A stretch of 64,000 bases of DNA from Thiofilum flexile DSM 14609. Lineage in GTDB: Bacteria > Pseudomonadota > Gammaproteobacteria > Thiotrichales > Thiotrichaceae. The position numbers were made by a program, and so were the translations under genes. This document shows, piece by piece, positions 1-64,000 of the stretch. Where the stretch lies: the NCBI RefSeq assembly GCF_000380185.1, contig NZ_KB904817.1:43801-107800 (forward strand). The letters are read 5' to 3'. Position 1 is the first letter of the stretch; each line of letters opens with the position of its first letter. The notes beneath the pieces are model-generated. The model ran no database searches. It was not told the DNA's origin and saw only the letters and a program-made list of their open reading frames with translations.

Positions 1-33
1 GGTGCGGGCGTCGTCGCTAAAATTATTGAGTAA
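1..33 (+). CDS. tuf: Elongation factor Tu, 3' end only
   Basis: The first ten codons read GAGVVAKIIE followed by TAA, which is the invariant C-terminus of EF-Tu (domain III end). EF-Tu delivers aminoacyl-tRNA to the ribosome as a GTP complex. The rest of the gene lies upstream of the window. It precedes rpsJ by 7 bases, matching the usual str-operon order in which tuf comes just before the S10 genes. Identification rests on only ten residues plus the gene order. Confidence 0.9.
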   Translation, partial: GAGVVAKIIE

Positions 34-40
34 GTAAAGC

Positions 41-352
41 ATGTCTGATCAAAGAATTCGTATCCGTCTTAAAGCTTTCGATCATCGTTTAATTGATCGT
101 TCAGCTTCTGAGATTGTTGAAACTGCAAAACGCACTGGCGCTCGTGTTAAAGGCCCTATTCCTTTACCTACTCGTATTGAGCGTCACACGATTTTGATTT
201 CTCCACACGTGAATAAAGATGCGCGTGATCAATATGAGATTCGTACTCATAAGCGTTTGATGGATATTATTGATCCTACCGATAAAACGGTAGATGCTTT
301 AATGCGTTTAGATCTAGCCGCAGGCGTCGATGTACAGATTAAATTGAACTGA
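41..352 (+). CDS. rpsJ: 30S ribosomal protein S10 (NusE)
   Basis: 103 residues, the same length as the E. coli protein, with the typical [16 protein letters not shown] start. S10 sits in the head of the 30S subunit and, as NusE, joins NusB and NusG in transcription antitermination. It lies 7 bases after the tuf stop, so it is probably the last gene of the str transcript. A 137-base gap with a promoter-like box and a perfect palindrome separates it from rplC, unlike the tight S10 operon of E. coli where rpsJ is its first gene. Confidence 0.98.
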
Positions 353-365
353 TCTGTAATAAGTA

Positions 366-394
366 CTTAATTTTCGATTTTTTCCGTGTATAAT
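366..394 (+). promoter_or_regulatory. Promoter candidate for the rplC operon
   Basis: A perfect -10 box TATAAT lies at 389-394, preceded directly by TG. The -35 is weak: TTAATT at 367-372 with 16-base spacing or CTTAAT at 366-371 with 17. Transcription would start near position 401, just before the palindrome at 406-431, so the RNA would begin with that hairpin. Seen in sequence; promoter activity is inferred. Confidence 0.55.
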
Positions 395-405
395 ACGCGG
401 CTTTC

Positions 406-436
406 CACGGCTCGACCTAGGTCGAGCCGTGTTTTT
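406..436 (+). terminator. Perfect palindrome plus T-run between rpsJ and rplC
   Basis: Positions 406-431 form a perfect 26-base dyad (arm CACGGCTCGAC, centre CTAG) followed by five T residues at 432-436. It fits an intrinsic terminator for the tuf-rpsJ transcript. Because a TATAAT box lies only 12 bases upstream, it could also act as an attenuator or 5' leader hairpin for the rplC operon. A role in ribosomal protein feedback control is possible but unproven. Confidence 0.7.
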
Positions 437-489
437 CTAGTCGAAAGAATCGAAATCACTCCAAGCGAGTATATTTGAGAGGTAAGCAA

Positions 490-1122
490 ATGGCTATCGG
501 TCTGCTGGGTCGCAAAATAGGCATGACCCGAATCTACGGTGAAGATGGGGGAGCAACTCCTGTTACCGTTTTAGAGATTGCGCCTAATAAAGTGTCTCAA
601 GTCAAGACTGCCGAATCTGATGGCTATGAAGCGATTCAATTATCTCTAGGTGAGAAAAAAGCATCTCGTGTTACTAAAGCTCAAGCAGGTCACTTTGCTA
701 AAGCTAGCGTTCCAGTAGGTACTTTTGTTCGTGAGTCTAGAGTCGAGAAAGCTTCAGAGTATTCTGTTGGTTCAGAATTGACAGTGACCTACTTCCAAGA
801 AGGTCAAAAAGTAGACGTTGCTGGTGTTAGTAAAGGTAAAGGCTTTGCTGGTACTATTAAACGTCATAATTTCCGTGGTCAAGATGCGACTCACGGTAAC
901 TCCCGCTCTCACCGTGTTCCCGGTTCTATCGGTCAAAATCAAACGCCTGGTCGTGTATTCCCCGGTAAGAAAATGTCAGGTCACTTAGGTGCTGTAAATA
1001 CTACTGTAGAGTGTTTAACAGTCGTTAGAGTCGATGCTGAGCGCAATCTTTTATTAGTAAAAGGTGCAGTGCCAGGGGCAGTGAACGGCAATGTCGTTGT
1101 AAAGCTTTCAGTTAAAGCTTAA
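490..1122 (+). CDS. rplC: 50S ribosomal protein L3
   Basis: 210 residues from the ATG at 490, which follows the ribosome binding site GAGAGG; an upstream in-frame TTG at 475 is less likely. The protein starts [16 protein letters not shown] and carries the [17 protein letters not shown] loop that reaches toward the peptidyl transferase centre and includes the glutamine methylated by PrmB in E. coli. L3 is an early 50S assembly protein. It is the first gene of a tightly packed run to rplD. Confidence 0.98.
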
Positions 1123-1135
1123 TAAGGTTGCTACG

Positions 1136-1738
1136 ATGGAATTACAAGTCTTAAACGGCAATGCACTCAGCGTCAACGATGAAGTGTTTGGTCGTGAATT
1201 TAATGAGGGCTTAGTGCATCAAACCGTTGTTGCTTATATGGCAGCAGCGCGTGCAGGTACTAAAGCTCAAAAAACCCGCTCTGAAGTGAGTGGTGGTGGT
1301 GCAAAACCGTTCCGTCAAAAAGGAACTGGTCGTGCGCGTGCAGGTACTATCCGTAGCCCATTATGGCGTACAGGTGGTAAGATTTTTGCTGCTAAACCAC
1401 GTGATTATACTCAGAAGCTCAATAAGAAAATGTATCGTGCAGCAATGCGCTCTATATTGTCTGAATTGGTTCGCCAAGAGCGTCTGATCGTTGTTGCTAG
1501 TCTAGATATGGCTGAGCCAAAAACTAAGTTAGCGGTAACAGAATTAGCAAAATACGGTACTAATGATGTACTGTTTGTCACTAACGGTGATGATGCCAAT
1601 CTATTATTGGCGACTCGCAATATCCCTCATTGCGAAGTATTATCATTCGCCGAACTTAATCCAGTCAGTTTAGTAGGTCACGAGAAAGTCGTGACGACTG
1701 AAACGGCTATTGCCAAAATTCAGGAGTGGTTGGCATGA
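1136..1738 (+). CDS. rplD: 50S ribosomal protein L4
   Basis: 200 residues, one fewer than E. coli L4. It has the basic extended loop around [19 protein letters not shown] that lines the peptide exit tunnel. In E. coli L4 also represses its own operon at transcription and translation. Here the only sizeable leader in the cluster is the 137-base gap before rplC, so any such control would probably act there. The stop codon overlaps the rplW start (ATGA). Confidence 0.98.
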
Positions 1739-2028
1739 TCAATCAAGAGCGCCTATACAAGGTGCTGTTAGCTCCACGTGTGACTGAAAAGTCCGTTGGG
1801 CTAACAGAAGGCTCAAATCAATATGTTTTCAAAGTTGCTAAAGATGCCACTAAACCAGAAATCAAAGCTGCTGTTGAAAAGTTATTTGAAGTCGTTGTTA
1901 CCGACGTAAAAACTTTAAATGTTCAAGGCAAAGGGAAAAACTTCGGTCGCCGCGCAGGTAAGCGTAGTGATTGGAAGAAAGCTTATATTAGCTTGGCTGA
2001 AGGCCATTCTCTTGCAGCAGCTGAATAA
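1735..2028 (+). CDS. rplW: 50S ribosomal protein L23
   Basis: 97 residues from the ATG at 1735, which overlaps the rplD stop as ATGA and has CAGGAG upstream; a GTG at 1726 is the rejected alternative. L23 lies at the tunnel exit and is the docking site for trigger factor and SRP. The sequence [13 protein letters not shown] near the N-terminus is typical of the family. Overlap with rplD indicates translational coupling. Confidence 0.98.
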
Positions 2029-2045
2029 TAGGGTGGTATTATTAT

Positions 2046-2873
2046 ATGGCACTTATTAAATCTAAACCAACCTCTGCTGGGCGTCGTGCTCAAGTACGTT
2101 TGGTTAATAAAGACCTACATAAAGGTGAACCCTTTAAGCCATTATTAGAGCGCAAAAATAAAACTGGCGGTCGTAATAATAATGGTCGTATCACTACTCG
2201 TCATGTGGGTGGTGGTAGTCGTCAACACTATCGTTTGATTGACTTCAAACGCCGTAAAGACGATATTCAAGGTCGTGTTGAGCGCTTAGAGTACGATCCT
2301 AATCGTAATGCTAATATTGCGCTAGTCCTGTATGCTGATGGTGAGCGTCGTTACATTATCGCTCCTAAAGGCTTAAATGCAGGTGATCCAGTGGTATCTG
2401 GTCAACATGCACCTATCGCTGTAGGTAATGCATTACCTATGCGTAATATTCCTGTGGGTAGTGTTGTGCATTGCGTTGAAATGAAACCGGGTAAAGGTGC
2501 TCAATTAGCGCGTAGTGCAGGAACATCTGCTCAAATCGTTGCTCGTGAAAATGCCCATGTAACCTTGCGTTTACGCTCTGGTGAAATGCGTAAAGTACCG
2601 GCTGAGTGTCGTGCTACTGTAGGCGAAGTAGGCAATTCCGAGTATGGCCTAATTAAATTAGGTAAAGCGGGTGCTAAACGCTGGCGTGGTATTCGTCCAA
2701 CTGTTCGTGGTGTTGCTATGAACCCTGTTGACCATCCACATGGTGGTGGTGAAGGTCGTACTTCAGGTGGTCGCCATCCGGTCACTCCTTGGGGTGTTCC
2801 GACTAAGGGTTACAAAACTCGTAGTAGCAAGCGTACCGACAACATGATCGTTCGTCGTCGGAATAAGAAGTAA
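2046..2873 (+). CDS. rplB: 50S ribosomal protein L2
   Basis: 275 residues, close to the usual 273. The C-terminal part contains [15 protein letters not shown], the strongly conserved stretch with the histidine near the peptidyl transferase centre. L2 binds 23S rRNA and is needed for subunit association. It starts 17 bases after rplW and is followed 12 bases later by rpsS in the conserved S10-operon order. Confidence 0.98.
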
Positions 2874-2885
2874 GGGGACTGAAGA

Positions 2886-3158
2886 ATGCCACGTTCGTTA
2901 AAGAAAGGCCCATTTGTTGATCATCATTTGATGAAAAAAGTTGAAACTGCTGTTGCAAACAATGACCGCAAGCCCATTAAAACATGGTCACGCCGCTCAA
3001 TGATTTTGCCCAATATGGTAGGTTTAACGATTGCTGTACATAATGGCAAACAACATATACCTGTATTGATTAATGATAATATGGTTGGTCACAAGCTAGG
3101 TGAGTTTGCGCTAACCCGTTCTTATCGCGGCCATGTCGCTGATAAGAAGTCTAAGTAA
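2886..3158 (+). CDS. rpsS: 30S ribosomal protein S19
   Basis: 90 residues starting [15 protein letters not shown], the standard S19 N-terminus. It binds 16S rRNA in the 30S head together with S13 and contacts the A-site region. It lies between rplB and rplV with 10-12 base spacings, as expected for one transcript. Confidence 0.98.
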
Positions 3159-3168
3159 GAGGTCGAGT

Positions 3169-3519
3169 ATGGAAGTTGCAGCTCATTTACGCACCGCGCG
3201 TATATCACCTCAAAAGTGCCGTTTAGTTGCTGATCAAATTCGTGGTGAGCCTGTTGGTAAAGCACTTCAAATTTTAGCTTTTAGCTCTAAAAAGGGCGCG
3301 GCTATTATTAAGAAAGTACTAGAATCAGCCATCGCTAATGCCGAGCATAACGAAGGCGCTGATGTAGATGAATTATCGGTTAAAACGATTTTCGTCGACC
3401 AAGGACCTACGATGAAACGTATTCAACCACGTGCTAAAGGCCGTGCGAATCGTATCTTGAAGCGTACCAGTCATATCACTATTAAAGTGAGTGACGAAAA
3501 AATTGCTAAGAAAGGCTGA
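3169..3519 (+). CDS. rplV: 50S ribosomal protein L22
   Basis: 116 residues from the ATG at 3169, where the conserved [16 protein letters not shown] begins; the frame is open upstream into rpsS, but an earlier start would add non-homologous residues. L22 has a globular surface domain and a beta-hairpin that narrows the exit tunnel (site of macrolide-resistance changes). GAGG lies upstream of the start. Confidence 0.97.
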
Positions 3520-3527
3520 GGTTTAAT

Positions 3528-4229
3528 ATGGGTCAAAAAGTACATCCAACCGGTATCCGCCTTGGTATAGCGACAGATTGGCGCTCTAAATGGTATGCCG
3601 AAGGAAAAGACTACGCGAATTTCTTACATAAAGATTTAGAAGTTCGTGCTTTCTTAAAAGCGAAATTAAAAGAAGCATCGGTCAGTCGGATTCGCATCGA
3701 ACGCCCTGCTAAGTCTGCTTTTATTACCATTCATACAGCACGCCCTGGTGTTGTCATTGGTAAGAAAGGTGAGGACATTGAGCGTTTACGTGCTGATGTG
3801 GCTAAGATGCTCGATCTTCATGTGAATAACGTTAAGTTAAACATTGAAGAAATTCGTAAACCTGAGTTAGATGCTCAGCTAGTTGCTGAAAGTATAGCCA
3901 GTCAACTTGAGCGTCGTATTATGTTCCGTCGTGCTATGAAGCGTGCGGTGAGTAATGCGATGAAGCTAGGTGCTTTGGGGATTAAGGTAAGCGTTGCAGG
4001 CCGTTTAAACGGTGTTGAGATTGCTCGTACTGAGTGGTATCGCGAAGGTCGTGTGCCTTTACATACGCTACGTGCTGACATCGATTATGCAACAGCAGAA
4101 GCTTTAACAACTTACGGCATTATTGGCGTCAAGGTCTGGATCTATAAAGGCGAAGTCTTTGATCTAGAGCAAAAGCAATCCAACGCTGGCAATTCTGGTA
4201 ATAACAACAATACCAGAAAGAAAAAGTAA
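3528..4229 (+). CDS. rpsC: 30S ribosomal protein S3
   Basis: 233 residues, identical in length to E. coli S3. The KH-type RNA-binding domain is seen as [17 protein letters not shown]3 forms part of the mRNA entry tunnel with helicase activity. The C-terminal tail is rich in Asn and Lys ([15 protein letters not shown]), a lineage-specific low-complexity end. It lies 8 bases after rplV and 12 before rplP. Confidence 0.98.
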
Positions 4230-4241
4230 TAGAGGTCAAAG

Positions 4242-4655
4242 ATGTTACAGCCAAAAAGAACGAAATTCCGCAAGCAAATGAAAGGCCGTAATCGCGGTCT
4301 TGCGCTAGCGGGTTCTAAAGTAAGCTTTGGTGAGTTCGGTTTAAAAACTCTTGAGCGCGGTCGTTTGACAGCGCGTCAGATTGAGTCTGCTCGCCGTGCC
4401 ATTAACCGTTATGTACGTCGTGGTGGTAAAATCTGGATTCGTGTATTCCCAGATAAGCCTATCAGTAAAAAGCCCCTTGAAGTTCGTATGGGTAAAGGTA
4501 AGGGTAATGTGGAGTATTGGGTAGCCCAAATCCAACCCGGTAAAGTCCTTTACGAAATCGAAGGTGTGGCTGAAGAAGTGGCTCGTGAAGCATTCCGCTT
4601 AGCGGCTGCTAAACTGCCAATGAAAACTACGTTTGTCTCTCGCCAGGTGATGTAA
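4242..4655 (+). CDS. rplP: 50S ribosomal protein L16
   Basis: 137 residues starting [19 protein letters not shown], the standard L16 N-terminus, with the [22 protein letters not shown] stretch represented by its conserved core [10 protein letters not shown]16 organises the A-site tRNA elbow region of the 50S subunit. The stop overlaps the rpmC start by one base (TAATG), so the two are translationally coupled. Confidence 0.98.
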
Positions 4656-4852
4656 TGAAAGCAGCAGAACTTCGTAATAAATCAGTCGCTGAGTTACAAA
4701 CCGAGTTGACTGAAAATTTGAAAGAACAATTCAAATTGCGTATGCAACAGGCTTCTGGTCAATTATCGCGTCCTTCAGAAGTGAAGCGTGTGCGTCGTGA
4801 AATTGCCAGAATCAAAACGGTGCTGGCACAAAAGTCAAGTGCGGGTGAGTAA
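4655..4852 (+). CDS. rpmC: 50S ribosomal protein L29
   Basis: 65 residues, mostly two antiparallel helices as in E. coli L29 (63 residues). It starts [16 protein letters not shown]29 pairs with L23 near the tunnel exit. It overlaps rplP by one base and leaves only two bases before rpsQ. Confidence 0.97.
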
Positions 4853-4854
4853 GT

Positions 4855-5115
4855 ATGAGCGAAGAACAAGTTAAACACGGTCTGACCGGTCGTGTAGTCA
4901 GCGATAAAATGGATAAATCCATTGTAGTGCTGCTGGAACGTCAAGTTAAGCATCCTCTGTATGGGAAGTTCATCAAGCGCTCCAAAAAATATCATGTGCA
5001 TGATGAGAATAACGAGTGCGCTGTAGGCGACACAGTGATGTTCACAGAATGCCGTCCATTGTCTAAAACGAAGCACTGGACATTGGTTAAAATTGTTGAG
5101 CGTGCTGCGGATTAA
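4855..5115 (+). CDS. rpsQ: 30S ribosomal protein S17
   Basis: 86 residues with the OB-fold motifs [16 protein letters not shown] and [14 protein letters not shown] that define S17. It is a primary 16S rRNA-binding protein of the 30S body. It closes the S10-type block; rplN starts 27 bases later, which is the position where the spc operon begins in E. coli, but no separate promoter is evident here. Confidence 0.97.
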
Positions 5116-5142
5116 TCATCCTCGCAGAACGGAGAGTAAAAC

Positions 5143-5511
5143 ATGATCCAGATGCAATCAATTCTGCAAGTGGCAGACAATAGTGGTGCACGCAAAGTAA
5201 TGTGCATTAAAGTATTAGGTGGTTCGCATCGTCGTTATGCTAATATCGGCGACGTTATTAAGGTGAGCATTAAAGATGCTAACCCACGTGGTCGTGTTAA
5301 GAAGGGCGATGTGTATAACGCTGTTATTGTGAGAACCGCCAAAGGTGTACGTCGCCCTGATGGTTCAGTGATTCGCTTTGACTCTAATGCAGCTGTTATT
5401 TTAAACAACAAATTAGAGCCATTAGGTACTCGTATCTTTGGACCAGTGACACGCGAGTTACGTGGCGAGCGTTTTATGAAAATTATTTCATTGGCTCCTG
5501 AAGTACTGTAA
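5143..5511 (+). CDS. rplN: 50S ribosomal protein L14
   Basis: 122 residues beginning [21 protein letters not shown], of which [10 protein letters not shown] is the family signature. L14 sits at the subunit interface and forms intersubunit bridge B8 with 16S rRNA; RsfS binds it to silence ribosomes. First gene of the spc block. ACGGAGAG provides a good ribosome binding site. Confidence 0.98.
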
Positions 5512-5524
5512 GAGAGATAAGACA

Positions 5525-5842
5525 ATGAACAAGATTCGTAAAAATGACCGAGTAGTCGTTGTTACTGGTAAAGACAAAGGTCGTCAAAGTACCGTTTTGC
5601 AAGTGTTCGCGAATGGTAAAGCCTTAGTGCAAGGCGTGAACATTGCAAAAAAACACCAAAAGCCTAATCCTAACTTAGGGATTCAAGGTGGGGTGATTGA
5701 AAAAGAAATGCCCATTCAAATTTCTAATTTGATGGTATTGAACCCAAGTACTAACAAGGGTGAACGTGTTGGATTTAAGATTCTGGACGATGGCAAAAAA
5801 GTCCGTGTATTCAAATCCAACGGTGAGCGTGTAGACGCTTAA
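5525..5842 (+). CDS. rplX: 50S ribosomal protein L24
   Basis: 105 residues with the KOW motif near the start ([15 protein letters not shown]). L24 is an assembly initiator that binds the 5' end of 23S rRNA. It lies 13 bases after rplN and 20 before rplE. Confidence 0.98.
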
Positions 5843-5862
5843 TATTAGGTGAAATTTAAAAC

Positions 5863-6402
5863 ATGACAAGGTTGCAAGACTATTATCGGAATACTGTCGT
5901 TAGCGAGTTAACGAATAAGTTCGGATATAAAAATGTAATGGAAGTCCCTAAGATCACTAAAGTAACCCTGAATATGGGGTTAGGTGAAGCCGTAGGTGAC
6001 AAGAAAGTAATTGAACACGCGGTCGCGGATATGGCAAAAATATCCGGTCAAAAGCCTGTCGTCACTTTATCACGCAAGTCTATTGCGGGATTTAAAATTC
6101 GTGACAACTGGCCTATAGGTTGTATGGTGACCCTGCGTAGCGACGTCATGTATGAATTCATTGACCGTTTGGTGAATGTTTCTATCCCTCGCATTCGTGA
6201 TTTCCGTGGTTTGAATCCAAGGGCATTCGATGGTCGTGGTAATTTCAATATGGGTGTAAAAGAGCAAATCATTTTCCCCGAAATTGATTACGATAAAATT
6301 GATGCATTGCGTGGTATGAATATCACTATCACTACTACTGCAAAAACGGATGAAGAAGGCCGCGCTTTATTAGCTGCTTTCAAATTCCCATTCAGACAAT
6401 AA
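5863..6402 (+). CDS. rplE: 50S ribosomal protein L5
   Basis: 179 residues, the same as E. coli L5. Typical segments are [17 protein letters not shown] and [19 protein letters not shown] (shown here as separate short blocks). L5 binds 5S rRNA in the central protuberance and forms bridge B1b to S13. It lies between rplX and rpsN in the usual spc order. Confidence 0.98.
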
Positions 6403-6414
6403 GGACACGAAACC

Positions 6415-6720
6415 ATGGCAAAGAAATCCATGATTGCTCGTGAGGTGAAACGTAAAGAAGCGGCTACTAAGCATGCTGAAAAACGTGATGCTCTCAAGAA
6501 AATCATTGCTAGCCCTGCTTCTAGTTATGAAGCAGTGTTAGAAGCTGTAACAGCTCTACAAAAGTTACCTCGTGACTCTAGTCCAGCACGTCAACGTCGT
6601 CGTTGCAACTTGACAGGTCGTCCACATGGCGTCTATCGCAAATTCGGCTTATCACGTAATAAACTGCGTGAAGCGGCTATGCGTGGTGATGTTCCGGGCT
6701 TAACGAAAGCTAGCTGGTAA
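6415..6720 (+). CDS. rpsN: 30S ribosomal protein S14 (zinc-free form)
   Basis: 101 residues starting [15 protein letters not shown]. It is the long form without the CxxC-x(n)-CxxC zinc ribbon; only one Cys is present in the conserved [21 protein letters not shown] region, split here as [12 protein letters not shown] and YRKFGLSR. S14 completes the 30S head near S3 and S10. No second zinc-type S14 is seen in the window. Confidence 0.97.
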
Positions 6721-6732
6721 GAGGGCTAAATC

Positions 6733-7128
6733 ATGAGTATGAGTGATCCTATCGCGGATATGTTGACGCGCATTCGTAACGGTCAACGTGCGAGTAAATT
6801 AAAAGTATCGTTTCCTGCATCGAAACAGAAAACGGCTGTCTTAAATGTTTTAGAAGCTGAGGGCTATGTTGCTAGCCACAGTACTGAAGCTAATGACGGC
6901 AAACCTACTACTACTGTGGTATTGAAATATTTCCAAGGTAAACCGGTTATTAGCCGTTTGACTCGTGTGAGTCGTCCGGGCTTACGGATTTTCCGTGGTA
7001 AAACTCAATTACCAACTGTATTAGGTGGTTATGGTATCGCTATCGTTTCAACCTCTCAGGGTGTGATGAGTGATCGTGCAGCACGTGCTGCAGGTCAGGG
7101 TGGCGAAGTTATCTGTATCGTTGAGTAA
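6733..7128 (+). CDS. rpsH: 30S ribosomal protein S8
   Basis: 131 residues starting [18 protein letters not shown]. Both ATG 6733 and ATG 6739 are possible; the family norm of about 130 residues and the GAGGG 10 bases upstream do not fully separate them. S8 binds central-domain 16S rRNA and in E. coli is the feedback repressor of the spc operon acting near rplE. C-terminus GGEVICIVE is typical. Confidence 0.97.
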
Positions 7129-7140
7129 TAGGCTAACTGT

Positions 7141-7677
7141 ATGTCAAGAATTGCAAAGCGTGGCCTTGATTTACCAAATGGTATACAGGTCACTATGGAT
7201 AAGCGAGTCATGACGGTGAAGGGTGCTAAAGGTGCTCTTACCTTAGATGTGCATGATTCTGTAGAAGTAGTTATCGACGGTTCACATCTGTCTTTCCGTC
7301 CACAAAGTGAGCAAGCCGAAAATGGTTGGGCGCATGCAGGTACTGCTTGTGCGTTAGCCAATAATATGATCAAAGGCGTGTCTCAAGGTTTTGAGAGAAA
7401 GTTGTTACTGAGTGGGGTTGGTTATCGTGCTCAAGCGCAAGGTGACAAACTGACCTTAAGTTTAGGTTTCTCCCATCCGGTTGTGCATAACATGCCAGCA
7501 GGTATTACCGTTGAGACGCCTAGTCAAACTGAAATTATCATCCGTGGCGTTGATAAACAGAAAGTCGGACAAGTAGCGGCTGAAGTTCGTGCGTATCGTC
7601 CACCAGAGCCTTACAAGGGCAAAGGTGTGAAGTACTCCGATGAACAAGTGCTCCGTAAAGAAGCGAAGAAGAAGTAA
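7141..7677 (+). CDS. rplF: 50S ribosomal protein L6
   Basis: 178 residues with the two repeated alpha/beta domains of L6 and the conserved C-terminal signature RPPEPYKGKGVKY. L6 lies near the sarcin-ricin loop and the stalk base. It starts 12 bases after rpsH; no obvious strong ribosome binding site is seen, which suggests coupling to upstream translation. Confidence 0.98.
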   Translation: MSRIAKRGLDLPNGIQVTMDKRVMTVKGAKGALTLDVHDSVEVVIDGSHLSFRPQSEQAENGWAHAGTACALANNMIKGVSQGFERKLLLSGVGYRAQAQGDKLTLSLGFSHPVVHNMPAGITVETPSQTEIIIRGVDKQKVGQVAAEVRAYRPPEPYKGKGVKYSDEQVLRKEAKKK

Positions 7678-7687
7678 GGTAATCTAG

Positions 7688-8041
7688 ATGGATAAGAAAC
7701 TGAGTCGTATTCGTCGTAGCAAACGTGCTCGTGCGAAAATGCGCGAATTACGTGTTACCCGCTTATGTATACATCGCACACCACGCCATATCTATGCGCA
7801 AATTATTGCTCCAGAAGGCAATGTGGTATTAGCGAGTGCTTCTACGATTGATAAAGAGTTGCGCACAACTCTGTCTTATACTGGTAATGTCGAAGCGGCT
7901 GCTGCTGTGGGCAAATTAGTGGCACAACGAGCGAAAGAAAAAGGTATCGAGTCTGTTGCGTTTGACCGCTCTGGTTTTAAATACCATGGTCGGGTTCAGG
8001 CGCTAGCTGATGCTGCTCGTGAAGCTGGTTTGCAATTTTAA
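7688..8041 (+). CDS. rplR: 50S ribosomal protein L18
   Basis: 117 residues, as in E. coli, with [16 protein letters not shown] and the C-terminal [20 protein letters not shown] split blocks ([23 protein letters not shown]). L18 binds 5S rRNA together with L5. It lies 10 bases after rplF and 12 before rpsE. Confidence 0.98.
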
Positions 8042-8053
8042 AGGTTCAATGTC

Positions 8054-8563
8054 ATGGCAAAAGTTGAAAATACAAGCCCTTCAGCCGATGGTTTGCAGGA
8101 AAAATTAGTTCACGTTAACCGCGTTTCTAAGGTGGTAAAAGGTGGACGGATTTTTAGTTTTACTGCATTAACAGTCGTAGGCGATGGTAATGGTCGTGTG
8201 GGTTTTGGCTATGGTAAAGCCCGCGAGGTTCCTGCTGCAATTCAAAAAGCAATGGAACAAGCGCGTAAAAGCCTAGTCAGCATTCACCTAAATGAAGGCA
8301 CTTTGCAGTATCCAGTGAAAGCAAGTCATGGTGCAGCGACTGTATTTATGAAACCTGCTTCTGATGGTACAGGTGTCATTGCCGGTGGTGCAATGCGTGC
8401 GGTACTAGAGGTTGCTGGGGTGAAAAACGTTTTATCAAAATGTATCGGTTCTCGTAATGCGGGTAATGTTATTCGTGCAACGATTAAAGGTCTAACCGAT
8501 ATGCAGCATCCAGAAATGATTGCTGCAAAACGTGGTAAGACTGTTGAACAGATCAAGGGGTAA
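8054..8563 (+). CDS. rpsE: 30S ribosomal protein S5
   Basis: 169 residues. The S5 double-stranded-RNA-type fold is recognised from [19 protein letters not shown] and the [17 protein letters not shown] stretch. S5 contributes to decoding accuracy and the mRNA entry site with S3 and S4. rpmD follows after 3 bases. Confidence 0.98.
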
Positions 8564-8566
8564 CCA

Positions 8567-8755
8567 ATGAGCACCACTAAACAAGTCAAATTGGTCTTAG
8601 TAAAAAGTTTGAATGGACGCTTAAAAAGCCACATTCAATGTGCGCGTGGTTTAGGTATTCGTCGTATTAATAACCCTGTGGTTGTCATAGACACTCCTGA
8701 AAATCGTGGCATGATTAACAAAATTTCTTACCTATTACAGGTTGAGGAAGTGTAA
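8567..8755 (+). CDS. rpmD: 50S ribosomal protein L30
   Basis: 62 residues, slightly longer than the 59 of E. coli, with [16 protein letters not shown] and [12 protein letters not shown]. This small protein is absent from some lineages but kept in gammaproteobacteria at this exact place between rpsE and rplO. Spacings are 3 and 2 bases, implying coupling. Confidence 0.97.
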
Positions 8756-8757
8756 AC

Positions 8758-9192
8758 ATGAAACTGAATACATTAAAGCCAGCAGCGGGCAGCCGTAAGG
8801 CACGTACCCGTGTAGGACGTGGTATTGGTTCAGGCTTGGGTAAAACAGCAGGCCGTGGACACAAAGGTCAACGTTCGCGTGCTGGTGGTTTTCATAAAGT
8901 TGGGTTCGAGGGCGGTCAAATGCCCCTACAACGCCGCTTACCTAAAGTGGGTTTTAAATCACGCATCGGTTTCCGTACTGCTGAAGTACGCCTAAACGAA
9001 TTAGTGCAGCTATCAGACAGTATAGTTACATTAGAAGCATTGATTGCTGCTAATGTTATTGATGCACGCTCACTGCAAGCTAAAATTATTTTGTCAGGCA
9101 CTGTAGATAAAGCTTATACCATTCAAGGTGTAGGCGTTACTAAAGGTGCTCGTGAAGCAATTCTAGCGGCAGGTGGCAAAATCGAGGAATAA
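8758..9192 (+). CDS. rplO: 50S ribosomal protein L15
   Basis: 144 residues, as in E. coli. It starts [20 protein letters not shown] and has the Gly/Arg-rich [18 protein letters not shown] stretch that threads into 23S rRNA. L15 is a late-binding assembly protein. secY begins 8 bases downstream, the universal order. Confidence 0.98.
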
Positions 9193-9200
9193 TAGAATAA

Positions 9201-10550
9201 ATGGCTGCAACTCCTTCGACAGCATTGGGCGGAATAGGCAATATTGCTGAAATTAGACACCGTTTGGTGTTTGTACTTTTAGCATTGATTGTCTATCGCA
9301 TTGGAACTTATATACCTATCCCTGGGGTTAACCCTCAGGCCATGTCACAGTTTTTTAGTGATAACAGTGGCACGATTTTAGGTGTGTTTAATATGTTTTC
9401 AGGTGGCGCACTGGAACGTCTGAGTGTGTTTGCTCTAGGTATTATGCCTTATATTTCTGCATCGATTATTATGCAGCTAATGGCGACGGTAGTACCTTCT
9501 TTAGAGCAAATGAAGAAGGAGGGAGAGACAGGGCGGCGCAAAATCACCCAATATACTCGTTATGGTACAGTGGTATTGGCTCTATTCCAAAGTGTTGGGG
9601 TGGCAGTTGCTTTAGGTGGACAAGAAGTGTCACCCGGTCAAACTATCGCCCTACAACCTGGTTTAGGCTTTATTATTACTACCGTAGTAACGCTAGTTAC
9701 TGGAACACTGTTCCTCATGTGGCTAGGTGAACAGATCACTGAACGTGGTATTGGTAATGGTATATCGCTCATTATCTTCGCGGGTATTGTGGCAGGATTG
9801 CCAGTAGCTTTGGGTAAAACCTTTAATCTTGTGAATGAAGGAACCCTTTCGCCTTTCCTTGTTATTGTATTATTAGCCCTTATTTTATTAGTCACTGCCT
9901 TTGTGATCTTTGTTGAACGTGGACAGCGCCGTATTACGGTGAACTATGCCAATCGCCAACAAGGTCATCGCATGATGGGCGCACAGTCGAGCCATTTACC
10001 GCTGAAGTTAAATATGGCTGGGGTTATTCCGCCTATTTTTGCCTCTAGTATTATTTTATTCCCTGCCACAATAGGGCAGTGGTTTGGTAATTCTGAGGGT
10101 ATGGAATGGCTGCGTAGTTTCTTCAATATGCTACAACCTGGTCAGCCGGTTTATGTCATTTTATATGCCCTAGCGATTGTGTTTTTCTGCTTTTTCTATA
10201 CAGCCTTAGTGTTTAATTCACGTGAGACTGCCGACAATCTCAAGAAAGCAGGTGCTTTTATTCCGGGAATCCGTCCGGGTGAGCAGACCACTAAATATAT
10301 TGATGGTGTAATGACCCGCTTAACCGCAGTCGGTGCTATCTATATTACCTTAGTCTGTTTATTACCGGGGTTCTTGATTTTAGGTTGGAATGTGCCTTTC
10401 TATTTCGGTGGTACATCGCTGTTGATTATTGTGGTGGTTGTCATGGACTTTTTAGCTCAGCTACAGTCCCACATGATGTCACATCAATACGAAGGCTTGA
10501 TGAAAAAGGCTAATTTTAAATCCATCACCCGTCCGGGTGTGGTGAAATAA
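9201..10550 (+). CDS. secY: Preprotein translocase subunit SecY
   Basis: 449 residues with ten predicted membrane segments. Recognisable blocks are [19 protein letters not shown] at the first segment, [16 protein letters not shown], and the cytoplasmic loop [16 protein letters not shown] that docks SecA and ribosomes. SecY forms the protein-conducting channel of the inner membrane with SecE and SecG. It follows rplO by 8 bases inside the spc block, which couples translocon and ribosome synthesis. Confidence 0.98.
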
Positions 10551-10570
10551 ATTTTAAGAGGTTAAAGCTC

Positions 10571-10684
10571 ATGAAAGTTCGAGCTTCTGTTAAAAAACTA
10601 TGCCGCAATTGCAGTATTGTTCGTCGCAATCGCGTTGTGCGCGTAATCTGTTCTGATCCACGTCATAAGCAACGTCAAGGTTAA
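10571..10684 (+). CDS. rpmJ: 50S ribosomal protein L36 (zinc form)
   Basis: A 37-codon gene starting [14 protein letters not shown] and ending HKQRQG. The zinc ligands C11, C14, C27 and H32 are all present, so this is the zinc-binding form rather than the zinc-free paralog made under zinc starvation. It follows secY by 20 bases with AAGAGG upstream and closes the spc block, exactly as in E. coli. Confidence 0.96.
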
Positions 10685-10735
10685 TTCATAGCCTTTCAAA
10701 ACAGATTGTTTCTGTCTTAAGGGGCAGAGACCGTG

Positions 10736-10767
10736 AATGCCTGTGTTCATTTTATTGCACAGGCATT
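10736..10767 (+). terminator. Stem-loop after rpmJ
   Basis: AATGCCTGTG at 10736-10745 pairs with CACAGGCATT at 10758-10767 around a 12-base loop. Only a short T-rich tail follows, so termination would be weak or partial. It separates the spc block from the rpsM block, which has its own promoter candidate immediately downstream. Confidence 0.45.
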
Positions 10768-10769
10768 TG

Positions 10770-10798
10770 TTGATAAATAAACGAGAATGCGGCACAAT
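10770..10798 (+). promoter_or_regulatory. Promoter candidate for the rpsM (alpha) operon
   Basis: TTGATA at 10770-10775 and CACAAT at 10793-10798 are separated by 17 bases, a sigma-70-type arrangement. It lies about 32 bases upstream of the rpsM start and directly after a stem-loop, so the rpsM-rplQ genes probably have their own transcript in addition to read-through. Activity is inferred from the sequence match. Confidence 0.55.
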
Positions 10799-10830
10799 CG
10801 CACGCTTTCCGTAAATCTGGAGAATTTTGG

Positions 10831-11187
10831 ATGGCTCGTATAGCGGGTATCAATCTTCCTGTTCAAAAACATGTAATCATTGGCCTAACGGCTATTTATG
10901 GTATTGGCCCCACTCGTGCCGCTGCTATTTGTAAAACTGCCAATATTACCCCTAGCACTAAAATCCGCGATCTGACTGAAGATGAAGTCGAGCGTGTCCG
11001 TGCTGAAGTTGCCAAATATATCGTAGAAGGTGACTTACGTCGTGAGCTTTCCATGAGCATTAAACGCTTAATGGATATGGGCTGCTATCGTGGTATTCGT
11101 CATAGACGTGGTCTGCCAGTGCGCGGTCAACGTACTAAAACTAATGCGCGTACCCGTAAAGGTCCACGCCGTCCGATTCGCAAGTAA
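10831..11187 (+). CDS. rpsM: 30S ribosomal protein S13
   Basis: 118 residues starting [19 protein letters not shown] with the helix-two-turn-helix stretch [12 protein letters not shown] and the basic tail [19 protein letters not shown]13 forms intersubunit bridges B1a and B1b and touches P-site tRNA. First gene of the alpha block; CTGGAG lies upstream. Confidence 0.98.
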
Positions 11188-11209
11188 TTCAGTGATAGGG
11201 TAATGAATT

Positions 11210-11614
11210 ATGGCCAAACAGCCAACTCGTAAAGGTGCGAATACCGCACGTAAAAAAGTTAAAAAAACGGTTACTGACGGTGTAGCTCATATTTTTGCAT
11301 CGTTTAATAATACCATTGTGACCATTACAGATCGTCAAGGTAATACTTTATCTTGGGCTACAGCCGGTGGTTCAGGTTTCCGTGGTTCGCGTAAAAGTAC
11401 GCCCTTTGCTGCTCAGGTAGCAGCCGAACGTGCTGGTAATGCAGCAAAAGAATACGGCCTGAAAAACCTAGATGTTGAAGTTAAAGGCCCAGGTCCTGGT
11501 CGTGAATCAGCCGTGCGCTCTTTAAACAACGCAGGTTATAAGATTACGAATATTACGGATGTAACGCCCATTCCTCATAATGGCTGCCGTCCTCCTAAGA
11601 AACGTCGTGTGTGA
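11210..11614 (+). CDS. rpsK: 30S ribosomal protein S11
   Basis: 134 residues, five longer than E. coli S11 because of a basic N-terminal extension before [19 protein letters not shown]. The C-terminus [15 protein letters not shown] is the family signature, including the Asn-Gly that forms isoaspartate. S11 lines the platform near the E site. It lies between rpsM and rpsD. Confidence 0.98.
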
Positions 11615-11624
11615 GGGATAAGTC

Positions 11625-12245
11625 ATGGCAAGATATATTGGACCTACTTGTAAGTTAAGTCGCCGTGAAGGCACTGACCTCTACCTCAAAAGCCGTGGTA
11701 CTTCACTTGAGAAGAAGTGTAAATTAGCTAAGTTACCCGGTCAGCATGGCGAGAACAAAAATCGTTTATCCGACTATGGTGTACAATTACGTGAAAAGCA
11801 AAAAGTACGTCGTATTTATGGTGTATTAGAGCGTCAATTCCGTAATTACTTTAAAGAATCAGCACGTCGCAAAGGTTCTACCGGTGAAAACCTTCTAAAA
11901 CTATTAGAAGGGCGTTTGGATAATGTTGTTTATCGTATGGGCTTTGCGGCGACTCGTGCTGAAGCACGTCAGTTAGTGAGCCATAAAGCGATTCGCGTAA
12001 ACGAACAAATTATCAATATTCCTTCTTATCAAGTACAACCCGGCGACAAAATTTCTGTACGTGATCGTGCTAAAAAGCAAGTTCGTATTCAGGATGCTTT
12101 AGCTGTAGCTGCTTCCCAAGGTTTTGCAGTATGGGTTGATGTGGATAAGGAAAAATTTGAGGGTATCTTCAAATCAGTTCCAGATCGTTCGGATCTACCT
12201 GCTGAAATCAATGAGTCATTGATTGTTGAATTGTACTCCAAGTAG
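11625..12245 (+). CDS. rpsD: 30S ribosomal protein S4
   Basis: 206 residues, as in E. coli, with the S4 RNA-binding domain around [20 protein letters not shown] and VSHKAIRVN. It nucleates 30S assembly and, in E. coli, represses the alpha operon by binding a pseudoknot upstream of rpsM. I see no clear pseudoknot in the 146-base rpmJ-rpsM gap. rpoA follows after 26 bases. Confidence 0.98.
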
Positions 12246-12271
12246 TCAATAACCTGATTCGCGAGACGAGC

Positions 12272-13276
12272 ATGACCTCAAAAACGACTGATTTACTGAA
12301 ACCGCGCAATGTTCAAGTGCAAGAGTTAGGGTTAAATACCTCTCGGATTACGCTTGAGCCATTGGAGCGGGGTTTCGGTCATACGTTGGGTAATGCCCTG
12401 CGTAGAATTCTGCTGTCATCTATCCCCGGCAGTGCAGTGACTGAAGTCCAAATCGCTGGTGTTGTACATGAGTATAGCACCATCGAGGGTATTCAAGAGG
12501 ATGTGGTTGAAATCCTGTTGAATCTGAAAAAATTATATGTGCGTTTGAATGAGCGTGATGAAACCACTCTGACTTTGAAAAAGTCTGGAATCGGTCCGGT
12601 TCGCGCTTCAGACATTGAGCTAGATCATGATGTGGAAATTATTAATCCTAATCATGTGATTGCACATATTACTAAAGAAGGTGTGGAGCTAGAGATGAGT
12701 CTCACGATCACGAGTGGTCGCGGGTATCAGCCAGCTTCTATTCGCCGTGGTCCAGACTCACCAGAGTTACCGCTGGGAACTTTAGTATTGGATGCCAGTT
12801 ATAGTCCTATTATCCGCGTTGCCTACAATGTTGATAGTGCTCGTGTAGAGCAACGCACTGATATGGATAAGTTGATTCTAGAGATTGAGACCAATGGCTC
12901 AATCAGTGCGGAAGATGCTTTGAGCATGGCAACCCAAATTCTGCAACAACAATTATCCGTTTTCTTTGACCTACGGATTGTTGAACCCACTCAGAAAGAA
13001 GCAGCTCAACCTGAAATCGAACCGATTCTATTGCGTCCAGTGGATGATTTAGAGTTAACAGTTCGTTCGGCTAACTGTTTGAAAGCTGAGAATTTATTCT
13101 ACATTGGTGATTTAGTACAACGTACAGAGACTGAGTTATTAAAAACTCCGAATCTAGGTAAAAAATCACTCACTGAGATTAAGGAAGTGCTTGCTTCTCA
13201 TGGGTTAACTCTTGGAACCAAGCTCGATAATTGGCCTCCCGCAGGTCTAGATCATAGAGATAACAAAATGGGCTAA
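12272..13276 (+). CDS. rpoA: RNA polymerase alpha subunit
   Basis: 334 residues. The N-terminal assembly domain shows [20 protein letters not shown], cut here to [17 protein letters not shown], and the C-terminal domain shows [16 protein letters not shown], the part that binds UP elements and activators. The dimer scaffolds beta and beta'. It lies between rpsD and rplQ, the conserved place. Confidence 0.98.
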
Positions 13277-13304
13277 CCCCCATTCGTTTGGAAGGATGTT
13301 ATAA

Positions 13305-13676
13305 ATGCGTCACCGTAATACTGGGCGTCAACTAAGCCGCAATAGCAGCCACCGCAAGGCCTTATTGCAAAGTTTGACCAATGCCCTACTGCGCCACGAA
13401 GCGATTAAAACGACACTACCGAAAGCAAAAGAATTGCGTCGAGTAGCGGAGCCTTTAATCACTCGTGCTAAACTAGATTCTGTTCACAATCGTCGTATCG
13501 CGTTTGCACGTCTACGTGATGAGGAAATTGTGGCAAAATTATTTAATGATATTGGGCCTCGTTTTAAAACTCGTCCGGGTGGTTATTTAAGCATTATTAA
13601 ATGCGGTTTCCGTCCTGGTGACAATGCACCAATGGCTTATGTATCATTAGTTGAGTCTAAAGCGGCAGCTGAATAA
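13305..13676 (+). CDS. rplQ: 50S ribosomal protein L17
   Basis: 123 residues starting [21 protein letters not shown]17 lies near the tunnel exit. It is the last gene of the alpha block and is followed 23 bases later by a strong intrinsic terminator. Confidence 0.98.
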
Positions 13677-13699
13677 GTTAAAGCTTGTCTTCAACTTTC

Positions 13700-13726
13700 A
13701 AAAACCGGCTTCTAGCCGGTTTTTGT
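13700..13726 (+). terminator. Intrinsic terminator of the ribosomal cluster
   Basis: AAAAACCGGC at 13700-13709 pairs with GCCGGTTTTT at 13715-13724 around the loop TTCTA, with a T-run forming the 3' arm. A textbook Rho-independent terminator placed just after rplQ. Confidence 0.9.
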
Positions 13727-13745
13727 GTTTGTATAAGGACAAAAT

Positions 13746-14123
13746 ATGTCTTCTAAAGCGGATGTAGTCACTGCTGAACAAGCAAAGCGTAGTGCCAAAA
13801 TATTTCACTACGGTAATATTCTGGCAGTTTTAATACCTTTCCCCCTATTTATTTTTTGGTTTGGTGGCTCGATGATCACCTATGCCATGCTGCGTCATAA
13901 TCCTAATCCTCGTGTAGGTCACTATACTCAGATAGGGGCTTATTTTTATTATGGTTTGGCAGGTTTGCTTATTCCCGTTCTGACATTCGCACCGGGGGAT
14001 TTCTTTGCAAAATATTGGCTACATTTATGGATTTTGGGTGCGATGGTGATGATTCCCTTATCGATATACCAAATTCTCAAGATTAATCGTGAACAATGGT
14101 ATGATACGAACATTTCCCACTAA
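13746..14123 (+). CDS. Small integral membrane protein, unknown function
   Basis: 125 residues with three likely membrane segments (about 24-47, 61-80 and 90-108) after a charged N-terminus. I do not recognise a named family. It starts 20 bases after the ribosomal terminator, with AAGGAC upstream of the ATG, so it must rely on a promoter overlapping the terminator region or on read-through. bioB begins 12 bases after its stop, so the two may be co-transcribed, though nothing in the protein suggests a biotin role. Confidence 0.75.
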   Translation: MSSKADVVTAEQAKRSAKIFHYGNILAVLIPFPLFIFWFGGSMITYAMLRHNPNPRVGHYTQIGAYFYYGLAGLLIPVLTFAPGDFFAKYWLHLWILGAMVMIPLSIYQILKINREQWYDTNISH

Positions 14124-14135
14124 CGAGGATAGGGC

Positions 14136-15122
14136 ATGAGCAGCATGCGCCATGATTGGCATATTAGTGAAGTACTTGAGTTATTCGCTTTACCCTTTAA
14201 TGACTTAATGTTTAAGGCTCATCAAGTACATCGCGCCTATTTTCCAGCCAATGAAGTACAAGTTAGTACTTTGCTGAGTATTAAAACAGGTGCTTGTCCT
14301 GAAGATTGCGGTTATTGCTCGCAAAGTGCGCGTTATGATACCAGTGTAGAGCGGGAGCGTTTACTACCCCTGAATGAAGTACTAGCCTCTGCCCAACGTG
14401 CCAAGGAAACAGGAGCCACTCGTTTTTGTATGGGTGCAGCATGGCGTAATCCAACCGATAAAAATCTCGAAGTAGTAGCCGAAATGGTGCAGGGTGTTAA
14501 AGCCCTAGGGATGGAGACTTGTGTCACCCTAGGTATGCTGCAACCGCATCAGGCGCAACGCCTACGCCAAGCGGGCTTAGACTATTACAATCATAATCTC
14601 GACACCTCACCTGAGTTTTATGGTCAAGTGATTACGACTCGCACCTATCAAGATCGTTTAGATACGCTAGATGCAGTACGTGATGCCGGTATTCATGTCT
14701 GTTCGGGCGGAATCTTAGGTTTAGGTGAAACCCGTAAAGACCGAGCACGGCTATTGCAACAATTAGCAAATCTCAAACAACACCCCGATTCTGTACCTAT
14801 TAATGACTTGGTACGAGTGGAGGGTACACCTATGAGTAATAACCCTAAGCTTGATCCGCTAGAGTTTATTCGTGTGATTGCCATAGCACGTATTTTAATG
14901 CCGCAATCTTATGTACGCTTATCCGCAGGCCGTACCGAGATGAGTGATGAGATGCAGGCTTGGTGCTTCTTTGCGGGAGCCAATTCTATTTTCTATGGCG
15001 ATAAATTGCTCACAACCGAAAACCCCGAAGAAAATCATGATCGGGAGTTATTTAAGCGTTTGGGGATTGAATGTGAAGCGCCTAAAGCGCATTCCCATGC
15101 TCATGCCTCGCTTAACTGCTAA
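14136..15122 (+). CDS. bioB: Biotin synthase
   Basis: 328 residues. Radical SAM enzyme that inserts sulfur into dethiobiotin. The [4Fe-4S] motif is C54-x3-C58-x2-C61 (CPEDCGYC). The [2Fe-2S] ligands align with C98, C129 and C189, and the fourth ligand, an unusual arginine, with R261 in RLSAGR. All catalytic residues are therefore present. ATG 14136 follows GAGGATAGGG; ATG 14145 is an alternative. No other bio genes lie nearby, so the pathway is scattered. Confidence 0.97.
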
Positions 15123-15139
15123 ATTAATAGGCCACTATC

Positions 15140-17038
15140 ATGCGCTACCCTATCACCTATGACGTTATTGTAATCGGCGGCGGACATGCAGGAACCGAAG
15201 CAGCCCTTGCCGCTGCACGTATGGGGCAAAAGACCTTATTGCTAACGCACAATATTGAAACCATTGGGCAAATGAGCTGTAACCCTGCCATTGGTGGAAT
15301 TGGTAAAGGGCATTTAGTCAAGGAGATTGATGCGCTAGGTGGAGCCATGGCGCATGCTGCCGATCGTGGTGGTATTCAGTTTCGCACCTTAAATTCCAGC
15401 AAAGGCCCTGCCGTACGTGCCACCCGCGCCCAAGCGGATCGCATTCGTTATAAAGCAGCGGTGCGAGCGATAGTTGAGGGGCAAGCTAATCTCGATCTAT
15501 TTCAACAGCCCGTTGATGACATTATTGTTGAAAATGGCAGAGCGGTAGCGGCTGTTACTCAGATGGGAGTACGCTTTGATGCTAAAACCATCGTGTTGAC
15601 GGCGGGAACCTTTTTAGCTGGCAAAATCCATATTGGTTTAGAAAACTATAGTGGCGGTCGCGCGGGTGATCCGCCCGCACAAAACTTATCCGCGCGGCTA
15701 CGTGAGTTACCCCTACGAGTACAACGTTTAAAAACGGGGACACCGCCTCGAATTGATGCCCGTTCGGTCGACTTTAGTAAATTAGCTCAGCAACCTAGTG
15801 ATAATCCTTTGCCGGTGTTTTCCTTTCTAGGCAAAGTGGAGGAGCATCCTCAACAAATTTGTTGCTATATCACCTATACCAACCCTCAGACTCACGAATT
15901 GATTAGAGGAGCCTTAGATCGCTCGCCGATGTATACCGGCGTGATTGAGGGAGTAGGGCCGCGTTACTGTCCTTCTATTGAGGATAAAGTGGTGCGCTTT
16001 GCGGATCGGGAGCGGCATCAAATCTTTATTGAGCCAGAAGGGTTAGATACTTATGAGCTATACCCCAATGGGATTTCCACCAGTCTACCCTTTGATGTGC
16101 AGTATCAAATTGTGCGTTCGATGGAGGGGTTTGAAAATGCCCACATTACTCGTCCGGGGTACGCGATTGAGTATGACTTTTTTGATCCGCGTGATTTAAA
16201 GCCGACTTTAGAAACTCGTGCGATTGAAGGCTTATTCTTTGCTGGGCAAATTAATGGCACTACCGGCTACGAAGAAGCGGGCGCACAAGGCCTATTAGCT
16301 GGTTTAAATGCAGCACGCTTAGCACAAGGTAAAGAGGGCTGGTCGCCTCGTCGTGATCAAGCCTATATGGGGGTATTGGTTGATGATCTCATTACTCAAG
16401 GCACACTAGAGCCCTATCGTATGTTTACCAGCCGTGCGGAGCATCGCTTATTACTGCGTGAAGATAATGCGGATCTCCGGTTAACAGAAATAGGGCGTGA
16501 ATTGGGCTTAGTGGATGATGCGCGTTGGGAGGCTTTTAGTCGTAAACGTGAAGCGATTGAGCGCGAACAACAACGCCTGAAAGCAACCCTGATTCGTCCG
16601 GGGACTTTATCAGTCGAGGATAGTACTCGTGTATTAGGGGATGTATTAAGCCGTGAGTATCGCTTGGCTGAATTACTCGCTCGTCCTAATGTAAGCTATG
16701 AGGGTTTAATGAGTTTACCCTTAGCGGCAAATGATGCTGTTTTAGACCCCAAAGTCGTGGAGCAAGTCGAGATTCAAATTAAATACGCAGGCTATATCGA
16801 GCGCCAAAATGAAGAAATAGCCCGCCAAGAACGCCAAGAATCAACTCTGCTTCCGGCTGATTTTGATTACGGCAAAGTATCAGGGCTATCTAATGAAGTG
16901 CGCCAAAAGTTGCAGCACCAAAAACCAACCTCGATTGGGCAAGCGGCACGTATTCCGGGCATTACCCCTGCGGCTATTTCATTGCTATTAGTCGCCCTTA
17001 AAAAACATTCATTAGGAGCATTGCGCCAAGGTGCTTGA
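15140..17038 (+). CDS. mnmG: tRNA uridine 5-carboxymethylaminomethyl modification enzyme MnmG
   Basis: 632 residues, the usual length. FAD-binding Rossmann motif [14 protein letters not shown] at the N-terminus, and the family blocks [19 protein letters not shown] (shortened) and NGISTSLP. With MnmE it modifies U34 of several tRNAs. It overlaps rsmG by 8 bases and heads the mnmG-rsmG-parA-parB run that in many gammaproteobacteria lies near the origin. Confidence 0.98.
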
Positions 17039-17657
17039 AACAATTGCATGGCAACAGGGCTGGCAAGCATTAGGCTTGCAAAGTACAGCGGCTCAACAAC
17101 AGCAGTTAGGGGCTTATTTGGCCTTACTCCAGCGCTGGAATAAGGTTCATAATCTCACTGCGGTACGTGATCCGGCGGATATGTTAGTGCTACATTTATG
17201 GGATAGCCTGAGTGTTGTTCCTTTTGTAACAGGGGAACATTGTTTAGATGTGGGTAGTGGTGCGGGGTTGCCCGGTATTCCTTTAGCCATTTTAAATCCT
17301 GAGCAGCATTGGACTTTATTGGATACCAATGGCAAAAAGACCCGTTTTATGCAGCAGGCGGTAGGGGAATTAGGCTTAAAAAATGTTACTGTCATACAAA
17401 CACGGGTAGAAAGTTGGCAACCTACTCAACGCTTTAATAGTATTATTAGCCGTGCCTTTGCCTCAGTGGTCGATTTTATTCAGTCATCAGGACAGCATTT
17501 AGCAGAGGATGGGGTGCTGTATGCCATGAAGGGGCGCTATCCACAGGATGAGTTAGCTCATTTGCCGATAGGATGGCAATTGCACGCTAGCCATGTATTA
17601 CATGTGCCGAATTTAGCGGCTGAACGTCATTTATTAGAATTAATACCTACCCAATGA
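17031..17657 (+). CDS. rsmG: 16S rRNA (guanine-527-N7)-methyltransferase RsmG
   Basis: 208 residues, starting at a GTG inside the end of mnmG with AGGAGC upstream, so translation is coupled. The SAM-binding motif is [16 protein letters not shown]; the family block [14 protein letters not shown] precedes it. Loss of RsmG gives low-level streptomycin resistance in other bacteria. Confidence 0.97.
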
Positions 17658-17678
17658 GTAAAGATTGAAGGGAAGCTC

Positions 17679-18476
17679 ATGACTCAAGTAATTGCTATTG
17701 CTAATCAAAAAGGGGGAGTTGGTAAGACCACGACCAGTGTCAATCTAGCGGCTGCCTTGGCTGCTTTGCGTAAGCGGGTATTACTCATTGATATGGATCC
17801 CCAAGCGAATGCTACTACCGGAGTGGGTATTGATAAGCATGCTACCGCCTTAAATCTCAATGATGTTTTGCAAGAGCGTGCCGAAGCTCGTGCGGTGTTG
17901 ACTCAGGTGGGGGATGAAAGTTCGACCTTATATGCGATTCCCGGTACACCCGATTTAACCGAGTCTGAGGTGGCATTGATGGGGGCAGAGCAACGAGAGT
18001 ATCGTCTGAAACAAGTGCTAGCGCCTTTAGTTGACTTTGATTTTATTATTATTGATTGCCCACCGTCCTTGAATATGCTCACCGTCAATGGTTTAGTCGC
18101 CGCTAATGGGGTGATTATTCCTATGCAGTGCGAGTATTATGCTTTAGAAGGGCTGAGTGCATTAATGACCACGATAGAGCAGATTCGCCAGAGTGCTAAT
18201 CCCCAGTTAGTCGTATTGGGATTGATTCGTACCATGTTTGACCCGCGTAGTAATCTAGCGCGTGATGTATCCGATCAGCTTTACAGTCATTTTGGCGATA
18301 AGCTCTATAACACCGTAATACCCCGTAATATACGCCTAGCAGAAGCGCCCAGCCATGGTATGCCCGTCTTGAGTTATGATCGAAATTCACGGGGTGCTTT
18401 GGCTTATTTAGCACTAGCCGCCGAGGTGCTGGGTAATCATCAACCTGCTACGGTGGAGGATGTGATTGAATGGTAA
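17679..18476 (+). CDS. parA: Chromosome partitioning ATPase ParA (Soj)
   Basis: 265 residues with the deviant Walker A motif NQKGGVGKTTTSVNLA, Walker A' LLIDMDPQANAT and Walker B FIIIDCPPSL. It is the short ParA type without an N-terminal DNA-binding domain, typical of chromosomes. It moves ParB-parS complexes along the nucleoid. It follows rsmG and overlaps parB by 7 bases. Confidence 0.97.
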   Translation: MTQVIAIANQKGGVGKTTTSVNLAAALAALRKRVLLIDMDPQANATTGVGIDKHATALNLNDVLQERAEARAVLTQVGDESSTLYAIPGTPDLTESEVALMGAEQREYRLKQVLAPLVDFDFIIIDCPPSLNMLTVNGLVAANGVIIPMQCEYYALEGLSALMTTIEQIRQSANPQLVVLGLIRTMFDPRSNLARDVSDQLYSHFGDKLYNTVIPRNIRLAEAPSHGMPVLSYDRNSRGALAYLALAAEVLGNHQPATVEDVIEW

Positions 18477-19336
18477 AAAAGACCGCCTTAGGGCGTGGCC
18501 TAGAGGCATTATTAAGTACCAAAACGGCACTGGAACCTCCTACTAATCAAGCAGTACTTAAAAAAATACCCCTTAGCCAAATTCAACCCGGACGCTATCA
18601 ACCCCGTCGCCATATGGATCAGGCAGCACTCGAAGAGTTAGCAGCTTCGATTAAAAGCCAAGGTTTGATTCAACCGATTGTAGTACGACGTCTAGCACCG
18701 GATCAGTATGAGTTAATCGCAGGCGAGCGACGTTGGCGGGCGTGTCAATTAGTGAATATGGCGGATATTCCGGCTATCGTGCGTGATATTCCCGATCAAG
18801 CCGCTGCCGCTTTGGCACTGATTGAAAATATTCAACGTGAAAATCTGAATACTATTGAGGAAGCTAATGCTCTCAAGCGTTTAATTGAAGAGTTTGGTTT
18901 GACTCATCAACAAACAGCGGATGCGGTAGGACGCTCGCGGGCAGCTATTACCAATTTATTGCGCCTACTGGATTTGCCCGCTGAGCTTAAGGCTATGGTC
19001 GAGCGTAATGAGTTAAGTAGTGGTCATGCGCGGGCTTTGCTCAGCCTTAAAGATGAGGCACAACAACTTAAATTAGCCGAGCGTATTATCGCGCAGCAAT
19101 TGAGTGTACGAACGACTGAAGAATTAGTAAAACTAGCGCTGTTAGGTAAGATTGCCAAAGTTGCTTTACCACCCCCACAAATAGATGCCGATATGCGTGT
19201 GTTACAAGACTCGCTGTCCGAGCGTTTAGGGGCACGAGTTAGTATTAGCCATTCTAAACGAGGTAAGGGTAAGGTAGTGATTGAGTACCATAGTTTAGAT
19301 GAGTTAGAGGGAATTTTGAGTCATCTGCAAAGCTAA
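18470..19336 (+). CDS. parB: Chromosome partitioning protein ParB (Spo0J)
   Basis: 288 residues. N-terminal CTP-binding motif GERRWRACQL and ENIQRENLNTIEEA, then a helix-turn-helix around LTHQQTADAVGRSRAAITNL, and a C-terminal dimerisation domain. It starts inside the end of parA (ATGGTAA overlap). No full parS palindrome was found in the window, so its binding site lies elsewhere. Confidence 0.97.
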   Translation: MVKKTALGRGLEALLSTKTALEPPTNQAVLKKIPLSQIQPGRYQPRRHMDQAALEELAASIKSQGLIQPIVVRRLAPDQYELIAGERRWRACQLVNMADIPAIVRDIPDQAAAALALIENIQRENLNTIEEANALKRLIEEFGLTHQQTADAVGRSRAAITNLLRLLDLPAELKAMVERNELSSGHARALLSLKDEAQQLKLAERIIAQQLSVRTTEELVKLALLGKIAKVALPPPQIDADMRVLQDSLSERLGARVSISHSKRGKGKVVIEYHSLDELEGILSHLQS

Positions 19337-19359
19337 ATAGGCCTATTTAGAATATTTTT
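19333..19359 (+). terminator. Palindrome and T-run at the end of parB
   Basis: CTAAATAGGCCTATTTAG at 19333-19350 is a perfect 18-base palindrome that includes the parB stop codon and is followed by AATATTTTT. It is AT-rich with a minimal loop, so it is a plausible but moderate intrinsic terminator for the par transcript. Confidence 0.5.
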
Positions 19360-19380
19360 GCGGCTTTGCCCTAGCAATAG

Positions 19381-19409
19381 TTGCTGGCAGGGTTACTTAT
19401 CTGCATAAT
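19381..19409 (+). promoter_or_regulatory. Promoter candidate for rpsT
   Basis: TTGCTG at 19381-19386 and CATAAT at 19404-19409 are separated by exactly 17 bases, with TG just before the -10 box. It lies 40 bases upstream of the rpsT start. This gives a separate rpsT transcript after the parB terminator-like palindrome. Confidence 0.6.
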
Positions 19410-19449
19410 ACGCGCTTTATTTTGGAATGGTAATGTCGGGAGAAGACCC

Positions 19450-19728
19450 TTGCCTAATATAGCATCAGTTAAGAAGCGTGTACGCCAATCTGAAAAGCGT
19501 CGCATGCTTAACAAGCACTTACGTTCACGTATGCGTACTTTAGTAAAAACAGCTCAAACCTCTATTGTGACTGGCGATAAAGAAGCCGCACAAAAGGCTT
19601 TCCAAGTAGCTATCTCTGTGATTGATTCAACCGCAGACAAAGGCATTATTCATAAAAATAAAGCGGCACGCGATAAAAGCCGTCTCAATGCTAAATTAAA
19701 GGCATTGGTATTGGCGAATGCTGGCTAA
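19450..19728 (+). CDS. rpsT: 30S ribosomal protein S20
   Basis: 92 residues when started at the TTG at 19450: the translated N-terminus MPNIASVKKRVRQSEKRR aligns with the family start, and GGGAG lies 8-12 bases upstream. The frame is open further upstream but with no homology. E. coli rpsT also begins with UUG, a feature tied to its feedback control by S20. S20 binds the 5' domain of 16S rRNA. Confidence 0.95.
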   Translation: MPNIASVKKRVRQSEKRRMLNKHLRSRMRTLVKTAQTSIVTGDKEAAQKAFQVAISVIDSTADKGIIHKNKAARDKSRLNAKLKALVLANAG

Positions 19729-19785
19729 TACGTTACGAACTAGTCTCTCTATTCGATCACCGCGTTAATTCCTGCGTGTTATCAC

Positions 19786-20388
19786 ATGCTCAAAATAGGT
19801 TTGACAGGTGGGATTGGCTGCGGCAAAAGCGCCGCAGTTAGTCGGTTTAGGTTGCATGGTGTCCCTATCGTGGATGCCGACCTTATTGCTCGTCAGGTTG
19901 TAGCCATTGGGGAACCTGCGTTAGCATCCATAGCCAATACCTTTGGTGCTGATATCTTGACTCCTGAGGGAGCTTTAGACCGAGCTAAGTTGCGGCAAAG
20001 AGTCTTTGCAGATACCCAACAGTTAGAACGACTAGAAGCTATTTTGCACCCGATTATTCGTGAGCGTATTCAACAAGCCGTCTTAAGCTATAAAAATGCT
20101 CCATATGTGTTAATTGATATTCCACTCCTGATCGAAAAGGGTTATAAAAGCCTGTGTGATGAGGTAGTGGTGATTGATTGTTTACCAGAACAACAAATAG
20201 CTCGCGTGTTGCAGCGGGATCAGACTACAGAAATCCTCGTGAATCAAATCATGCAAACACAAGTTACGCGTGAGGTACGTCTACAGCATGCTACCTATGT
20301 ATTGGATAATACCCATACCATAGAGCATTTGTATCAAGCTGTTGATGATTTACATGCCAAGTTGCTTAACATTGCCCAAACTCGCTAA
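19786..20388 (+). CDS. coaE: Dephospho-CoA kinase
   Basis: 200 residues with the P-loop GLTGGIGCGKSAAVSRF at the N-terminus and the VVDADLIARQ-type motif (here VDADLIARQV). It performs the last step of coenzyme A synthesis, phosphorylating the ribose 3' hydroxyl. The ATG has a poor ribosome binding site. It is followed by zapD, the standard gammaproteobacterial order. Confidence 0.96.
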   Translation: MLKIGLTGGIGCGKSAAVSRFRLHGVPIVDADLIARQVVAIGEPALASIANTFGADILTPEGALDRAKLRQRVFADTQQLERLEAILHPIIRERIQQAVLSYKNAPYVLIDIPLLIEKGYKSLCDEVVVIDCLPEQQIARVLQRDQTTEILVNQIMQTQVTREVRLQHATYVLDNTHTIEHLYQAVDDLHAKLLNIAQTR

Positions 20389-20463
20389 CTATACGGTGTT
20401 AATAGGATAGGGATGATGTTGGATTGAAGTTGGCGCCTACATAAAAGGCAACAGAGCACTGTT

Positions 20464-21234
20464 ATGATTATTTATGAACAACCTTTGACTGAAAAGATTC
20501 GTCTCTTCTTAAGACTAGAATCCCTAGTAAAGCGTTATCGCTATCATGTGCGTGATCCGAATACAGCAGCACCAGAAGATTCATTAGTAGCACTATTAGT
20601 ATTGTTGGATCTGTATAGCCTATCTGCTCGTGTCGATCTTAAAAGTGAGGTACTAAAAGAGCTGGATCGAATTGGCGTTGTAGCTAAGCAAACCTATAGC
20701 ACCGAGGAAGGTGCCAATACGCTAGCAGTGATCTCAAATCAATTACAACAACATGCAGCCGCGTTATATGCCTTGCCCAGCTCACTAGGTAGTCATCTGC
20801 GGGATCATGCCTTTTTTAGCAATCTACGCCAGCGTGCAGCCCTTCCGGGGGGGTTGAATGGGTTTGATAGTCCAGTACTGCATTTTTGGTATCAACGTCC
20901 CATTGAAACCCGTATGGCGAATCTAGAAGCCTGGTCTAAGCCTTATCAAGTCGCAGCGGATGCCTTGACCTTTGCCTTAGACCTGATTCGTAATTGTTGT
21001 GATACCACCGAAGTGATAGCCAAAGATGGCTTTTTTCAGATGGTATTGGACAGTCGTAAGCCCTATCAGTTATTGCAGATTATGCTACCGAGTGAAGAGC
21101 GCTATTACCCTGAAATCAGTGCGGGTAAACAACGCTTTTCCTTACGCTTTCTAGATAGCGAGGAAATCGGCGAACGCAGTAAGCAACAATCTAGTCATGA
21201 TATCGTTTTCTATCTAAAACTATGTAATTTTTAG
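20464..21234 (+). CDS. zapD: Cell division protein ZapD
   Basis: 256 residues beginning with the family block YEQPLTEKIRLFLRLE and containing LVALLVLLDLYSLSARVDLK split blocks. ZapD binds the FtsZ C-terminal tail and bundles FtsZ protofilaments at the division site. It lies between coaE and a DUF1244 gene. In E. coli the next gene is yacG (gyrase inhibitor), which is missing here. Confidence 0.94.
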   Translation: MIIYEQPLTEKIRLFLRLESLVKRYRYHVRDPNTAAPEDSLVALLVLLDLYSLSARVDLKSEVLKELDRIGVVAKQTYSTEEGANTLAVISNQLQQHAAALYALPSSLGSHLRDHAFFSNLRQRAALPGGLNGFDSPVLHFWYQRPIETRMANLEAWSKPYQVAADALTFALDLIRNCCDTTEVIAKDGFFQMVLDSRKPYQLLQIMLPSEERYYPEISAGKQRFSLRFLDSEEIGERSKQQSSHDIVFYLKLCNF

Positions 21235-21244
21235 GGTCTAGGTA

Positions 21245-21550
21245 ATGGATGAGCAAACCCAGTTAGAGTTAGAAGCAGCGGCGTGGCGTAAGCTAGTCAG
21301 CCATTTGCAAAAACGCACGGATGTACAAAATATCGACTTAATGAATTTAGCCGGATTTTGCCGTAATTGTATGGCGAAGTGGTATGCAGGAGCCGCACAA
21401 GAGCGTGATCTGGCCTTAGATTATGAGCAAGCACGTGCCATTATTTACGGTATGCCTTATGCCGAATGGAAGTCGTTATATCAACAAGAAGCAACGTCTG
21501 AGCAGACCGCACAATTTAACGCCATTACACCCGAGCAAATGACGCACTAG
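21245..21550 (+). CDS. DUF1244 family protein
   Basis: 101 residues. The block RTDVQNIDLMNLAGFCRNC followed by MAKWY marks the DUF1244 family, whose function is unknown. Two Cys in FCRNC could bind a metal, but that is a guess. It follows zapD by 10 bases with TAGGTAATG context and probably shares its transcript. It occupies the slot where yacG usually follows zapD. Confidence 0.8.
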   Translation: MDEQTQLELEAAAWRKLVSHLQKRTDVQNIDLMNLAGFCRNCMAKWYAGAAQERDLALDYEQARAIIYGMPYAEWKSLYQQEATSEQTAQFNAITPEQMTH

Positions 21551-21612
21551 TTTTTCTAATCTAGCCTATGCTTTAAGCGTTACAAGGGAAGCTGAGGCTA
21601 TTACACCCTTAA

Positions 21613-21651
21613 AAAGCGTAATTGCTTGCGGTTACGGTAGAGTTACGCTTT
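21613..21651 (+). terminator. Stem-loop between the DUF1244 gene and xseB
   Basis: AAAGCGTAA at 21613-21621 pairs with TTACGCTTT at 21643-21651 around a 21-base loop. No long T-run follows. It may end the coaE-zapD transcript weakly. Confidence 0.35.
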
Positions 21652-21689
21652 ACTAGATAGATTTACTGGAGAGTCGTGGCTAAGACGTA

Positions 21690-21938
21690 ATGGCTAAAGC
21701 AAAAACTAATCCTACTCCCTCGTTTGAAGAGGCACTTTTGGCGTTGGAGCAACTGGTACACACTATGGAGGAGGGCAGTCTGTCTTTAGATGAGGCACTG
21801 TTAGCCTATGAAAAAGGGGTACAGTTAACTCGTCTTTGCCAAGCATCACTGTCTCAAGCCGAACAGCGGGTGAGGGTAGTGCAACAAGATGGAACCGAAA
21901 ACCTCTTAGCAGAGTTACCAGAGGGGCTAGCAGGATGA
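21690..21938 (+). CDS. xseB: Exodeoxyribonuclease VII small subunit
   Basis: 82 residues with the family pattern SFEEALLALEQLVHTMEEG and SLDEALLAYEKGV. The small subunits decorate the XseA catalytic subunit of exonuclease VII, which degrades single-stranded DNA. It overlaps ispA by four bases (ATGA), the common xseB-ispA-dxs arrangement. xseA is not in the window. Confidence 0.94.
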   Translation: MAKAKTNPTPSFEEALLALEQLVHTMEEGSLSLDEALLAYEKGVQLTRLCQASLSQAEQRVRVVQQDGTENLLAELPEGLAG

Positions 21939-22819
21939 TACTCAGCCCACAATTAATGACCTATCAGCAACGTATTGAGCCAGTGCTTGATCGTGTCCTC
22001 CCCACTAGTCATACTATACCCAGTCGTCTCCATGAAGCGATGCGTTATGCCGTACTCAATGGTGGCAAGCGTATGAGACCGATGCTGGTGTATGCAACCG
22101 GACAAGCCTTAGGGCAAGACCTTGAATACCTTGATCATGCTGCTGCGGCGATTGAATTGATTCATGTCTATTCGTTAATTCATGATGATTTACCCGCGAT
22201 GGATAATGATGATTTACGCCGTGGTAAACCGACTTGTCATCGTGCCTATGATGAGGCTACCGCTATCTTAGCGGCGGATGCATTACAAGCGCTTGCTTTT
22301 GAACTACTCACCTATGCCCAGCCTACTATTAGTGCTGCCCAGCAGTTATTTATGTTACGGCTATTAGCACAAGCGGCAGGTTCACAGGGCATGGTAGGTG
22401 GACAAGCCATTGATTTAGCTGCGGTAGGTAAGGTACTCACTGAGGGTGAGTTAGAGACCATGCATCGCTATAAAACAGGGGCTTTAATTCGAGCCAGTGT
22501 AGGGCTAGGTGCTCAAGCAGCGGGCTGTTCAGAAACACAAAGAGATGCTTTATATCACTACGCTGCTTGTATTGGTTTAGCCTTTCAAGTACAGGATGAT
22601 ATTTTGGATATTGAAAGTGATACGGTGACCTTAGGTAAAACCCAAGGTGCAGATCTAATGGCTAATAAACCGACTTATCCTTCGATTATGGGTATGGCAG
22701 CGGCTAAGCAAAAACTCATCCTATTGCACAATCAAGCACTAGAGGCCTTAGCTGATTTTGATGAACGTGCAGACTCTCTACGCGAAATCGCCAAATTTAC
22801 GGTAAAACGTGCACACTAA
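21935..22819 (+). CDS. ispA: Farnesyl diphosphate synthase (geranyltranstransferase)
   Basis: 294 residues from the ATG at 21935, which overlaps the xseB stop and has AGCAGG upstream; the frame is open further 5' only as a shadow of xseB. First Asp-rich motif in LIHDDLPAMDNDDLRRG, second in FQVQDDILDIESD. It condenses isopentenyl diphosphate with dimethylallyl and geranyl diphosphates to make farnesyl diphosphate for quinones and undecaprenyl lipid. Coupled to xseB and followed by dxs, which supplies its precursors. Confidence 0.96.
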   Translation: MILSPQLMTYQQRIEPVLDRVLPTSHTIPSRLHEAMRYAVLNGGKRMRPMLVYATGQALGQDLEYLDHAAAAIELIHVYSLIHDDLPAMDNDDLRRGKPTCHRAYDEATAILAADALQALAFELLTYAQPTISAAQQLFMLRLLAQAAGSQGMVGGQAIDLAAVGKVLTEGELETMHRYKTGALIRASVGLGAQAAGCSETQRDALYHYAACIGLAFQVQDDILDIESDTVTLGKTQGADLMANKPTYPSIMGMAAAKQKLILLHNQALEALADFDERADSLREIAKFTVKRAH

Positions 22820-22930
22820 AACTGCACATTGATCGTTGTATACTGACGCTAGGGCATTATCTACGCCCACTAATAACAACAGACACTGTACCCGAGTCCT
22901 TATGGATGGGTTTGTAGGAGAAGCAGTCCG

Positions 22931-24817
22931 ATGCTAGAAGCAATTCATTATCCAGCCGATTTACGGCAACTGGCTATCACTGACTTACCCACAGTGTGTA
23001 CTGAGCTGCGCCAATTTTTATTAGATACTGTGTCTTCCGCCGGTGGGCATTTCTCCTCTAACTTAGGCACCGTGGAGCTGGCGGTTGCGTTGCATTATGT
23101 GTTTAATACCCCCGAAGATCGCTTGGTGTGGGATGTTGGGCATCAGGCTTATCCACATAAAATCCTCACCGGACGCCGCGAAGAAATGCTGAGTATTCGG
23201 CAAAAAGACGGACTATCCGGTTTTCCAAAGCGCACCGAAAGCCCTTATGACACCTTTGGAGTGGGACACTCTAGTACCTCGATTAGCGCTGCTTTAGGTA
23301 TGGCATTAGCCGCCCAAGCTAAAGGATTAGATTCTCAGGCTATAGCCGTAATTGGTGATGGTGCCATGACCGCTGGGATGGCCTATGAAGCACTCAACCA
23401 TGCAGGTGATTTAGACGCTAATTTATTAGTCGTGCTCAATGATAATGAGATGTCTATCTCCCCTAATGTAGGAGCATTGCATAAGTATTTAACGCGCCTA
23501 CTATCAGGGCCTATGTATGCGAGTGTGCGCGAAAATGGCAAAAAAGTACTCTCTAGTAGTCGCTCCCTATCACGCTTAGCCAAGCTCACCGAAGAACACA
23601 TGAAAGGCATGGTCATGCCTAGCACTTGGTTTGAGGAAATGGGCTTTCATTATTATGGCCCCATGGATGGGCATGATGTGACTGAAATGGTCAGCGTATT
23701 GCAAAACCTCAAACAAATTAAAGGCCCCCGCCTCCTGCATGTGATTACCCAAAAGGGTAAGGGCTATGAACCGGCTGAAAATGATCCTTGTATGTATCAT
23801 GGGGTCTCGCCTTTTGATCTCGATAAAGGAATCAGCACGCTAGCCAAAAAAAGCACGCCTACCTATACCCAAGTATTTAGCGAATGGTTATGTGATATGG
23901 CGGCTCAAGATGAGCGTCTTATGGCGATTACACCCGCCATGTGTGAAGGGTCAGGTTTGGTACGTTTTGCTAAAGAGTATCCAGAGCGTTACTTTGATGT
24001 AGGGATTGCTGAGCAACATGCGGTGACGGTTGCGGCGGGTATGGCCTGTGAGGGCTTAAAGCCGGTAGTAGCGATTTACTCTACCTTTTTGCAACGGGCT
24101 TACGATCAGCTTCTTCATGATGTTGCGATTCAAAATCTGCCCGTTGTCTTTGCGATTGATCGAGCAGGTTTAGTGGGGGCGGATGGTGCTACCCACTCAG
24201 GTAATTATGATTTGTCGTATCTACGCTGTGTGCCGAATATGGTGATTATGGCACCGACCGATGAAAATGAGTGTCGGCAAATGCTTTATACCGCCTTTAA
24301 ACAAAATGTACCCACCGCAGTACGCTATCCACGCGGTAAGGGTGTGGGGATTACACCTAATCCTACTATGACCGAGTATGAGCTAGGTAAAGGTGAAGTA
24401 TTGCGTAAGGGTAAGCGCATAGCACTCTTATTATTCGGTTCTTTATTAGCGGATGCACGTTTGGCAGCGGATGAATTAGATGCCACTTTAGTCAATATGC
24501 GCTTTGTAAAACCACTGGATGAGGCTCTGATTCAAACCTTAGCACAAACCCATGAGTTGTTGGTGACACTAGAGGATAATGCAGTTATGGGTGGTGCCGG
24601 TAGTGGAGTAAATGAGTATCTGGCTCAAGCGGGTATTACTATTCCGGTCTTAAATATCGGTATTCCTGATGATTATATTGAGCATGCTTTACGGGAAGAG
24701 CAGTTGGCTTTATGTGGTTTGGATGCCGTGAGTTTAGTTCAGCGTATTCGTGAGCATGCTTTGAAAGTATTACCCTTACAAGAGCTGGTGGCAATCGTGC
24801 CTAAGGTGGTAGCTTAA
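22931..24817 (+). CDS. dxs: 1-Deoxy-D-xylulose-5-phosphate synthase
   Basis: 628 residues, the usual length. Thiamine diphosphate motif [18 protein letters not shown] with the distal NDNEMSIS; the second domain has [17 protein letters not shown] with the catalytic Glu. It makes the first intermediate of the methylerythritol phosphate isoprenoid pathway from pyruvate and glyceraldehyde 3-phosphate. It lies 111 bases after ispA with TAGGAGAAG upstream of the ATG. Confidence 0.97.
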
Positions 24818-24828
24818 GCAGTTGAGCC

Positions 24829-24853
24829 AGAGGCTGTTAAAAAAACAGCCTCT
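24829..24853. terminator. Stem-loop between convergent dxs and IalB-like gene
   Basis: AGAGGCTGTT at 24829-24838 pairs perfectly with AACAGCCTCT at 24844-24853 around five A residues. There is no strong T-run on either side, but its place between two convergent stops fits a shared terminator. Confidence 0.55.
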
Positions 24854-24864
24854 TGACCCGTGAT

Positions 24865-25362
24865 TTAGCGTAGGGCTTGTAGGCCGCTAGTAACACCTTT
24901 TAAAGAAATAGGTAATAGTATTGGTTTGTTACTCGCTTTAGGAGTAAAGGCTACGACAGCCTTTTTGCCCTTTTTAAACTGAGCGGTCATATTGTCGTCT
25001 AAAGCAAAGCCCGCGCGACAACCCCGTGGTTGACAGTCACCTACAAAGCTCACAGGAGCATTGAGATCCACCTGCAAATGTATGCCTTGGCGCATATCTA
25101 CCCCCGCCGGTAATTCTAGAATAAGCGTGGGATTCTTTTTATTGGGTGCATAGCCTATGACCGTTACCATGAGGGGGTGGTTGCTACCTTCTTTGCTAAC
25201 GGTTTGTTCTAAATAACAGACTGGTTTACCCGCTTGAGTGGTTTGGCAATTGCCACCCCAATCACCAAAACGTGCCCCCTGAACAGTCCCGGCAGCTAGC
25301 GCTGCATCGCTTAATAGAGAAAATGCCGTAACTAGCATAAGAGAGGTAAGTCTAGATGACAT
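24865..25362 (-). CDS. IalB-like secreted protein
   Basis: 165 residues from the ATG at 25362, chosen because AAGGAG lies just upstream and a signal peptide follows at once (MSSRLTSLMLVTAFSLLS, cleavage near ALA-AGT). An earlier in-frame start would add 15 residues in front of the signal. The mature part has the pattern FGDWGGNCQT, CYLEQTVSK and a paired CQPRGCRAGF, as in the invasion-associated locus B family. Function in non-pathogens is unknown. Monocistronic by context. Confidence 0.8.
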   Translation of the reverse strand: MSSRLTSLMLVTAFSLLSDAALAAGTVQGARFGDWGGNCQTTQAGKPVCYLEQTVSKEGSNHPLMVTVIGYAPNKKNPTLILELPAGVDMRQGIHLQVDLNAPVSFVGDCQPRGCRAGFALDDNMTAQFKKGKKAVVAFTPKASNKPILLPISLKGVTSGLQALR

Positions 25363-25532
25363 CCTGATCTCCTTAGTTAGAGTGAATTGAGTGTCAGAGT
25401 TTAACATGAGCTGCCGAGAAAAATAGCACTACAATCGCAATCCAGCGCGATAGGTGCAGCTTTAGAGTGAGCATGGCAGAATACTGCCGCTAAATTCAAG
25501 CAAGCTTTTAAGTGGATAAATAGGGTTATTGT

Positions 25533-26192
25533 ATGATAAACGAACCCACCTATAACCCTCCTGCGGGGTTTGAGGTGTTATACGCCGATGAGGCTTTGGT
25601 GGTGGTTAATAAACCGGCTGGATTGCTGTCCGTACCGGGTAGTGTCGCTGAACGGGCGGACTGTATGATTACCCGCGCTCAGACTTTATACCCTGATGCG
25701 CTAATCGTGCATCGTTTGGATATGAGTACTTCCGGTATTTTAGTATTAGCACGCGGAAAGGCGATTCATCGTACGTTGAGTATTGCTTTTGCCGAGCGTT
25801 TAGTTGAAAAGCGTTATATTGCAGTAGTGGATGGTAAGCTCGCTAAAACTAAGGGGGAAATCGATCTGCCCTTAATTGCTGACTGGCCTAATAGGCCTAA
25901 GCAAAAGGTCGATTTTGAGTTAGGTAAGCCCTCACTGACCCGTTATAAAGTTTTGGCTTATGATGATGAGTTAAATGCGACACGGGTAGAGCTAGAGCCA
26001 GTGACGGGGCGCTCGCATCAATTACGAGTACATTTATTGAGTATTGGGCATATTATTTTAGGTGATGATTTATATGCACCCGACTCTATTCGCCTCAAAG
26101 CCCCACGGCTATTATTACATGCGAGCTTTATTCGTTTGTCACATCCCATTACCCATGAACGTTTAAGTTTTAATTGTCTCGCCCCCTTTTAG
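25533..26192 (+). CDS. rluA: RluA-family pseudouridine synthase
   Basis: 219 residues, the same length as E. coli RluA. Catalytic block IVHRLDMSTSGILVLARG contains the active Asp (HRLD). The block VTGRSHQLRVHL is also present. No S4 domain precedes it, consistent with RluA, which modifies 23S U746 and tRNA U32. Related short RluC/D-like enzymes are possible, so the gene name is likely but not certain. It is divergent from the IalB-like gene. Confidence 0.8.
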   Translation: MINEPTYNPPAGFEVLYADEALVVVNKPAGLLSVPGSVAERADCMITRAQTLYPDALIVHRLDMSTSGILVLARGKAIHRTLSIAFAERLVEKRYIAVVDGKLAKTKGEIDLPLIADWPNRPKQKVDFELGKPSLTRYKVLAYDDELNATRVELEPVTGRSHQLRVHLLSIGHIILGDDLYAPDSIRLKAPRLLLHASFIRLSHPITHERLSFNCLAPF

Positions 26193-26217
26193 TTTGCCGT
26201 TAATAAGGATTATTGGA

Positions 26218-27405
26218 ATGCAGCATCCTGCGCATTGGTCGGCTTTTGGCCTAGTTTTAAGTTGCTTTTTGGCGCTAGGTTTATTATTTGGGGCTTGGCA
26301 AGTTATGATTACTGACTTGCAACAAGCTTTGAACTTATCCCCTAGTGCTTTTGGTTTGGCTTTGACCTGTGGGGTATTAGGCTCTTTACCCGCTATGTTT
26401 TTGACAGGAGGTCTTGCGGATAAATTTGGCGCACGACGCGTGATGGCGATTAGTTGCTTACTAATGGCTATTGTCGTGGCTCAACTATATTGGGTGGATC
26501 ACTATATTATTTTGATTGTAGTCATTTTTTTGCTGTTAGGTAGTGCTGGAGCCTTAGATGTTGCTATTAATGCCGCAGCGGTCAATTACGAACAGCGCAC
26601 CTCACAGCAGGCAATGGGGTTTTTTCATGCTGGATATAGTGGAGGAGCTGCTGCATCAGCGTTAGTAACGGGGTATTTATTATCTATTTCAGTCCCTTTT
26701 CGCTCGATTTATCTGTGGGTTGCGATAGTAGTGGGGCTGGTTGGGTTAGTCGTCTTATGGGCTAAACCCTTAGATAAACTGGTCAGTCATCCTGTGGAGC
26801 AAACTGATAAAGACGGTGGTAGTACGGTGCAGGGCTTAGGTAGTTTATTCCGTATTCCCTTATTAGTTATTTTGGCGACCATTGTTGGATTAACGTACTT
26901 TTCTGAGGGGACATTAGAGATTTGGTCAGCGGTTTATTTGCGCTTAGCCTTAGATTTACCCGTGTTATTAGGTGCGGCAGGACCTGCTATTTTTCATATT
27001 GCGATGATGTTAGGGCGTTTGACAGCAGGGTGGGTGGCTACTCATTTTAAACGCCGTAATATTTTACTCTTTGGAGGAGTAATGGCGGCTCTTGGTATGT
27101 TTATATCACTGATCACAACCTACCCACCCTTGATCTTATTAGGCTTTTTACTGACTGGCTTAGCATTGGCAGGCATAGTACCTATTGTATTTTCTTTGGC
27201 TGGGGAGGTCGCTCCTGAGCGTTCAGGGCAGGTCATCTCGGTCGTTACCATTATGGGTTATACGGGCTTTTTAGTAGGGCCTGCTTTAATAGGTGGCTTG
27301 GCAGATTGGTTGGGGCTACGGGTGGCGTTATTATTATTGATTGGTGCAGGTATTGGCATACTCCTATTGAGTATTCGCCTAAGACAATACTTACCAACGC
27401 GTTAG
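26218..27405 (+). CDS. MFS transporter
   Basis: 395 residues from the ATG at 26218, chosen because AAGGAT precedes it; a TTG at 26194 is the alternative. Twelve membrane segments are predicted, with the major-facilitator loop GGLADKFGARRVMA between segments 2 and 3 and a similar GRLTAGWVATHFKRRN in the second half. The pattern is nearest to the YbjJ-like branch, substrate unknown. It lies 25 bases after the pseudouridine synthase gene. Confidence 0.85.
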   Translation: MQHPAHWSAFGLVLSCFLALGLLFGAWQVMITDLQQALNLSPSAFGLALTCGVLGSLPAMFLTGGLADKFGARRVMAISCLLMAIVVAQLYWVDHYIILIVVIFLLLGSAGALDVAINAAAVNYEQRTSQQAMGFFHAGYSGGAAASALVTGYLLSISVPFRSIYLWVAIVVGLVGLVVLWAKPLDKLVSHPVEQTDKDGGSTVQGLGSLFRIPLLVILATIVGLTYFSEGTLEIWSAVYLRLALDLPVLLGAAGPAIFHIAMMLGRLTAGWVATHFKRRNILLFGGVMAALGMFISLITTYPPLILLGFLLTGLALAGIVPIVFSLAGEVAPERSGQVISVVTIMGYTGFLVGPALIGGLADWLGLRVALLLLIGAGIGILLLSIRLRQYLPTR

Positions 27406-27408
27406 ATA

Positions 27409-27432
27409 ACAGCGGACAAAGAGATCCGCTGT
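27409..27432. terminator. Stem-loop after the MFS gene
   Basis: ACAGCGGA at 27409-27416 pairs with TCCGCTGT at 27425-27432. It is the first of two stem-loops between convergent genes; no T-run is seen on the plus strand. Confidence 0.4.
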
Positions 27433-27438
27433 AGAAGC

Positions 27439-27474
27439 ATTAGAACTATAGGGTTAAACACTAATAGTTCTAAT
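27439..27474. terminator. Second stem-loop between convergent genes
   Basis: ATTAGAACTAT at 27439-27449 pairs with ATAGTTCTAAT at 27464-27474, the last arm overlapping the stop codon of the minus-strand gene. AT-rich, probably a bidirectional transcript end. Confidence 0.4.
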
Positions 27475-27808
27475 CAATAGGTACAAAAAGGTCGCGTGGT
27501 GTATTGGCCTTAACAGTAAATTCATAGCGCCGTTTTTTCTGATTATCATAAGTTGCAACGGCGGCATAAACGCCCGGTTGCATACCTAGTGTGAATGCAT
27601 GACGGTTTTGCTCTTTTTTTAGCAGCTTGTCTTTGCCATCACGATCAATACGATAGACCTCCCATGTAACCGGCTTAAAGGCGGGTTGATTGGCGATAGT
27701 GGCAATCAAATTAACCTTTTCCTCTACAGGGTTAGCCTGAGTAAATGAGACTAAAGACACAGCACTTATCATAAGAGCCATTACTAAAGGTTTAAATAGA
27801 GTAGACAT
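27470..27808 (-). CDS. Small exported protein, paralog A
   Basis: 112 residues from the ATG at 27808, preceded by GGGAGGGAA. A signal peptide (about 1-25, ending near TQA) is followed by one beta-rich domain with VTWEVYRIDRDG, HAFTLGMQPGVYAAVATYD and a FVPID end. It is clearly related to the protein at 33813-34196, which shares NLI-TI, W-V-R, RH, L-PG-Y and VP-D in the same order. The fold looks like a small beta-sandwich of the kind found in other proteobacterial exported proteins. Function unknown. Confidence 0.75.
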   Translation of the reverse strand: MSTLFKPLVMALMISAVSLVSFTQANPVEEKVNLIATIANQPAFKPVTWEVYRIDRDGKDKLLKKEQNRHAFTLGMQPGVYAAVATYDNQKKRRYEFTVKANTPRDLFVPID

Positions 27809-28132
27809 TATATTTCCCTCCTGGGTGTCGAACATCCTTGTTATTTGCTATGGGCAAATAAGCTACATTAATCCATTGAAAGTTAAGGAGTATTTTGTGC
27901 TATTTCCACTGTATAATTGTAGTGCGTGTCTTTAGAAGTTCCAGTGGTAAAATTATGGAACTTTTATGAAAACTGTTTAAAGTATAGATTTTTTAGTTTT
28001 AGGTGGCTGATTTTATTATATAAAATAGAATGATTCTTGAGGGTTAATCGGTATAGTAGGTTAAAAACTAAATAGTTGAATATTTTTATTTAGCAAATAG
28101 ATTTTTCTGATCAAGCTATTTATTGATAATAA
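27809..28132. other. Intergenic region, AT-rich
   Basis: 324 bases without a gene. The only structure I see is an 8-base inverted repeat, TTATTTGC at 27841-27848 with GCAAATAA at 27854-27861, about 35 bases upstream of the paralog A start, which could be an operator. The part next to the recN stop is AT-rich and featureless. Confidence 0.4.
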
Positions 28133-29794
28133 TCAATTAGTTAGCATTTCTTGTGCTAACGCTTTAGTCGCAGGGGTGAGGTCAATTCCGCCAATCATGC
28201 GGGCTAGTTCTAATACGCGAGCCTTACTATTAAGTACTTCAATCGCTGTAGTGGTATTAGCGTTGGTTTTCGCCTTAGTCACTTTATAGTGGTGATGCGC
28301 TTTAGAGGCTACTTGGGGCAAATGAGTCACACAAAGCACTTGGCGATTAGTGCCTAATTGGCGCAGTTGTTGTCCTACTACTTCCGCAATACCGCCCCCG
28401 ATGCCGGTGTCTACCTCATCAAAAATCAGCGCGGGTAAGGTGAGACGCTGTGCGGCAATCATTTGAATGGCTAAGCTGATGCGTGATAGTTCCCCGCCTG
28501 AGGCCACTTTGATTAACGGCTTGAGAGGTTGCCCCGGATTGGCACTCACCATTAATTCAATCTGATCACAGCCATGGGGACTAATTTGTGTTTCCTGTGT
28601 TTCAATTTTTAAGGTAAAACGCCCGCCCTGCATGCCTAATTGTTGCATGGCTTCTGTTACCCCTTGAGAGAGTTCTTGAGCGGTTTTGATCCGGCTTTGG
28701 GTAAGCTGTTTAGCAACCTTGAAATAGGCTTGATGCGCGGTTTTAAGGCGTGTCTGTACCGTCTCTAGATCATAATCGCCCCCTTCTAATTGAGCTAACT
28801 CTTGCTGTAAACGTCGTTGTTGTTGGGTGAGTTCATTAATATCCCAACGGTATTTACGGGCAATTTGGCGAATATCGGCAATCCGCTGCTCCACCCAAGC
28901 TAAACGCTCCGGGTCGGTATCTAGATCACTGGCATAATCGCGTAAACTCAGCGCAGCCTCTTGGATTTGAATTTGTACACTAGTCACTAATTCCAAAGGA
29001 GCATTAAGACGGGGGTCTAAATGGCTTTGTTGTGCTAAGGCATGCTGAATTTGGGTGAGCTGGGAATAGAGCGAGGGTTCTGCTTCATAGAGTTGGTGAA
29101 AGCTGTGTTCTGACACCGCACGCAACTCGCCGGTATTAGCGAGAATACTCAGCTCTTCATCTAGAGTTTGTAGTTCATTATCTTGTAGCGCGAGCTGATC
29201 GAGTTCTTGCAATTGCAAGCGGATTAATTCTAAACGTTCTTGATGTTGTTGCTGTTGTGTCGTGAGTGTGGTGAGGCGGTCTTGTAGGGTTTTGACCTCT
29301 TGCCAAGTGTGGTTTACTTGTTGGAGCAGGGCATTGTGTTGAGCAAAGTCGTCTAGCAATTGGCGTTGCATCTCACGTTTCATCAAGGATTGATGCTCAT
29401 GTTGTCCATGAATATCCACCATTAACTCGCCTAAATCCCGCAACTGAGTCAATGTGCAAGGGCTGCCATTAATCCAAGCCTTCGATTTACCTTGGACGGA
29501 AATGACACGGCGCAAGAGGCAAATGGCTTCATCCTGATCCAGCTCTTGTTCTTTAAGCCAAGCCAAAGCAGCGGGCGAGTGTTGAATATCAATACTTAAA
29601 ATAATCTCTGCTTTTTCAGCACCATGGCGCACGGTAGTACTATCGGCCTTATCGCCGAGTACTAATCCAATAGCGTCTAATAAGATAGATTTACCCGCGC
29701 CTGTTTCGCCGGTGAGTGCCGTCATGCCGGGCTGTAACTCTAAATCTAATTCATCAATAATGGCAAAGTCGCGGATATAAATGTGTGTCAGCAT
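28133..29794 (-). CDS. recN: DNA repair protein RecN
   Basis: 553 residues. SMC-like ATPase: Walker A GETGAGKSILLDA near residue 35, long coiled-coil middle (about 150-370), signature VASGGELSRISLA and Walker B LIFDEVDTGIGGG near the C-terminus. RecN acts in double-strand break repair. Its ATG overlaps the nadK stop by one base (TAATG), so the pair is coupled. In E. coli recN also follows nadK and is SOS-controlled; I see no clear LexA box upstream here. Confidence 0.97.
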   Translation of the reverse strand: MLTHIYIRDFAIIDELDLELQPGMTALTGETGAGKSILLDAIGLVLGDKADSTTVRHGAEKAEIILSIDIQHSPAALAWLKEQELDQDEAICLLRRVISVQGKSKAWINGSPCTLTQLRDLGELMVDIHGQHEHQSLMKREMQRQLLDDFAQHNALLQQVNHTWQEVKTLQDRLTTLTTQQQQHQERLELIRLQLQELDQLALQDNELQTLDEELSILANTGELRAVSEHSFHQLYEAEPSLYSQLTQIQHALAQQSHLDPRLNAPLELVTSVQIQIQEAALSLRDYASDLDTDPERLAWVEQRIADIRQIARKYRWDINELTQQQRRLQQELAQLEGGDYDLETVQTRLKTAHQAYFKVAKQLTQSRIKTAQELSQGVTEAMQQLGMQGGRFTLKIETQETQISPHGCDQIELMVSANPGQPLKPLIKVASGGELSRISLAIQMIAAQRLTLPALIFDEVDTGIGGGIAEVVGQQLRQLGTNRQVLCVTHLPQVASKAHHHYKVTKAKTNANTTTAIEVLNSKARVLELARMIGGIDLTPATKALAQEMLTN

Positions 29795-30660
29795 TACAAC
29801 TGCAAGCCCCAGTAAAGTTTGGTACGCAGAATATGGTAATAATCATAACCTTGAGGGTGCAAGAGGCGTAAGCGATCTTGGGATTGTGTGATATGAATAC
29901 AATCACCGGATTCCAAATCAATATCATTGTGTCCATCAAAGGAAACACGTGAATTAATCGGGCGATTATTACATAAATGCAGTTCAATCAAGCTCTCGCC
30001 ACCCACCACTAAAGGGCGTTGAGTGAGAGTATGGGGACAGACTGGCACCATTACAATGGCATTTAAGGTGGGATGCATAATAGGCCCCCCACTCGAGAGC
30101 GCATAAGCCGTAGAGCCAGTAGGGGTGGCTACTACAATGCCATCCGCATGTTGGGTATGCACAAATTTCTTATCAATATAGGTGGTAAATTCAATCATGC
30201 GTATCTGATCACGCGCATGAATGACTACATCATTTAGCGCCTTGCCTTGCCCTAATAAACGTTCTCCCCGCCACGCTTCGGCTTGTAAGAGCGTGCGAGA
30301 TTCCTCGTGATAATTGCCAGCCAGAATGGGGGCGAGCTGCTGATCTAATTCTTGGGGATTAATATCGACTAGAAAACCTACCCGACCACGATTTACCCCC
30401 ACCACTGGAATATTGTAGGCGGATAAGGTGCGCCCTGCGGATAGCAAAGTACCATCGCCCCCGACCACAATCGCTAGATCAATTAGTTGGGTGAGTTCTT
30501 GGGTCTCATAGCAGGTTTGTTGTAACAGCCGCCCCGCGTGGCAGTCTAAATACAGGGGATATTGCCGCTCCGTCAGATACTGAACTAGGGTCAGTAGGGT
30601 ATCTCGGATTTGTACATCATCTCGTTTGGCAAAAATACCGATCCGATTAAATTGTCCCAT
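29794..30660 (-). CDS. nadK: NAD kinase
   Basis: 288 residues from the ATG at 30660; a GTG two codons upstream is the alternative. Nucleotide-binding motif VVGGDGTLLSAGR, then NRGRVGFLVDINP and TPTGSTAYALSSGGPI, all diagnostic of NAD kinase, which makes NADP from NAD and ATP. It is transcribed with recN, the common gammaproteobacterial arrangement. Confidence 0.97.
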   Translation of the reverse strand: MGQFNRIGIFAKRDDVQIRDTLLTLVQYLTERQYPLYLDCHAGRLLQQTCYETQELTQLIDLAIVVGGDGTLLSAGRTLSAYNIPVVGVNRGRVGFLVDINPQELDQQLAPILAGNYHEESRTLLQAEAWRGERLLGQGKALNDVVIHARDQIRMIEFTTYIDKKFVHTQHADGIVVATPTGSTAYALSSGGPIMHPTLNAIVMVPVCPHTLTQRPLVVGGESLIELHLCNNRPINSRVSFDGHNDIDLESGDCIHITQSQDRLRLLHPQGYDYYHILRTKLYWGLQL

Positions 30661-30916
30661 AGTCACTCACTCAAGCGCTCATTAGATAACGGTGAGCTAT
30701 TGTAGCTAGCTCATCTTGAAAACGCTAAACGCATTTTGCCCCTGTGGGCTTAAAGTGAGGTAATTATTAGCAATTGAGAGACTATTTGGGATGATATTCA
30801 TCAAGAGAGAGTAGACCTACTATTTATATGATTTTAGTCAATGCCGAAAGCTTGCAGAGGTAGCACACTAGCAATATTAACTATTCATTAGATAGCGCAT
30901 TGATGAGGATTGGAGC

Positions 30917-31537
30917 ATGAAAAAAGTTACTTTAGCACTAGTCGTTACCCTGAGTGTGGTAGCACAAAGTGCAGTGCTTGCGGGTGGATTAGGTTCACAA
31001 AATGGTATGGTTGTGCGCATGGGTGCGGCAATGGTTGATCCTCATGGTGATGGTTTAACTATTGGCGCTAATAAGATTGATGTAGACGATAATACCCAAT
31101 TAGGTCTCAGTGCTAGTTTTCCCTTAAAAGGGAACTGGGCGATTGGTGTATTAGCTGCGACTCCCTTTAAGCATGATATTACTTTAAATGGTAACAAGGT
31201 GGGGACTACTAAACACTTGCCCCCTACCGTTACGCTGCAATATCGCTTTAATAATGCGGGTAAAATAGTGCCTTATGTAGGTGTAGGGGCGAATTATACC
31301 AAGTTCTTTGATGAGCAAACTGAGGGTGCTTTAGCGGGTTCGAGACTTAATTTAGATACCTCAACAGGTGCCGCCGGTGAGTTAGGCGTGGATTGGAAGT
31401 TAAATAAGCGTTGGGGCTTAAATGCAGCGGCTTGGTACGCTGATATTGAAACTGATGCATTCGTCAATGGTAATAAATTAGGCACTGTTAAAATTGATCC
31501 TTGGGTGTATATGTTGGGTGCTTCTTATCATTTCTAA
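30917..31537 (+). CDS. ompW: OmpW-family outer membrane protein
   Basis: 206 residues: signal peptide (about 1-22, cleavage after VLA), then alternating beta strands and a terminal Phe (GASYHF) as required for BAM-mediated insertion. The central strands LPPTVTLQYRFNNAGKIVPY and YVGVGANYTKFFDE match the OmpW eight-stranded barrel family. Likely role: a narrow outer membrane channel for small hydrophobic molecules. Preceded by GAGGATTGGAGC. Confidence 0.85.
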   Translation: MKKVTLALVVTLSVVAQSAVLAGGLGSQNGMVVRMGAAMVDPHGDGLTIGANKIDVDDNTQLGLSASFPLKGNWAIGVLAATPFKHDITLNGNKVGTTKHLPPTVTLQYRFNNAGKIVPYVGVGANYTKFFDEQTEGALAGSRLNLDTSTGAAGELGVDWKLNKRWGLNAAAWYADIETDAFVNGNKLGTVKIDPWVYMLGASYHF

Positions 31538-31621
31538 TTTATAGCCCCTTTCTAATATTCATATCGTACCTTTAAACATGAATGACCCTGTAAATGAGTG
31601 ATTCATTGCCATTAAGGTTTT

Positions 31622-31674
31622 AAGCGTCTTAGTGCTCTTTTCCGTTCGTTGTGTTGTGTTAAGACGCTTTTTTT
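31622..31674 (+). terminator. Terminator-like hairpin between ompW and ribE
   Basis: AAGCGTCTTA at 31622-31631 pairs with TAAGACGCTT at 31660-31669, followed by five T at 31670-31674. The 28-base loop is long. It most likely ends the ompW transcript; because it lies 63 bases before the riboflavin synthase start, attenuation of that gene is possible. The region does not match the FMN riboswitch. Confidence 0.6.
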
Positions 31675-31736
31675 CAGGCTCGAATCACTACTTAAAACAT
31701 GCTATGGTCTCGTCCTCAGTGATGCTGGAGGGCATT

Positions 31737-32363
31737 ATGTATACAGGTATTGTGCAAGCAGTAGCGGACGTCGTCAGCGTTGAACGTAAAGAGGGTTTGA
31801 CCTCCTTGACGATTCAGCTAACCCCAGAGTTACGCCAAGATTTAAAGCAAGGCGCTAGTGTCGCAGTGGATGGGGTGTGTTTATCCGTGGTGAAACAAGA
31901 GGGTGATCAAGTCACCTTTGATGCCATGTTGGAAACTTTAAATAAAACCACCTTAGGCACATTAGAGGTAGGCAGTCGGGTCAATATCGAGCGCTCCGCC
32001 CGTCAAGGAGATGAGGTCGGTGGGCATATTTTATCCGGGCATGTAGAGGGCAAGGCGCAAATTATTGCCATAACCCATACTGAGAATAATCATATTGTGA
32101 CCTTTCAATATCCCTCCGCATGGCAAGAATATATTGTGCATAAGGGCTTTATTGCTGTGAATGGTTGCAGTTTGACCGTGGTGAAAGAGCAAGAGGGGAA
32201 TACCTTCCAGGTGTATTTCATACCCGAAACCCTGAGAGCGACCACCTTTGCAGGTAAGCAAAGCGGTGATGAGGTCAATATTGAAATTGATAATCAAACC
32301 AAGCTCATTGTAAATACCGTCAAACGGTATTTATCCGGTCTAAATTTGACGCGTCAGGCGTAA
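31737..32363 (+). CDS. ribE: Riboflavin synthase alpha chain
   Basis: 208 residues from the ATG at 31737, where MYTGIVQAVADV begins and GGAGGG lies upstream; the frame is open further 5' without homology. Two repeated lumazine-binding domains: first around SVAVDGVCLSVVKQE, second around FIAVNGCSLTVVKEQ. It converts two dimethyl-ribityl-lumazine molecules to riboflavin. It stands apart from other rib genes in the window. Gene is called ribC or ribE in different species. Confidence 0.95.
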   Translation: MYTGIVQAVADVVSVERKEGLTSLTIQLTPELRQDLKQGASVAVDGVCLSVVKQEGDQVTFDAMLETLNKTTLGTLEVGSRVNIERSARQGDEVGGHILSGHVEGKAQIIAITHTENNHIVTFQYPSAWQEYIVHKGFIAVNGCSLTVVKEQEGNTFQVYFIPETLRATTFAGKQSGDEVNIEIDNQTKLIVNTVKRYLSGLNLTRQA

Positions 32364-32454
32364 AAATAGTACATGCATTCTCTTTAGTTTTCGTTACACT
32401 GGTAGTGCTCAGGTCGTTCAATACGCTCTATCACAACAACTAGGAGGATGCAGT

Positions 32455-33012
32455 ATGTCAACCACATGGCTCAGATTTTGTTTATTATTGGTCTGCCTAT
32501 GGGCACCCTTTCAGGCACAAGCCGCTGAAGTCCCTTTTCCCCCTCAGAAGAGTTTTGCAGGACAGAATCTAGTCTTAAATGGTATAGGGGTACGTCCTAA
32601 ATTATTCTTAAAATTATATTTCGCAGGCTTATATCTACCTGCTAAATCTAAAGATGCGAATGCCATCTTAACAGGCCGTACACCAGTCGCTATGCGCCTA
32701 CAAATTAATTCCTCTGTTATTACCAGCGCTGATATGGAAGAAGCCGTGCGCCACGGTTTTACTCAATCTGCTGGCAATAAAGTAGCGGCATTAAAACCTC
32801 GTATTGATCAATTAGTGGGGATTTTTAAAGAGGAAATTAAAGTGGGCGACTTATACGATTTTGTCTATATTAATGGTAGCACCCAGATTTTTAAAAATGG
32901 ACGCAAAGCAGCTACCATTGCTGGGGATGATTTCAAACAAGCGCTCTTTGGTATTTGGCTAGGAAGTAGACCGGCTCACCAAGGATTAAAACAACAGTTA
33001 TTAAAAGGTTAG
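32455..33012 (+). CDS. Chalcone isomerase-like exported protein
   Basis: 185 residues with a signal peptide (about 1-23, ending QAQA). The pattern LNGIGVRPKLFLKLYFAGLYLP and the C-terminal FKQALFGIWLG match the bacterial chalcone-isomerase-like family, which binds fatty acids or related lipids rather than flavonoids. TAGGAGGA gives a strong ribosome binding site. It is followed by an SGNH hydrolase after 6 bases, suggesting a shared transcript and perhaps a lipid-related role. Confidence 0.8.
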   Translation: MSTTWLRFCLLLVCLWAPFQAQAAEVPFPPQKSFAGQNLVLNGIGVRPKLFLKLYFAGLYLPAKSKDANAILTGRTPVAMRLQINSSVITSADMEEAVRHGFTQSAGNKVAALKPRIDQLVGIFKEEIKVGDLYDFVYINGSTQIFKNGRKAATIAGDDFKQALFGIWLGSRPAHQGLKQQLLKG

Positions 33013-33018
33013 GAAGGT

Positions 33019-33753
33019 ATGATGTATCAGCGGTATAGTTATCTATTGATATTCATCTTAATTATATCGCTGGTGCTCAATATCGTGCTGATAATGCTGG
33101 CTAAAAAACTTTATGTAGCAGAAAATGCCTTACGATTGGATCCTTTACAACTTAGTTTATACCCCTCACTAGCACCCCCTAAAACGAAAACCCGCGTGGT
33201 ATTTTTTGGTGATTCCAGAGCCTTAAGTTGGCCTAGTCCTAATCTGGAACAAATCGAGTTTATCAATCGTGGCATTGGTCAACAGACTTCAGCACAAATC
33301 GAATTGCGTTTTGAGCAGCATGTAAAACCTTTACAAGCTGATTGGGTAATAGTGCAGTTATGTGTCAATGATTTAAAAGCTATTCCACTTTTGCCGGATA
33401 AGCGCGATCTTATTATTCAACAGTGTAAAACGAATCTACAACAAATAGTTGATCAAGCCACTCAACAAGGTAGCAAAGTATTGCTAACCACTATCTTTCC
33501 TTTGGGGGAGGTGCCACTAGAGCGCAGGCCTTTCTGGTCGGATGAGGTGGCTGATGCGATTGATACGGTGAATACCTTTATTAAAACCTTGCAAGGGGAT
33601 AAGGTTCGGGTATTAGATACCTATCAGCTTTTAGTCAGTGATACCCCGCAATTAATCCGCAAAGAATATAGTCGCGATTTGCTGCATTTAAATAGTGTAG
33701 GTTATGAACAGTTGAATCAGGCACTAATAGCCTTTATTGAAGAGCAGAGATAA
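33019..33753 (+). CDS. SGNH/GDSL-family hydrolase, membrane-anchored
   Basis: 244 residues. One N-terminal membrane segment (about 8-28) is followed by an SGNH fold: block I FFGDSRALSW with the nucleophile Ser, block III VNDLK with Asn, and block V DLLHLN with Asp and His. Likely an esterase or acyltransferase-like enzyme facing the periplasm; the substrate cannot be told. ATG 33022 is an alternative start. Confidence 0.82.
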   Translation: MMYQRYSYLLIFILIISLVLNIVLIMLAKKLYVAENALRLDPLQLSLYPSLAPPKTKTRVVFFGDSRALSWPSPNLEQIEFINRGIGQQTSAQIELRFEQHVKPLQADWVIVQLCVNDLKAIPLLPDKRDLIIQQCKTNLQQIVDQATQQGSKVLLTTIFPLGEVPLERRPFWSDEVADAIDTVNTFIKTLQGDKVRVLDTYQLLVSDTPQLIRKEYSRDLLHLNSVGYEQLNQALIAFIEEQR

Positions 33754-33763
33754 TATTGTCATA

Positions 33764-33808
33764 CAATATTGACGTATTAACTTTGCCATTATCAATACGT
33801 CAATATTG
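33764..33808. terminator. Long perfect inverted repeat between convergent genes
   Basis: CAATATTGACGTATT at 33764-33778 pairs without mismatch with the 15 bases at 33794-33808 around a 15-base loop. It lies between the SGNH gene and paralog B, whose stops face each other. Probably a bidirectional terminator; the AT-rich stem has no long T-run. Confidence 0.5.
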
Positions 33809-33812
33809 ATTA

Positions 33813-34196
33813 TTATTGAGCGCTACCGATTTTGGCACCGTCAACGGGAACTTCTAGAGTATGTTTATCTTCTGCCTGTATTTTAAAGTTTTGCTCCTTT
33901 ACGATATTAGCTAAGGAAACAATAACTTTGTAATGTCCAGGGGTTAGATTTAGGCTAATAGAATGACGATTTAGGGTGTAAATGGGGGTAGAGTGTGAGG
34001 TGTCTCTGTCATGGGGATTAACCCTAAATACCTTCCACATAACCGCAGGCGATAAGCTGGGATTGCCACCTATGGTTGAGATCAAATTTATTTGTCCGGT
34101 TACGTCTTGAGCGTTTACTGGATAGGAAAGGGGAAATATGGCACTGAGTAAAACCAATACCCAATACCTGCGTGGCCTGCAAGTGTTAACGTTCAT
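33813..34196 (-). CDS. Small exported protein, paralog B
   Basis: 127 residues starting at ATG 34196 with GGAAA upstream. Signal peptide about 1-29 (ending VNAQD). The mature domain shares the order NLISTIGG, MWKVFRVNP, NRHSISLNLTPGHYKV and VPVD with the protein at 27470-27808, so the two are paralogs. It lacks a recognised family name. Predicted periplasmic or secreted, single beta-rich domain. Confidence 0.72.
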   Translation of the reverse strand: MNVNTCRPRRYWVLVLLSAIFPLSYPVNAQDVTGQINLISTIGGNPSLSPAVMWKVFRVNPHDRDTSHSTPIYTLNRHSISLNLTPGHYKVIVSLANIVKEQNFKIQAEDKHTLEVPVDGAKIGSAQ

Positions 34197-34534
34197 GTTG
34201 CAATTTTCCTAGTTTCATCCTGAGTTAGGATAGCAATAAATGAAATAGCTAGTGCAATTTTTAATCAAAATAATAGGTAAAGTTAACCATAGTAGGTGGG
34301 TAATAAGGTGAGACAACTGACATTCTAAGTACCTATCTATCCCTTACATAGAGGTGGCTCGCTACATAATATTAAAAACGCACCCTATACAGGTTAAGGG
34401 ATTATCTTGAATTTTCAAGACTAATTTGTATTAGAAAGTAATTAGTATTTTATAAAATAAGAGCTTAAATATTAAAAATAGAAATTAGCCAATAGTTTTT
34501 TGGACGGAATCACTTATTTTTTTTGGGGTTATCC
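34197..34534. other. Intergenic region upstream of clpB
   Basis: About 340 bases, AT-rich, without a credible gene. It holds a short inverted repeat around 34406-34422 (TCTTGAA, TT, TTCAAGA) and then the sigma-32-type promoter listed separately. I see nothing else. Confidence 0.4.
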
Positions 34535-34561
34535 CTTGAAGTTTATTAAACTATCCTTATA
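34535..34561 (+). promoter_or_regulatory. Sigma-32-type promoter of clpB
   Basis: CTTGAAG at 34535-34541 resembles the RpoH -35 element and CCTTATA at 34555-34561 a diverged -10 element, 13 bases apart. The gene downstream, clpB, is a classic RpoH target. The -10 match is only partial. Confidence 0.5.
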
Positions 34562-34606
34562 GTGTTGAATAGGTACTATACAGAAGTTTTTGAGAGGGAA
34601 ATGCGT

Positions 34607-37219
34607 ATGCGTATGGATAAGCTAACGGTTAAGTTTCAATCCGCTCTACAAGATGCTCAATCGCTTGCCTTAGGGCGCGACCATCAATTTATCGAACCTA
34701 CTCATTTAATGATTGCCCTATTAGATCAAGCAGGGGGGACTACACGAAGTCTATTGAGTAGGGCTGGGGTTAATGTCAATCAATTACGCTCTAAATTAGG
34801 TGAGGTATTAGATCGCTTACCCACCGTCAGTGGTGGCGATGCGGGATCTATACACGTCTCGAATGATTTAGCTAAGTTATTGAATGTAGCTGATAAATTA
34901 GCGCAGCAACGTAAGGATCAATATATTCCCACCGAACTATTTGTCTTAGCAGCGGTTGAGGATCGTGGGTCGTTAGGTACGATCTTACAAGAGTGTGGTG
35001 CAGTCAAAGGTGCGCTTGAAAAAGCTATTGATGCTATGCGGGGTGGGCAGTCAGTGAATGATCCAAATGCGGAAGATCAACGTGAGGCATTGGCTAAATA
35101 TACCATTGATCTGACTGAGCGAGCTGAGCAGGGCAAAATTGATCCTATTATTGGGCGCGATGAAGAAATTCGGCGCATGATACAAATTTTACAACGCCGC
35201 ACTAAGAATAATCCGGTCATTATTGGTGAGCCGGGGGTGGGTAAAACCGCCCTAGTCGAGGGCTTAGCGCAGCGTATTGTGAACGGCGAAGTACCCGAAG
35301 GGATGAAAGGTAAGCGTCTATTATCCCTTGATTTAGGAGCCTTATTAGCGGGGGCAAAATTTCGCGGTGATTTTGAGGAGCGCCTCAAGAGTGTACTCAA
35401 TGATATTGCTAAATCCGATGGCAATATTATTTTATTTATTGATGAAATTCATATGATGGTGGGGGCGGGCAAAACAGAAGGCTCTATGGATGCGGGCAAT
35501 ATGCTAAAACCTGCCCTCGCACGCGGTGAGCTGCATTGTGTGGGGGCGACGACCTTAGATGAGTATCGGCAATATATTGAAAAAGATGCCGCTCTAGAGC
35601 GCCGTTTCCAAAAGGTATTAGTCGATGAGCCAACCGTAGCAGACACCATCGCCATTTTACGCGGCTTGCAGGAAAAATACGAAGTCCATCACGGGGTCGA
35701 AATTACTGATCCGGCATTAGTCGCAGCGGCAACCCTGTCTCAACGTTATATTGCTGATCGACAGCTTCCTGATAAAGCCATTGACCTAATTGATGAGGCC
35801 GCTTCACGGATTCGGATTGAAATTGATTCTAAACCCGAAGCCTTGGATATTTTAGGGCGACGTTTAATTCAGCTTAAAATTGAACGTGAAGCACTGAAAA
35901 AAGAATCCGATCCAGCCTCTAAAAAGCGCTTAACTGCGATTGAAGATGACATTAACAAACACGAACAAGAGTATGCGGAGTTAGAGCAGGTTTGGAAGGC
36001 CGAAAAGGATGCTTTGCAAGGGACAGCACATATTAAAGAAGCGCTAGATCAAGCTCGCATTGAGCTAGATACCGCGCGGCGTGCCGCTGATTTGCAGCGT
36101 ATGGCGGAATTACAATATGGGCGTATTCCAGAGTTAGAGAAGCAATTAAAAGCGGCGGATGCAGCACTCAATGAGGAAGCACAAACGACAGCGAAATTGG
36201 TAAAAAATCGCGTTACCGACGAGGAAATTGCCGAAATCGTTTCGCGTTGGACAGGGATTCCAGTGAGCAAAATGCTGGAGTCGGAAAAGGCTAAATTACT
36301 ACACATGGAGGATGTTCTGTGTTCGCGCGTGATTGGGCAGCAAGAAGCCGTAGTGGCGGTATCTAACTCCATTCGACGCTCGCGTGCAGGGCTTTCCGAT
36401 CCTAAGCGCCCGATTGGTTCTTTCCTCTTTTTGGGGCCGACGGGGGTGGGTAAAACCGAACTGACTAAAGCCTTAGCTCAATTTCTGTTTGATACCGATG
36501 ATGCGATGGTGCGCTTGGATATGTCCGAGTTTATGGAAAAGCATTCCGTGGCGCGTTTGATTGGCGCACCTCCGGGTTATGTTGGCTATGAAGAGGGCGG
36601 GTATTTGACCGAGGCCGTGCGTCGTCGCCCTTATTCCGTGATTCTATTGGATGAGGTGGAAAAAGCGCATCCCGATGTATTCAATGTGCTGCTACAGGTG
36701 TTGGATGATGGGCGTTTAACCGATGGTCAAGGCCGCACCGTTGATTTTCGCAATACGGTGATTGTCATGACCTCTAACCTTGGCTCTGATCTGATTCAAA
36801 CGATGGCAGGTGAGGAAAATTATGCCGCGATGAAGGCCGCTGTGATGGACGTGGTCGGTCGGCATTTCCGTCCTGAGTTTATTAATCGGATTGATGAGAC
36901 TGTGGTATTCCATCCTTTGGATAAAGCGGAAATTCGGCAAATTGCCGATATTCAACTCAATAGTTTACGCAAACGTTTAGCTGCGCGTGAGTTAGGATTG
37001 AATTTTACCCCTGAAGCCATGGACTTTATTGGCGATGTGGGCTTTGATCCGGTTTATGGGGCGCGTCCTCTAAAACGAGCGATTCAAAACTATGTAGAAA
37101 ACCCCTTAGCACAAGAAATCTTGAGCGGGCGCTTTATACCCGGTGACACGATTAATGTAGAGCTTAAAGATGATAAGTTGGCTTTTACTGAAATAGTGGT
37201 GCCAAAAGAGAGCAATTAA
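34607..37219 (+). CDS. clpB: ATP-dependent disaggregase ClpB
   Basis: 870 residues from the ATG at 34607 ([11 protein letters not shown]), which has GAGAGGG at optimal distance; ATG 34601 is too close to it. N-domain about 1-145, first AAA+ module with [13 protein letters not shown], a coiled-coil middle domain about 400-520 that recruits DnaK, second AAA+ module with [13 protein letters not shown], and a C-terminal cap. ClpB with DnaK/DnaJ/GrpE resolubilises aggregated proteins; those partners are encoded at 54818-58767. Confidence 0.97.
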
Positions 37220-37235
37220 TCTCTTGCAAACATAA

Positions 37236-37290
37236 ATAACCCCCTCCCAACCTCCCCCCCTTTCAAGGGGAGGGTTTGGGGTGGGGTTAT
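37236..37290. repeat. G-rich/C-rich imperfect inverted repeat
   Basis: The C-rich arm 37236-37263 and the G-rich arm 37265-37290 form a long imperfect hairpin framed by ATAAC and GTTAT. The plus strand at 37267-37286 has four G-runs (4, 3, 4, 4) with short spacers, which is a G-quadruplex pattern; the minus strand of the other arm is also G-run-rich. It lies between convergent clpB and the ABC permease gene, so it may end transcripts. Similar C/G-rich intergenic palindromes are dispersed repeats in many bacteria; only one copy lies in this window. Confidence 0.6.
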
Positions 37291-37302
37291 ATTTCAGAAC
37301 CA

Positions 37303-38076
37303 TTAATTACGAATACCCACACCACGATTCAATAGCGATAAGCTATAGATATATAAAGCACTAATAAAAATAATCAGTACCGTAAAGCTTAACCACGGTG
37401 ACATATCCGAAACCCCTAATACACCATAGCGAAAGCCATTGACCATATATAATACCGGGTTTAATAAGGACACTTTCTGCCAAAAATCAGACAGCATACT
37501 AATAGAGTAAAATACCCCACCTAAATAAGTTAAGGGCGTTAAGACAAAGGTAGGGACAATCGAAATATCGTCAAAGCTTTTAGCATAAATGCCATTGATT
37601 AACCCCGCTAAGGAAAAGAGGGCAGAGGTTAGAATACCCATCAGTAGCATTAAAAAGGGGTGCTCAATAGGTAAATTACTGAAAAATAACGATACGATGG
37701 TAACTGCCAATCCTACCGATAAGCCACGTGCTACACCGCCACCAATATAACCCACTAATATAATCCAATTAGGTACAGGAGATACTAGCATTTCAGCAAT
37801 ATTACCTTGAAATTTACTGCCATAAAAAGATGACACTACATTCGCATATGAGTTAGTGATCACGGTCATCATAATTAAGCCGGGAACAATAAACTCAATA
37901 TAATTATAGCCGTCAATTTTACCAATAGCGGGGCCAATGAGCTGACCAAAAATGACAAAATATAACGCCGTGGTTATGACGGGTGGTAAAATAGTTTGAA
38001 TCCAAATGCGCGTAAAACGTAAGATTTCTCGAATAATAATGGTATAGAAGGCTATCCATTTTTGCTGTTGATTCAT
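37303..38076 (-). CDS. yadH: ABC-2 type transporter permease (YadH-like)
   Basis: 257 residues with six predicted membrane segments. It follows E. coli YadH closely in pattern: RFTRIWIQTILPPVITTALYF region, EFIVPGLIMMTVITNSYANV region and PTFVLTPLTYLGGVFYS. It overlaps the ATPase gene by four bases, so the two form one exporter. Substrate unknown; relatives are sometimes linked to polysaccharide or drug export. Confidence 0.9.
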   Translation of the reverse strand: MNQQQKWIAFYTIIIREILRFTRIWIQTILPPVITTALYFVIFGQLIGPAIGKIDGYNYIEFIVPGLIMMTVITNSYANVVSSFYGSKFQGNIAEMLVSPVPNWIILVGYIGGGVARGLSVGLAVTIVSLFFSNLPIEHPFLMLLMGILTSALFSLAGLINGIYAKSFDDISIVPTFVLTPLTYLGGVFYSISMLSDFWQKVSLLNPVLYMVNGFRYGVLGVSDMSPWLSFTVLIIFISALYIYSLSLLNRGVGIRN

Positions 38077-39008
38077 GCTGCCTTACTCCCTTTATTACCT
38101 TCCACTAAATCAATAAATAGCTGTTCTAAGCGATTGGTTTTATTACGCATACTAGTGATTTTAATATTATTTTCTTTAAACCAGTCAAATACTTGATTTA
38201 ATGAAAAGCTTTCTTTATGGAATGAGACCTCTAAAGTAGTGGGGTCACGTAATTCAAACGTGAGAGCATTATGCTCAGGAGGAGAGGCTAAAGCATTGTC
38301 GAGGTCAAACACATAGGTTTCGGTATCAATGCGATTGAGGAGTTTTTTCATACTGGTATTCTCGATTAATTGTCCTTGATCGATAATGCCAATATTACGA
38401 CATAAACTTTCCGCTTCTTCTAAATAGTGAGTGGTGAGAATAATGGTAGTACCGGACTCATTGAGTTCGGTTAAAAAGTCCCACATTGAGCGGCGAATCT
38501 CAATATCAACCCCAGCGGTAGGTTCATCTAGAATCAGTAGGCGCGGTTGATGGATTAAAGCGCGCGCAATCATCAGGCGACGCTTCATCCCACCCGACAG
38601 TTCTCGTGCTTGGTCTTTGCGTTTTTCCCATAAGCCGAGCTGATTTAATAATTTTTCAGAGCGTTCTAGTGCTTCGGTGCGTGGGATACCGTAGTATCCG
38701 CCTTGATTAATAATAATTTCTCTTACCGGCTCAAAGACATTGAAATTAAACTCTTGCGGCACCAGCCCAATTTGAGCTTTGGCTTGTTCGCGTTGTGTAT
38801 CAATGTCATAGCCAAAGATGCTGACCTGACCGCTGGTTTTATTCACGAGAGAACTAATAATACCAATCGTGGTGGATTTACCTGCTCCATTAGCACCTAA
38901 GAGAGCAAAAAAATCCCCTTGCTGGACGGTAAGATCAATGCCTTTAAGTGCCTGAAAGCCATTGGCATAAACTTTAGTAAGTGACTGAATAGCGAGCGCT
39001 GTGCTCAT
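38073..39008 (-). CDS. yadG: ABC transporter ATP-binding protein (YadG-like)
   Basis: 311 residues from the ATG at 39008 (MSTALAIQSLTKVY); ATGs at 39020 and 39047 are alternatives. Walker A LLGANGAGKSTTIG, signature LSGGMKRRLMIARAL, Walker B LLILDEPTAGVD, and switch His in ILTTHYLEEAE. The C-terminal half after residue 220 carries the extra domain seen in YadG. It pairs with the permease just downstream. Confidence 0.92.
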   Translation of the reverse strand: MSTALAIQSLTKVYANGFQALKGIDLTVQQGDFFALLGANGAGKSTTIGIISSLVNKTSGQVSIFGYDIDTQREQAKAQIGLVPQEFNFNVFEPVREIIINQGGYYGIPRTEALERSEKLLNQLGLWEKRKDQARELSGGMKRRLMIARALIHQPRLLILDEPTAGVDIEIRRSMWDFLTELNESGTTIILTTHYLEEAESLCRNIGIIDQGQLIENTSMKKLLNRIDTETYVFDLDNALASPPEHNALTFELRDPTTLEVSFHKESFSLNQVFDWFKENNIKITSMRNKTNRLEQLFIDLVEGNKGSKAA

Positions 39009-39109
39009 TTTAAGCCCCATAAAAATGATAGGCGCGTAGCTTAGCATAAGTGAAAGGAGGCAGATATGGTGTGTTGGTTTGAGTAGTATTTTATATAGGG
39101 GGCTATAAA

Positions 39110-39135
39110 AATAATATTATCACTATAATATTATT
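39110..39135. promoter_or_regulatory. AT-rich dyad upstream of the accessory island
   Basis: AATAATATTA at 39110-39119 and TAATATTATT at 39126-39135 form a perfect 10-base dyad. It lies 137 bases before the AlaRS-like gene and 102 bases before the yadG start, in the divergent region, so it could be an operator for either. No convincing -35/-10 pair was found nearby. Confidence 0.3.
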
Positions 39136-39271
39136 TGTTAATAGGCTGATCCTAAAGGTTAAAAATTCTATAGCAAAGTTTGATCAATATTGTTATAAGT
39201 TAAGTATTGGTGTTTGTCCGCTTTAAAGTATTAGTAGTTTAGGCTGTTATCTCAGCCGGGATTCTATATTT

Positions 39272-40540
39272 ATGTATTTAAGCCCCCCCAGTCTGTTGGA
39301 TACCCAATCCATTGGCGATGCCTTTTTATCTTTACACGAACACGCGGGTTTTACCCGTCTTCCTCCTTCTTCTTTACTGCATGATTCGGTGCCTATGTCT
39401 TTTGTGATGAGTGCTGGCTTGATTCAGGTAGAAAATGAGCTGGAAAATATTGTGTTAAAAACAGGGGGGAAGTTTGCATTTACCCAGCCCTGTTTTCGGC
39501 ATTTTGATATGGGGCAGGTAGGGGTTGATCCCACGCGCTTAAGTTTGTTTCATATGTCGGCTGCTTTTCATATTGGTTCGAGTGAGCGAGCTACGGTATT
39601 ACCCCGTCTATGGTTGTTTTTAACTCAAGTATTAAAGTTAGACCCGCAATGCTTATGGATTAGTTATTTGGATGATCCAGAGTTAGGGCGAGATGAGGCG
39701 AGTTATGAGTGTTGGAAAGGTTTAGGGGTAGATGAAGCACATTTAGTCGGTATGGATCAGGAACATTGTTTTTGGCGACAGCGCTCAACAGGACAGATTG
39801 CCAGTGATGGTAAAAAGTGTGGGCCGCATACGGAAGTGTTTTATGAGCGCGAGGTGGAGGGGTGTCCTCATTGTGCAAACAGAGCTAGGGCGTTAGGAGT
39901 ATGTCGTTGTGGGCGCTTTGTAGAGTTAGCTAATTCTTTGTTTATAGAGAATTATATTGATGATACTGGGCAGTTGATAGCGGCGGATACGGTGTTTGCA
40001 GAGTGTGTGTTGGGATTAGAGCGAGTGGAAATGGTGCTGCGTGATTTGCCGAGTGTTTATCATATTCGGCGCTTTGACACATGGCGAGCGATGTTGATGC
40101 CACTGTTACCTAATCCATCCAAAGAAGCAGAGCAGTCGTTGGCGGTGATTTTGGATCATTTATCAGCCTTTGTGAAACTGACTGAGGATGGAGCGCCTGC
40201 ACCTGGGCGTGGGGGTAGGGCAGCCATTATGAGAAAGCTTACCCGTTCAGCGATAACAGAGACCTTATTATTGGGTTTAGATTTTAATTTACTAATAAAT
40301 CAACTCCTCAAGGAGCATAGTTCATTTGAGTTATTAAAAATAGAGTGCCAACGTTTTACCCTTCATTTAGAAAAAGTTAAAAAGCTTATAAAACAGTATC
40401 CCTCAAATACATTAACTATCGAGCAGTATCAAGCTTTGCAGAAAAACCATGGTATCTCAGAGAGATTAATCCGTTATTTTCAAGTACGCATTCAAAATGA
40501 GACTTTAGTAAAAGATACTTTGTTAGGAGCTAGTTTATGA
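39272..40540 (+). CDS. Alanyl-tRNA synthetase-like catalytic core, stand-alone
   Basis: 422 residues. The class II synthetase core of AlaRS is recognisable: FVMSAGLIQ near residue 45, a motif-2-like segment with R89, the CGPHTEVFYE block at 183-192 (AlaRS has CGPCTEIFYD), VELANSLF, and motif 3 LGLERVEMVL with R251. The segment DHLSAFVKLTEDGAPAPGRGGR matches the AlaRS helical region in outline. The editing domain and C-Ala domain are absent, so it is half the length of a true AlaRS. An inserted CPHC-x9-CRC cluster (198-213) suggests a zinc site. By my alignment, the Asp that reads alanine is Glu244. The stop overlaps the next start (ATGA). Function unknown; an amino acid-activating role is inferred. 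Confidence 0.75.
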   Translation: MYLSPPSLLDTQSIGDAFLSLHEHAGFTRLPPSSLLHDSVPMSFVMSAGLIQVENELENIVLKTGGKFAFTQPCFRHFDMGQVGVDPTRLSLFHMSAAFHIGSSERATVLPRLWLFLTQVLKLDPQCLWISYLDDPELGRDEASYECWKGLGVDEAHLVGMDQEHCFWRQRSTGQIASDGKKCGPHTEVFYEREVEGCPHCANRARALGVCRCGRFVELANSLFIENYIDDTGQLIAADTVFAECVLGLERVEMVLRDLPSVYHIRRFDTWRAMLMPLLPNPSKEAEQSLAVILDHLSAFVKLTEDGAPAPGRGGRAAIMRKLTRSAITETLLLGLDFNLLINQLLKEHSSFELLKIECQRFTLHLEKVKKLIKQYPSNTLTIEQYQALQKNHGISERLIRYFQVRIQNETLVKDTLLGASL

Positions 40541-43500
40541 GTACCATAGAGGAAGTAAAAGATAAAAAAGAAAGAAATGATTGGAGTAAAGCAACTAAGC
40601 TCATTAGTGATTTGCAAATGCGTATTGATGATGAGGGTATAACAGATGAAGGCTTGCTGAAAAAATTTACTAATGTTGATTTTCTTCCTATACCCAAAAG
40701 TGAATTAACTGTTATTTATCACTCAAACTTAAATCGCTACAAGGTTTTAATATTCAAAGGGAAGCAAGAACAAGAGCAAGAGCAAAAGAACTTAGACTTA
40801 GATAGCTATCCTGATATCCCAAGCTCAACTAAAGAAGCTATTAAGAAAGTAATTAATGATAAAAAAATAATAAATGTTTCTTTAAGCAGTGATGATGAAT
40901 CCATTTTATTTGGAGGATATCGTAGCCTTGCTATTGTTCCTATGCGTGTAAGTGAAAATCGTATTATAGGAGCATTTTTAGTAGGGCATTACGAGTTAGA
41001 CTCTTATAGCCCTGATGATGTAAATTTTGCTGATACGGTATCAGATCGTATTGCCCTATTAGTCCGTAATATTCATCAATCAAATCGAGCAAAAATATAT
41101 CGAATATTTACAGATGAATTAACCAGAAACCTCATTGGTTTTGATGAGGAGTCTCAAATATTTCAAAGAATCGTTCATTATTTAAATAAGCCATTTGGTC
41201 CAGATTTTGAATGGTTTGATAAAAAAGAAATTAATATAATCCTTAGGCATCCTTTTAAGAAAGAAAGATATTACCCTGTTTGTATTGATGGAGAGGTAAA
41301 TAATAATTTTCGATCCTTAAGTGATGATAATCAAAAATTTAAACGTGCAAATGCTTTAGGTGAGTTAGCTGCTAAAAATAAAAATCAAGTAAAATATTGC
41401 ACTACAAAAAGTGAGTGTGAGGATTTAGGTAGTTTGGAGTTAAAATCTTGGATTTCAGTACCTTTTCTAGTAGGAAGCAATAGAAATGTTGGTTATTTAA
41501 TTTTAGCTAGCTGTTGTGAAGAGCATGCCTATGATAATGAAGAAAATTTATTGAGTAATATTGCTCTTTTTGCTATTTCAGTGTGGATGAATTATCGACG
41601 TGATCAGGGAGCTAAGGCGCTTGATAACTTCAGAGAGGATTATGTTCATAATAACAAATACAAAAACGTAGATAAAGCTCTATATAATGGGTTTAAAGGA
41701 AAAATAAAAGAGCTATATGATGAAGTAAAAATTGAGGTTATATATAGAGATAGAAGAACAGATGGATATAGCTTTATTTTTCCAGATAATATGGAAAATA
41801 ATATCGTATCAGGTAATCTTCTTACTAAGCTGGAGAATAATATTTACAATACTGAACCATTTTTTTATGAAGAAAACTATATTATACCATTGAAGTATGA
41901 AAGTGGAATTAATACAAATTTTATTCTAATTGAAGCTGATGATGAGGAAATCGGTAAAAATACTAGAGGATTTATATATGAGTTAAGCCAGTGGATTCAG
42001 TTTAAGCAGTCATTATATGGAAAGGAAGAGCGGCAAAAATATTTGAATGAATTTGGTGAAAAAATTACTGAGAATGCTTATGAGAGCTTAGGTGCTGCTT
42101 TTGATTTGGTTTATAAGACAACTAGCCAAGTAATGTATACTCAAAGTATGTATATAGCACTTTATGATAAAAAAGATAATATGATTAGTTTTTCTTTGTT
42201 TTATCAAGATGGTAAAAAAAGAAATGATGTACAAAGCCGATCTTTAAATTTAAATAAAAAAGGTCGTACAGAAGAGATAATATTAAAAAAAGAACCTATT
42301 TTTATATCAACCGCTGAAGAATCAGAGAAATGGTATAACGAGCCTGGTGAAAATCGAGATGAGAAAATTGGTGATTATTATGCCTCATGGGTAGGCGTAC
42401 CTATTTTAAATAATAAAGAAGCAATAGGGGTTATTGCAACTTATCACCCAACAAAAGACTATTTGTATTCGAGGGAGGATATTACTTTTCTTGAAAATAT
42501 TGCTTCACAAGTTTCCAATTTGATCAGTAGAATTAATTTGAAAAAAGCTAATCAAGAATTGAAAAAAGCTAACCAAGAATTGGAAAAAGCTAAAAGTGAT
42601 ATAAGTATATTGGAAAATGAAAAAACTCGAAGAGTTACTATTAGAAAAGTAGAGTCTATTTTTTCTGAAAGTTTAGATGAGACAAAAGATCTTCTGGATG
42701 CAGCTACAGAAGAAATATCTAGCACCTATGATAGAGATAAATATCCTAGCTTAGATACACCTCTTGAAATGATAAATCAGGCATTAGAGTTTTTAAAGAA
42801 AATAAATACTAAATTAGCGAATATAAAAGAAATTACAAGAAATAAAAATACTTATATAAATTCTTATTTTTTATTGCGATCGGCTATTAATGATGAAATT
42901 AATGAAAGAAATATATCTAATTATGTAAGTTTTTTAGATAAAACAGATGATAGTAAGAATGACTGCTTTTTTGTTTTTATTAATGAATACAATCTACAGT
43001 CAGTATACTATTTGATTATAAATTTAATTTTAAATAAATTAAGCGATGTATATAATAATAGAAACCAAGGAAAAAAAATTCTTCTTTCATACAAACTTAT
43101 TTGTCATGATGATTATATAAACATAATTATTGCCATTAATGATTTTATAGATAATTTTATAAATATAGAGGATTCGATAGGCTTTATTAAGGCAAGGGAA
43201 ATATTGAAAGATATTAATGATAGTACGTTGGTCGTTACTAAATTTAAGGAGAATGAAAAGCTTGAGTTTAGTGTTGATCTTATGAAGAAAAAATATAAAT
43301 ATAGTTTTTATATTCTTGTTGAAAATATAGCTTATAAAAATAAATTGTATGGTTTTATTGAGGAAAATGGTTATGAGGTTTATAAAATAGATAGTTTAGA
43401 TGGTATAGATATAAATAAAAAATATTGCCTAATAATTGATAAAAATTTTCTAGATAAAAATGATGAAAATGTAGATTTCTTAAGAAATATAAGAGGGATA

Positions 43501-43626
43501 TTTTATCTTTACCTTATATTTTCAGAAGATAATCAAAAAATAGAAGTTATTAAAAATAAAACATTATTTATAAAAAGAAATGAAATTAGTAATAATATTA
43601 TCTTGAATGAGTCATTTTTCAAATAA
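40537..43626 (+). CDS. Multi-GAF protein with degenerate kinase and receiver-like C-terminus
   Basis: 1029 residues, AT-rich codon use unlike the neighbours. Two clear GAF-type modules near 30-180 and 190-355 (each ending with a V-P-L...G.L pattern such as IVPMRVSENRIIGAFLVG), a weaker one near 365-490, and another at 500-665 (VGVPILNNKEAIGVIATYH). A coiled coil with the tandem KKANQEL repeat follows (665-700). Residues 700-915 resemble a histidine-kinase dimerisation and ATPase region, with an N-box-like IINLILNKLSD at 827-837, but no phosphoacceptor His or G-boxes. Residues 922-1029 resemble a receiver domain (ILVEN, then LIIDKNFL with D968) lacking one acidic-pair residue. Likely a ligand-sensing scaffold rather than an active kinase. 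Coupled to the AlaRS-like gene. Confidence 0.65.
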   Translation: MSTIEEVKDKKERNDWSKATKLISDLQMRIDDEGITDEGLLKKFTNVDFLPIPKSELTVIYHSNLNRYKVLIFKGKQEQEQEQKNLDLDSYPDIPSSTKEAIKKVINDKKIINVSLSSDDESILFGGYRSLAIVPMRVSENRIIGAFLVGHYELDSYSPDDVNFADTVSDRIALLVRNIHQSNRAKIYRIFTDELTRNLIGFDEESQIFQRIVHYLNKPFGPDFEWFDKKEINIILRHPFKKERYYPVCIDGEVNNNFRSLSDDNQKFKRANALGELAAKNKNQVKYCTTKSECEDLGSLELKSWISVPFLVGSNRNVGYLILASCCEEHAYDNEENLLSNIALFAISVWMNYRRDQGAKALDNFREDYVHNNKYKNVDKALYNGFKGKIKELYDEVKIEVIYRDRRTDGYSFIFPDNMENNIVSGNLLTKLENNIYNTEPFFYEENYIIPLKYESGINTNFILIEADDEEIGKNTRGFIYELSQWIQFKQSLYGKEERQKYLNEFGEKITENAYESLGAAFDLVYKTTSQVMYTQSMYIALYDKKDNMISFSLFYQDGKKRNDVQSRSLNLNKKGRTEEIILKKEPIFISTAEESEKWYNEPGENRDEKIGDYYASWVGVPILNNKEAIGVIATYHPTKDYLYSREDITFLENIASQVSNLISRINLKKANQELKKANQELEKAKSDISILENEKTRRVTIRKVESIFSESLDETKDLLDAATEEISSTYDRDKYPSLDTPLEMINQALEFLKKINTKLANIKEITRNKNTYINSYFLLRSAINDEINERNISNYVSFLDKTDDSKNDCFFVFINEYNLQSVYYLIINLILNKLSDVYNNRNQGKKILLSYKLICHDDYINIIIAINDFIDNFINIEDSIGFIKAREILKDINDSTLVVTKFKENEKLEFSVDLMKKKYKYSFYILVENIAYKNKLYGFIEENGYEVYKIDSLDGIDINKKYCLIIDKNFLDKNDENVDFLRNIRGIFYLYLIFSEDNQKIEVIKNKTLFIKRNEISNNIILNESFFK

Positions 43627-43638
43627 AAGGTTTTTGTC

Positions 43639-45135
43639 ATGAATGAGATATCTGTTTTATTTGTGAAAGAGTCAAGTAGAGTATATTGTGATGAGGATTT
43701 TATTTTTTACTTTTCCATATTAGTTGGGAAAATAGTTAAAAATAAATTAGCATTAGAGAAAGTTAAGAGATTTTCTGATCAATGTATTGTTGTGCATAAT
43801 GTTTATTGTAAAGAAACTGAAAGATTTTACAAAGAATGGATGAAGTCTCAAGGATTAATTCATAAAAATTTAAATAGCTATGTGAATATTGAGAAAAATA
43901 ATAAAGTAAGAAAGCCATTCATTTATTCTGACTTTTTTGCGTCCCCCAATGTAGACGAAGATGCTAGGGATGATGTAAAAAGAAAAGCTTGGGAATTATC
44001 ATTAGAAAATATGATAAATAGAAGACATCGGTTTTGTGTGATAAATAATTTAAACGAAGTCCATATTAGCAATATGACAGATATATTTACGAATGACTAT
44101 CAATATAGAATTAATAGATTTTTAAAGGAAAAATCAAAAACGGATTATCATATAATAACAATTAACACGTTTCATGATTGCGATTCCATATTAAAATTCA
44201 TTTCAAATAAGAATTATTTAAACGATTTTATTATAGTTAGGGAGGGCAGTGATTCTTGTTACTCTTCCTTAATAAGTAATAATTTTCTATCTAATATTAG
44301 CTTTAGATCTATCTCTATCATTTCTAAAGAAGATACTCATGCAGCAAAAACAACACCAAATGGTTTTTTCTTTCCTGAAAAGAAGATTTTCTTTATAAAA
44401 AAGGAAAAAAATGAAAAAATTATAAAAAATGCAATAGATAGGTGGTCTAAGCTCTATGTATGTTCTCCTTCTTGTTATTTTACTTATGGTGAGAAAGATG
44501 GTTTACATGAGGAGATGGAGAAAATGAACAAGCTTATTAAGCGATTTTATCCATTTTTCGATTTTGTAAAAGATAAGGATAATGGTAACAGCTTTATGAA
44601 TATAGATAAATATTCAAATAACTTATTTAAAGCTGATATTGTTATTCATATAATAGGGTCAGAGTATCTAAAATCTTTTTACTGCATGCGAGAGCTTGTA
44701 AAGACATTATTAAATAAAGGGCTTATTAGCGATTCTCAAACTAGCTCAGAAACAAAAGATTTTAGTAACATCACAAATTATGGATGTATACCCTTATTCA
44801 CAAAAGAAGCTAAAGAAATAATTTTTGAAAATAAATTCGATATGTTAAGTTTTTGGGAAAATGAGTTAGAAAATACTAGTTTTCCAAAAGAAGATGTTAA
44901 TCTTATAGTTAAATTACTTCCTCAAGCAAAGGATTTGTTTAATAAAACTTATTCTTTTAAAACACTTGAGGGGTTTTCTGAAGAAGATTATGTTGATATA
45001 TTCTTTTTTTTAGGGAAAGCATTAAATAATTATTCAGAAATAGGTTATTCGAATATATACTCAAGTTATCAGAGTGTAGATGATTTTAGGCTAATGGCCC
45101 GTAATATTATAAAATCGGAGATGCTATTAGCATAA
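43639..45135 (+). CDS. TIR-domain protein
   Basis: 498 residues, AT-rich. The C-terminal part (about 268-460) matches a TIR domain: first strand KLYVCSPS, then FKADIVIHIIGSEYLKS and FYCMREL, where E352 sits in the position of the catalytic Glu of NAD-cleaving TIR domains, then CIPLFTKEAKEI. The N-terminal 265 residues are not recognised; they may be a sensor or adaptor domain. It starts 12 bases after the GAF protein gene, so the three genes form one operon. Bacterial TIR proteins commonly act as NADases or cyclic ADP-ribose makers in antiviral defence; activity here is inferred. Confidence 0.65.
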   Translation: MNEISVLFVKESSRVYCDEDFIFYFSILVGKIVKNKLALEKVKRFSDQCIVVHNVYCKETERFYKEWMKSQGLIHKNLNSYVNIEKNNKVRKPFIYSDFFASPNVDEDARDDVKRKAWELSLENMINRRHRFCVINNLNEVHISNMTDIFTNDYQYRINRFLKEKSKTDYHIITINTFHDCDSILKFISNKNYLNDFIIVREGSDSCYSSLISNNFLSNISFRSISIISKEDTHAAKTTPNGFFFPEKKIFFIKKEKNEKIIKNAIDRWSKLYVCSPSCYFTYGEKDGLHEEMEKMNKLIKRFYPFFDFVKDKDNGNSFMNIDKYSNNLFKADIVIHIIGSEYLKSFYCMRELVKTLLNKGLISDSQTSSETKDFSNITNYGCIPLFTKEAKEIIFENKFDMLSFWENELENTSFPKEDVNLIVKLLPQAKDLFNKTYSFKTLEGFSEEDYVDIFFFLGKALNNYSEIGYSNIYSSYQSVDDFRLMARNIIKSEMLLA

Positions 45136-45212
45136 AAAACTTTAAAGTTGTGTTTTTCAATCATCTAGTTGATTCTTAAATAATTTTTTAAAAATATAAA
45201 AAACACGTTATT

Positions 45213-45656
45213 TCAGATCCTAATAATCACCCACGCTAATACAACTAAAAGCAGCATCCCTAAATAAAAAGGCCAGACTGCCAATGATGAAAGTGCTTTT
45301 AAGAAAGTACTGGGTAACTTCCCGTCTGTTGTAACACGACATAAATCATTAACAATTAATTGCTCGTTATTTAATTTATCCAAAAAACATTGATAAGCAT
45401 TCCGAAACTGCTTCTCTAGTGCTAAGTAATAAGCATCTAAAAAACAAAATAAAATAATAGGAATACCCGCCAATATAGCTGCACTCGCAATACCCTTTTC
45501 TGCAACTAGCACCATAATAGCAGAGACTAAACCAATAGCCCATTTCTTACATTCACCACTATTAGTAGCCATACGAACAATTAGATTTTGATAAATCTCA
45601 ATATGCTTAATAATAGCAGGAGAGTCGATGCGTAAAGGTAAGTTTAAGTTATCCAT
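45213..45656 (-). CDS. Small membrane protein, unknown function
   Basis: 147 residues with hydrophobic segments at about 41-56, 58-75 and 124-146 separated by a basic cytoplasmic-looking stretch YYLALEKQFRNAYQCF. I recall similar small proteins as conserved hypotheticals in accessory regions, but cannot name the family. It converges on the TIR gene and is less AT-rich. It might be an effector or immunity partner of the island, but convergent direction argues against simple co-expression. Confidence 0.65.
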   Translation of the reverse strand: MDNLNLPLRIDSPAIIKHIEIYQNLIVRMATNSGECKKWAIGLVSAIMVLVAEKGIASAAILAGIPIILFCFLDAYYLALEKQFRNAYQCFLDKLNNEQLIVNDLCRVTTDGKLPSTFLKALSSLAVWPFYLGMLLLVVLAWVIIRI

Positions 45657-45874
45657 AACTAAGCCTAGAGGTAAAGTTTGAAAAATATTCGATTAGCGCT
45701 GAAGGGGTTAAATAATCACTATTCCAAACCCTATATATTTTCACTGATATAGAATATGAACCACAGAGTTGTTAACACTACCAATACCCTTCAACTAAGT
45801 AAAGTTCACACTTGAGTCTCTCCTTTCCACACTATACAGTTCCTCCTCGTTAGTGTTGTATCAGGGATCATCCA

Positions 45875-46636
45875 ATGGGCTTATTCAGCCGATTGCAAGC
45901 TGTCAAAATTGATTTCAGTGTCTTTAATCGTCGGCGCTGGCTTAAGCGTTTATTATCTTGGGCTTGGCAATTACCCTTATGGGGTTTGAGTATAGTGCTT
46001 GGCATTATTATAGTGTTGCGTTGGCTGCCTGTACCCACGACCGCTTTTATGGTTGAGCATCAATTCAGTGCTTGGTGGCATGACGAACCCACGACGATTT
46101 ATTATCAATGGGTGGACTATGAAGAAATCTCGCCTAATATTGCCCTTGCCGTGATTGCCTCAGAGGATCAATTATTTCATGAGCATTGGGGGATTGATCA
46201 GCGCTCGACTATGGAAGCTATTGAGCGAGCCTTAGACGGTAAAGCCGGAGGAGGAGGGAGCACCATTACCCAGCAGGTCACTAAAAACTTGTTTCTATGG
46301 GGCGGACGCAGCTTTATTCGTAAAGGGCTAGAATGGGGTATTACCTTACTAATAGAGTTATTTTGGTCTAAGCAGCGTATTTTAGAGGTTTATCTGAATA
46401 TTGCTCAGTTTGGGAGTGATATTTATGGGGTGCAAGCGGCTAGTCAGCGCTTATTTAATACCAGCGCCAAGCGTTTAAGCATTAAGCAATCCGCACTCCT
46501 CGCGGCAGTATTACCCGCTCCCGCCCATTTTAGAGCAGATAAGCCTACCCGTTATTTATTGTCGCGGCAGCGCCAGATTGAGCGGCAAATGCGTTTATTA
46601 GGGGGAGTGGACTTTTTAGAGCAAGTGGCAGAATGA
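45875..46636 (+). CDS. mtgA: Monofunctional peptidoglycan glycosyltransferase MtgA
   Basis: 253 residues. One membrane anchor near 31-50, then the family GT51 motifs: VIASEDQLFHEHWGID with the catalytic Glu, GGGGSTITQQVTKNLF, and LEVYLNIAQFGSDIYGVQAA. No transpeptidase domain follows. It polymerises glycan strands from lipid II at the inner membrane. It stands alone in its context. Confidence 0.96.
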   Translation: MGLFSRLQAVKIDFSVFNRRRWLKRLLSWAWQLPLWGLSIVLGIIIVLRWLPVPTTAFMVEHQFSAWWHDEPTTIYYQWVDYEEISPNIALAVIASEDQLFHEHWGIDQRSTMEAIERALDGKAGGGGSTITQQVTKNLFLWGGRSFIRKGLEWGITLLIELFWSKQRILEVYLNIAQFGSDIYGVQAASQRLFNTSAKRLSIKQSALLAAVLPAPAHFRADKPTRYLLSRQRQIERQMRLLGGVDFLEQVAE

Positions 46637-46640
46637 TGCA

Positions 46641-46666
46641 GCAAAGCACTCGGAGGAGTGCTTTGC
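46641..46666. terminator. Stem-loop between convergent mtgA and secreted protein gene
   Basis: GCAAAGCACTC at 46641-46651 pairs perfectly with GAGTGCTTTGC at 46656-46666 around GGAG. It lies five bases after the mtgA stop. No T-run follows. Confidence 0.55.
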
Positions 46667-46691
46667 ATTGGGTAGTAGTCAGCGAGTGTTG

Positions 46692-49196
46692 CTAGCGCTC
46701 TAACACTACACTTCCTAACATGGAGGGATTACGCCACGCTTCGTCGCGTTTATCATTCCATGATAATTTACCCTTGCGTAAGCCACCACTATCATCATCA
46801 TTGACTTGAATATCAATTCCCAGTGTTGTTCCCATGCCGGGAGTAATACCCAGCGCAGGCCAAGGTACGATGAGTTCTAGCACATAGCTATTATCAAACT
46901 TTTTCATAGCATACTGCGCGTTTAAGTGCTGACGAGCAGAATAGCCCCCATAGGTAATCGAGCTATCCCCCCAGCGGAAAATCATATGGTGTTGATGCAC
47001 GCCATCATACTGCGTTTGGGGAGTCGCATTGGTATTGAAGAAAACTTCAATCGAATCGTCATGCCACGGCTTATCGTTTTCGCGGAAGAATTTATTATCA
47101 TCGACGGCTACCCGTAGATAGAGATTGCTATAGTCCCAACTCACTTGCCAAATAGCTGCAAGATCTTCTTTACCCGTGATAGTGCCATTCACGACATTGC
47201 GTAGCCGATAGGTGGAGGCTCCCTGCCAAGGATTACCCATATTGCGTATGGTATGCGCTACGGCTCGCCCTTGAATATAGGCTTCGTGTACCACCTCAAA
47301 AGAGGCAATTTTAGTAGTGCTAGCAGCCGGGCTAGGTGTTGGCGTGGCAGGTGGTGTAGCTGCAGCAGCAGGTGGTGTTGCAGTAGGTGTTGTTGGAGCA
47401 GGCGGTGTTGCGGGGGCGGGTGTAGCCGCTGGTGCTACGGGCGTTGTCGGAGCGACCGCAGGGGTAGCAGGAGCTGCTGCGGGTGTGGCTCCTCTTTCTA
47501 ATACCGCTAACTCACTCATGGAGCGGGGTGCTATACGGCGCACTGGATTGACACAGTTTTGCCACCAGCAGGGATTAGCATTCATAAAACGGATTAAGGC
47601 TAGATGTTTAGGTGCTTCATTATCCGGTTGGGTAATGTATTCCTTAGTGCCAAAGCTACCAAATTTTTGATAAGTACGTGGCGAGGTATAATGCACAAAC
47701 ATCTCACCCCCGGCTTGTTTCCAGCCATCTAATAGGCGGCGATAAATCGTCTCCATTTGTGCATGGCGGTTAGCACTATAAAAGAGTGAATTTGGATGCT
47801 GATCATTGGTTTTGGTTTTCCAATCCACCAAGTGCTGCCCACCCTCATAGGCGATGAGGGATACTTTAAGTTTATTCGTAACCGCCGCTTGTTCTCGAAT
47901 CGCTTCTAACACTTTAGGCAATGAGTAGCGATATTGGCTACTAGTCATAATTTGAAAGACTTGAGCAACCGTACGGGCTTTGCGTAAGGCATCATCATCC
48001 CCAAACACATAAGGGGCAATAGCAAAGGCATCAGTAAACTTATAAGCATCATTAAAACCTAACATGGTTTCAGTCATGCCCTTGCTACCCGTAAGTCCAC
48101 CCATGACCCGGACTAAACGCTGTTTACCCAGCTCTTGTTCAAAGATACGAAAGATTTCTACCGAACGTTTAGAATAGTATTTATAGCCTGCTTTCATAGG
48201 TTCGGTATCAAGCTTTGATTGCAGCCCTAGGCGCTTCATATAAGCGTGTTGGCTAAAAATACCGTTCCATGTTTCATTACTATATTCGATATAAACTTTG
48301 AGATCGGGATTAAGCTGCGTTTTAATCATGCGGGCATAACGACGGACAAAGTCATCATTTGCCGCATGAGGTAAATTAAACCACGCATCCGCACTCAAGC
48401 GATTAGACAGTTCAATCATGACCTCCAAAGGAGCACCGCGTATACCTTCTGGACCTCCCCATGTTGCTTGCTCTACGCGGGGGCGCTCTTCCCAGCGTGA
48501 CATAGGATTACGGGTAATACCGCTCATATTCATATAACGTATCACTTTGTAATCACGCATGAATTTGAGATAGTCAGGATTAAAAATAATCTTATCGTAA
48601 TGCCGATCAAAGGCGAGATAGTCATTGCCTGTACATTGCGAGGCATTCATTACCCGTTGAAAGGGATTGCTCGAACAAATACCCCCCGGTGGGAGCACGC
48701 GAATATTGCGCAGTGGGTTTTTGGGTTCTGTTTTTACAATCGTGAGTTTAGCGCTGTATTCTTTATCGGCTCCAGGGGTTAGGAGGATAATATCCTTGCC
48801 TTTATTGGATTCGACTAAGGTAGCGTCAATGCCGTATTCGATCTTACCTTGACCGTCGTAGAGCACGGTATAATAACCCTGCGGAATCGTACTAGCAGGC
48901 AGTTTATTAGCAAAGCGCGTACTAGCCTGTGCGCCAGGGCCTAATAGCATAGGCCAACCATTGCGATCATAACGCACATCACCTTTGGTTAAAGGCTTAG
49001 CATATTCAAAGGGCAGTGCCATTTTAAACAGATCAATGAAGGGGACGCTAGAATCCTCTTCCATGATTTCATTGGTATTCGTACCTAAAGGCGACTTCTG
49101 ATTGTAAAAGGCCTGAGTCGTGAGTGGGTAAAGGTAAAGTAGTAATAGCAGCCCTAATGTGAATAGGCGACTTCCCGCGCAGAATCGCTTAACCAT
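46692..49196 (-). CDS. Secreted protein with glycosidase-like domain and C-terminal CBM9-type domain
   Basis: 834 residues with a signal peptide (about 1-29). The middle, about 180-560, looks like a TIM-barrel glycoside hydrolase-type domain, with IEYSNETWNGIF in the style of GH catalytic motifs. A Pro/Ala/Thr-rich linker (about 565-624) joins it to a C-terminal domain resembling CBM9 (PWHDDSIEVFFNTNA, LELIVPWPALGITPG). Likely extracellular polysaccharide binding or turnover; the substrate is unknown. The reading frame over the linker is low-complexity, and opposite-strand open frames there are artefacts. Confidence 0.72.
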   Translation of the reverse strand: MVKRFCAGSRLFTLGLLLLLYLYPLTTQAFYNQKSPLGTNTNEIMEEDSSVPFIDLFKMALPFEYAKPLTKGDVRYDRNGWPMLLGPGAQASTRFANKLPASTIPQGYYTVLYDGQGKIEYGIDATLVESNKGKDIILLTPGADKEYSAKLTIVKTEPKNPLRNIRVLPPGGICSSNPFQRVMNASQCTGNDYLAFDRHYDKIIFNPDYLKFMRDYKVIRYMNMSGITRNPMSRWEERPRVEQATWGGPEGIRGAPLEVMIELSNRLSADAWFNLPHAANDDFVRRYARMIKTQLNPDLKVYIEYSNETWNGIFSQHAYMKRLGLQSKLDTEPMKAGYKYYSKRSVEIFRIFEQELGKQRLVRVMGGLTGSKGMTETMLGFNDAYKFTDAFAIAPYVFGDDDALRKARTVAQVFQIMTSSQYRYSLPKVLEAIREQAAVTNKLKVSLIAYEGGQHLVDWKTKTNDQHPNSLFYSANRHAQMETIYRRLLDGWKQAGGEMFVHYTSPRTYQKFGSFGTKEYITQPDNEAPKHLALIRFMNANPCWWQNCVNPVRRIAPRSMSELAVLERGATPAAAPATPAVAPTTPVAPAATPAPATPPAPTTPTATPPAAAATPPATPTPSPAASTTKIASFEVVHEAYIQGRAVAHTIRNMGNPWQGASTYRLRNVVNGTITGKEDLAAIWQVSWDYSNLYLRVAVDDNKFFRENDKPWHDDSIEVFFNTNATPQTQYDGVHQHHMIFRWGDSSITYGGYSARQHLNAQYAMKKFDNSYVLELIVPWPALGITPGMGTTLGIDIQVNDDDSGGLRKGKLSWNDKRDEAWRNPSMLGSVVLER

Positions 49197-49500
49197 GCTG
49201 TAGCCCCAAGTTATTTTTAGTTCTTATGTATGTATTAGCCGACACTATGCGTTATAGTTTAGAGTTAGGCAGTAGGTGACTTTGTTTGTTTAACAATAGA
49301 CTAGCAGTCTAGTGGGAAAGACCTGAGCCTTACCTGAAATTGGTGCTAAGTCATTGGTATATAAAATAACCACCCCCCTAATTTATTATTAAAATCATAA
49401 GAGTAAGGTGAAACTCTAAATACTCACAGACCATAGGATAATCGGACTTTAAACCCATGTTTTATTGGGTATTTCCATATTTTTCCTACGCTGTGAGCGC
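49197..49500. other. Intergenic region between divergent-to-tail genes
   Basis: About 304 bases between the start of the secreted protein gene and the stem-loop at 49501. AT-rich in its second half; no gene, promoter pair or repeat is convincing. The promoter of the secreted protein gene must lie in its first part on the minus strand. Confidence 0.35.
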
Positions 49501-49538
49501 TTACGCTAGTGCTAGTCGTTAGAAGAGCACTAGCGTAA
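49501..49538 (-). terminator. Stem-loop after the zinc-ribbon gene
   Basis: TTACGCTAGTGCT at 49501-49513 pairs perfectly with the 13 bases at 49526-49538 around a 12-base loop. It lies 35 bases after the end of the minus-strand operon and likely helps end it, though no T-run follows directly. Confidence 0.5.
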
Positions 49539-49573
49539 AAGGTTCAAATGAAAATCAAAAAATTTTATGACTA

Positions 49574-50743
49574 TCAGCGATAATAATAGTAAGTGCCACT
49601 CGGAGCACCGTACTCCATCATATGATTCAGTGCACCGCTGGCTTCTAAGTAGTAAATAATAGCGCCTAAGGCCATAAATCCAGCTAATATTGCGAGGGCA
49701 ATTTTGATTTTGCTATAGGGGCGTTCACCTTTGGTTTTACCATTACGTCCATTGATGACAAAACGATAGACTTTTTCATTATAACGAAAGGCCGCAGACC
49801 AGACGGGAAGCAGTAAATGCTTAAAAGTGGTTTGGGAGTATTGAGTTTGCACTTGTTGAATCATTTGCTGATCGCCCCCTATATCACGGCGAATCGCAGC
49901 CTCAATGCGTTGATTCATGATCTGCTTGGCTTCATCAAACCCTTCATCGACATCAATTTGATAGAGTTCGCTGCTAAAACCACTTAAATAGGCCTCCTGA
50001 TAGGAGACTAGATTATCAAGATCCCAAGGCTCGATTTGATCGAGTACCGCACGGGGTAAGGTTTGGGTGGCTCCAACTAAAACATCATCAAAAAATAAGC
50101 GCACATGCCCTGACACGGGTTGCCAGCGGATTTTGGGCACATTACGAATTTCTTGGCGCGGTTGCCCATTCACCATCACGGTCACATATTCACGCTCATA
50201 ATAAACCGTGCCACGCTGTCCGATGTAATCGCTATCGGTATAACTATCATAAGTCCAGTAGGGGACATAGATACCGAGTAGCTTCTCATCCCGTCGCGCT
50301 TTATTGTTTAAGGCACTTGGAGCAAACCATAAGCGACTAATCCAAGAGTCAAACGAGGCTTTAGCTTGTTTTTCAGTAATGACAAAAGGCAAGAGCGATT
50401 TAGGTTGAAATAAGCGTACTTGAGCGGTACTCGTCACTACCGGCGTGCCGCAAAAGGGGCAATCCCCTGCATGCTGATTTTTCAGCTCAAAGGTTGCAGC
50501 ACAGTTAGGGCATTTAATGACTTCGGTATTATCGAGTGCTTTAAGCTCAGATTGCTCTAATAAGCGCAAGGCTTGGGAAAAGCTGTACTCTTTAATCGTA
50601 CCTTGACTGGGTGCAATGATATTTTCATGACCACAATGCTGGCACTTGAGCACTGTGGTTCCGGGGCTATACAGTAAATTGGAACCACAGGACTCACAGT
50701 GAAAATAACGTTGCTCAGTAGCCGCTTTAACAGGTTCTACCAT
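49574..50743 (-). CDS. Multi-zinc-ribbon membrane protein
   Basis: 389 residues. Four CxxC pairs lie in the N-terminal third (CESCGSN, CQHCGHEN, CPNCAATF, CPFCGTPV), giving two zinc ribbons. A beta-rich middle region is followed by one membrane segment near 345-362 and a short Tyr-rich end. This type is often found next to SPFH-domain proteins of the YdjI type, as here. Its role is unknown, possibly as the membrane anchor of the complex. Last gene of the minus-strand operon. Confidence 0.7.
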   Translation of the reverse strand: MVEPVKAATEQRYFHCESCGSNLLYSPGTTVLKCQHCGHENIIAPSQGTIKEYSFSQALRLLEQSELKALDNTEVIKCPNCAATFELKNQHAGDCPFCGTPVVTSTAQVRLFQPKSLLPFVITEKQAKASFDSWISRLWFAPSALNNKARRDEKLLGIYVPYWTYDSYTDSDYIGQRGTVYYEREYVTVMVNGQPRQEIRNVPKIRWQPVSGHVRLFFDDVLVGATQTLPRAVLDQIEPWDLDNLVSYQEAYLSGFSSELYQIDVDEGFDEAKQIMNQRIEAAIRRDIGGDQQMIQQVQTQYSQTTFKHLLLPVWSAAFRYNEKVYRFVINGRNGKTKGERPYSKIKIALAILAGFMALGAIIYYLEASGALNHMMEYGAPSGTYYYYR

Positions 50744-50756
50744 AGTGTATCTTTAG

Positions 50757-51908
50757 CTACTCAGCACGATTAGGAAGAGGGGGAGGTGTCATTGCATTGG
50801 CAGCAAAACTGCTAGCTAAGGCTGCTAGTTGTCCCGCCGGTTGCCAGCTTGCCATACCCGCCTGCCACACTAAAGTCTCGCGGCTGAGTTGACCTTGACG
50901 AATCCGCTCTTGTAAGGCGCTGAGAGTAATCGGGCCTACTGCTTGCGTATTATTATTCATCGCTACATGCCATTCAGCCGGTTCAGTCGATTGCGGCGGC
51001 ATACTCGGATTCATTTTAGGCGGAACTTGCGTTTGTGGGGCAACAGTATGGCTAGGGGTGACATTAGGATTGGCATTTAAGCTATTCGCCATTTGATTGG
51101 CCATCGCCATGCCGACACCCATATCGATACCACTATTACCTTGCCCTTTCCCTAAACTATTGGCAGTTTGGTATTTTAAATACTGATCGAGATTACCAAC
51201 GACACCCATGCTGGTGCGTTCATCTAACTTCTTTTCTACCTCAGGCGGTAAGGAAACATTTTCAATCAATACTTGGGTGATAGCGAGGCCGTAATTGGCA
51301 AATTCAGGCGCAATACGTTCGGTTACGTACTGACTCAATTGATCGGTGTTCGCCGCCATATCTAAGACGGGAATATTAGAGTTAGCGATAATAGTACTAA
51401 AACGGGTAACAATTAAATTACGTAACTGATCACTAATCTCTGTGACTGAGTAGTTCCGATCCGTTCCCGTAATCTCCTGCATAAATTTACGCACATCACT
51501 AATGCGGAAGGAGTAAGTGCCAAAGGCTCTAATCCGTACCGGACCAAATTCTGGGTCACGCACGATCACAGGATTACTTGTACCCCATTTGAGATTAGTA
51601 AACTGACGCATACTAAAGAAGTACACTTCAGCTTTAAACGGGCTATTAAAACCATGATCCCAGTGTTGCAGAGTGGTCAAAACGGGTAGATTGCGTGTTT
51701 CCAGCACATACATCCCTGGGCCTAACACATCAGCGACTTCGCCCTCATTGACGAATACCGCCATCTGCGATTCACGCACAGTGAGTTTGGCACCATATTT
51801 AATATTATTGCCTTGACGATCAAAACGATAGACGAGGGTATCGTTAGTGCTATCCGTCCAGTCGATAACATCAACAAACTCACCTGTTAACATATCCCAT
51901 AATCCCAT
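50757..51908 (-). CDS. SPFH-domain protein with C-terminal GYF_2-type domain
   Basis: 383 residues. The N-terminal 270 residues form the SPFH/band-7-type domain of the YdjI family (for example VFVNEGEVADVLGPGMYVLETRN, cut here to NEGEVADVLGPGMYVL). A Pro/Asn-rich linker leads to WHVAMNNNTQAVGPITL and VWQAGMASWQP, the pattern of the GYF_2 (DUF4339) domain. Such proteins assemble as membrane-associated scaffolds. It lies between telA and the zinc-ribbon gene with AAGGAG upstream. Confidence 0.8.
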   Translation of the reverse strand: MGLWDMLTGEFVDVIDWTDSTNDTLVYRFDRQGNNIKYGAKLTVRESQMAVFVNEGEVADVLGPGMYVLETRNLPVLTTLQHWDHGFNSPFKAEVYFFSMRQFTNLKWGTSNPVIVRDPEFGPVRIRAFGTYSFRISDVRKFMQEITGTDRNYSVTEISDQLRNLIVTRFSTIIANSNIPVLDMAANTDQLSQYVTERIAPEFANYGLAITQVLIENVSLPPEVEKKLDERTSMGVVGNLDQYLKYQTANSLGKGQGNSGIDMGVGMAMANQMANSLNANPNVTPSHTVAPQTQVPPKMNPSMPPQSTEPAEWHVAMNNNTQAVGPITLSALQERIRQGQLSRETLVWQAGMASWQPAGQLAALASSFAANAMTPPPLPNRAE

Positions 51909-51933
51909 GATACTAACTCCTTATAGCTTAATA

Positions 51934-53109
51934 TTATGATTGCACACGCCCTTTGGCGCTAATGAGTGTTTCACGTAATTCTTTTTCCATGAGTTTAAGC
52001 TCGGTTTCGGCTTTAGCACGCATGGTTTTACCTTCATCAGCGATACGTAGTGAGTCGTTAATAGTATCAATTAAGGATTGATTCGCCTTCTTGACAGACT
52101 CAATATCAAATACACCGCGCTCCATTTGTTTACGGGTTTCAGCATTCCCCATACGTAAGGTTTCGGCATTTTTTTCTAATAATTCATTAGTCAAATCACC
52201 CGCCCGTTTGACCACTTCCGCTGCGTCTGCCATACGGAAAATAGTGACCGCCTGAGCCAATTGATTTTTCCACAATGGCACGGTATTAATTAGCGTAGAA
52301 TTAATCTTATTAATTAAGGTTTTATCATTTTCTTGGACAAGGCGAATACTTGGTAGGCTTTGCATCGCGACTTGGCGCGTGAGGCGTAAGTCATGTACTC
52401 GGCGCTCTAAATCATCCCGCGCACTGCGTAAATCACGCAATTGCTGCGCCATGACCATATCCTCTTTGGCAGCTTCCACTTGAGCAACCATGGCAGGGAT
52501 TTCTTCTTGATCTAGGCGGCGTAATTTTTCTTCACCGGCTGCAATATACACTTCTAATTTATGGAAGAAATCCAGATTAGCCTCATAGAGCTTGTCGAGG
52601 GTCACAATGTCGGTCAGAAGCTGGGTTTTATGTCCTTCCATTTCATCAGTAATGGTATCGATTTGCTTACGCACATCTTCATATTTACCTAAAAACTGTA
52701 CGACAGGTTTGGCTTTACCCAGCAGTTTATCCCACCAACTGAGCTGACGATTTGGATTGAGTGCATCAATATCAAAGCCCTTAATTGCCGTGACCATATT
52801 ATTGAGCGAGGCACCGGCAATACCGACATCTTTATTTTTCACACCTTCAAGCATTTTTTCTGAAATAGCATTCATCTGCTCTTGGGTTTTGGTGCCGAAC
52901 ATCATAATACTACCGCGATCATGCATATCGAGTTCTTGAATGATGCTGTCAATAGCCCGCTTTTTGGCTTCATCGACTTGGTTATAAACCACGATTTCTG
53001 CTGTAACTTCGGGGAGTGGCTCTGTACCCGGAATAATAGCGGGTAAGGTTTGGGTTTGTACCTGTGTAGGGAGGGTAGAGGTGGGAGTAGCAGTTTGAAG
53101 TTGGCTCAT
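51934..53109 (-). CDS. telA: TelA/KlaA-family toxic anion resistance protein
   Basis: 391 residues, largely alpha-helical with long coiled-coil stretches (for example QQLRDLRSARDDLERRVHDL and AVTIFRMADAAEVVKRAGD). The pattern WWDKLLGKAKPVVQFLGKYE followed by LNKMxx-type helices is typical of TelA, linked to tellurite and colicin resistance in other bacteria. It follows an XpaC-family gene, the usual pairing. Predicted cytoplasmic, acting at membrane stress; function here inferred. Confidence 0.88.
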   Translation of the reverse strand: MSQLQTATPTSTLPTQVQTQTLPAIIPGTEPLPEVTAEIVVYNQVDEAKKRAIDSIIQELDMHDRGSIMMFGTKTQEQMNAISEKMLEGVKNKDVGIAGASLNNMVTAIKGFDIDALNPNRQLSWWDKLLGKAKPVVQFLGKYEDVRKQIDTITDEMEGHKTQLLTDIVTLDKLYEANLDFFHKLEVYIAAGEEKLRRLDQEEIPAMVAQVEAAKEDMVMAQQLRDLRSARDDLERRVHDLRLTRQVAMQSLPSIRLVQENDKTLINKINSTLINTVPLWKNQLAQAVTIFRMADAAEVVKRAGDLTNELLEKNAETLRMGNAETRKQMERGVFDIESVKKANQSLIDTINDSLRIADEGKTMRAKAETELKLMEKELRETLISAKGRVQS

Positions 53110-53132
53110 GGAAAATATCCTAGCAATGATAA

Positions 53133-53978
53133 TTAAATGACAGTTTCACGTTTGAGTTGTTGATTCAGTACCTCGATTTGCACATCAAGATCAAAGGTAT
53201 TGTTTTCTAATAACTTAGTTTTTTGTTCGGCAAAGGTCTGCTCTATGGAGTCTAGCACTTTGCCAAAATCCGTGTCTAAAGCAAGGGGAGTCGCTCCCGC
53301 TTTTGCAGTCTTAGCATAGGTTTCAGCCACCCGCTGTGTACCGTCCAAATAAACTTTTAAAAATTTACGTGCTTGGGAGAGACGGGTCGGATCATCTTCA
53401 ATGGTAGTCAGAATATCACGCGCTTGCTGGGTAATATTTTGGAGGCGATTTCGATAATCGGGGTTAGTAATGCCAGTGCGAGCCGTATCAATCGCTTTGA
53501 TTTTCACCTCAGCCGCTTCTAGTGCATTCAGGACTTCATCGAGCGATACACTCAAGGATGAAAAGGCATTTTTATCCCGCCGTGGGTCTAGACCGTAGTA
53601 GAGCGCAAAGCCTAATAAGGCAGCGACCGCAAATAAGATAGCAGCGGCTATACCATAGCCAGTACTTAGCCATGCTAGTAAGCCAGTGGTAATAGAAATG
53701 ATGAGAGCAGCAATAGTCTTATAAGGTGTTTTAGGGGCACGGGCGAGTTTACGCTTTTCATATTCGCCCTCTAATTTAAAACCTTGCCGTGCAATGCTAG
53801 CAGCAATCATATAGGCCGCAAAAGCACCACCTGAGACGAGAGTTTGGGTCACTTGCCCGCCACTCAGACTAATTAAAGCACTGATTAAGCTAGGAATAGG
53901 CAATAGGTAAAGTAAAATACCCTTAATACCATATCTGACATCATGAGCAGTGGGCGTATAACGTTGGGCTTTAGACAT
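53133..53978 (-). CDS. XpaC-family membrane protein
   Basis: 281 residues. About four membrane segments in the first half (around 17-36, 48-62, 87-107 and 109-128), then a helical cytoplasmic part with TARTGITNPDYRNRLQNI, which is where XpaC proteins have their conserved helix pairs. The family name comes from 5-bromo-4-chloroindolyl phosphate hydrolysis, but no catalytic motif is seen; a partner role to TelA is more likely. Confidence 0.75.
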   Translation of the reverse strand: MSKAQRYTPTAHDVRYGIKGILLYLLPIPSLISALISLSGGQVTQTLVSGGAFAAYMIAASIARQGFKLEGEYEKRKLARAPKTPYKTIAALIISITTGLLAWLSTGYGIAAAILFAVAALLGFALYYGLDPRRDKNAFSSLSVSLDEVLNALEAAEVKIKAIDTARTGITNPDYRNRLQNITQQARDILTTIEDDPTRLSQARKFLKVYLDGTQRVAETYAKTAKAGATPLALDTDFGKVLDSIEQTFAEQKTKLLENNTFDLDVQIEVLNQQLKRETVI

Positions 53979-53988
53979 AGTAGGAGTC

Positions 53989-54105
53989 TCAACTAAAAAA
54001 GGCGGTCAATGTTTTTCCGAGACTATGATAGATCGTAGCGATATTTACCATGCCAATACTAACAAGAAGTAGAATAAAACCTACCGTTTTACGTATATAT
54101 GCCAT
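53989..54105 (-). CDS. Small single-span membrane peptide, 38 residues
   Basis: Reading on the minus strand from ATG 54105 gives 38 codons and TGA at 53989. The N-terminus MAYIRKTVGFILLLVSIGM is a short basic head and a membrane span; the tail is HSLGKTLTAFFS. AAGGA lies 8 bases upstream of the ATG. The stop lies 11 bases before the XpaC-family start, so it would head the operon. Short length and lack of known homologs limit confidence. Confidence 0.55.
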   Translation of the reverse strand: MAYIRKTVGFILLLVSIGMVNIATIYHSLGKTLTAFFS

Positions 54106-54240
54106 AAGTTCAGTCCTTCATACCTTATCGATTATTAATAGACGGTGGCCCGAAATATTTCCGGTATTATCTCATAGTATCGAATTTTGAAAAGAGCAAA
54201 CGTAATCTACTGAAATCGTGTGTAATGAATGGGTATTGCT

Positions 54241-54540
54241 TAGAAAAAAAAGCGCGGACTAAAAAGTCCGCGTGCTTTGCGAAGGTGACTCAAAAATACC
54301 AGACCTATTACGATCTGGAACACGAAAGGCCGAATCCCCTGTTTGTCCGCCCCGTTTCGTGCAGAACGACAAATCAACAGTCTTTCCCAGACGACCATCG
54401 ATTCTCGCTCTTTCCTCTCAACCATTCCCAACAGCCAGCTCCCCAATAATAAACGGCCGGCAGGTTAGGAGGCCAAGAGTATCAACCTCAGCGCGCGTCA
54501 TTCTGAATCCTCTAAGCCATTGAGTGTCAGAACGGCATGC
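54241..54540 (-). ncRNA. Candidate structured non-coding RNA
   Basis: The 712-base gap before grpE has no credible gene, but its minus strand holds ordered hairpins that end in a strong intrinsic terminator. These are CCAGATC/GGTCTGG (54299-54318), CACGAAA/TTTCGTG (54321-54361) and GTCT-GGGAA-AGAC near 54379-54392. The RNA would start near 54540. It holds about eight GGA triplets, at least one in a loop, so CsrA/RsmA binding is possible but not strongly supported. Sequence does not match RNase P, tmRNA, 6S or SRP RNA as I know them. The exact 5' end is uncertain. Confidence 0.5.
54243..54275 (-). terminator. Strong intrinsic terminator, minus strand
   Basis: On the minus strand, GCACGCGGACT, loop TTTT, AGTCCGCGC, then eight T residues. 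A textbook Rho-independent terminator pointing toward the TelA operon; it ends whatever RNA is made from 54276-54540 and separates it from that operon. Confidence 0.88.
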
Positions 54541-54735
54541 AACTTATTGTTATATTCTAGACTTTCATGACGACGGAACCACTACCACAAACCCCAATTT
54601 ATTCGTGATCCCTGCTGAAGTTATGATCATTCTAGCAAGTGCCACTGAATCAGACCTGAACTATAAAAAGCTTTTTCGGTTATGTTTCTTATCGCAAATA
54701 ATTCTTTCTTATTTAGCTTAATTGTCAATACGGGG
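54541..54735. other. Region between candidate RNA and grpE promoter
   Basis: About 195 bases. It should hold the promoter of the candidate minus-strand RNA; the best -10 there is TATAAC near 54549-54554 on the minus strand, without a good -35. Short open frames across this stretch have no ribosome binding site or family pattern. Confidence 0.3.
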
Positions 54736-54763
54736 CTTGAATTAAGAAAAAATAGCCCCATAT
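54736..54763 (+). promoter_or_regulatory. Sigma-32 (RpoH) promoter of grpE
   Basis: CTTGAAT at 54736-54742 and CCCCATAT at 54756-54763, 13 bases apart, match the heat-shock consensus almost perfectly (CTTGAAA, CCCCATNT). It lies 55 bases upstream of the grpE start. Confidence 0.88.
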
Positions 54764-54817
54764 GATCGACATTCATTAAATAACCAAACCCTATCAGTAG
54801 CAGATGGAGAGGGACAC

Positions 54818-55429
54818 ATGACTCAAAGCAATGAAGCGAAAGGTAATCCTGAGGACATTTTAAAAACGGCTCAGTTTGAAGGGATGGATGGGACAGTAAA
54901 AGTGCAAGCTAATCAAACCGAAACCCATGATATTGAAACCGATAGCGGCACTCTTGAGAATAATGCTGAAACTATCAGTGCCTTATCTCAACAATTAGAA
55001 GCAGCTAATGCCCAGATTGCAACCGAGCAAGATACCGTTTTACGTCTACAGGCTGAAATGGACAATATGCGCCGTCGTAATGATAAGCAAGTTGAGGATG
55101 CGCATAAATATGCAGTACAACGTTTTGTAGAGGGTTTACTACCTGTACTAGATAGCCTTGAAAGTGGCATGCAGGTCAGTGGTGATTTAAATAGTATTCG
55201 TGAAGGCATGCAGCTCACGCTGAAACAATTTGAAGATACCTTAGGGCGTTTCAACGTTGAAGCGATTAATCCTGTCGGGCAACCCTTTAACCCAGAACAA
55301 CATCAAGCGGTAAGTGCCCTTAATAGCCCTAATCATAGTAATGATACTGTGGTCAATGTGTTCCAAAAGGGCTATAGCCTTAATGGACGGGTGGTGCGTC
55401 CGGCGATGGTACAAGTTTGCAAAAAATAA
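54818..55429 (+). CDS. grpE: Nucleotide exchange factor GrpE
   Basis: 203 residues. An acidic, Gln-rich N-terminal region leads into a long helix (LQAEMDNMRRRNDKQ) and the C-terminal beta domain with NPVGQPFNPEQHQAVS and VVNVFQKGYSLNGRVVRPA (cut blocks). GrpE releases ADP from DnaK. GGAGAGGG precedes the ATG. It heads the grpE-dnaK-dnaJ heat-shock locus. Confidence 0.96.
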   Translation: MTQSNEAKGNPEDILKTAQFEGMDGTVKVQANQTETHDIETDSGTLENNAETISALSQQLEAANAQIATEQDTVLRLQAEMDNMRRRNDKQVEDAHKYAVQRFVEGLLPVLDSLESGMQVSGDLNSIREGMQLTLKQFEDTLGRFNVEAINPVGQPFNPEQHQAVSALNSPNHSNDTVVNVFQKGYSLNGRVVRPAMVQVCKK

Positions 55430-55439
55430 CTAAAAAACT

Positions 55440-55466
55440 CTTGAAAAGGACGAAGTTGTCCATAAT
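55440..55466 (+). promoter_or_regulatory. Sigma-32 (RpoH) promoter of dnaK
   Basis: CTTGAAA at 55440-55446 is a perfect -35 heat-shock element; TCCATAA at 55459-55465, 12 bases on, is a partial -10 (consensus CCCATNT). It lies 62 bases upstream of the dnaK start and gives dnaK its own heat-shock input besides read-through from grpE. Confidence 0.65.
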
Positions 55467-55527
55467 TTAGAGTTCAGTTAAGACAAGCGTATAGCGCTTA
55501 AACCAAATTTAGCGAATGGAGATTCAT

Positions 55528-57453
55528 ATGGGTAAGATTATTGGAATTGACTTAGGTACTACAAACTCTTGCGTGGCTGTCATGGAAGGCGGTAATCCAC
55601 GCGTGATTGAAAACTCTGAAGGGGATCGTACTACTCCCTCGATTGTAGCCTTTGTTCCTAATAGTGATGAAGTATTAGTAGGGCAGACTGCAAAACGCCA
55701 AGCAGTGACTAACCCGATGAATACACTGTATGCGATTAAACGTTTAATTGGACGCCGCTTTAATGAAGAGGCGGTACAAAAAGATATTAATTTAGTACCT
55801 TATCAAATCGTTAAGGCCGATAATGGCGATGCATGGGTTGAAGCAGTAGGCAAGCGTATGGCACCTCCTGAAGTATCTGCTCGTGTATTGATGAAAATGA
55901 AGAAAACGGCTGAAGATTATTTAGGTGAGCCAGTGACTGAAGCGGTTATTACCGTACCTGCTTACTTTAATGACTCACAACGTCAAGCCACTAAAGACGC
56001 GGGTCGTATCGCGGGCTTAGAAGTCAAACGTATTATTAATGAGCCAACTGCCGCAGCACTGGCTTATGGTCTAGATAAGGTAACAGGGGATCGCAAAATT
56101 GCGGTCTATGACCTTGGTGGTGGTACTTTCGACGTTTCTATTATTGAAATTGTCGATGTCGATGGCGAAAAACAATTTGAAGTATTATCGACCAATGGGG
56201 ATACCTTCCTTGGTGGTGAAGACTTCGATATGAAACTGATTAACTACCTCGTTGATGAGTTCAAAAAGTCTACGGGTGTGGATTTAAAAGGTGATCCATT
56301 AGCGATGCAGCGTCTGAAAGATGCGGCTGAAAAAGCGAAAATTGAATTATCCTCTGCTCAGCAAACCGACGTGAATCTGCCTTATATTACGGCTGATGCG
56401 TCTGGTCCTAAACACATGAACATTAAAGTGACTCGTGCCAAATTAGAGTCATTAGTCGATGATTTAATTCAACGTACTATCGAGCCTTGCAAAATTGCCC
56501 TGAAAGATGCCGGCTTAAGCGTATCACAGATTCAAGATGTGATCTTAGTCGGTGGTCAAACTCGTATGCCTAAAGTCCAAGAAGCGGTGAAAAACTTCTT
56601 TGGCAAAGAGCCACGTAAAGACGTAAACCCTGACGAAGCGGTTGCAGTCGGTGCTGCGATTCAAGGTGGGGTATTAGGTGGTACAGTTAAAGACGTACTG
56701 TTATTAGATGTTACACCTCTATCCTTAGGGATTGAAACCCTAGGCGGTGTGATGACTAAGCTGATTGAGAAAAACACTACGATTCCAACCAAAGCGAATC
56801 AAGTATTCTCAACCGCTGATGACAATCAAACCGCTGTTACCGTGCATGTATTGCAAGGTGAACGTCAAATGGCTCGCGACAATAAATCATTAGGCCGTTT
56901 TGACCTACAAGACATTCCACCTGCAGCACGTGGTATGCCACAAATCGAAGTGACCTTTGATATTGACGCGAACGGTATTTTGAATGTAACCGCTAAAGAC
57001 AAGGCTACTGGTAAACAACAAAATATCGTGATTAAAGCGTCTTCTGGTTTGTCTGATGATGAAATTCAACGCATGGTGAAAGATGCAGAAGCTCACGCAG
57101 AAGAAGATCGTAAACAACGTGAACTCGTCGATGTACGTAACCAAGCCGATAGCATGGTACATGCGACCGAAAAATCACTGAAAGACTATGGTGATAAAGT
57201 CTCTCCGGCAGATCGTGCTGAGATTGAATCAAAATTAGGTGATCTTAGAACAGCACTGAAAGGTGATAATAAAGATGTTATCACGGCTAAAACCGATGCA
57301 GTTGCTGAAGCCTCTGGTAAGCTAATGCAAAAAATGGCTCAAGGTGGAGCAGACGCACAAGGTACAGCCGGTGGTTCATCAACTAACCAAAACGCTAATC
57401 GTGGCGGTGATGATGATGTTGTTGATGCCGAGTTTGAAGAAGTTAAAAAGTAA
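55528..57453 (+). CDS. dnaK: Chaperone protein DnaK
   Basis: 641 residues from the ATG at 55528 ([18 protein letters not shown]), with ATGGAG upstream; ATG 55516 is the in-frame alternative. The nucleotide-binding domain has [16 protein letters not shown] and the substrate-binding domain follows residue 390. The C-terminal tail ends in DAEFEEVKK, close to the EEVD-like end of bacterial Hsp70. It works with GrpE and DnaJ encoded beside it and with ClpB at 34607. Confidence 0.98.
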
Positions 57454-57549
57454 TTGAGTGAGTACAAGCTAACTAGCAACCTAGAAGTCATCGGATGTTT
57501 CTAAAACGATTACTTTTTATCGAGCGCCTAGCTTGCAACACTAAAGTGA

Positions 57550-57586
57550 CAGGTGCAGTAGTTTACCCACTACTGCACCTGATTTT
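57550..57586 (+). terminator. Hairpin between dnaK and dnaJ
   Basis: CAGGTGCAGTAGT at 57550-57562 pairs perfectly with the 13 bases at 57569-57581 around TTACCC, followed by ATTTT. It looks like an intrinsic terminator, yet dnaJ starts 20 bases later with no promoter of its own in between. It probably allows partial read-through, lowering dnaJ relative to dnaK. Confidence 0.65.
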
Positions 57587-57606
57587 ATATTGAGCGGGAA
57601 AAAGTC

Positions 57607-58767
57607 ATGTCCAAGCGGGATTACTACGAAGTATTAGGGGTTTCTAAAACGATTAGCGACTCTGAGTTAAAAATTACCTACCGGCGTTTGGCTATGAAAT
57701 ATCACCCTGACCGTAATCCGGGTGATGCTGAGTCAGAGGCAAAGTTTAAAGAATGCAAAGAAGCTTATGAGGTCTTATCTGATCCGAATAAGCGAGCTGT
57801 GTATGATCAATATGGTCATGAGGGCATCAATGCTTCTGCTGGCAGTAGTGGGCGTAGTGGTGGCGGATTTGGGGACATATTCGATGATATGTTCGGCGAT
57901 ATTTTTGGCGGTGGACGTCGTAGTGGTAATCGCGCTTATCGGGGCAGTGATTTACAGTACAACTTAGAGCTGAGCTTGGAGGAAGCCGTTTTCGGTACTT
58001 CGGTTGATATTCGGATTTCGAGTTTACAAAACTGTGAGACGTGTCATGGCACGGGCGCTAAAAAAGGTACTCACCCGCAAACCTGCTCTACCTGTCATGG
58101 GCAGGGGCAAATTCGTTTACAACAGGGATTTTTCTCTGTGCAGCAAACCTGTCCACAATGTCGCGGGACAGGGAAAATTATTCCCGATCCTTGCCCTGAT
58201 TGTCATGGTCAAGGCCGTACTGAAACCCAAAGAACCCTATCCGTTAAAATCCCTATGGGCGTTGATACCGGCGACCGTATTCGCTTAAGTGGTGAGGGTG
58301 AGGCGGGTATGAATGGTGGGCCTGCGGGCGATTTATATGTACAGATTTATATTAAAGCGCATGAACTCTTCACCCGTGAAGGCGATAACTTATATTGCGA
58401 AGTCCCCATTCGTTTTACTACAGCCGCATTAGGGGGCGAGTTAGAAGTACCGAGTTTAGAAGGTACAGTTAATCTCAAAATCCCAGCAGAAACCCAAACG
58501 GGTAAGAAATTCCGTTTGCGCGGTAAGGGTGTTAAATCAGTACGCAGTGCAACGGTGGGGGATTTGATTTGCTCCGTTGTGGTAGAAACGCCTGTGAATC
58601 TCACCAAACGCCAGCGTGAGCTATTGGATGAGTTAGCAATAACCATGGATGAGGGGGGGCAGCGCCATAGTCCACAGGAGCATAGTTGGGTAGATAAAGC
58701 AAAAACCTTCTTTGAAGATGTAAAAGATTGGTTCGATGCCGAAAAATCAGGTAAAAAGCCAGAGTAA
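57607..58767 (+). CDS. dnaJ: Chaperone protein DnaJ
   Basis: 386 residues. J domain 1-70 with HPD at 33-35 (KYHPDRNPG), a Gly-rich region about 79-115, then four zinc-binding repeats [24 protein letters not shown] and CPDCHGQG, and C-terminal substrate domains. It stimulates DnaK ATP hydrolysis and presents substrates. Confidence 0.98.
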
Positions 58768-58780
58768 GCAAGCGAATTAA

Positions 58781-59598
<818 letters not shown>

Positions 59599-59599
<1 letters not shown>

Positions 59600-60279
59600 T
59601 GGATAATAAAACGACTACTCCCGTTAAAATTTGGGATATACCGATTCGCGTCTTTCATTGGCTGATTGTGGCAGCTATGGCGTTTTTATGGTGGTCGGGT
59701 GAAACCGGCGGTTTTGCTATGGAATGGCATATGTTAGTAGGGGTTGTTGTCCTTGCTTTAGTGCTATTCCGTCTCGTATGGGGCTTTATTGGAAGCGATA
59801 CCGCGCGTTTTAGCCAATTCCTTAAGTCACCTATGGCGGCAATTCATCATTTACTAGAGTTACCTCGGCGTACCACGGCTTATCATGCAGGGCATAATGC
59901 CTTAGGAGGATGGGTGGTCGTGGTGATTTTAGGTTTATTATTAGTACAGACGATTACGGGCTTATTTGCGACCGATGATATCTTGGTTGATGGGCCTTTA
60001 CGTTCCTTAGTGAGTTCTAGTACGGCTGAGACCTTAACTAGTGTGCATCGTTTGGTGTTTAATTTATTGTTATTAGTTGCCTCGGTGCATATAGCGGCGG
60101 TGTTATTTTATTACTTCTATAAACACACTAATTTGATTAAGGCGATGGTATTAGGTAGTGCTGATTGGCCTGCTGATCAATCTAAACCGATGTTGGTCTT
60201 TAAAAGTACAGCATTAGGATTAGGTGTGATGGTGGCGTGTTATGCTGTGGTACGAGTGGTATTAATGTTATTACACTAA
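59599..60279 (+). CDS. Cytochrome b561-type membrane protein
   Basis: 226 residues with four main membrane segments plus a fifth at the C-terminus. Histidines likely to bind two haems occur in VFHWLIV, EWHMLVG, SVHRLVF and VASVHIAAVLF. The family is cytochrome b561 (bacterial/Ni-hydrogenase type), which passes electrons across or within the membrane. It is coupled to dapB by one base overlap, probably without functional link, and faces a cytochrome c' gene. Confidence 0.88.
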
Positions 60280-60281
60280 GA

Positions 60282-60313
60282 TCAAAAAGTCCCCTTCGCT
60301 ATGAAGGGGACTT
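60282..60313 (-). terminator. Terminator between convergent cytochrome genes
   Basis: AAGTCCCCTTC at 60287-60297 pairs with GAAGGGGACTT at 60303-60313 around GCTAT. On the minus strand the stem is followed by TTTTTGATC, so it fits an intrinsic terminator for the cytochrome c' gene; for the plus strand it lacks a T-run. Confidence 0.8.
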
Positions 60314-60336
60314 GCTAACTCAATGAGTTTAACTCA

Positions 60337-60804
60337 TTAGTCTTCACGATATTCTTTATGGCAAGCTTTGCAAGTTTCAGCTACTTTACCAAATACGGGT
60401 TTAATCTGTTCCATATCACCCGTATCGGCAGCTTTCACTAAATTAGCGGCTTCAACCTGAAAGGCTTCTAACTTAGATTTGAAGCCCTCTGGGTCTGTCC
60501 AAATATTAGGTTTCGCTTCGCTATCGTCCGTTATGCTGTCTTTTAATTCAAAACCACGGCCTACAATTTGGCTCATCATCGCGACGACTTCAGCGTCCTT
60601 TTTGAATTCGCCAGCATTAAATTCTGTTGCGCCCTTCACCATAGCGCCCATACGCCCAAAATGAGTTTTGGTGATGGTGTACGCTCCTTGGCGATATTCA
60701 ACGGCGGCCTCTGCGGGTGATTCCTCTGCATAAACAGCGCTAGATAGTCCCAATATAGCAGCAGCTAAAGTTAGCGGGAGAATCATTTTTTTTAACATAC
60801 TCAT
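60337..60804 (-). CDS. Cytochrome c' (class II cytochrome c)
   Basis: 155 residues with a signal peptide (about 1-26, ending VYA). The single haem-binding motif is at the C-terminus, CKACHKEY, as in cytochrome c', with a four-helix-bundle layout. Such periplasmic proteins bind nitric oxide or carry electrons. AAGGAG precedes the ATG at 60804. Facing gene is a b561-type cytochrome, an arrangement found with cytochrome c' genes elsewhere. Confidence 0.92.
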   Translation of the reverse strand: MSMLKKMILPLTLAAAILGLSSAVYAEESPAEAAVEYRQGAYTITKTHFGRMGAMVKGATEFNAGEFKKDAEVVAMMSQIVGRGFELKDSITDDSEAKPNIWTDPEGFKSKLEAFQVEAANLVKAADTGDMEQIKPVFGKVAETCKACHKEYRED

Positions 60805-61042
60805 TGGCTCCTTGTTTTATAGGTAGGTTACATTCACATAAATTGAACAACCCAGCTAAATAGTGGCAAATGTTATGCAGACCTGCAACTCAAACTTTCA
60901 GGCGAGAGTTTATACTTTAGGCTGCCTTAAAGTGCGAACACAGAGTATGATGTTGGGCAGTGAGCTAAGTATTAGCACTAGTAATTCAGGATCAGCGCTG
61001 GGTAAGCGTTGAGTATTTTTATAGTTTTATGACGATTTGAGT

Positions 61043-62146
61043 ATGTCTGGAAATACATTTGGAAAATTATTCACGGTCACGTCCTTTGGTGAGAGTCATG
61101 GCCCTGCCATTGGCTGCATTGTTGATGGCTGTCCCCCCGGATTAGTATTAAATGAAGAGGATTTACAACGGGACTTAGATCGTCGCAAGCCGGGTCAAAG
61201 CCGCCACACCACACAACGCCGCGAAGGGGATCAGGTACAAATCTTATCGGGCTTGTTTAAAGGCGTTACAACCGGCACACCGATTGCCCTGATCATCAAT
61301 AATGAAGATCAGCGCTCTAAAGATTACAGCGATATTATGGATAAATTTCGCCCCGGACATGCGGATTACACTTATTACAAAAAATATGGCATACGCGATT
61401 ATCGTGGCGGCGGGCGCTCCTCTGCTCGTGAAACAGCCGCGCGCGTTGCAGCCGGTGGGATTGCGAAGAAATACCTATCTGAACTGTATGGGATTGAGGT
61501 TCGAGGCTATTTAGCACAATTAGGGTCGATTGAGATTGGATTTGATGACTTTGATTGGGAAGAAACCAATCGCAATCCTTTCTTTAGTCCGAGCGCTAAA
61601 GCGGTTCCTGCCATGGAGCAATACATGGATGAGATTCGCAAAGAGGGGAATTCGGTAGGAGCCTTACTGACTATCGTGGCACAAAACGTACCGCCCGGTT
61701 GGGGTGAGCCGGTATTTGATCGTTTAGATGCCGATATTGCCCATGCCATGATGAGCATTAATGCGGCTAAAGGGGTGGAGATTGGGGCAGGTTTCCATGC
61801 TGTGATGCAAAAGGGCACCGAGCACCGTGATGAAATGACACCGACCGGCTTTTTAAGTAATCATGCAGGTGGCATTTTAGGTGGGATTTCGACCGGGCAA
61901 GACATTTTAGTGAATGTGGCCTTTAAGCCGACCTCTAGTCTACGGATTCCGGGGCGCACTATTAATCTACAAAATGAGCCAGTAGAGGTGGTTACCACCG
62001 GACGCCATGATCCTTGTGTTGGTATTCGTGCCACGCCTATTTGCGAGGCTATGCTGGCGCTAACTTTAATGGATCATCTCATGCGTCATCGGGCACAAAA
62101 TTTATATGTTGAAACCGATTTGCCCGATATTCCACCAGGTGTTTAA
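61043..62146 (+). CDS. aroC: Chorismate synthase
   Basis: 367 residues from the ATG at 61043 ([20 protein letters not shown]); a TTG two codons upstream is less likely. The conserved blocks [24 protein letters not shown] and DHLMRHRAQ are all present. It makes chorismate from EPSP using reduced FMN, the last common step of aromatic amino acid synthesis. The ribosome binding site is weak. Confidence 0.97.
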
Positions 62147-62221
62147 GCCAATAAGATACTAGACTAAGCGAGGCAATCGTGTCTTGCTTAGTTTACAGTG
62201 TTTATCTCGATTGAAAGGGTG

Positions 62222-62995
62222 ATGGGGCGGATGGGTTCTGCGACAGATTTAGATCAGCTAGGTTTATTATTAAAGGATTATCCTTATGCTGTACAGGTGT
62301 TAGCACATATTGATTCCACGAATCGTTGGCTCTTAGAGCAAGGGTCGCATGGAATGGTGTGTGTCGCTGATCAGCAAACAGCAGGGCGGGGGCGGCGGGG
62401 ACGGGTTTGGCAATCACCGCAAGGGGTCAATCTTTATCTATCCTTACGTTGGCATTTTCAGATTCAGCCTAAGCATTATTCATGGTTGAGTCTAATGGTG
62501 GCGGTCGTAGTTGCTGAGGTATTGCAACGCCAAGGAGTGCAGGGGCATCAAATTAAGTGGCCTAATGATTTGTATTATCAGGGTAAAAAGTTTGGCGGGA
62601 TTTTATTACAAACTACACAACGCCTTGAGCAAGTGGTGGTAGGTATTGGGCTGAATGTGAATATGGAGGCCAATCCTGAGGAATCTATTGATCAGCCATG
62701 GTGTAGTCTGAAAGCTATTACCCACCAAACCTTTGATCGTGCGAAGTTAGCAGCGGAATTGGTGCGAGAATTAAGTCGCTATCTAGAGCGTTTCGGGGAC
62801 TTGGATTTGGATACCTTACTGTATGTTTGGCAGCGCTGGGATATGCTCGGTCAACGTTCAGTACTTGTGCAGGCAAGCACTCATACACTCAGCGGCATTG
62901 CTTGTGGGTTAGATAGTCAAGGGCGGCTATTAGTATTAGATAATAATGGAACCTTACAGGCCTTTTCTTCAGCAGATGTTTCGGTGCGCCTGTGA
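62222..62995 (+). CDS. birA: Biotin--protein ligase, short form without HTH
   Basis: 257 residues if started at the ATG 62222 (after GAAAGGG); GTG 62198 and ATG 62231 are alternatives. The biotinyl-AMP loop is GRGRRGRVWQSP and the catalytic lysine block KWPNDLYYQGKKFGGIL. The first residues do not form a clear winged helix-turn-helix of the kind used by E. coli BirA to repress bio genes, so this is probably a ligase only. It activates acetyl-CoA carboxylase. Stop overlaps coaX. Confidence 0.9.
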   Translation: MGRMGSATDLDQLGLLLKDYPYAVQVLAHIDSTNRWLLEQGSHGMVCVADQQTAGRGRRGRVWQSPQGVNLYLSLRWHFQIQPKHYSWLSLMVAVVVAEVLQRQGVQGHQIKWPNDLYYQGKKFGGILLQTTQRLEQVVVGIGLNVNMEANPEESIDQPWCSLKAITHQTFDRAKLAAELVRELSRYLERFGDLDLDTLLYVWQRWDMLGQRSVLVQASTHTLSGIACGLDSQGRLLVLDNNGTLQAFSSADVSVRL

Positions 62996-63762
62996 CAACT
63001 CTCCTCCTTGATGCTGGTAATACCCGCCTTAAATGGGCACTTTATAATAATCAGGTTACAGCTAAAGCATTCCCGTCTATGCAAACGCTAGACTATCAGC
63101 TTGAGGGTAATAATCCTTTGGGCTTAGCTGGTTTGCAACAGGTGCTACAGCAACATCCTACTATTCAAAATATAGTAGCAGTGCATGTTTTAGGGGCTGA
63201 CTTTGAACAGTCTTTACAAGCCTTGGCACAAGATCACCATCTACCTCTACAGTGTGTGAAAAGCCAAGCCCAAGGTTTTGGCATACAAGTCGCTTATCAT
63301 CAACCCGAACGCTTGGGAGCAGATCGTTTTGTAGCTTTGGTAGCCGCACATCATTTATATCCCCAACAAGCTTGTATTGTGATTGATGCGGGTACAGGTG
63401 TGACTATTGATGCGCTCTTAGCCTCAGGTGAGCATCAAGGCGGACTGATTCTACCCGGTTTACGCGTGAGTGGTCAGGCGTTGATTCAACGGGCTAAGGC
63501 AAGCCATTTGGCGCAGTCGTTTGATGCTATAGAGCTATTTGCTAAAGATACGATTCAAGGCATTGGTAGTGGGAGTGTATTTGGGTTAGTGGGAGCCTTA
63601 GAGGGTATTACCTGGCGCATGGAGCAGGCCATGGGTGTACCCGTACAGCGTATCCTTACGGGCGGGGATAGCGCATTATTAAAACAATATCTCGGTGCGG
63701 ACTATCAGTATGTACCACAATTAATCATGCAAGGGCTGCAAGTGATTACGGAGTTGTCATGA
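62992..63762 (+). CDS. coaX: Type III pantothenate kinase
   Basis: 256 residues, starting at a GTG that overlaps the birA stop. Phosphate-binding motif LLLDAGNTRLKW at the N-terminus, then GADRFVALVAA and VIDAGTGVTIDAL, and LPGLRVSGQAL: all typical of CoaX, the potassium-dependent kinase that opens coenzyme A synthesis. Coupled with birA upstream and the SPOR gene downstream (ATGA overlap). coaE, the last step, lies at 19786. Confidence 0.95.
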   Translation: MTTLLLDAGNTRLKWALYNNQVTAKAFPSMQTLDYQLEGNNPLGLAGLQQVLQQHPTIQNIVAVHVLGADFEQSLQALAQDHHLPLQCVKSQAQGFGIQVAYHQPERLGADRFVALVAAHHLYPQQACIVIDAGTGVTIDALLASGEHQGGLILPGLRVSGQALIQRAKASHLAQSFDAIELFAKDTIQGIGSGSVFGLVGALEGITWRMEQAMGVPVQRILTGGDSALLKQYLGADYQYVPQLIMQGLQVITELS

Positions 63763-64000
63763 ATTATGCCCTAGTGTTATTGATTGTGCTGAATCTATCT
63801 GTATTGGCATGGAATGTGTTGTTAGCTCCTGCCCATAATAGACCTGAAATTCCCTTAACTTTGCCGAATATCCCTGAACTGGTGCGGGTGGATAAAGTAC
63901 CGGGGGAAGCGGTGTATAGCAGTCAATTAGCACCTTCTCAAAGTAGCTGTTTTACCATAGGCCCTTATGCTAGTCAGCAGGCAGCCCTATTAGTACAAGA
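63759..64000 (+). CDS. SPOR-domain protein, 3' end outside the window
   Basis: Starts at ATG 63759, overlapping the coaX stop, and is open to the window end (80 codons seen). A membrane segment or signal (LVLLIVLNLSVLAWNVLL) is followed by a Pro-rich stretch and SSCFTIGPYASQQAALLVQ, the typical start of a SPOR (septal peptidoglycan-binding) domain. SPOR proteins after coaX are common in gammaproteobacteria. Confidence 0.8.
   Translation, partial: MNYALVLLIVLNLSVLAWNVLLAPAHNRPEIPLTLPNIPELVRVDKVPGEAVYSSQLAPSQSSCFTIGPYASQQAALLVQ

Follow-up and report, generated by a model that had tools for sequence, protein, structure and literature searches.

EpmA/PoxA, HisZ and AsnA are paralogues of aminoacyl-tRNA synthetases (aaRS) that modify proteins or metabolites. 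Alanyl-tRNA synthetases also have activities of this kind: AARS1/2 is a lactyltransferase (PMC12467997, PMC12143591), and for eukaryotic AARS2 lactylation of the immune sensor cGAS has been reported (PMC12467997). Residues of the AlaRS binding sites are given by published structures and mutants. In the Methylomonas enzyme ATP is bound by Arg68, Phe89 and Arg232 and the pocket is shaped by Val204 and Leu219, and in Escherichia coli AlaRS Asp235 contacts the alpha-amino group (PMC12143591). Lactate is bound in the E. coli enzyme by M43, R69, W170, N212, D235 and G237 (PMC12467997), and the G3:U70 pair of tRNA-Ala is read by N303 and D400 (PMC10036535). Among the bacterial conflict systems, those that pair MoxR ATPases and vWA proteins with exchangeable effectors have been surveyed by Kaur et al. 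(2020), according to whom the effectors associated with vWA include no histidine kinases (PMC7159879).

The locus described here is a three-gene operon of Thiofilum flexile DSM 14609, found in a 64,000-nucleotide stretch of DNA (the window) on contig 71 of a 3.79 Mb genome (G000), the close relatives of which are Thiothrix and other Thiotrichaceae. It consists of genes for an AlaRS-like protein, a GAF sensor and a TIR protein. Of the three genes the synthetase-like one varies least, and the sensor and predicted killer that follow it are exchanged between loci.

Organization of the operon

The features of the operon are listed in Table 1. A first-pass annotation of the sequence had reported three head-to-tail reading frames with a short overlap and a short gap, and its coordinates proved exact. 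It also considered the set a candidate new system. This view holds, in that none of the three genes was matched in a PADLOC profile search and no earlier description of an AlaRS-like/GAF/TIR gene set was found in the open-licence full-text literature. The three-gene arrangement is not due to chance, because it is kept in relatives.

Table 1. Features of the operon and its convergent neighbour (positions in the window)
Feature	Position	Strand	Size or residues	Remarks
AlaRS-like gene	39272-40540	+	422 aa	ORF at the position given by the first-pass annotation
Constant part of AlaRS-like gene	39272-40021	+	codons 1-250	
Four-Cys insert	39863-39910	+	C198, C201, C211, C213	CPHC...CRC; present in clade alignment
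Variable C-terminal part of AlaRS-like gene	40022-40537	+		5' end of swappable cassette
Sensor gene	40537-43626	+	1029 aa	4-base overlap with AlaRS-like gene
Sensor domain order	40537-43626	+		four GAF-like domains, helix, degenerate histidine kinase, degenerate receiver
Fourth GAF domain	42058-42531	+	about aa 508-665	best conserved part of sensor
Degenerate histidine kinase and receiver	42544-43623	+		no H-box His; acidic pocket incomplete
Third (TIR) gene	43639-45135	+	498 aa	12-base gap after sensor gene
Third protein, layout	43639-45135	+		N-terminal region, then TIR domain, tail
TIR domain	44467-45033	+	aa 277-465	VIA-align Z 12.9, Foldseek 1.00
Predicted catalytic Glu352	44692-44694	+		in YLKSFYCMREL
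Small membrane protein, PDC-M50A family	45213-45656	-	147 aa	convergent with TIR gene; PADLOC E 1e-27

The G+C content is 43% for gene 1, as for the window, and 27% for genes 2 and 3. A stepwise drop along the operon was seen in all seven operons measured, for example 43/27/27 in the window and 50/39/31 in genome G331. Low G+C content and sequence divergence such as the operon displays are typical of conflict genes. A tRNA search of the window detected none, an Rfam search at the operon returned no family, and a conserved leader upstream of the operon was not found. Thus there is no sign of a dedicated RNA substrate.

The AlaRS-like protein

The stand-alone AlaRS-like catalytic core of the first-pass annotation is borne out by profile and structure searches. 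The protein matches Pfam tRNA-synt_2c (PF01411) over residues 14-374 with 101.6 bits (cut-off 30.3, E 5e-29), and AlaRS structures are matched as well, the best being 9jc7/9jdn (E 2e-20). Against the NCBIfam alaS equivalog it scores 94.8 bits, which is below the cut-off of 457. It has the class II catalytic core without an editing or C-Ala domain, and the source genome has a separate, normal AlaS of 877 aa. The AlaRS-like copies form a clade of their own with a branch support of 0.999.

The ATP residues R69, F90 and R242 are retained in 9/9 AlaRS-like copies, as are W170 and N212. The amino-acid pocket is changed in all nine (M43L, V204L, D235E, G237V), and L219 is replaced by A or N in the clade; D235 and G237 are present in 16/16 control AlaRS and AlaRS-related sequences. 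The tRNA-reading residues N303 and D400 are absent from the eight copies that reach them, which have R, Q or K at 303 and K, R, Q, A or a gap at 400; the ninth copy, from G329, is truncated before these positions. In the numbering of the window copy the ATP residues are R76, F93 and R251, and the pocket changes are L223, A238, E244 and V246. The four-Cys insert is possibly a zinc knuckle.

By this signature it is very probable that the protein does not ligate tRNA-Ala, and equally so that it still uses ATP. Because the ATP residues are kept, the pocket is changed and N303/D400 are lost, the protein probably adenylates a substrate and serves some acceptor in place of tRNA-Ala. The D235E replacement could reduce or abolish amino-acid activation. 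The supposition of the first-pass annotation that the enzyme activates or modifies something gains support, since ATP residues are kept while tRNA-identity residues are lost.

Plasmid-borne stand-alone proteins of Streptomyces and Peribacillus, annotated as 'alanine--tRNA ligase-related', were considered as possible members of this family but discarded, since D235 and G237 are retained in them, as mostly is N303, and no GAF/TIR genes appear among their annotated neighbours.

Constant enzyme and swappable cassette

Residues 1-250 of the AlaRS-like protein show 75-98% amino acid identity among Thiothrix copies, and 56-64% for the copies of G005 and G024, which are more distant. Among Thiothrix copies identity is 39-61% in codons 252-335 and 10-48% in the tail. 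Across loci, the GAF proteins are 21-34% identical and the third proteins 12-24%. The dN/dS ratio is about 0.03-0.08 in the constant part vs about 0.2-0.35 in codons 251-335 where estimable, some of the dS values in this comparison being saturated. By these ratios, codons 10-250 are under strong purifying selection.

The boundary is seen most clearly in a comparison of contig L042 with locus L034 of G325, which represent two close Thiothrix strains. DNA identity is about 96% over the upstream flank and the first ~254 codons; past codon ~254 similarity collapses, with dS leaping from 0.18 to 2.6. The GAF and effector proteins are about 20% identical, and the GAF and third genes are without a DNA match. 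The comparison identifies an exchange, at one site, of a cassette that includes the C-terminal part of the AlaRS-like protein, the GAF protein and the effector. Since the tail of the AlaRS-like protein is part of what is exchanged, it is suggested to be matched to its own GAF protein. On these alignments, the AlaRS-like residues after ~250, the GAF protein and the effector are a hypervariable, swappable cassette behind a constant enzyme.

The GAF sensor

The window's sensor matches Pfam GAF_2 with 77 bits (E 2e-21), and its structure model has four GAF-like units linked by helices. Foldseek searches with the model found the tandem GAFs of PDE5/6, phytochromes, and nucleotide-binding GAFs including 5w10 with cAMP. 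The fourth GAF domain of other copies is 39-44% identical to that of the window vs 8-29% elsewhere in the sensor.

The first-pass annotation described a GAF protein with degenerate kinase and receiver regions. This is correct for the window's copy, which has no Pfam HATPase_c or Response_reg match, but not for the sensor family, about half of which is intact. Both domains were matched in four of the six relatives scanned, and the kinase and receiver regions are intact in 4/7 sensor copies. An H-box (DLTHRxNNS), N and G boxes, and a DDE...D...T receiver are present in most of G325, G014, G005 and G024; the copies of the window, G331 and L042 are degenerate. The pseudo-kinase of the window's sensor is evidently a derived state, because kinase and receiver are intact in the versions of those four genomes.

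The TIR protein and other outputs

The third protein was unmatched in a Pfam search. Residues 277-465 of its structure model match TIR domains with a Foldseek probability of 1.00, and VIA-align, covering model residues 275-469, aligned 157 residues with the RPS4/RRS1 TIR (4c6t) at Z 12.9 and rmsd 3.4. The pLDDT of the model is mostly 50-86 in the TIR region and <50 for residues 1-167. Although the N-terminal region gives a receiver-like impression by eye, the model is too poor there for an assignment.

The TIR protein with a Glu at the NADase position, as proposed in the first-pass annotation, is supported by the fold of the model and by Glu352. That annotation would have been contradicted by homologues without a conserved catalytic Glu; the plant-like TIR motif [YF]xxSxxxxxE is present in all seven TIR-type third proteins. 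The third protein is of the TIR type in 7/10 loci, a count that includes a fragment from a broken operon (G328), a gene at a contig end (G018), and a gene on another contig of the same genome (G329). The other three, from G325, G014 and G005, are without the TIR Glu motif; a TIR profile gave no credible match in G325 and G005 and matched G014 in the tail only. Because these three loci carry other third proteins, the output of the operon is exchangeable. The TIR protein, envisaged as the toxic output in the first-pass annotation, is one among several outputs.

A second locus of G024 (Thiothrix eikelboomii), L106, encodes a TIR protein, an ATPase of the bpMoxR family (33.6 bits, cut-off 27), and proteins of 333 and 903 aa. 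The 903-aa protein has a GAF domain that shares 43-51% identity with the fourth such domain of several sensors, and behind it the whole third-protein type is fused. An hhalign comparison of this fusion with the third-protein type gave a probability of 97.8 over 272 columns with a score of 95.8; shuffled controls reached <=20.4, and other TIR proteins score 22-58 over 77-92 columns. No AlaRS-like gene was seen in this MoxR-type operon. Because L106 fuses a GAF domain to the third-protein type, GAF sensor and TIR effector are likely one functional unit, which is used also with MoxR.

Distribution and neighbouring genes

The AlaRS-like gene was found in 10/63 family genomes. The GAF sensor gene is present in nine of the 63, all of them within these ten (hypergeometric p = 4e-10, kinship ignored); in the tenth genome, G004, the AlaRS-like gene stands at a contig edge. 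In 9/9 loci with a continuing contig (window, G331, G325, G328, G021, G014, G005, G024 and contig L042) the GAF gene lies directly behind the AlaRS-like gene, although the GAF frame is broken in G328 and the operon of G021 is interrupted by a transposon. Genes that flank the operon differ among most loci, the site-sharing pairs being L034/L042 and G328/G329; thus the operon is found at many chromosomal sites.

A phylum-wide sample of 398 genomes yielded no additional member. A Gallionella metagenome-assembled genome (MAG) has a fragment consisting of the first ~106 residues of the AlaRS-like protein, and 150 genomes from the family of this MAG contained nothing beyond it. The fragment adjoins DndC and a DndD/PbeC-like gene; this remnant, from one genome, has been counted for a conflict-system reading.

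Contig L042 was considered as a real spread to Thermodesulfovibrionales. This was rejected, because over 1679 bp it shows 95.8% identity to a locus of the Thiothrix family; most likely the contig was misbinned. Viral contigs had no relative of the AlaRS-like or TIR protein, and phage records and plasmids gave no match to the TIR protein. Thus in the collections searched there is no sign of phage or plasmid spread. So far, the system is found in the Thiothrix family, plus fragments. The first-pass annotation would have been contradicted by an absence of co-occurrence in other genomes. The genes do co-occur in other genomes, so far within the Thiothrix family and not in the varied genomes to which that annotation looked.

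The product of the convergent PDC-M50A gene has hydrophobic segments. Such a gene is convergent at the 3' end of six operons (window, G331, G328, G021, G014 and G024) and adjoins the TIR gene in G018. This small membrane protein is thus part of the operon's neighbourhood, and relatives of it also adjoin several unrelated TIR systems. It is the only defence hint in the window's own surroundings.

Proposed function

The reading favoured here, to which we give a probability of roughly one half, is that of a modular conflict system that acts by abortive infection or programmed death and in which the AlaRS-like core enzyme sets the state of a GAF-TIR pair. The four-GAF protein would act as sensor and signal relay; its ancestral form is a GAF-histidine kinase-receiver hybrid, which has become a pseudokinase in the window's copy. 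The TIR protein would be the output and, once released or oligomerized, would cleave NAD+ and stop the cell. The constant enzyme would bind ATP together with an amino acid or a related acid, form an acyl-adenylate and hand over the acyl group, not to tRNA-Ala but to another acceptor. This acceptor would most likely be a side chain in one of the partners, the GAF or the TIR protein, and its modification would set the state of the system. The variable C-terminal part is probably a docking surface for the enzyme's own cassette. Acyl transfer to a partner protein is put forward by analogy with EpmA-type paralogues and the AARS lactyltransferase; the trigger and ligand, the NADase activity and the role in phage defence are those that we infer. 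Several observations speak against this reading: third proteins of three of the ten loci have no recognizable TIR Glu, the system is so far limited to the Thiothrix family plus fragments, the window's surroundings hint at defence by the PDC-M50A protein alone, and the D235E change could impair amino-acid activation.

A more specific form of this proposal is tentative. Perhaps the operon is an acylation-gated immune or self-killing switch, in which a synthetase-derived enzyme activates an amino or hydroxy acid, acylates its own sensor or effector with it and so holds or releases the TIR NADase. Equally tentative is what this form would include, namely that the enzyme is a constant hub behind which whole sensor-effector cassettes are swapped. 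Such a switch would be the bacterial counterpart of AARS2 and its action on cGAS.

Less probably, the AlaRS-like protein has no turnover and serves as a sensor of ATP, amino acids or uncharged tRNA, or as a decoy that an invader attacks instead of AlaRS; its loss or conformational change would then, with the same low likelihood, free the GAF-TIR pair. The alanine-pocket residues are replaced in all copies, as one might expect of such a protein, and the variable C-terminal part changes along with the GAF protein, as a docking partner would. However, the invariance of R69, F90 and R242 and the core dN/dS of 0.03-0.08 exceed the needs of a simple decoy.

Just as doubtful is a role in kin discrimination or developmental cell death in filaments, rather than in phage defence, with the GAF protein sensing an internal signal. 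Members of the Thiothrix family, to which the operon is nearly restricted, are largely filamentous, and polymorphic cassettes at a fixed site resemble allorecognition loci. Against this are the remnant that adjoins phosphorothioation defence genes, the origin of the PDC-M50A family in a list of defence candidates, and the GAF-TIR unit shared with a MoxR-type conflict operon.

The enzyme might also make a diffusible aminoacyl- or acyl-nucleotide that is bound by the fourth GAF domain, and thus provide a second-messenger switch for the TIR protein. The retained ATP site, the loss of tRNA identity residues, the conservation of the fourth GAF above the rest of the sensor, and structural matches that include nucleotide-binding GAFs (5w10 with cAMP, PDE5/6) are all consistent with such a messenger. 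Yet a related GAF is found in the MoxR-type operon without an AlaRS-like gene, and the ligand need not come from the enzyme; this explanation is regarded as rather unlikely. That the gene is an ordinary truncated alaS duplicate, short and without editing and C-Ala domains, that came to lie by chance beside a TIR operon is very improbable in view of the normal 877-aa AlaS, the separate clade (0.999) with its fixed residue signature, the strong purifying selection, and the GAF gene that is adjacent wherever the contig continues.

Returning to the conflict system in which the enzyme sets the GAF-TIR state, the constant enzyme and swapped cassettes offer a direct genetic way to ask if TIR immunity can be controlled through the activation of amino acids or acyl groups. 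With D235 replaced by E, G237 by V, and N303/D400 lost, further members are easy to recognize, and the same signature makes the chemistry testable.

Comparison with described systems

The operon is a new modular TIR conflict system, for which we infer the defence function and the reaction of the AlaRS-like enzyme. A bacterial conflict system built around an aaRS-paralogue enzyme was not found in the open-licence literature.

Thoeris, TIR-SAVED CBASS, SPARTA and TIR-STING have, as does the present operon, a TIR effector with a conserved Glu, but none of their partners (ThsA, CD-NTase, Ago, STING) is recognized here. The PADLOC phage defence candidate PDC-M50 is represented by the convergent small membrane protein, which matches PDC-M50A (E 1e-27); this one gene alone matches, and in the window it is on the opposite strand. 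With hybrid histidine kinases that have GAF sensors the operon shares the GAF-kinase-receiver order, intact in 4/7 copies; it differs in that its output is a TIR protein, not a transcription regulator, and in the degenerate kinase and receiver of the window's copy.

The MoxR-vWA ternary conflict systems have swappable effectors that include TIR, rapidly changing modules and multicellular hosts (PMC7159879), and the same is seen here. Moreover, locus L106 of a relative has the same GAF-effector fusion type beside a bpMoxR ATPase. The present operon and its neighbours, however, have no MoxR or vWA gene and have an AlaRS-like enzyme instead, and histidine kinase regions are part of the sensor, unlike the vWA-associated effectors of Kaur et al. 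(PMC7159879).

At the level of the enzyme, EpmA/PoxA, HisZ and AsnA resemble the AlaRS-like protein in the use of a class II synthetase core for purposes other than tRNA charging, but the parent synthetase differs. AARS1/2 lactyltransferase is a full-length AlaRS, whereas the operon encodes a short core; lactylation of cGAS by AARS2 provides a precedent for an AlaRS that acts on an immune sensor.

At the protein level, a 903-amino acid product in Thiothrix eikelboomii has a GAF domain, related to those of the operon sensors, fused to the third-protein type that carries TIR. The operon also encodes a bpMoxR ATPase alongside a TIR protein, and PADLOC gave no match for the fusion. In G005, a relative whose third protein lacks the TIR motif, this protein and the next small open reading frame share a 'NINIADGGDFxQ'-like motif, which an N-rich stretch in the G325 third protein resembles.

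Positions of the loci described
Locus	Position	Feature
L106	G024:C16:178000-191000	ORF 5206-7917, 903-aa protein
L048	5180-9032	Gallionella MAG, AlaRS-like remnant
L038	9632-11374	G005 third protein and next small ORF

The Gallionella AlaRS-like gene is a remnant of ∼106 residues, directly adjoined by DndC and a DndD/PbeC-like gene. Three assemblies break within the AlaRS-like gene (L004 start, L049 end and L045 end), which may stem from strain mixtures or repeated 5′ parts. Contig L042 (JAGUWT010000003.1) is binned as Thermodesulfovibrionales, but its positions 1-1679 are 95.8% identical to the Thiothrix-family chromosome locus of G325, and it is probably misbinned. Short AlaRS-like genes also occur on Exiguobacterium and Peribacillus plasmids (L051, L052) alongside genes of the S66 peptidase, ATP-grasp and MFS families; the set resembles a cluster for a compound that targets AlaRS, self-immunity included.

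Small membrane proteins resembling PDC-M50A, the PADLOC family of the protein convergent with the window's TIR gene, adjoin differing TIR systems at five loci (L041, L101, L102, L103, L105). These are TIR-MoxR, TIR-STAND and, within the T. flexile genome itself, a ROC-COR-LRR-TIR protein. Such variety suggests that PDC-M50A-like proteins are a general membrane partner of TIR systems.
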